Below are positions 1-24,541 of a DNA stretch of 24,541 nucleotides, piece after piece. The translations under genes and the position numbers were made by a program. A model generated the notes under the pieces. That model saw only the letters and a program-made list of their open reading frames with translations, searched no databases and was not told the origin of the DNA. The stretch covers positions 1 through 24,541 of the forward strand of contig JALGVQ010000011.1 in NCBI GenBank assembly GCA_025774615.1, given 5' to 3'. The DNA is from a bacterium. GTDB lineage: Bacteria; Blakebacterota; Blakebacteria; Blakebacterales; Blakebacteraceae. Within the stretch, counting starts at the first letter, position 1, and the number at the start of each line of letters is the position of its first letter.

Positions 1-1
1 A

Positions 2-343
2 GGGGAGAAGGCGGTGTATTCTTCACGTCTTCGCACATTAGTGGATGCAGTATACGACTGGTCACGGTTCAACAGCCTGCCCAGGGCGTATACCTGGATC
101 AGGAATGAACTGAGGACTGATCAATTCAATGTTGAACAGTTCATCCGTGTAGCTGTGCGCTATGGGAATGTGAGTACGGTCCGACGTATTGGAGCACTTC
201 TTGAAAGAGAGAGCGTAGAAGAAGGATTATTACTAAAAATGGATGGAATGCTGCCTTCCTCATCGGCCTTTATTCCGTGGATTCCTGCGCGACCGAAGCG
301 AGGGACCATTAATAGACGCTGGGGAGTTGTAGATAATGACTGA
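2..343 (+). CDS. AbiEi-type antitoxin, C-terminal part (5' truncated by window)
   Basis: The frame is open to the left edge, so only the last ~113 codons are present and the true start lies outside. The visible part reads like the C-terminal domain of AbiEi-family antitoxin/transcriptional regulators: an RTLVDAVYDW-like segment, then a helical segment resembling AVRYGNVSTVRRIGALLE, then a short tail ending in FIPWIPARPKRGTINRRWGV. In the family this protein represses its own operon and neutralises the AbiEii toxin (type IV toxin-antitoxin). The stop overlaps the start of the AbiEii-like gene by 8 bases (336-343), the usual coupled antitoxin-toxin arrangement. Assignment rests on the tail motif plus the neighbour; the N-terminal winged helix cannot be seen. 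Confidence 0.75.
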   Translation, partial: GEKAVYSSRLRTLVDAVYDWSRFNSLPRAYTWIRNELRTDQFNVEQFIRVAVRYGNVSTVRRIGALLERESVEEGLLLKMDGMLPSSSAFIPWIPARPKRGTINRRWGVVDND

Positions 344-1214
344 TTCCATGCCTGCGCCGATCCAACTTCACAAGGATCCCGACCTTTTCCGGGAGGCTGT
401 CAATTTCACAGCAGCCGAGACCGCCTTTCTCCCGAGACTCATCGAAAAAGACTATTTCGCAACTGTCCTGCTGCAATACCTGGCACACAATGAGGAGCTC
501 GTGTTCAGGGGAGGGACCTGCCTGGCCAAGGTCCATTTTCGCTTCTATCGCATGAGCGAGGACCTCGACTTTCTCTTTCCGATGCCGATCGATTCCGCCC
601 GTGGAGAGCGAAGCCGCGCTGTTGAACCACTGAGACAGGAAATTGAGAACATCGAGAATGAGGTTGAGGCCCTTCATCTCGTTACGCCTTTTAAAGGAGC
701 GAATAGATCGACGCAGTACAGCGCGGTCGTCGGATATGAATCTCTTGTCAGTAGACGGGAGGAGACACTCAAGGTTGAGGTTGGGCTTCGTGAACCACTC
801 CAGACCCCTGGTGTCACAGGCTCTGCGGAGACCATATTGCTCAATCCGATATCTGGACAACCACTGGTTCCAGCGGTTCCGGTGATAACACTTTCCAGAT
901 TGGAGGCGTTGGCCGAAAAAACACGTGCGGCTCTGTCTCGTCGCGAGGTGGCGATCCGTGATTTCTTTGATCTTGATTACGCTGTTTTCAGGATGGGTAT
1001 CAACCTGGACGATCCTGAATTCATATCACTTGTCAGGCAGAAGCTGAGCATGCCGGGCAATGATCCCGCAGACATCTCTTCTGACCGATTATCTGATCTC
1101 AGATCGCAGCTCGAATCACAACTGCATCCGGTCTTGCGGACTCAGGATTATCAGGAATTCGATCTCGACAGGGCCTTCACCATGGTGACTGAGATTGCTC
1201 AGGCCGTGATCTGA
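336..1214 (+). CDS. AbiEii/AbiGii-family nucleotidyltransferase toxin
   Basis: 292 aa, full length for the AbiEii (DUF1814, PF08843) family. The polymerase-beta-like nucleotidyltransferase core is visible: FRGGT at residues 57-61, then K65 and R72, and the acidic DLDF at 76-79, giving the GG(T/S)...DxD pattern. A KVEVG strand near 145 and RDFFDLDYAV near 208 match further conserved blocks. Family members are toxins that transfer nucleotides, reported on tRNA for some relatives, and abort phage infection or stabilise replicons; AbiEi counteracts them. The start overlaps the antitoxin stop. The region is more A+T-rich than the rest of the window, which fits acquisition by transfer. The specific RNA target is not readable from sequence. 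Confidence 0.88.
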   Translation: MTDSMPAPIQLHKDPDLFREAVNFTAAETAFLPRLIEKDYFATVLLQYLAHNEELVFRGGTCLAKVHFRFYRMSEDLDFLFPMPIDSARGERSRAVEPLRQEIENIENEVEALHLVTPFKGANRSTQYSAVVGYESLVSRREETLKVEVGLREPLQTPGVTGSAETILLNPISGQPLVPAVPVITLSRLEALAEKTRAALSRREVAIRDFFDLDYAVFRMGINLDDPEFISLVRQKLSMPGNDPADISSDRLSDLRSQLESQLHPVLRTQDYQEFDLDRAFTMVTEIAQAVI

Positions 1215-1490
1215 GTGATTGAAATCAATCTCCAGCCGGAGATATCCGCTATAGAAGGTCGAAACGGAATGTGGTGTTTCCTGGATTTCGAGACCCAGGT
1301 GCTGGTTACTGGGACCAATTGCCACCATACCTGTTGGCTTACCGGGCCAGTGCTTTTTCTGCAGAGATACATGTTTAATGTACTGCGTACCAATAGTTGC
1401 TCCTTGAGTATCAGAAAACAAAAAAAGCGGAGTGTCTTGGTACAGAAATACTATTGTATCAAATTATAATGGTTGTCCCCCCCCATATTT
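1215..1490. other. A+T-rich intergenic stretch, no gene recognised
   Basis: This stretch lies between the abiEii stop and the stop of the convergent membrane-protein gene. A short inverted repeat (GATTG-AAAT-CAATC, about 1216-1229) sits just after abiEii but has no following T-run. Short open frames here have no ribosome-binding site or recognisable protein features. A run of eight C lies near 1477-1484. Confidence 0.5.
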
Positions 1491-1760
1491 CTAGGAAACC
1501 AGATTTGGAGGATTAAGCAAGTATATGACTAATGTGAGAGCAATCGGTCCTCCTGCTTTGATGGTCCAGTTTTTCACGGTGCCCTTGAAATCTATGGGTC
1601 CTAGAATACCTGCTGCAATAAAACCAGTACCCAATGCAACCATGACTCTGATGATCCAGAAAGCCTGAGGACTCAGGTTACCCATAATAATCACTACGAC
1701 TAATCCTACGAGGATAAACAAGACACCAGTGATAATTGAAGCCAATGGCAACTTCTGCAT
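1491..1760 (-). CDS. small integral membrane protein, function unknown
   Basis: 89 aa with three hydrophobic segments: about residues 7-27, 35-56 and 69-84. The last is a Gly-Gly-Pro-containing helix ending in YLLNPPN. The start is well supported by AAGGGAGG eight bases upstream of ATG at 1760 and by a perfect TATAAT further upstream on the minus strand (1815-1820). The order of helices and the AGGPIALTLVIYLLNPP ending resemble a recurring uncharacterised bacterial membrane domain, but I cannot name a family. It stands alone between the AbiE pair and surE and is transcribed towards abiEii. Base composition is more A+T-rich than the genes to the right. Confidence 0.75.
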   Translation of the reverse strand: MQKLPLASIITGVLFILVGLVVVIIMGNLSPQAFWIIRVMVALGTGFIAAGILGPIDFKGTVKNWTIKAGGPIALTLVIYLLNPPNLVS

Positions 1761-1814
1761 GATAATCCTCCCTTAATAATCTCCATCCAGCAGGTGATTG
1801 AGTACAAATCATTA

Positions 1815-1820
1815 ATTATA
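1815..1820 (-). promoter_or_regulatory. candidate -10 element of the small membrane-protein gene
   Basis: A perfect TATAAT on the minus strand, about 55 bases upstream of the ATG at 1760. The -35 position is poor (a CATAGA-like hexamer 17 bases away), so the call rests on the -10 and on its distance to a well-formed gene start. Confidence 0.4.
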
Positions 1821-2028
1821 GTGAATATCTTCATGAGTCTATGAGACGACATCACAAGATAACAAGGTTCAAATCAACCATGCCTTTGACTGCTGAGGAG
1901 GGTCGTGTAGCTAGGCTGGATAGAAATGAAATTTGGATAATCGATACACTGATTTGATTAAAACGAGCATCCACGATGGGTACATTGGATGCTGAGACCT
2001 GATGTCTCTCAATCTGAGAATGAATCTG

Positions 2029-2058
2029 TTGCTACTGTACGGGGTGCAAACGTATAGT
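2029..2058 (+). promoter_or_regulatory. candidate sigma70-type promoter of the surE operon
   Basis: TTGCTA (2029-2034) and TATAGT (2053-2058) are separated by 18 bases and placed to start transcription near 2065, about 77 bases before the surE ATG. Support is by pattern only. Confidence 0.35.
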
Positions 2059-2141
2059 ATCTTTGCCTGCGACTGCGGGTTCTGTACTGAACAACCAGGG
2101 TGTTGCGACCAGCAGGGTGGAAGCGGAGTCCAATCCAGGTA

Positions 2142-2951
2142 ATGAGTCCTCAAACTGACCAGCTCTACATCCTCCTGACCAATGACGATGGAGTACATGC
2201 GCCCGGTTTACGGGTGCTTGAGGAAGCGCTTTCTGCCAGGTGGGACACGGTCGTCGTCGCTCCCGACCGGGAACAGTCGGCGAGCAGTCATTCCTTGACC
2301 CTTCATCACCCTCTTCGGGTTCAGCAACTGGGCGAGAAACGTTTCTCGGTGGACGGCACTCCCACCGACTGTGTGATGCTCGGAATGCACGGGCTTCTGC
2401 CTCGAACACCGAATCTGATCATCTCCGGCATCAATCACGGATCGAACCTGGGTGATGATGTGATCTATTCCGGGACCGTTGCGGCAGCGGTTGAAGGCTG
2501 TCTGCTGGGTGGAGCTTCGATCGCCATCAGCCTGGTTCCTTCCGATGATAACGGATTCGATCTGCGGCAGGCTGAAGAGGTGGCGTGCGCGGTTGTGGCC
2601 GAGACTATCCGGAATGGGTTGAAAAAGGATTACTTGCTCAATGTGAACATCCCGCCCGGTCCACCCGGGTCGGCGAAGGGATATCGTGTCAGCCGTCTCG
2701 GAAGGCGGACCTATCGGGAGGGGATATTCAAGGACACCGATCCGCGAGGTAAACCATATTACTGGATCGGCGGGCAGGATCCCGCCTGGGTCGGCGGAGA
2801 GGACACCGATTTCAAAGCGATAGAAGACGGGTATGTATCCCTTACACCACTCCGTCTCGACTGGACTGATGAGACCGGAATGGGACTCCTGCAGGGCTGG
2901 GAACTGATCGATATCAATGGTTGCGGACCGGCTGAGAGAGCGGAAGTGTGA
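2142..2951 (+). CDS. surE: 5'/3'-nucleotidase SurE
   Basis: 269 aa, normal SurE length. SurE is a metal-dependent cytoplasmic phosphatase acting on nucleoside monophosphates. The metal-binding N-terminus ILLTNDDGVHAPG is at residues 10-22, with the paired Asp at 15-16. These are followed by VVAPDREQSASSHSLT, the FSVDGTPTDCV block and the second metal/active-site block SGINHGSNLGDDVIYSGTVA. The frame extends upstream to 2100, but ATG at 2142 places the first strand where the family expects it. The stop TGA overlaps the GTG of pcm in a GTGA four-base overlap, so the two are translationally coupled. The surE-pcm pairing is a widespread stress/repair arrangement. Confidence 0.96.
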   Translation: MSPQTDQLYILLTNDDGVHAPGLRVLEEALSARWDTVVVAPDREQSASSHSLTLHHPLRVQQLGEKRFSVDGTPTDCVMLGMHGLLPRTPNLIISGINHGSNLGDDVIYSGTVAAAVEGCLLGGASIAISLVPSDDNGFDLRQAEEVACAVVAETIRNGLKKDYLLNVNIPPGPPGSAKGYRVSRLGRRTYREGIFKDTDPRGKPYYWIGGQDPAWVGGEDTDFKAIEDGYVSLTPLRLDWTDETGMGLLQGWELIDINGCGPAERAEV

Positions 2952-3625
2952 AACGGCACCCTCGTGACAATGACACCTACGCCATGAGGCGTGAGACCAT
3001 GGTTGAAGAGCAGCTGGCCCGTCGAGGGATCACCGACCCGCAGGTCCTCATGGCCATGAGGACCATCCCCCGGCATCTCTTCACGGATGAGAATTTCTGG
3101 GGGCGTGCCTACGAAGATCATCCCCTGCCGATCGGACAGGGTCAGACCATCAGCCAGCCATACATGGTCGCGCTGATGACACAGACTCTGAAGGTTCGGG
3201 ATGATGACCGGGTTCTCGAGATCGGCACCGGTTCGGGATACCAGGCAGCGATACTCTCGCATCTGGTTAAGAAGGTGTTCACCATCGAACGGCATGGTGC
3301 ACTCGCGAAACGGGCGAGAGAGGCGTTCGATACGTTGAACATCCACTCCATCGCGATCCGGATCGGTGACGGCACCATCGGGTGGAGTGAATACGCTCCC
3401 TATGACGGGATCGTGGTGACGGCCGGCAGTCCCGATGTTCCGCAACCCCTGCTCGATCAACTTTCGAAAGATGGCGGCAGGCTGGTGATACCAGTCGGCG
3501 ATCGGGGTTTTCAGCAGTTGAAGATCATCACCCGCAACGGCGACAACTGGGCCACGACCGAAGATGTCGGCTGTACCTTCGTTCCACTTGTCGGTAAACA
3601 TGGCTGGTCGGAGGGGGATAAGTGA
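2948..3625 (+). CDS. pcm: protein-L-isoaspartate O-methyltransferase
   Basis: 225 aa, typical length. The enzyme uses S-adenosylmethionine to methylate isoaspartyl residues in damaged proteins, starting their repair in the cytoplasm. The N-terminal MVEEQLARRGITDPQVL and IPRHLF blocks and the GQGQTISQPYMVALM substrate segment are present. SAM motif I VLEIGTGSGYQAA (about residues 92-104), the acidic TIERH strand and the YDGIVVTAG strand also match. The GTG start at 2948 overlaps the surE stop by four bases, and its own TGA overlaps the next GTG the same way. It is the second gene of a three-gene coupled operon. Confidence 0.96.
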   Translation: MKRHPRDNDTYAMRRETMVEEQLARRGITDPQVLMAMRTIPRHLFTDENFWGRAYEDHPLPIGQGQTISQPYMVALMTQTLKVRDDDRVLEIGTGSGYQAAILSHLVKKVFTIERHGALAKRAREAFDTLNIHSIAIRIGDGTIGWSEYAPYDGIVVTAGSPDVPQPLLDQLSKDGGRLVIPVGDRGFQQLKIITRNGDNWATTEDVGCTFVPLVGKHGWSEGDK

Positions 3626-4119
3626 ACGATCTGTGGCAGGCGTTCTCCGGTATGCCGCCCGAGCTGATCACAATGATCGTGGGGGCTCTACCGATCAGCG
3701 AAGTACGTGGAGCAATTCCCGTGGGGATCGCACTCGGTGACCTTCCATGGCAGACTGCCTGGCTGTTTGGTGTGATCGGTAACGCGCTCCCCGTGGCTCC
3801 GCTTCTCTTCGGTCTCGAACCGGTATCAAACTGGCTGCGTCGCTGGTCGATATGGGAGCGGTTCTTTATCTGGCTCTTCGCCCGGACCCGTCGCCGGGGG
3901 GGATTGATAGAGAAGTACGGCGCGCTCGGACTCATCCTGTTCGTAAGCATACCCCTGCCTGTGACCGGTGCGTGGACCGGATGCGCGGCAGCGTTCGTTT
4001 TCGGTATCAGGCCGGGCAGGGCGCTCCCCCTGGTGCTGGTAGGGATCCTCATCGCTGCCACGGTGGTAACACTGGTCACCATGGGTGTGATCGGGGGTGT
4101 GGATTTCTTTATAAAGTGA
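3622..4119 (+). CDS. COG2426/Sm_multidrug_ex-family membrane protein
   Basis: 165 aa with four to five hydrophobic segments. Conserved marks of the small multidrug export family (PF06695) are the LPISEVRGAIPVGIALG segment at about 23-39, an IGNALPVAPLL helix at 50-61 and the re-entrant PLPVTGAWTGCAAAF block at about 112-126. The family name is historical and transport activity is not well established, so substrate and direction are unknown. The GTG start at 3622 overlaps the pcm stop by four bases, so it is the last gene of the surE-pcm operon; a role linked to those genes is not evident. Confidence 0.85.
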   Translation: MNDLWQAFSGMPPELITMIVGALPISEVRGAIPVGIALGDLPWQTAWLFGVIGNALPVAPLLFGLEPVSNWLRRWSIWERFFIWLFARTRRRGGLIEKYGALGLILFVSIPLPVTGAWTGCAAAFVFGIRPGRALPLVLVGILIAATVVTLVTMGVIGGVDFFIK

Positions 4120-4197
4120 AGACTGGATTTGCGGCACGATTCAGATACATTTGATACTCGATTCCGGCTGTATCAGCCGATCAGGAACTTGAAATGT

Positions 4198-4274
4198 CGG
4201 GGTGTGGCTCAGTCCGGTAGAGCACCGCGTTCGGGACGCGGGGGTCGGCGGTTCAAATCCGCCCACCCCGACCA
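4198..4274 (+). tRNA. tRNA-Pro (anticodon CGG), CCA encoded
   Basis: 77 bases fold into a full cloverleaf. The acceptor stem is CGGGGTG (4198-4204) with CACCCCG (4264-4270); the discriminator A and encoded CCA end at 4274. The D arm has GCTC/GAGC, the anticodon stem is CCGCG/CGCGG around loop TTCGGGA with anticodon CGG at 4232-4234, and the T loop is GTTCAAATC. The C at position 1 is typical of bacterial tRNA-Pro. It lies 33 bases upstream of the lipoprotein start and may be cotranscribed with it. A 15-bp palindrome (CGGCTG-TAT-CAGCCG, 4165-4179) precedes it. Confidence 0.97.
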
Positions 4275-4307
4275 GATTTGCTTGCCTGTGAGAAGGAACA
4301 ACCTGAC

Positions 4308-5492
4308 ATGCCGGTACGCTCCATTCGCAGCAGAGTTATGACAGCACTCCTGCTTCTCCTTGTATCTTGCTCATTCATCGGCTGTACGACTGAACCGATA
4401 CAGAACCTCGCAGGTACGCTCCGGTGGAGTCTCCTGATCGGCAGTGAGATCCATTCGGCTCCCGCGATCTCACCCCAGGGTACCATCTACATCACCGCCC
4501 GGGACAATAACCTGTATGCCATCAGCCCCTGGGGCGAACTGCTGTGGGTATATGGTGCCGAGGTCCCGATCTACTCCTCGCCGGTTCTGGGAGAGAACGG
4601 TACGATTTTCGCAGGTTCCGAAGACGGCTCCATGCTGGCAGTGACACCTGAGGGCGCGCCCGATTTCGTCTATGGGGCAGGGGGACACTTTGCGTCAGCT
4701 CCCGCGATCTCGGCTTCCGGAACACTCTTCTATGGACAGGGGAATGCTGATACCGGAGCCTCGGGTGGAATGATATTCGCCCTCGAACCGGGCTACTTGC
4801 TCAACTGGTCCACAGGTGCCCCTGATTACTCTCCCCACTTCAGCCCGGTGATAGGTTCCGACGGCAAGTATATCCTGCCGTACGGATACGGACTGTATGC
4901 CTTCAATCCCGCCAACGGTGAACGCAACTGGACCCTCACCATCCAGGGTGAGATGACATCACATGCTCCGGCCGTAAATGAGAACGGGATCATCTATTTC
5001 GGAGCCACCGACGGAGTGTACGCGGTCACCGTTGATGGTGAACTGTACTGGCATTATGAGATGGATATGCTGGAGATCTTCTCGCCGGTGATCGGTACCG
5101 ATGGCACCATCTACATAGGGACGCGGGACAGTAATGAGGCGATTCACCCTGCGTTCTTTGCCCTCACTCCGGACGGGACGCTCAAGTGGTCACTCAACAG
5201 TTACGGCGGCGCTGCTCCTCCGGTTATCGACTCCGAAGGGACTGTCTACTGGCCGACCCTGAAGAACCTGATACTGGCGATCTCGGAAGAGGGTGAACTC
5301 GAGTGGGTGTTCGTTCTGCCAGGAAGGGCGGAGTGGAGCTCAGAAGCGCCCGCGCTGGCTCCTGATGGAACACTATTCATGGGGACGCTTACAGGCGCGC
5401 TGTTGGCCATCAGAACAGATTCGAAAGGATTGGCCGATTCAGCCTGGCCACGTTTCCGTGGTGGTAATCATGCTGATGGAAGGGTGCGCTGA
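4308..5492 (+). CDS. PQQ-type beta-propeller lipoprotein
   Basis: 394 aa. ATG at 4308 is preceded by AGAAGGA with good spacing; an upstream in-frame start at 4278 would sit against the tRNA. The N-terminus has basic residues, a hydrophobic stretch and a lipobox-like FIGC with Cys at about residue 26, so export and lipid anchoring are likely. The rest is a chain of ~40-residue repeats of the form DGTIYI-(G/A)-x-D-x-x-LYAI-(S/N)-P-x-GELLW, typical of PQQ-like/quinoprotein beta-propellers; about seven to eight blades can be traced, and the end has the WPRFRGGNxADGR closing motif. No metal or PQQ ligands are evident, so a binding or scaffold role outside the cytoplasm is more likely than dehydrogenase activity. 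Confidence 0.85.
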   Translation: MPVRSIRSRVMTALLLLLVSCSFIGCTTEPIQNLAGTLRWSLLIGSEIHSAPAISPQGTIYITARDNNLYAISPWGELLWVYGAEVPIYSSPVLGENGTIFAGSEDGSMLAVTPEGAPDFVYGAGGHFASAPAISASGTLFYGQGNADTGASGGMIFALEPGYLLNWSTGAPDYSPHFSPVIGSDGKYILPYGYGLYAFNPANGERNWTLTIQGEMTSHAPAVNENGIIYFGATDGVYAVTVDGELYWHYEMDMLEIFSPVIGTDGTIYIGTRDSNEAIHPAFFALTPDGTLKWSLNSYGGAAPPVIDSEGTVYWPTLKNLILAISEEGELEWVFVLPGRAEWSSEAPALAPDGTLFMGTLTGALLAIRTDSKGLADSAWPRFRGGNHADGRVR

Positions 5493-5604
5493 AGCTCGCC
5501 TGCTGATTCCATCGGGGCCGTTCTTCTGCAGTTTGCACTTACCCCCCGGTTTCCCCTACTATTTTGGCGATATCCAAGGAGAAACAGGACAGGAGAGACC
5601 TTAC

Positions 5605-6195
5605 GTGGCAGATTATCCGAAAACACTGGAACTGACTGACGGGATCATGGTCACCCTCGAACTATTGACTGACAACGATCTCGATATGCTCATCAAATTC
5701 TTTCAGCGCCTTCCTGAAAAGGACCGTCTCTACCTCCGATCGGATATCACCGATCCTGAGAACGTTCGGCGCCGGTTCGGGAACCCCGATTACGACAGCA
5801 TGTACCCGGTCATTGGCCGTGTTAACGGTGAGATCATGGGGATCGCCACTATTTTCAGGGCCTCCTTCGGATGGATGCGCAATCTGGGTGAGGTTCGTAT
5901 CTGCATCGCTCCGGAATATCAGAAGAGAGGATTGTCGACGCTTCTGGTAAAGGAACTCTTTTTCCAGGCTCTGAAGATGAATATCTACAAACTGCAGGCC
6001 GAACTGATGGATACCCAGAAGGCGGCGATAACAGCCTTCAAGCATCTCGGTTTCAGGGAAGAGGCGATTCTGCCGAAGCACGTCACCGACATCAAAGGGG
6101 TACGGAGAGACCTGGTACTCATGGCGCTCGATGTGGAGGACCTCTGGGCGACGCAGGAGGACTACGTACTGTCACCAGATTTCAGGATGCATTAG
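5605..6195 (+). CDS. GNAT-family N-acetyltransferase
   Basis: 196 aa. The GTG at 5605 is chosen because AGGAGAG lies seven bases upstream; the longer frame would overlap the lipoprotein gene heavily. The acetyl-CoA-binding fold is visible: the MVTLELLTDNDLDML start, the VIGRVNGEIMGIATIF strands, and the signature LGEVRICIAPEYQKRGLSTLLV with the pyrophosphate loop QKRGLS at about residues 113-118. A KAAITAFKHLGFREEA helix-strand follows. It transfers an acetyl group to an amine; the substrate cannot be predicted. It converges with hdrB, only 23 bases separating the two stops. Confidence 0.88.
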   Translation: MADYPKTLELTDGIMVTLELLTDNDLDMLIKFFQRLPEKDRLYLRSDITDPENVRRRFGNPDYDSMYPVIGRVNGEIMGIATIFRASFGWMRNLGEVRICIAPEYQKRGLSTLLVKELFFQALKMNIYKLQAELMDTQKAAITAFKHLGFREEAILPKHVTDIKGVRRDLVLMALDVEDLWATQEDYVLSPDFRMH

Positions 6196-6218
6196 CTGCC
6201 TGAGCAAGACCAGAAATA

Positions 6219-7118
6219 TTACTTTGCCGGTTCCTCGATTGGCTCCCGGATTTTGAATCGGTTCATGACCTCCGGCTTGAACCGCTGGCGCTCAAATCCC
6301 AGATCCTCATACGCTACACCCTGAGCGAAGGCCAGGAGCTGGAAGTAGTAGACCGGCGGAGTATGGAAATCTTCGTCGAACTGCTTTGCGACCTTCAGCT
6401 GCCCGTAGTCGAACTGTCCGAAGCAGGTAGGGCAGATTAGACAGAGCAGTTCGGCCTCGGCCTCCTGTACGGTCGTCAGCAGGTCACGCATCATGTTCGC
6501 GGGCAGGTCTTCGTTACTGCATGCTTTTCCACAGCAGAGATACCACTTGTCATGCCGGACCGGATTGGCCCCCAGTGCTCTTACCAGATCTTCCAGGATG
6601 GTCGGATTGTTGGGATCATCCACGTTCATGATCTTGCTCGGCTTGAGAAGATGACAGCCGTAATGGATTGCTACATTCAGACCATTGAGCGGCCGCACGA
6701 CCGTCTCGCGGATGGCCTCATATCCCACGACGTCCCGAACCAGGGTGGCGATATGGCGGAGCCTGCTGGTGCCTTTCCACTCCTTGCCGATCTTTGCCAG
6801 CCGCGCATTGACCTTGTCACGGATTTCTTCATTTTCGTGCATGAGATGCCAGGTCTCTGACAGCGTGGCAGTGCAACCCGAGCAGTTAGTGAACAGGTCG
6901 ATCCCCTCTTCCTCGGCCAGGCAGAGATTCCGCGCGGCGACTGAGAGCCAGTCGAGCTTGTCGCGCGACTTGAAGTAGATCGGATCGGGACAGCATGAAG
7001 TGCCCTCAAGGTCAACGATCTCGATACCCAGTTTCGGCAGGGTATGGCGGATGGCGAACTCCATCGCCGGGTACCGTGTCGGAACCAGACAGCCGGGGAA
7101 GAACGCGAAACGGTTCAT
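6219..7118 (-). CDS. hdrB: heterodisulfide reductase subunit B (HdrB)
   Basis: 299 aa. Two cysteine-rich CCG domains are complete: Cys10, 42, 43, 79, 82 and Cys155, 195, 196, 229, 232. The first set matches the spacing of methanogen HdrB, where these residues bind two non-cubane [4Fe-4S] clusters that cleave the CoM-S-S-CoB disulfide. Bacteria lack that substrate in general, so the natural disulfide or other acceptor here is unknown. The start overlaps the hdrC stop by four bases (ATGA). It is the last gene of the kor-hdr operon. With all ten ligands intact, it is predicted to be catalytically competent. Confidence 0.93.
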   Translation of the reverse strand: MNRFAFFPGCLVPTRYPAMEFAIRHTLPKLGIEIVDLEGTSCCPDPIYFKSRDKLDWLSVAARNLCLAEEEGIDLFTNCSGCTATLSETWHLMHENEEIRDKVNARLAKIGKEWKGTSRLRHIATLVRDVVGYEAIRETVVRPLNGLNVAIHYGCHLLKPSKIMNVDDPNNPTILEDLVRALGANPVRHDKWYLCCGKACSNEDLPANMMRDLLTTVQEAEAELLCLICPTCFGQFDYGQLKVAKQFDEDFHTPPVYYFQLLAFAQGVAYEDLGFERQRFKPEVMNRFKIREPIEEPAK

Positions 7119-7627
7119 GACTCTTTTCCTTCCCCTGTGGATGCTTCGATCAGGATCAAGATCTCATCCATCGGTACGGGGGAGAGGGGGGGGAGGCCGA
7201 ATCGGGCCCGATTTTTGTCTATCGCCGGATTCATGGCGACCGTCCTTCCCTCGGTCAGGAACGCGTTGATGACCTTTTCCACTCCCGGCGGATACTGTCC
7301 CCGGTCGGCCATCATGTTCTTCATGCTGATGATGACCTCGGCCGGTTTGACCTCCTGGGGACATCGTTCGGCGCAGTTGTAGCAGTTGGTGCATTCCCAG
7401 AGGTACGATTCATCCCCGATCAGTTCTTCGCCCAGACCGTAGAGCACCTTCAGCATGATCTGGCGGGGATTGAAATCATCGGTATAGGTCATTGCCGGGC
7501 AATCCCCCACGCATGCGCCGCACTGGTAACAGAAACTGGCCAGATTTCCTTCTACTTTCTCGGCCAGCTCGCGCCTGAACGCGAAATCCACCCGTACGAC
7601 CTTCTTCTTGCCTGCCGACTCAGCCAT
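7115..7627 (-). CDS. hdrC: heterodisulfide reductase subunit C (HdrC)
   Basis: 170 aa with two ferredoxin-type [4Fe-4S] motifs: C33-x2-C36-x2-C39-x3-C43 and C79-x2-C82-x2-C85-x3-C89, separated by the FNPRQIMLKVLYGLGEE helix typical of HdrC. It passes electrons from HdrA to HdrB. Start ATG at 7627 lies five bases after the zinc-ribbon stop, and its own TGA overlaps hdrB. This use of TGA as a real stop in the same operon matters for interpreting the in-frame TGAs in the two hdrA genes. Confidence 0.93.
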   Translation of the reverse strand: MAESAGKKKVVRVDFAFRRELAEKVEGNLASFCYQCGACVGDCPAMTYTDDFNPRQIMLKVLYGLGEELIGDESYLWECTNCYNCAERCPQEVKPAEVIISMKNMMADRGQYPPGVEKVINAFLTEGRTVAMNPAIDKNRARFGLPPLSPVPMDEILILIEASTGEGKES

Positions 7628-7632
7628 GCGGC

Positions 7633-7779
7633 CTATTCCTTCGGTTCAGGTTTCGATTTGAACTGGCGGATGCTGTTGGAGCGGCACTTCGTGCAGGTGC
7701 GTTCCACATCGTCACCCCGCTCGACTTCATCCTCCCACTCATGACCGCACATCATGCATCTGAAGTAGGCGATTGCCAT
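7633..7779 (-). CDS. 48-aa zinc-ribbon protein inside the hdr operon
   Basis: A complete small gene: ATG at 7779, GGAGAGTGG just upstream, TAG at 7633. The protein starts MAIAYFRCMMCGHEW and has C8-x2-C11 and C29-x2-C32 with 17 residues between the pairs, a rubredoxin or zinc-ribbon arrangement, followed by a short Lys/Glu-rich tail. It sits 71 bases after the hdrA-mvhD stop and 5 bases before hdrC, in the same direction, so it is cotranscribed. It could be a structural metal site, an assembly factor or a small rubredoxin-like carrier. I know of no named family and assign no function. Confidence 0.8.
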   Translation of the reverse strand: MAIAYFRCMMCGHEWEDEVERGDDVERTCTKCRSNSIRQFKSKPEPKE

Positions 7780-7850
7780 TCCACTCTCCATTCCGTGGGG
7801 CGGATGCCCCCTGATCAGGAAGCCTCACGACCCGTCCTGGGCGATGTCAG

Positions 7851-10310
7851 CTAGCTCGTGACGCTCTCGGCCTTTGCTTCTTTCTTGACCTTTTCCTTCT
7901 TCGGCTTCGGTTTCAGCGCCTCACGCGCGTGGGCTATCTCTTCCGGAGTGACTGTGGCGCGCAGCACTTCCATCTCCTTCATGACCTTCGCGAACTTCTG
8001 GCCTTCGGCCGCGCTGATCCACTCGAGTTGCAGACGCTCGGGCCTCACCCCGGCTTTCTCCAGTTTGTTCCAGAGACGCTGTACGCGCACGACCGTCTGC
8101 CGGTTGGCGTTGATGTAATGGCAGTCGGCGTAATGGCACCCCGAGACCAGCACAACCGGCGCTCCGGCACGGAACGCCTCCAGAACCATCTCTTCGGAGA
8201 CCCGCGCCGAACACATCGTCCTGATCACTCGGTTCGAGGCTGGGTATTCCAGCCGGGAGATACCGGCCATGTCACCCCCTGCATACGAGCACCAGTTGCA
8301 GGCGAAGACGAAGACCTTTTCGTCGGGCTCATGTTCGAGGACCGCCTGGACCTGAGCGACCAGCTGGTCATCGGTGAAGTGGCGCATGGTTATCGCGCCG
8401 AACTTGCACGCTGCGCCGCAACAACCGCATCCTGCGCACGCCGCTTCGATGACCTCCGCCTTCTGGCCCTTCTCCCAGACGATGGCAGAGTAAGGGCAGA
8501 GTCCGGCACAGATACCGCACTCGGTACAGAGGTCGGGATCGATCACGCTGGTTATCGCTTCGATGTGTATCTCACCGGCATTGAGCAGCGCGCCGACCTT
8601 CGAGGCCGCGGCACCCGACTGGCAGACGGACTCCTTGATGTCCTTCGGCGACTCGCAGAAGCCGGCGAAGTAGACACCCTTGGTGGGCGCATCGACCGGC
8701 TTCAGCTTCGGATGCGATTCCATGAAGAACCCGTCAGAGGTCTTCGACAGGGTCAGCAGTCCCGAAATCTTTTTCAGGTCTTTCGGGGGGATGACTCCGA
8801 CGGAGAGGACGACCATGTCGAGTTCATGCCGTTCGAGCTTGCCCGATGTGGTGTTCTCAACCGTGATAATGAGGTTGCCGGTCTCGGGATCTTCCTCGAT
8901 GTCACCGGGAAGACCGCGTACGTACCGGACGCCCATCTCCTTGGAACGCTGGAACATGTCCTCGAACGATTTGCCGAACGCCCGGATGTCCTGATATGAG
9001 ACCACGTTCCCGGTGTCGGGATAGTGATCGGCCAGCAGGAGTGTGTCCTTGATGGTGTTCATACAGCAGATGTTCGAGCAGTACGGTCTGCCAATGGCGG
9101 GGTTTCGGGAACCGACGCACTGGATAAAGCCGATCCGCTTCGGTCGGGTGACGTCGCTCGGACGCACGAAATGCCCGTCGGTGGGGCCGCCGGCACAGAT
9201 CAGACGCTCGAACTCCATCGAGGTGATGACGTTCTCGAAACGGGTGTACCCGTACTCGTCCATCTCGGTCGGGTCGTAGACGTCGAGCCCGATGGCTACC
9301 ACGACAGCTCCGACTTCGCGCACGATCAGCTCGTCCTGGTCGTCGTAATCGATGGCATCCTGCTCGCAGACGTCCTGGCATTTGCCGCAGGCGATCGGAT
9401 TGTTTCCGAGACAGTTCTCCATGTCGAGCGTATAGGCACTCGGTACCGCCTGGGGGAAGGGGATGTAGATCGCCTTCCGTGAGGACAGGCCCATCTGGTA
9501 CTCGTCGGGAACCACCTGGGGACAGACCTTGGCGCACTCATCGCAGGAATTGCACAGATCGAGATCGACGTACCGGGCCTTCTTCCGGATGGTGACCGAG
9601 AAGTTCCCTACATAACCGGAGACAGCCTCGACTTCGGCGTAGGTGATCAGCTCTATATTTGGATGCCGACCGGCATCAATGGCCTTGGGGCCAAGTATTC
9701 ATATAGAGCAGTCCATCGTGGGATAGGTCTTGTCCAACTGAGCCATGATCCCACCGATGGTTGCGGTCTTCTCGACCAGCGTGACCTTGTGTCCCTGTTC
9801 CGCCAGTTGGAGAGCCGCCTCGATCCCCGCGATCCCGCCCCCGATAACCAGTGCCCGCTGGGTGACCGGGACCGCCATCTCTTCCTGACTCTGCAGGAAG
9901 CGGGCCCGGGCTACGGCACTGGCCACGAGATCCTTCGCCTTGCTGGTGGCTCCGTCCCAATCGTTCGGATGGACCCATGAACAATGCTCGCGCAGGTTAG
10001 CCATCTCCATGAGATATGGATTCAGTCCTGCCTCATGGACACATTGCCGGAATGTCGGCTCATGCTGTCTCGGAGTGCACGACGCGACGACCACACGGTT
10101 CAGGTTGTGCAGCTTGATCGCGTCCTTGATCTCGTTCTGACCGGGATCGGCACACGTGTACTTGTTCTGTACCGCGCATACCACATCCTGCAGCGTTTTG
10201 GCATACTCCGTGACATCGGCTGTATCGACTGCTCCCGCGATATTCAAACCGCAGTCACAGACGAACACCCCGATCCGGAGTTCATCGCCATTCGATGCGT
10301 TGGCTACCAT
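7851..10310 (-). CDS. hdrA: HdrA-MvhD fusion, selenocysteine-containing (TGA at 9699-9701 read as Sec)
   Basis: 819 aa if the in-frame TGA is read as Sec204. Order: HdrA N-terminal domain (1-145, Cys-rich, with SCTPRQHEPTF); FAD Rossmann motif GGGIAG at 157-162; QLDKTYPTMDCSI-U at the conserved CxxC site, here CxxU; inserted ferredoxin C253-x2-C256-x2-C259-x3-C263 and a second CGKCQDVCEQ site; C-x12-C-x3-CC cluster motif as in methanogen HdrA; two C-terminal ferredoxins (595-605, 625-635); and a fused MvhD/FlpD [2Fe-2S] domain (about 664-790) ending in a Lys-rich tail. The flavin is the expected bifurcation site. The start has GGAAGGA upstream. No other stop interrupts the frame. A single recoded gene is far likelier than two genes or a pseudogene. 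Confidence 0.92.
9662..9677 (-). promoter_or_regulatory. bacterial SECIS-like hairpin of hdrA-mvhD
   Basis: On the minus strand the RNA forms a perfect 6-bp stem GAUGCC/GGCAUC capped by a GGUC tetraloop. The loop lies at nucleotides +28 to +31 after the UGA. Known bacterial SECIS elements lie inside the coding region just downstream of UGA, with the loop roughly 16-37 nucleotides away and G at its start; E. coli fdhF also has GGUC in the loop. The other hdrA has the same structure with a compensatory pair change. Confidence 0.8.
9699..9701 (-). other. in-frame UGA read as selenocysteine (hdrA-mvhD)
   Basis: TGA at codon 204 replaces the second Cys of the conserved D-C-x-x-C motif of HdrA. 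The frame continues with ILGPKAIDAGRHPNIEL, the normal HdrA continuation, up to the next ferredoxin motif without another stop. Confidence 0.9.
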
Positions 10311-10340
10311 CTGTCCCTTTCCTTCCGGGAAATGGTTCGT

Positions 10341-11483
10341 TTATGAGATGAGGTCGAGTACTAGCTCTGCGACATCCCTCATCTCGATCTTGATCTCCTC
10401 TTTCAGAAGAGGATCCTTCATTGCACAGCTGAAGTGGATCTGGCACTTCGGACATGCCGTTGCCATCACCTCAGCGCCCGTCGCGCGGGCTTCGCGCAGA
10501 CGGTCCACCTGGATCTGTTTCGCGAAGATGTCACAATTCGACCAGGTACCGCCGGCACAACACTGTGCGCCCTGCTTCGAGTGTCTCATCTCCACCAGTT
10601 CAACACCCGGCAGGGCTTCGATAACCTCGCGGGGTGGGTCGTAAATGCCGAGCTGCCGTCCGAGACGGCACGGGTCCTGGTAGGTCACCTTCAGAACGCC
10701 GTTTTCTTTCAGATCGAGTTCCGGCAGGTGTTCGGCGATGTATTCGGTCATGTGCATGATCTTCGGGAGTTTCCCGGCGCCGAACGTTTGATATTCCTTT
10801 GCCCATGTGCGCAGGCATTCGGCGCAGGAGGTGACCAGCAGGCTGGCGCCGCTCTTCTTCACCACCTCCAGATTGTGACGGGCCAGTTGCTCGAAGCTCT
10901 TGCGGTCGCCATTCCAGAGCAGGTCGTGTCCACAACAGCGTTCCTCGGGAGAGACAACCGGAGTGACACCCAGTTTGTTGAAGAGCCGGATCGCTGCTTT
11001 CGTGCCCTCGATCGGTCTGGAGCCGTAGTCGGGGAAGAGCGCGTCATAATACATGGAACAGCCTGTCCAGTAGAACACATCCCCCTCGGCCGGTGTGGTC
11101 TTCAGATCATCCTCGATCCACTCCATCCGGTTCTGCACAGTTCCACCGGAGGCCATGAGCCTCATGAGCGACTGGATCGTTCCTCCGTGGGGACAATCGG
11201 GCTCGATCCCCTCCGAGAACGCGAGTTCACGCAGATGGAGGACCAGATCAGTGTAGACAACCTGGGCGGGGCATCGTTGTTCACACAGCGAGCACGACAG
11301 ACAGGCGAAGAGTGTGTCGCGATCCATCACCTCCGCAGGATTTCCCGTGTTGCTGTCGAGGATGTGCCTCCGCGGACTGTACGATCCGCCCACGCGGGCG
11401 ATAGGGCAGGTTGCGGTACATTTGCCGCAGTCGTAGCAGGCCCAGGCTTTCGACTTCTTCGTAACCTCAGCGAGATCGACCAT
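10341..11483 (-). CDS. HdrD-like (HdrC+HdrB fusion) iron-sulfur oxidoreductase
   Basis: 380 aa. ATG at 11483 follows GGGAGAGG with good spacing; the longer frame would overlap mvhD. The N-terminus has two ferredoxin motifs (Cys16/19/22/26 and Cys61/64/67/71), equal to HdrC. The C-terminal half has two complete CCG domains, equal to HdrB: C-x40-CC-x35-C-x2-C and C-x35-CC-x34-C-x2-C. This HdrD/GlpC/LldE-like layout appears in soluble oxidoreductases that reduce disulfides, oxidise 2-hydroxyacids or handle sulfur compounds. Its place between two hdrA/mvhD units suggests it is the catalytic partner of HdrA2-MvhD, while HdrB/HdrC serve the fusion protein. No membrane segment is present, so it is cytoplasmic. 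Confidence 0.85.
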   Translation of the reverse strand: MVDLAEVTKKSKAWACYDCGKCTATCPIARVGGSYSPRRHILDSNTGNPAEVMDRDTLFACLSCSLCEQRCPAQVVYTDLVLHLRELAFSEGIEPDCPHGGTIQSLMRLMASGGTVQNRMEWIEDDLKTTPAEGDVFYWTGCSMYYDALFPDYGSRPIEGTKAAIRLFNKLGVTPVVSPEERCCGHDLLWNGDRKSFEQLARHNLEVVKKSGASLLVTSCAECLRTWAKEYQTFGAGKLPKIMHMTEYIAEHLPELDLKENGVLKVTYQDPCRLGRQLGIYDPPREVIEALPGVELVEMRHSKQGAQCCAGGTWSNCDIFAKQIQVDRLREARATGAEVMATACPKCQIHFSCAMKDPLLKEEIKIEMRDVAELVLDLIS

Positions 11484-11499
11484 CACCCGTACCTCTCCC

Positions 11500-12171
11500 T
11501 TATCCTGCCTGGCGCTCATCCTGCCCGCTCTTGAGCGGACTGGGGCCAAGCGCTCTGATCTGATCGGTGAATTCATTGATGACCTTCGCCCACCGGGGAC
11601 CCTCGGCGGCGCTGATCCATTCCAGCCTCACCCGGCCCGGTTCCAGACCGATCAGGTGAACGAGCTTCTTTGTGATCTCGAAGTGCTCGAGCTGGCGCTC
11701 GTTTCCGGAGACGTAGTGGCAATCCCCGATGTGGCATCCCGAGACCAGAACGCCGTCGGCGCCTTTCTCGAGAGCACGCAGGACGAACCCGGGATGAACC
11801 CGGCCGGAGCACATGACCCGGATGGTCCTGAAATGCGGCTGGTGCTGGATGCGTGAGATCCCAGCGGTGTCGGCTCCTGCGTACGAGCACCAGTTACACG
11901 CAAAGACGCAGATATTGGGATTCCACGTGGTGCTGCCGACAGGTACCGTCTCGACCGCGGTCTTCTTCGCAGGTGCCTTCGCGGCTGCCTTCTTTGTCGA
12001 AGTCTTCTTCGCGACGGTCTTCTTTGCCGTGGTCTTCTTCAAGACAGCCTTCTTTGACGAAGTCTTTTTAGCAGCGGTTTTTTTCGAGACAGCCTTCTTC
12101 GCCACGGTCTTCTTTGCGGCAGCCTTCTTTGCCGTTGTCTTCTTCGAGGAGGTTTTTTTCTGCGCCGTCAT
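11500..12171 (-). CDS. mvhD: MvhD/FlpD-type [2Fe-2S] subunit with histone H1-like N-terminal repeat
   Basis: 223 aa. ATG at 12171 has GGAGGAG five bases upstream and overlaps the hdrA2 stop in ATGA. Residues 5-71 are a run of pentapeptides KKxxx ([15 protein letters not shown] and others), nearly pure Lys, Ala, Thr, Ser and Val, like the tail of histone H1. From about residue 80 a normal MvhD domain follows: [36 protein letters not shown] and [10 protein letters not shown], holding the cysteines expected for the [2Fe-2S] cluster. In methanogens MvhD carries electrons from hydrogenase or formate dehydrogenase to HdrA. Neither enzyme is nearby. The basic tail is not part of the family and its role is unknown. 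Confidence 0.9.
11959..12159 (-). repeat. degenerate 15-bp tandem repeat coding for KKxxx pentapeptides
   Basis: About 13 units, each beginning with two Lys codons followed by three small or hydroxyl residues. Units differ in both DNA and protein sequence, so the array is old or has been kept by selection on composition. On the plus strand it makes a spurious Phe-rich open frame. Confidence 0.85.
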
Positions 12172-15100
12172 CGTGTCTCCTCCACAAAGGCGGTGTCGAT
12201 CATCGCGATCACCTGCTTGTCGGTGAAGTGCCGGGCGTCTATTGCCGAGGATGGGCACCAGGCCGCGCAGACGCCGCACCCCTTGCAGAGAGAAGCGTTG
12301 ATCCTGGCGATGTGGACACCCGACTCAATCTCGATCAGGTCGGCTGCGGCGTAGGGACAGACATCGACACACGTCCCGCAGGCGCGGCACTTGATCTCAT
12401 CGACCACCGATACCGTCGGTTCGATCCGCACGCTGTCGTAGGAAAGCAGGACGGCTGCTTTGGCAGCGGAGGCTGATGCCTGGGCCACCGAGTCGACGAT
12501 GTCCTTCGGTCCCTGGACGGTGCCGGCCAGGAAAACGCCCTCGACAACGGTCTCCACCGGCGCCAGTTCGGGGTGACGCTCAAGGAAGAAGCCGTCGAGT
12601 CCGAGGCTGGCCTTCAGCAGCAGGTGGAAATGTTCAGTCTCGGGCTGTTGCGGTCGCATACCGACACTCAGGATCACCAGGTCTGTCTCAACCTCGAGCT
12701 TCTGGCCGAGCAGTTCATCATAGCAACGGAGCGCTTCCACCTTCTTCTTGCCGATGATCTCCGGCTTTTCACCAGGCGGGATCCGTACGAAGAGGACTCC
12801 CTTGCCCCGCGCTTCCCGATACATCTCCTCGGCTCCTGCCGATACCGTGCGGATGTCCCGGTAGAAGATGGTGGTGTCGATACCGAGGGAGTTCAGCTGG
12901 ATGGCCTGTTTTATCGCGGTGGGACAGCAGTATCGCGAACAGCCGGTGAAGCCTTCCTCTTCCCGCGATCCGACGCAGAGGATGAATGAGGCACTGGTCG
13001 GTTTCTCCCCGTCGATCAGAACGCCATCATCATTCTCGTGGAAGTTCTTCTCGAGTTCCTCGCTGGTGATGACGTTTGACATCTTTGCATACCCGAATTC
13101 ATCACCCGGGTCGTGGAGTGAGGCACCGAAGGCAAGGATGATGACACCCACCTTGAGCTCCTCTTCTGTCGCGCCCTTCAGCTTGATGTCGAAGTTGCCG
13201 ACGAATCCGGAAATGTCCTCGACCTCGGTATTGAGCAGGACACGAGCATCACTCTTCTCGAGCCGGCCCACCTTGCGTTCCAGTATCTCGCTGGCGAGGC
13301 GTCGGTTTGGATAGAGGTGCTTGAGATTCGGGGCACGGAGTCGACCGCCGAGTGTGTCGCTCTTTTCGACCAGAACGACCGGGAATCCCTGCTCGGCGAT
13401 GTCGGTTGCCGCCTGGATACCGGCGATGCCGCCGCCGATCACCACTGCCTGCTGGCTCATCGGAACCTCGCCCTCATACAGTTCCTCGAGATTCCTTGAG
13501 CGGGCTACACTCATCCGGATGAGGTCCTTGGCCTTCTCCTGCGCCAGAACGGGTTCGTTCGCGTGTACCCATGAACACTGGTCACGGATATTCACCATGT
13601 CGAGCATGTAGGGATTGAATCCGATCCCGGCGCACGCGTCCCGGAAGACCGGTTCGTGAGTCCGCGGGGTACAGGAGGCGATGACGAGCCGGTTCAACCG
13701 GTTCTCCCGGATCAGGTCGACGATCTGGTCCTGTCCGGTCTCGGCGCAGGCGAACATCGAGGGCTCGGCAGCGACGACACCCGGCAGTGTCAGAGCGTAA
13801 TCGGAGAGATCATCGACATCGAGGATCCCGCCGATGTTGGCGCCGCAACTGCAGACGATGACACCGACCCGTGGAGGGCCGGAGAGGTCGAGTGGTTCCG
13901 GCTTTTCCGCAATCTCTTCGATCCGGTCACCCGCCAGGAAAAGTCCAGCCCGGGCGGCGGCAGCCGATGCCTGGGCCACCGCGTCGGGGATGACCTGTGG
14001 TCCGATAGCACTGCCACAGACATAGACACCGTCCCGTACCGTCTCGACCGCAGAGACGGCTGGGTCGCGCGGGCTTACGAATCCGTACTGGTCGGTGTCG
14101 ATGCCGAGTATCTTTGAAAGCTCGATCGCGCCATCGTTGGGTGCTGCGGCAACCGAGAGTACCACGAGGTCGGCCGGGATCTGTTTCTGGACGTGTTCGA
14201 TCGTGTCTTCTACATGGATTACCAGGGTGTCGTCTTCAGGGTGGTGCTCGATCTTCGAGGGCCGGCCTCTTGTGTAGTGTGCGCTCTGCTCCTCGATAGA
14301 GCGTTTCACAAAGTCATCGAAGCCTTTCCCAAACGCCCTGAGGTCAGTGTAGAGGATGGTGATGTCCTCAACCTCGGGATCGTGCTGGCGGATGAGCATC
14401 GAATCCTTGACAGCGTTCATGCAGCAGAATCGACTGCAGTAGGGACGGCCGCCGTCTCCACGAGCCCCGACACACTGGATGAACACGATGTTGTTCGGGG
14501 TCTCCATGTCGGATGGTCTCACCACGTGACCGTCGGTCACTCCGGATGCGTTCAGCATCCGTTCGAGTTCAAGGCTCGTCACCACGTTGGGGAACCGGCC
14601 GTAGCCGTACTGGCCGAGTTTGCGTGCATCGAACTCCTTGAAGCCGATAGCCACGAGGATAGCACCGACGTCAAGCTTGTAATCCTTTGCGGTCATGTCG
14701 AAATCAATGGCGCCGACATCACAGGCATCGGTGCAGTGGCCGCAGGGCAGGTGGGGCAGGGTCACATCAGGCTGCCTCTTCATCTTGGCAGCTTTGATCT
14801 TCTCCATGCTCCTGATCTGTTTGTCGGAGAGGTGCGGGTAGAAGTTCAGACACGAATCGGGGTCAATGACGTAAGCGGACGGTACCGACTGGGGGAAGGG
14901 GCGGTAGATAGCCTTGCGGGCTTTGAAGCCCATGTCGAACTCGTTGCCGCCCACTTGCGGGCAGGTCTCAACACAGAGCCCGCATGCCACGCAGGCATCC
15001 AGATCCACATAGCGTGGGTACTGTCGCACGTGGACCTTGAAATCGCCAGGGTCACCTTCACAGGCGATGACTTCAGCGTTGGTGACGACCTCTATCAGCG

Positions 15101-15347
15101 GATGTCGACCGACATCCATGGCCCGAGGGCCCAGAATTCATATAGAGCAGTCCATGGTGGGAAAGGTCTTGTCCAGCTGGGCCATCCTGCCGCCCAGGGA
15201 CGGAGACGCCTCCACCAGCGTCACCGGTATCCTTGCATTCGCCAGGTCGAGAGCAGCCTGCATCCCGGCGATACCACCGCCGATCACGACGGCGCGTTTC
15301 CCCCGGGTCTCTACCGCTTCGATCATTCCTGCGGCTTCAGCGGTCAT
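12168..15347 (-). CDS. hdrA: double-module HdrA, selenocysteine-containing (TGA at 15138-15140 read as Sec)
   Basis: 1059 aa with Sec70. ATG at 15347 has GAGGAG seven bases upstream; a GTG at 15353 is the alternative. Module 1 (1 to ~485) starts directly at the FAD motif GGGIAG (23-28) and carries [14 protein letters not shown], ferredoxin sites [11 protein letters not shown] and CGHCTDAC, and the C-x11-C-x3-CC cluster motif. Module 2 (~492-1059) has the HdrA N-terminal domain, a second GGGIAG (638-643) and a second C-x11-C-x3-CC. It lacks the CxxU/CxxC site (LKHLYPNRR there) and the inserted ferredoxin, and ends in two ferredoxin motifs. It thus has two FAD sites and many clusters. korC stops 15 bases upstream; mvhD overlaps downstream. 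Confidence 0.92.
15099..15118 (-). promoter_or_regulatory. bacterial SECIS-like hairpin of the double-module hdrA
   Basis: The minus-strand RNA folds as UGGAUGUC-GGUC-GACAUCCG: seven Watson-Crick pairs plus a terminal U-G pair, with a GGUC tetraloop at +28 to +31 after the UGA. Loop sequence and distance are identical to those of the other hdrA. One pair has changed from C-G to U-A with both sides mutated. Confidence 0.82.
15138..15140 (-). other. in-frame UGA read as selenocysteine (double-module hdrA)
   Basis: TGA occupies the second Cys position of the HdrA D-C-x-x-C motif. The frame resumes with [17 protein letters not shown], the expected family sequence, with no further stop until 12168. 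Confidence 0.91.
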
Positions 15348-15362
15348 CCTCACACTCCTCGT

Positions 15363-15944
15363 TCAGAAGGCAGTTTCCACCGTTTCCTTCTTCGGTGTTC
15401 CGTCGCCGTAGTTCTCCTCGAAATGGTCCCAGCCGGCCTGGAATGCTTTCATGTTCAGTTCTTCGGTGCCGGCCGGAACCGAATCCATCACAGCGCTTTC
15501 CCACAGCTCTTTGGTGACGAGCAGCGTTACGGCAGCAAAGAAGCCGAGCATTACAATGTTCTGTACGATGACCCGCCCGATCTCCTCAGCGATCCTGGTG
15601 GAGGGGATCCCGTACCCCTTCTGCCCCTTCTTCAGGTCGGGTACCACCAGATCGCTCTCGTGGACCACGACCCCTTTGGCGTTGAGCAGATCTTTCGACT
15701 GCTCATAGCCATCCTGGGACATCGCGAGCAGGATATGGAGGTCCTGCAGGTAGGGGTAGAGCACTTCCGACTCATCGAGGACCAGAGAGGTACTGCAGGC
15801 CGATCCCCTCGCTTCCGGTCCGAAGCTCTGGATCATCGTCGCTTCATGACCGGCATCGATTGAATATGCATGCCCGATGATGTGGCCGCAGAGTACTACT
15901 CCCTGACCACCGAACCCGGTGATACGGATCTCTTTCCTACTCAT
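15363..15944 (-). CDS. korC: 2-oxoacid:ferredoxin oxidoreductase, gamma subunit
   Basis: 193 aa. ATG at 15944 follows AAGGAGGA and overlaps the korB stop by eight bases. The N-terminal IRITGFGGQGVVLCG (6-20) and IQSFGPEARGSACSTSLV blocks are the hallmarks of the gamma domain that binds CoA and contacts the alpha subunit. With KorA, KorB and KorD it forms the enzyme that decarboxylates a 2-oxoacid with CoA and reduces ferredoxin, or runs in reverse for CO2 fixation. It ends with TGA as a true stop, 15 bases before the double-module hdrA, which joins the kor and hdr parts in one transcript. Confidence 0.93.
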   Translation of the reverse strand: MSRKEIRITGFGGQGVVLCGHIIGHAYSIDAGHEATMIQSFGPEARGSACSTSLVLDESEVLYPYLQDLHILLAMSQDGYEQSKDLLNAKGVVVHESDLVVPDLKKGQKGYGIPSTRIAEEIGRVIVQNIVMLGFFAAVTLLVTKELWESAVMDSVPAGTEELNMKAFQAGWDHFEENYGDGTPKKETVETAF

Positions 15945-16851
15945 CGCGCCATCCTCCTTCGGGAGGCATCGGGACATATTTGTCACCGAGCACCTGCTCG
16001 TAGTGCGTATGCATGTTCTCGTGGTAGGTCGTCTTTTCGGGTTCATCGACGAACTTGCCGCAGATGATCTTTTCCTGGAAACCGATATCGACGTTACGCG
16101 TGTCTTCGCCGTGCCTGATCTCGGAGTTGTCGTGGTAGAACTGCATGAGGTTCAGCCCCGTGCCCAGCTTGTTGCGCCGCGCATAGAGCGTCGAGCAGGG
16201 CGCGATCACCTCGATGAACCGGAATCCCTTCCGCTGCATTGCCTCCTCGAAGGTCTTCGTCATCCTCCGAATGTGCAGGGAGGTCCACCGGGCCACGTAA
16301 CTCGCTCCGCAACTTGCCGCAAGGTGCGGCAGGTTGAACGGCTGGTCGAAATTCCCGAACGGCATCGTCGAGGAAATGGCCTTGAGTGGTGTCGTCGGTG
16401 CGTTCTGACCGCCGGTCATGGCATAGGTGAAGTTGTTCACCAGCACGACCAGGAGGTCCATGTTGCGCCGGGCGGCATGAATGAAGTGGTTGCCGCCGAT
16501 CCCCGAGAGGTCACCGTCACCGGAGAAGAGTGTCACGTTCAACTCGGTGCGCGCCATTTTGAGACCGGTCGCGAAAGCTATCGCTCGTCCGTGGGTCGTA
16601 TGGAAGGCATCGTAATTCATGTAGCCTGCCACCCGTCCGGTACAGCCGATTCCTGAAACAATTGCGATCGTCTTCGGATCCAGGTCCAGTTTTTCCATCG
16701 CGGCCGCGTAGCACTTCACCACAGTGCCGATACCGCAGGTGGGACACCAGATATGCGGCATCCTGTCCATGCGGATGAACGGCGCGATCGGGTGATCCTC
16801 CGGCTGAACATTGTCCATATCGATTGTTGGTGCCTCTGCCTGAGCGCTCAT
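15937..16851 (-). CDS. korB: 2-oxoacid:ferredoxin oxidoreductase, beta subunit (TPP-binding)
   Basis: 304 aa. It has the WCPTCGIG cysteine pair (Cys36, Cys39) and the later SGIGCTGR Cys that bind the [4Fe-4S] cluster near TPP. The TPP/Mg motif GDGDLSGIGGNHF is near residue 109, followed by LLVVLVNNFTYAMTGGQ and SPTTP-like APTTPLK. The two-subunit-type length and the presence of separate alpha, gamma and delta genes match KorABCD (2-oxoglutarate type) more than pyruvate oxidoreductase, but the substrate is not certain from sequence. Start ATGA overlap with korA. Confidence 0.94.
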   Translation of the reverse strand: MSAQAEAPTIDMDNVQPEDHPIAPFIRMDRMPHIWCPTCGIGTVVKCYAAAMEKLDLDPKTIAIVSGIGCTGRVAGYMNYDAFHTTHGRAIAFATGLKMARTELNVTLFSGDGDLSGIGGNHFIHAARRNMDLLVVLVNNFTYAMTGGQNAPTTPLKAISSTMPFGNFDQPFNLPHLAASCGASYVARWTSLHIRRMTKTFEEAMQRKGFRFIEVIAPCSTLYARRNKLGTGLNLMQFYHDNSEIRHGEDTRNVDIGFQEKIICGKFVDEPEKTTYHENMHTHYEQVLGDKYVPMPPEGGWRDE

Positions 16852-18008
16852 TTGGCTGCTCCCACGATTGCTTCGACGATCGTTTCGGGATCGTGAACTC
16901 CCCCACCGGGGTGAGGGACACTGGTTGTCGTGCAGTTGCCGGCCGCGCAGCGCTCGACTTCGAGTACCACCTGGCCCATGTTGATCTCGGGTACAACAAA
17001 TCCCTTGATCTTCTTTGCCATCTCCCTGATCTGCTTTTCCGGGAAGGGCCAGACCACGATCAGCCGGATAACACCGACCTTGACTCCCTTTTCACGGGCC
17101 TTCTCGATCGCCAGCCTGGCGACTCGTGAAGTGATCCCGTAGCTGAGAACGACAACGTCGGCTCCGTCGGTCTCCTCTTCCTCGAACCGGATGATGTCAT
17201 CAACGTTCTTGTTGATCTTGTCCATGAGCCGGGTAACGAGTTTCCACTGTCCTTCGACGGTCATGTCGGGGTACCCGCGGTAATCGTGCGTCAGACCGGT
17301 CGTGTGGAACCGATATCCGTCACCAGCGCGGGCGAACTCGGGTACCAGCTCGCCGTTATTCACCTCGTACGGCCAGAACTCGCCCGGTTTCTTGTCCGTG
17401 AGCTTCCGCGGGACGATGTCGATCTCGTCAGGCTCGGGGATGATCACCTTCTCGGTCATGTGCCCGACACACTCATCCATCATGAAGAGGACCGGCACCC
17501 GGTAGATCTCGGAGAGGTTGAAGGCATCGATCATCAGGTCGAACGATTCCTGTGGCGACTTCGGACTCATGGCGATGATTTCGTAATCGCCATGGGAGCC
17601 CCACCTGGCCTGCATCATGTCGGACTGGCCGGTCATGGTCGGCAGACCGGTCGAGGGTCCGCCGCGCTGCACATTCACGAGCACGCAGGGAGTCTCCATC
17701 ATCACTGCAAGGCCGAGATTCTCCATCATCAGGCTGAATCCGGGGCCGCTGGTGACCGTCATCGATTTCGTGCCCGTAAAGGCGGCACCGATGACAGCGG
17801 CCATACTGGCCATTTCGTCCTCCATCTGGATGAAGGTGCCCCCCATCATCGGGAAGCGACGCGACATCCTTTCCACGACCTCGGTTGAGGGCGTGATCGG
17901 GTATCCGGCCACGAACCTGCAGCCGGCAGCCATCGCGCCTTCTCCGGCAGCGAAGTCACCATCCAGGTAGTGGGCACCCGTCAGAACACCTAAGGGATCG
18001 GCTTTCAC
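16848..18008 (-). CDS. korA: 2-oxoacid:ferredoxin oxidoreductase, alpha subunit
   Basis: 386 aa. The GTG start at 18008 sits in a GTGA overlap with korD and follows AAGGAGGAG. Visible blocks are FVAGYPITPSTEVVE (pyrimidine-binding domain), QMEDEMASMAAVIGAAF with the catalytic-type Glu, TVTSGPGFSLMMENLGLA, NVQRGGPSTGLPT, ARWGSHGDYEIIAMSP, and the C-terminal domain VVVLSYGITSRVAR...GVIRLIVVWPFPE. It matches KorA/VorA alpha subunits. The enzyme works in the cytoplasm as an alpha-beta-gamma-delta complex. Confidence 0.94.
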   Translation of the reverse strand: MKADPLGVLTGAHYLDGDFAAGEGAMAAGCRFVAGYPITPSTEVVERMSRRFPMMGGTFIQMEDEMASMAAVIGAAFTGTKSMTVTSGPGFSLMMENLGLAVMMETPCVLVNVQRGGPSTGLPTMTGQSDMMQARWGSHGDYEIIAMSPKSPQESFDLMIDAFNLSEIYRVPVLFMMDECVGHMTEKVIIPEPDEIDIVPRKLTDKKPGEFWPYEVNNGELVPEFARAGDGYRFHTTGLTHDYRGYPDMTVEGQWKLVTRLMDKINKNVDDIIRFEEEETDGADVVVLSYGITSRVARLAIEKAREKGVKVGVIRLIVVWPFPEKQIREMAKKIKGFVVPEINMGQVVLEVERCAAGNCTTTSVPHPGGGVHDPETIVEAIVGAAK

Positions 18009-18343
18009 CGGGTCTCCTCCTTTTCAACCTGTTCAGCCGGGGCCTCCGACGATTCAGGTTCGTCCTTGAGCTCGGCCTTCACATCGTCGGTTATCGCGAC
18101 GCTGAAGATCGCAAAATCGGGACAGATCATCTCGCAGAGGTTGCAGTTCACACAGAGTCCTGTCTGAACGATCTCCGGTGGATGGTATCCCTTCTTGTTG
18201 AACCGTTTGGACAGCACCAGGACGTCCTTCGGGCAGTACTCCACACAGAAACCACAGCCTTTGCACCGGTCGTCAATGATGAGTACTTCACCGTGGGGAA
18301 TGGTGACCTGATCGAGGTCCAGTGGTTTACGCCAGTATTTCAT
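18005..18343 (-). CDS. korD: 2-oxoacid:ferredoxin oxidoreductase, delta (dicluster ferredoxin) subunit
   Basis: 112 aa from ATG at 18343, placed one base into the regulator stop (TGATG) with AAGGAAG upstream; a TTG one codon earlier is possible. Two [4Fe-4S] motifs, C-x2-C-x2-C-x3-C-P (27-38 region: CKGCGFCVEYCP) and CVNCNLCEMICP (64-75 region), are separated by the long linker typical of KorD. The C-terminal ~30 residues are acidic, Glu/Ala-rich and probably disordered. It carries electrons from KorB to soluble ferredoxin or, in this operon, possibly straight to HdrA. Confidence 0.93.
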   Translation of the reverse strand: MKYWRKPLDLDQVTIPHGEVLIIDDRCKGCGFCVEYCPKDVLVLSKRFNKKGYHPPEIVQTGLCVNCNLCEMICPDFAIFSVAITDDVKAELKDEPESSEAPAEQVEKEETR

Positions 18344-18936
18344 CAACCGCTTCCTTCCGTAACAGCGTGTTCCGGGTGGTGTGCCGCATACAGAGTGTTG
18401 TACGGGCAGCCACCGAGGATGTCGCCAACGGGACAGTCACGTTCCAGGTAGACAGCACAACGCAGGCAGTAGCTGTTTTCAAGCTCGTCGCCCGTGGATC
18501 CTTCGAATCTGAATACTTCCGCTGAGAATTTCTCAAGGAGTCGGGAGAGCTCTTCGATCTCTGCAGGGTCGAACTGATCGAGAACAGGGGAGAGGCGTTC
18601 GGCCTTCAGGTCTTCATACGTCTGAACCAGCCGTTTCCCCTTGGGATTCAGTGTGAGCAGAGTGGCCCTACGGTCACCTTCGGATGTGGTGCGGGTCACC
18701 AGGCCCAGTCCCTCCAGTTTGTCGATATTCTTCGATGCCGCTGCATTACTTACACCCATGAGTTCAGCGATCTCGCCGACCTGGTAGAGTTCGTTGTTCG
18801 ATATCAGCTTGAGGAGATAGAACTGGGAGATAGTAAGAGGAAGGGAAGAGGCTTCCTCAAGAAAGTGACGCTCGAGTACTTCACGTACCGTCGACGCGAA
18901 AATATGGCTGTTCCGGAGGAGTCGATTGTAGTCCAT
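18343..18936 (-). CDS. MarR-type regulator with C-terminal four-cysteine cluster
   Basis: 197 aa, longer than a usual MarR (~145). Residues 1-145 form the MarR winged helix: TISQFYLLKLISNNELYQVG, recognition helix MGVSNAAASKNIDKLEGLGL, and wing TRTTSEGDRRATLLTLNPKGK. The extra C-terminus carries Cys157, 160, 168 and 177 (C-x2-C-x7-C-x8-C), which could bind an Fe-S cluster or zinc. It is the first gene of the kor-hdr operon, and its stop overlaps the korD start. A 19-bp palindrome lies about 90 bases upstream. Redox or Fe-S control of the operon is the natural reading, but this is inference. Confidence 0.87.
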   Translation of the reverse strand: MDYNRLLRNSHIFASTVREVLERHFLEEASSLPLTISQFYLLKLISNNELYQVGEIAELMGVSNAAASKNIDKLEGLGLVTRTTSEGDRRATLLTLNPKGKRLVQTYEDLKAERLSPVLDQFDPAEIEELSRLLEKFSAEVFRFEGSTGDELENSYCLRCAVYLERDCPVGDILGGCPYNTLYAAHHPEHAVTEGSG

Positions 18937-19023
18937 CGATCGTTCCGTTGTCTCCGCTGCCGCACATTCCCCGAGGGATTGCCGGCTGACAGCCCGGGAC
19001 TCTTTTCAGGCGTGTCCCGTAAC

Positions 19024-19042
19024 TAGTTAACTGCGTTAACTA
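19024..19042 (-). promoter_or_regulatory. candidate MarR operator, perfect palindrome
   Basis: TAGTTAAC-TGC-GTTAACTA: two perfect 8-base arms around three bases, in an otherwise G+C-rich leader. Size and A+T-rich symmetry fit dimeric MarR sites. It lies 88 bases before the regulator ATG. A second, shorter palindrome TAACTAGTTA (19020-19029) overlaps its downstream edge. Confidence 0.7.
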
Positions 19043-19057
19043 ACTTGCTCGGCGTAC

Positions 19058-19085
19058 AATATACGCTCACGTCAACGCCGTTGAA
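19058..19085 (-). promoter_or_regulatory. candidate promoter of the marR-kor-hdr operon
   Basis: On the minus strand TTCAAC (19080-19085) and TATATT (19058-19063) are 16 bases apart. Transcription from here would begin near 19051 and place the palindrome at about +10 to +28, where a bound repressor would block it. The -35 is weak, so this is only a candidate. Confidence 0.3.
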
Positions 19086-19246
19086 GGCAAAAATGGAATA
19101 TCAGACATTTTTTTCTGAAATAGCCTCTCGGCCCATGACTGACAAGGGAAATGGTCATCTGAATCTGACCCGATTCCGGGGCACCTTCCTTACTGTCAGT
19201 GGTCCTAATTACGATGTAATTGGCGAAAAATTCACTCGCTTGAGTC

Positions 19247-20161
19247 ATGATTGATCCCGACAATCCCGGTCTCAGGGGAAATGGCAGAGAATCATTGATT
19301 GAAATCATTCCGGCGGTACTCATCGCGTTGGGACTGGTTCTGCTGGCCGCTTCGATCTGGCGGACACAGCGACTGATAGGAATACTGCCTGACAAACGTC
19401 CGTGGCTTTCGCTGCGGAACCTGATGGGTTTCCTTGCCGTCGGATACGGTGTGTATCTCTACGCGACCATACGTAACCTTCCGGTGAACAAAGATCTGAT
19501 CGCCAGTGAGGTATTCTTCCTGACCGCCCTTTTCATGCTCCTCGTGGTCCAGTTCGCCTATCAGACCATTCATGACATTATGCATCTGGATGAGCTGAAG
19601 CAGATAGCCAACACCGACGAGCTGACCGGCATGTACAGCAGGCGCGCCATCCTTGAACTTCTGGACGATGAATTCCAGAAGGCCAGACGTTTCGGATTTC
19701 CTCTGAGTGTGGCGATGGTCGATATCGATTATTTCAAGGATGTCAACGACACCTATTCACACCTGGCTGGTGATGTGGTCCTCAGGGAAGTGGCACGTGT
19801 CCTCCAGACCAGACTCAGAAAGTTCGACGTCCTTGGCCGGTTTGGAGGGGATGAGTTCCTCTGCGTGCTGCCGGGTACCGGCGTTGCAGGGGCGATATCT
19901 ACCGGGGAGCGGGTTCGGGCTCGTATGAATGAGCTTCAATTCGAGATCATCGCTCCCGACGAACTGGGGGTGCTCGAGATCGGCAGCACGATAGAGGGTG
20001 AGACACACTGTTCTACCGTCTCGATCGGGGTTGCCACCCTGCATAATGGCATGCAGGTCCCTAACGATCTCGTGCAGGAAGCTGATGCTGCGCTCTACGG
20101 GTCGAAGGAGGGCGGAAGGAATATGGTGTCGTCGGCGTCCCCGGCTGGTGATCGTCGCTGA
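19247..20161 (+). CDS. membrane-anchored diguanylate cyclase (GGDEF)
   Basis: 304 aa. Three transmembrane helices (about 19-38, 57-76, 86-107) form a small membrane sensor, followed by a short linker and a GGDEF domain. The domain starts at NTDELTGMYSRR (122-133) and has the active-site RFGGDEF at 198-204 and the inhibitory RxxD site RKFD at 191-194, exactly five residues before GGDEF. All catalytic marks are intact, so it should make cyclic di-GMP from two GTP and be subject to product inhibition. The start has no strong ribosome-binding site. The input signal is unknown; no PAS or periplasmic domain is present. It is divergent from the kor-hdr operon. Confidence 0.93.
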   Translation: MIDPDNPGLRGNGRESLIEIIPAVLIALGLVLLAASIWRTQRLIGILPDKRPWLSLRNLMGFLAVGYGVYLYATIRNLPVNKDLIASEVFFLTALFMLLVVQFAYQTIHDIMHLDELKQIANTDELTGMYSRRAILELLDDEFQKARRFGFPLSVAMVDIDYFKDVNDTYSHLAGDVVLREVARVLQTRLRKFDVLGRFGGDEFLCVLPGTGVAGAISTGERVRARMNELQFEIIAPDELGVLEIGSTIEGETHCSTVSIGVATLHNGMQVPNDLVQEADAALYGSKEGGRNMVSSASPAGDRR

Positions 20162-20202
20162 ACCTCCGGTACGAACTCCCGGTTCAATAGTGCGGTGAGA
20201 TA

Positions 20203-20829
20203 TTAAGAAGGGTCTCCAGGTACATCGCCTGTCGCAGGAGCAGAGTCGGTGATGCGCAACCGGTAACGGCTTCCGGTACGTTCGCGGGTTATCCAGCCCC
20301 TGCGCTGGGCATGGAAGAGGATCGTACCGACATCTTCATGCTGGTCCCGGGGGAATTCCTCGTACACTTCAGCTTCCGAACTCCCCTCTTCATCCCCGAC
20401 CATCTCGAGAATGCGAAAGAGCCGGGTCCTGCGCAGACGCGCACGCGCGTGCAGGCTGATGAAGGAATCGAGATCGATGATGTCGAGCTGGGTGATGCGG
20501 AGTTCCTCCATCTCACGCCGGATGGACGCCGGCCGATCCTTCCACATGTTCCGGAATCCCATCTTCCGGCAGAGATCCGCCTGTTCCTCCCACGCCGCGA
20601 TAGATTCGCTGAATCGGTCACGGGCCGCATCGAGATGACCCTGTCTGACCAGGTCCCGGGCGCGTTCATGTGCGTCCCGGGCGCGCTCGACGATCTCACT
20701 TGTTGCTTCTGTTTCCTCGAGGCTCTCCTCCACGATGTTCCGGATATCATCGCGGGCGAGGGTATCGAGTACAGACCGATCACCCTGACGTCGCCGGAAT
20801 ATTCTGCGGAACCTGTCACTGAGACTCAT
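20203..20829 (-). CDS. hypothetical protein, helical with winged-helix-like C-terminus
   Basis: 208 aa. ATG at 20829 overlaps the permease stop in ATGA. The first ~20 residues are strongly basic (RFRRIFRRRQGDR). Residues 25-125 are charged and helical with an RARDAHERARDLVRQGHLDAARDRF stretch reminiscent of a TPR-like hairpin. The last ~65 residues (RLFRILEMVGDEE...GWITRERTGSRYRLRI) look like a small winged-helix domain. No family is recognised. Coupling to the permease gene suggests a linked function, perhaps regulatory. Confidence 0.7.
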   Translation of the reverse strand: MSLSDRFRRIFRRRQGDRSVLDTLARDDIRNIVEESLEETEATSEIVERARDAHERARDLVRQGHLDAARDRFSESIAAWEEQADLCRKMGFRNMWKDRPASIRREMEELRITQLDIIDLDSFISLHARARLRRTRLFRILEMVGDEEGSSEAEVYEEFPRDQHEDVGTILFHAQRRGWITRERTGSRYRLRITDSAPATGDVPGDPS

Positions 20830-22190
20830 GGCATCTCGTCCGTGGTCGGTGCAGTCTGTTCCGTTACATCCCGTTTTCTGAACAGCAGATAGTAAACCGG
20901 TATCCCGAGGATGGCGAAACCGAGGCCGATCCCCGATTCGAGCGGGCGCTGTATGAGGCTGTTGAGAAGCATCGCCAGAGCGATGGCGATGAACGCCAGC
21001 GGCACCCATGGATAGCCGGGTGTGGAGTAGGGGCGCTCAATATCGGGATATCGTTTTCTGAAGATGAAGAGAGCCAGGGTTGAGAGCACGAAGAAGAACC
21101 AGGTCGTGAAAATGAAGTAATTGACCAGCTGTTCGAAGGTGCCGCTCAGAGCGAGGACGGCTGCCCATACTCCCTGCACAACGACCGCGTTCGCCGGAGT
21201 GCGGAACTTAGGATGGATCCGACCTGTCCAACGGAAGAAATAGCCATCAGCTCCCATCTGGTAGAACACCCGTGGGCCGAGCATTATCGAGCCGTTCGCG
21301 CCGCCGATGATGGAGATCAGGATGGCGATCGTGACCAGTGTCGCGCCTCCTGCTCCGAGAAGGGTCCGGGCACTGTCGGCCGCGACCCGGTCGGATATCG
21401 CCATCTGATCCATCGGTACGGTAATAATGAAGACGATGTTCATGGCCACATAGATGACAATCACCGCGAGTGTGCTGAGCAGGATAGCCCGGGGCAGTGA
21501 TCGGCCGGGGTCCTTTACCTCACCTGCCATGTAACAGATGTCGGCCCAGCCATCATAGGTCCACAGCACCGCGGCGAGCGCGATTCCCATGACGCTGAGC
21601 ATTTCCAGGTTGAATCCGCCGCTTCCACCGACCGAGAGCAGGCTCCAGTCGGCAGCGCTGCTGGTCAGGCCCACGACGATGAATCCGAGGATCAGGATGA
21701 CCTTCAGTGAGGTGAGGAAGTTCTGGATGTTGCTGCCGAGACGGACGCCTCGATAATGGACTGCTGAGATGATGATGATGAAGAAGATAGCTACCAGTTT
21801 GATCCCCAGAGGGGAGAGGGGGACGAGCTCGCCCACGTAGATGGCGACTCCGGTGGTGATGGTCGCGATTGCGCCGGGTTTGATGACGAGCAGGAAGAGC
21901 CATCCGAAGATGAAACTCATCAGCGGTCCGAAGGCCTCTTTCAGAAAGACGTAGATTCCGCCGGTAGCGGGCAGGAAGCTGGCCAGTTCGGCAAAGATCA
22001 GCGCCCCCAGCAGACAGAGGAGACCACCGACTATCCAGGTGATGAGGATCAGACCGGGGCTCGGGGCATTACGGGCCACGAGTCCGGGAGTAATAAAAAT
22101 ACCCGACCCGATGATCGTGCCGATAATGATCGCCGTGGCGTCGAGCCAGCTCAACTGTCTCAGAAGACCTTCGCCGTTACCCTCATTCAT
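20826..22190 (-). CDS. APC-family amino acid permease
   Basis: 454 aa with about twelve hydrophobic helices. Helix 1 carries the APC signature IIIGTIIGSGIFITPG (about 20-35). FAELASFLPATGGIYVFLKEAFG follows, then the LWTYDGWADICYMAGEVKDPGRSLPRAI block that marks helix 6 and the following loop of this superfamily. Such proteins carry amino acids or polyamines across the cytoplasmic membrane, usually with H+ or Na+ or as exchangers; the LAT-like look does not fix the substrate. ATG at 22190 has GAGGGA upstream; the longer frame adds an unlikely hydrophilic lead. Confidence 0.92.
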   Translation of the reverse strand: MNEGNGEGLLRQLSWLDATAIIIGTIIGSGIFITPGLVARNAPSPGLILITWIVGGLLCLLGALIFAELASFLPATGGIYVFLKEAFGPLMSFIFGWLFLLVIKPGAIATITTGVAIYVGELVPLSPLGIKLVAIFFIIIISAVHYRGVRLGSNIQNFLTSLKVILILGFIVVGLTSSAADWSLLSVGGSGGFNLEMLSVMGIALAAVLWTYDGWADICYMAGEVKDPGRSLPRAILLSTLAVIVIYVAMNIVFIITVPMDQMAISDRVAADSARTLLGAGGATLVTIAILISIIGGANGSIMLGPRVFYQMGADGYFFRWTGRIHPKFRTPANAVVVQGVWAAVLALSGTFEQLVNYFIFTTWFFFVLSTLALFIFRKRYPDIERPYSTPGYPWVPLAFIAIALAMLLNSLIQRPLESGIGLGFAILGIPVYYLLFRKRDVTEQTAPTTDEMP

Positions 22191-22261
22191 CTCATCCCTC
22201 GCTTCCGGTTTTCTGCACGATACCTCCTGCGGGTGACGTCCGAAAGTATGCCGCGGTCCTC

Positions 22262-22288
22262 TTGACACGTTTGTGAGGCGTTTATTAT
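22262..22288 (+). promoter_or_regulatory. candidate promoter of the acylphosphatase gene
   Basis: A perfect TTGACA (22262-22267) and TATTAT (22283-22288) with a short 15-base spacer, in the divergent region between the permease and acylphosphatase. The hexamers are near consensus; the spacing is below optimum. Confidence 0.45.
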
Positions 22289-22359
22289 CGTCCATCCGTC
22301 ACGATCCGGTCCAGGTGTTGCCTGCCTGATGATGCAACCTCAGGGAAAGGAAGCGATCG

Positions 22360-22656
22360 ATGTCCGACGCCGGGAATAAAAACGTGCGCCGCCATGTGCG
22401 CGTTACCGGAAGAGTTCAGGGTGTCGGTTTCCGCTGGCATTGTCAGCGAGCTGCCTGTGCTCGCGGGTTGACAGGGTGGGTGCGGAACACTAGCGATGGA
22501 AATGTGGAACTGGAAGTGGAAGGGCCGGACAGTGTTGTCGAAGCGTTTCTCCGTGAAGTCGAGCAGGGCCCATCCGGCGCGCGGGTAACAGGCCTCACTG
22601 CCAACGATGAACCGGTCGCGGGGGATGAATCATTTCTCATCCGATTCGATGCCTGA
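22360..22656 (+). CDS. acyP: acylphosphatase
   Basis: 98 aa, normal size. The substrate-binding loop GRVQGVGFRWHCQ holds the catalytic Arg25. GWVRNTSDGNVE holds Asn43, and the VELEVEGP strand follows. The enzyme hydrolyses carboxyl-phosphate bonds such as acetyl-phosphate or carbamoyl-phosphate in the cytoplasm. GGAAAGGAAG lies just before the ATG. It is monocistronic and divergent from the permease. Confidence 0.95.
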   Translation: MSDAGNKNVRRHVRVTGRVQGVGFRWHCQRAACARGLTGWVRNTSDGNVELEVEGPDSVVEAFLREVEQGPSGARVTGLTANDEPVAGDESFLIRFDA

Positions 22657-22735
22657 GGTGCTAAACAGCAGAGTGTCAGGGACGTCTAACTGACAGAGAA
22701 AACAGGTATCATGAAATTGCGGAATTGTTCGAAGC

Positions 22736-22764
22736 TGGACACTGCTTCGGAGGTACCATAATTT
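22736..22764 (+). promoter_or_regulatory. candidate promoter of the secreted SH3-protein gene
   Basis: TGGACA (22736-22741) and TAATTT (22759-22764) are 17 bases apart in a locally A+T-rich part of the ~190-base gap before the gene at 22851. Pattern only. Confidence 0.28.
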
Positions 22765-22850
22765 AGTAAGTTGTCGATTGTGTTTAACTGCCTCTGGTCT
22801 CCCTCTTCAGGTGGGTGGCAGATGGCGTAATCTTTGAGGAGAATCCCGGA

Positions 22851-23471
22851 ATGAAGCGCCAAATTGGAATCGCTCTCGCTGGTGCGGCAACACTGGTAAT
22901 GCTGGTGGGTCTCTTTTCGTTCCCCATCCAGGTCCAGGCTCAGGAAGAGGAAGAGTCGACGGTCAAAACTATGTGGGTAGTTCCCCGGGGAACCGTTCTC
23001 AGCCTCCGGCTGTATGACAAGCCCGATCCTCTCGGCTCGACCATGAAGACAGTTCCGGCCGGTTTGCCGATCGAGGTCGAATCAGCCGAGATGTACGCCA
23101 AGTACTGGTACAAGACTACTGAAGGATACTACGCACATTCATACTACCTCACCGATGTCGATCCGGCATTTGACCCTGAGGCGGAACGGGCCACGATGAG
23201 TGAAGAGGATGTTCGGAGGGAAGATGAGCTTCTCCGAAAGTACAATAATCTCCAACTCGTCCAGGACATCCTGAATAAGAGGATTGCCATCGGCTATACG
23301 ATGGAAATGATGATCGATTCCTGGGGGAGGCCTGATGAGCAGCGCACGGTACCCGGTACGATGGGGGACAAGTACACGTGGGAATACTACACACCTCCGG
23401 GTGGTATCAAGCGAACGGTTATCAACTTCAATGAGGTCAAGAAGGTGATCAACATCGCCACTGACCGGTAA
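22851..23471 (+). CDS. secreted bacterial-SH3 protein with SmpA/BamE-like C-terminus
   Basis: 206 aa from ATG at 22851, with GAGGAG eight bases upstream. Residues 1-30 are a signal peptide with a VQA cleavage site before an acidic EEEE start. Residues ~38-105 resemble a bacterial SH3 domain (VLSLRLYDKPDPLGSTMKTV ... GYYAHSYYL). A charged helical linker follows. The last ~75 residues (LNKRIAIGYTMEMMIDSWGRPDE ... YTWEY ... INFN) match the 'G-M-x-x-x-x-V-x-x-x-W-G-x-P' pattern of SmpA/OmlA-type lipoprotein domains. It is probably periplasmic and may bind cell wall or envelope protein. A strong terminator follows, so it is a single-gene unit. Confidence 0.8.
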   Translation: MKRQIGIALAGAATLVMLVGLFSFPIQVQAQEEEESTVKTMWVVPRGTVLSLRLYDKPDPLGSTMKTVPAGLPIEVESAEMYAKYWYKTTEGYYAHSYYLTDVDPAFDPEAERATMSEEDVRREDELLRKYNNLQLVQDILNKRIAIGYTMEMMIDSWGRPDEQRTVPGTMGDKYTWEYYTPPGGIKRTVINFNEVKKVINIATDR

Positions 23472-23508
23472 CCCGGGCAGAACGACATTCAGTATCCGGG
23501 ATTTTTTC

Positions 23509-23543
23509 AGGCCCGCCCGCTCGGTTAGCGGGCGGGCCTTTCT
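23509..23543 (+). terminator. strong rho-independent terminator
   Basis: A perfect 12-bp stem AGGCCCGCCCGC / GCGGGCGGGCCT around a 7-base loop TCGGTTA, followed by TTTCT. It lies 37 bases after the SH3-protein stop. A TTTTTT run precedes the stem on the left (23503-23508). Confidence 0.9.
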
Positions 23544-23598
23544 GATTACATCACACTTCACAGCTGCCTGTGACGCTGCCTCTCCTGCTCTTTCACCG

Positions 23599-23628
23599 TT
23601 GTTGGCAGGAGACACCTCTTCATATACT
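23599..23628 (+). promoter_or_regulatory. candidate promoter of the small-protein/ferredoxin unit
   Basis: TTGTTG (23599-23604) and TATACT (23623-23628) lie 18 bases apart; TTGGCA at 23602 is an alternative -35 with a 15-base spacer. The start would be near 23635, 30 bases before the next ATG and just after the terminator, which fits a new transcription unit. Confidence 0.45.
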
Positions 23629-23665
23629 GTCGCCTGTATCATTCAATACGAGCAGGGGGCCGAAC

Positions 23666-23887
23666 ATGCGCAGTGAAGATGTTGTCAACGAACGACTGAG
23701 CGAAGTGAGGAAGACCCTCGAGGAAGCAACGATGAATATGAGTCAGGGGAAACTCGGTTGCCTCGATTTTACGGGAGTCGCAAGCGTTGTCGGAGTCATC
23801 CAGACACTCGAGTGGGTTCTCGAGGAGTCGGATGAACTCAATGTCCAGATCAGCCACCCTCTGCGTCGACCACTCGAAGAGATCTGA
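23666..23887 (+). CDS. 73-aa hypothetical protein upstream of ferredoxin
   Basis: ATG at 23666 follows AGGGGG; the longer frame begins inside the promoter region. The protein is acidic and helical, with the N-terminal MRSEDVVNERLSEVRKTLEE forming an amphipathic helix, one Cys, and the central LDFTGVASVVGVIQTLEWVLEE. No known domain is recognised. It is 20 bases from the ferredoxin gene in the same direction, so a shared transcript and possibly a shared partner are likely. Confidence 0.65.
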   Translation: MRSEDVVNERLSEVRKTLEEATMNMSQGKLGCLDFTGVASVVGVIQTLEWVLEESDELNVQISHPLRRPLEEI

Positions 23888-23907
23888 AGGACGGATAGAA
23901 AGACACC

Positions 23908-24165
23908 ATGACCGATCGCATGATAAACGTGCCGCGCAAGTGGGATGTTGTGGTCATCCCCGGTTACTGCAAGAACTGTACCCTCTGTGTCGAGATCTGC
24001 CCCACCGAAGTTCTGGAGATGAACGAGTACAATCAGATTGCGGAGGTCGTGAACCTGGACGTCTGCACAGGCTGCAAACTGTGTGAGATGCTCTGTCCCG
24101 ACTTTGCCATCGAGGTGCATGAGGTTGATACAGAGGCGCTCGCAGAGGACCCGGCGTCTTCCTGA
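23908..24165 (+). CDS. dicluster [4Fe-4S] ferredoxin, KorD-like, standalone
   Basis: 85 aa. Two motifs, CKNCTLCVEICP (Cys21, 24, 27, 31) and CTGCKLCEMLCP (Cys53, 56, 59, 63), the second continuing PDFAIEVHEV. Around the second cluster it matches the korD product of the operon closely (CEMxCPDFAI in both), so the two are paralogues. Here it is not followed by kor genes. It may be a free ferredoxin that accepts or donates electrons to the Kor or Hdr enzymes, or a spare delta subunit. The ribosome-binding site is weak, and translation may depend on the upstream 73-aa gene. Confidence 0.9.
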   Translation: MTDRMINVPRKWDVVVIPGYCKNCTLCVEICPTEVLEMNEYNQIAEVVNLDVCTGCKLCEMLCPDFAIEVHEVDTEALAEDPASS

Positions 24166-24258
24166 CAGTCACAGCCTTCCCAAAAGATACGATTTTCTGT
24201 TACTCTGGCCCCGGTCTGCGTCTTCCTGTCACATAAAGATGATACCGGGAGTGTACCG

Positions 24259-24541
24259 ATGAATTGTGATCTGATGAGGTGTATCCACTCTGTGGGGCGA
24301 ACCGTGGTCGGCGCCCTCCTGATACTCAGTCTGACAGCTCCTGTTGGTTCTGCCCAGCAGGCGATCGACGAGGTGTACACCGCGAAGATACTCGAGTTCA
24401 CCACTGAGGACTTCTTCCTGACGCCCTATGTCGATTACCTGCCGGCGTCAGACTCAGTTCCCACACCTCTTGACTATCTCGGACATATAGCCGGTGCAGC
24501 CGACGTGCTCAGCTATTCGCACGAGGTCCATGGTTACCTGC
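24259..24541 (+). CDS. secreted M14-like peptidase, N-terminal part (cut by window end)
   Basis: Open from ATG at 24259 (GGGAG upstream) to the right edge with no stop: 94 codons. The N-terminus has a basic start, a hydrophobic core and a GSA|QQ cleavage site at about residue 32. The mature part, EFTTEDFFLTPYVDYLPASD followed by a VPTPLDYLGHIAGAADVLSYS segment, recalls the lead of zinc carboxypeptidase (M14) family proteins of some Gram-negative and candidate-phylum bacteria. The zinc-binding residues would lie beyond the window, so the call is tentative. Confidence 0.55.
   Translation, partial: MNCDLMRCIHSVGRTVVGALLILSLTAPVGSAQQAIDEVYTAKILEFTTEDFFLTPYVDYLPASDSVPTPLDYLGHIAGAADVLSYSHEVHGYL

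Follow-up and report, generated by a model that had tools for sequence, protein, structure and literature searches.

Two GGUC-Capped Hairpins Downstream of In-Frame UGA Codons in hdrA Genes of a Blakebacterota Bacterium as Probable Bacterial SECIS Elements

Introduction

Two hdrA genes on a single contig of a member of the Blakebacterota (GenBank assembly GCA_025774615.1, contig JALGVQ010000011.1, positions 1 to 24,541; this whole stretch of 24,541 nucleotides is referred to as the window) each contain a UGA codon within the reading frame, and each UGA is followed by a short hairpin with the loop GGUC. The question raised by this locus is whether the hairpins are signals for the insertion of selenocysteine (Sec), that is, bacterial SECIS elements, or whether the pairing comes about by chance from the protein that is encoded. 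Selenocysteine-containing HdrA (Sec-HdrA) has been known in bacteria since 2006, when it was found in Deltaproteobacteria and Firmicutes (PMC1794560), and it has also been described in Desulfobacterium autotrophicum (PMC2702500). In the bSECIS model (summarised in PMC13188914), a small apical loop with G in its first two positions lies 16–37 nt from the UGA; a general remark on diversity in the same source is that these elements often differ between genes.

Both hairpins are considered here to be bacterial SECIS elements within the coding sequence of Sec-containing HdrA genes, with a probability of about 0.95; SelB binding and Sec insertion would follow from the established biology of E. coli.

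The Gene Cluster and Its In-Frame UGA Codons

The genes surrounding the two hairpins are listed in Table 1. Gene order and family membership suggest that the encoded enzymes may carry out flavin-based electron transfer linked to the 2-oxoacid:ferredoxin oxidoreductase. The MvhD-like gene has Cys and is without UGA. Its N-terminal extension, rich in Lys, Ala and Thr, matches histone H1-like models (NF038052, E 1e-11), which is odd for an iron-sulfur electron carrier.

Table 1. Features of the hdrA locus and of the two hairpin regions (positions are those of the window).
Feature	Position	Strand	Basis
hdrB-like gene	6219-7118	-	TIGR03288, below equivalog cut-off
hdrC-like gene	7115-7627	-	TIGR03290, below equivalog cut-off
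hdrA copy B with MvhD/VhuD-like C-terminal part	7851..10310	-	NF040770 1136 bits, above cut-off
SECIS hairpin of copy B, GAUGCC-GGUC-GGCAUC, loop +28..+31	9662..9677	-	fold and orthologues
Upstream 5-bp hairpin of copy B, UGGCC-CCAA-GGCCA	9680..9693	-	fold
UGA of copy B, read as Sec204	9699..9701	-	in frame; aligned site is Cys in paralogues
HdrC/HdrB-type (GlpC/TfrB-like) iron-sulfur protein	10341..11576	-	matches below equivalog cut-offs
MvhD/VhuD-like protein with Lys/Ala-rich N-terminal extension	11500..~12174 (start inferred)	-	NF045873 114 bits (below cut-off); PF02662 171.7 bits
hdrA copy A, two HdrA-type flavin parts	12168..15347	-	NF040770 1009 bits, slightly below the 1100 cut-off
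SECIS hairpin of copy A, GGAUGUC-GGUC-GACAUCC, loop +28..+31	15100..15117	-	fold and orthologues
Upstream 4-bp hairpin of copy A, GGCC-CUCG-GGCC	15120..15131	-	fold
UGA of copy A, read as Sec70 with the ATG at 15347 taken as start	15138..15140	-	in frame
2-oxoacid:ferredoxin oxidoreductase gamma, beta, alpha and delta subunits	15363..18346	-	profile matches; alpha above its cut-off

Each hdrA gene has one in-frame UGA, and in each it lies within the motif T-M-D-C-S-I-UGA-I-L-G-P. HdrA paralogues that lack the UGA have Cys at this site. Both genes encode HdrA-family proteins with a UGA at the conserved Cys position, although only copy B scores above the family cut-off (copy A reaches 1009 of 1100 bits). 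The same genome, which is 82% complete, encodes selB (346 bits including a second piece), selA, selD and a tRNA-Sec (66 bits, above cut-off). The last domain of its SelB aligns with Aquifex SelB (4zu9) and with the SelB chains 1wsu, 1lva and 2ply. The match of the RNA-binding domain to Moorella SelB (1wsu chain A) is weak (E 0.002), so that no residue-level conclusion on recognition can be drawn from it. The selD gene (L250, G000:C273:7717-8634) itself contains one in-frame UGA, and the hairpin and loop predicted downstream of it are unlike those of the hdrA genes.

The standard code reads UGA as a stop and the window comes from a draft assembly, and the codons might on that account be ordinary stops, the product of frameshifts or assembly errors in broken genes, or sense codons throughout the genome. 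This explanation is very improbable: the same codon is UGA in well over 100 genomes, two congeners retain the UGA in both hdrA copies, and both frames run on for hundreds of residues past it in a genome with the Sec machinery. Genome-wide recoding was rejected, since copy A also ends at a UGA, so that this codon has not been reassigned everywhere. In copy A, UGA is found in two roles, as the Sec codon (15140-15138) and as the terminal stop (12168-12170).

The Two Hairpins in the Window

Both stems are 6–7 bp long. An earlier note on this DNA had described their coordinates, sequences and spacing and the C-G/U-A difference at the fifth pair, all of which were found to be right on the minus strand, as were the codon changes behind that difference: Ala GCC to Val GUC on the 5′ side, together with the synonymous change of Arg CGG to CGA. 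With RNAfold, both hairpins lie within the minimum-free-energy structure (−16.8 kcal/mol for copy B and −19.8 kcal/mol for copy A). The stability of the folds compared with shuffled sequences corresponds to z of about −2, with 4/200 and 9/200 shuffles equally good.

The same note pointed to the identical loop and spacing in the two genes. Both are present but do not count as independent evidence for an RNA element, since the loop and 3′ arm encode the conserved Gly-Arg-His-Pro of the family motif and there is no indel after the UGA. Nor are such hairpins by themselves rare, as nine perfect hairpins with 6 bp and a 4-nt loop occur in the window where 7.9 are expected from resampled sequence. 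With local codon usage, 4.3% of the codings of DAGRHP and 5.8% of those of DVGRHP contain a six-pair stem (1.0 and 1.3%, respectively, if the loop must also contain GGU). Taken alone, the two hairpins of the window are suggestive and not decisive; it is the orthologues that supply the proof.

Conservation of the Stem in Sec-HdrA Orthologues

GTDB genomes were scanned for the coding pattern DCSI-UGA-IL, a search that is blind to the hairpin, and at least 118 stretches were obtained. Further Sec and Cys HdrA paralogues were added from the genomes of the matched stretches. Among the matches listed and these paralogues, 119 distinct Sec-HdrAs with D[A/V]GRH were chosen by protein motif. They represent at least 15 named phyla, some labels possibly being wrong because many of these genomes are metagenome-assembled genomes (MAGs). 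Cultured bacteria, namely Desulfoprunum benzoelyticum (L057) and Desulfocicer vacuolatum (L073), also carry this hairpin.

All six pairs are kept in 118 of the 119 sequences (among the matches listed). The single exception (L026) has GAC in place of GAT, which gives a C-A mismatch, and it retains the UGA. When the 3′ arm was slid by 1–3 nt as a control, there were zero full stems in any sequence. The codons behind the stem are equally constrained. In the 118 full-stem sequences, a subset picked for having six pairs where the 119 had been picked by protein motif alone, the codons GAT (Asp), GGT (Gly) and CAT (His) are invariant. Across all 119, the GAC of L026 is the sole departure. Ala is always encoded by GCC and Val always by GTC, while Arg is CGG, CGA or, twice, AGG. 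The loop begins with GG in 118/118. Synonymous variation is absent only at codons +8 to +12; flanking codons vary freely, so that the invariance is not explained by recent common descent.

Sec-hdrA orthologues with unpaired substitutions or lacking any stem had been named in the earlier note as evidence that would count against a conserved structure. Over the orthologues, one unpaired substitution was found (L026, 1/119). Other Sec-HdrA subfamilies do lack the exact stem, yet have an alternative hairpin at about the same place, as described below.

Covariation at the Fifth Pair

The fifth pair is the one that varies. In the 118 sequences it is C-G in 66 (GCC with CGG), U-A in 39 (GTC with CGA), U-G in 13 (GTC with CGG or AGG) and C-A in none. 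The U-G state would be an intermediate between C-G and U-A, as stepwise compensation predicts. On a protein tree from which the stem columns were left out, Ala and Val switch about 25 times. Supported branches gave 17 independent Ala/Val comparisons, in which the Arg codon was compensating in 12, unchanged in 5 and opposite in 0 (median p 5e-4). A FastTree version gave 16 comparisons with, on average, 11.3 compensating against 0 opposite. Control third bases at codons +3, +13 and +15 had no significant association on the tree. The structure is conserved by compensatory change, as looked for in a bacterial SECIS, at one pair and after correction for the tree; covariation supports one pair because five of the six never vary.

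The covariation that had been proposed from the window thus holds over 119 orthologues and on the tree. It had been taken as direct support for a conserved RNA structure from the two window genes; this interpretation stands, but one pair in two sequences is thin evidence on its own.

Cys-HdrAs as a Natural Control

HdrAs with Cys at the UGA site provide a natural control. None of 27 has the six-pair stem, and GGU is absent at the Gly codon throughout. Glu is found at +8 in 20/27, and with Glu at this position the stem cannot be completed. One Cys-HdrA (L168/L258, G007:C1:1463232-1463284) falls inside the Sec clade on the tree (support 96 and 98), with 83% identity to a Sec form across the compared columns. 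Here the peptide D-V-G-R-H-P is kept, and its codons, GAC GTG GGC CGT CAT, break the stem. It is the sole Cys form with this motif among 395 sampled genomes of its phylum. This protein serves as a natural Sec-to-Cys reversion in which the hairpin was lost.

These comparisons bear on the possibility that coding for D-A/V-G-R-H-P yields the hairpins as a by-product, the pairing being accidental and the UGA decoded via another signal. The family motif does span the loop and 3′ arm, some 4–6% of codings yield six pairs, and the number of hairpins in the window is close to chance. Even so, a by-product has scarcely any likelihood left in view of synonymous codons that are invariant over at least 15 named phyla, Arg codons that compensate on the tree and a stem that decays in Cys forms sharing this peptide. 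These same three observations bear out the earlier claim that protein coding does not explain the pairing. The hairpins are under selection at the RNA level, with compensatory changes in the stem, the Sec machinery in the genome and no hairpin in the Cys forms.

If the hairpins are SECIS elements, SelB carrying Sec-tRNA(Sec) would bind the GGUC-capped hairpin and bring Sec to the UGA that lies some 28 nt upstream. The residue after DCSI would then be Sec, where related HdrAs have Cys.

Other Hairpins near the UGA

A second, smaller hairpin with a GGCC stem lies between the UGA and the GGUC hairpin. It is folded in both window genes, and its GGCC..GGCC core is complete in 22/22 relatives with Ala at +6 (in which Gly+3 is GGC or GGG and Ala is GCC) and in 0/97 with Met at +6. 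In this lineage the signal might consist of two hairpins, the GGCC hairpin acting as a helper that, for example, slows the ribosome or holds the distance. Such a role is unlikely. The Met/Ala difference at +6 reflects just three changes on the tree, too few independent changes for a test, so that common descent can account for the GGCC pattern. The hairpin is also absent from most relatives, and it begins 5 to 9 nt past the UGA, where it would probably be melted with the UGA in the A site.

Different hairpins are found at the SECIS site in other Sec-HdrA subfamilies. The PKLVE-type proteins (L217-L248) have CUGGUC-GAGGUC-GGCCGG, with six pairs in 29/30 and with paired variants in L237 (AUGGUC/GACCGU) and L248 (UUGGUC/GGCCGA). 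In five members GAGUGC-GGUCG-GCACUU is also possible. In 13 Chloroflexota-type Sec-HdrAs, UUGACGC-GGC-GCGUCAA is possible. Four of this type (L033, L077, L102 and L116) have Gln in place of the conserved His, encoded in three by CAA, which would add a U-A pair. From these alternative hairpins and the exchange of Gln for His, the residues next to GRH appear to depend on which hairpin a subfamily uses.

A broader reading can be offered tentatively, at somewhat less than even odds. The SECIS of Sec-HdrA may be a near-fixed RNA module, a 16-nt hairpin held across at least 15 named phyla that dictates residues of the enzyme. In the present class it would call for Asp beside GRH, where Glu is usual; in HdrA subfamilies with another hairpin at this site, the outcome would be Glu, invariably spelled GAG, or in some cases Gln in place of His. 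On this reading, no fewer than three SECIS designs would have emerged at a single site of a single enzyme, all subject to one SelB loop requirement.

Comparison with Known Systems and Significance

The HdrA hairpins are coding-region stem-loops just 3′ of the UGA, with a loop that starts with GG and 27 nt between UGA and loop, and nothing in them falls outside the bSECIS model. From phylum to phylum their sequence varies far less than the diversity remark in PMC13188914 would lead one to expect. An Rfam scan at a permissive E-value gave zero matches to SECIS families. The E. coli fdhF SECIS, to which the earlier note had compared them, does have the loop GGUC, though at +19. Its stem is longer, bulged and reaches near the UGA, whereas the HdrA stem is a plain helix with its loop at +28. 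The RNA in the SelB-SECIS complex of Moorella thermoacetica (PDB 1wsu) is reportedly a GGUC-capped stem as well.

Known Sec-HdrAs (PMC1794560, PMC2702500) share several features with those described here, including several copies per genome, adjacent hdrA genes and linked mvhD/frhD. In contrast to the frh operon described for those systems, the cluster here adjoins 2-oxoacid:ferredoxin oxidoreductase, and the host phylum is a poorly sampled one (4 genomes). Both the SECIS design and the selenoprotein family are already known, and what is added is a member in a poorly sampled phylum. A literature search for SECIS with GGUC, made mainly in freely accessible papers, found no report, and an earlier depiction of the HdrA SECIS is possible. 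The comparative evidence for the HdrA RNA element is stronger than in the literature compared.

That evidence brings together, in one large orthologue set, codons that do not vary, substitutions that are compensated on a tree and a stem that disappeared after a Sec-to-Cys reversion. It makes a class-specific search model for the HdrA SECIS possible, and Sec-HdrA is a good model for what SelB requires in diverse bacteria. For the family itself, it is a case of an RNA signal constraining the amino acids of an enzyme of energy metabolism.
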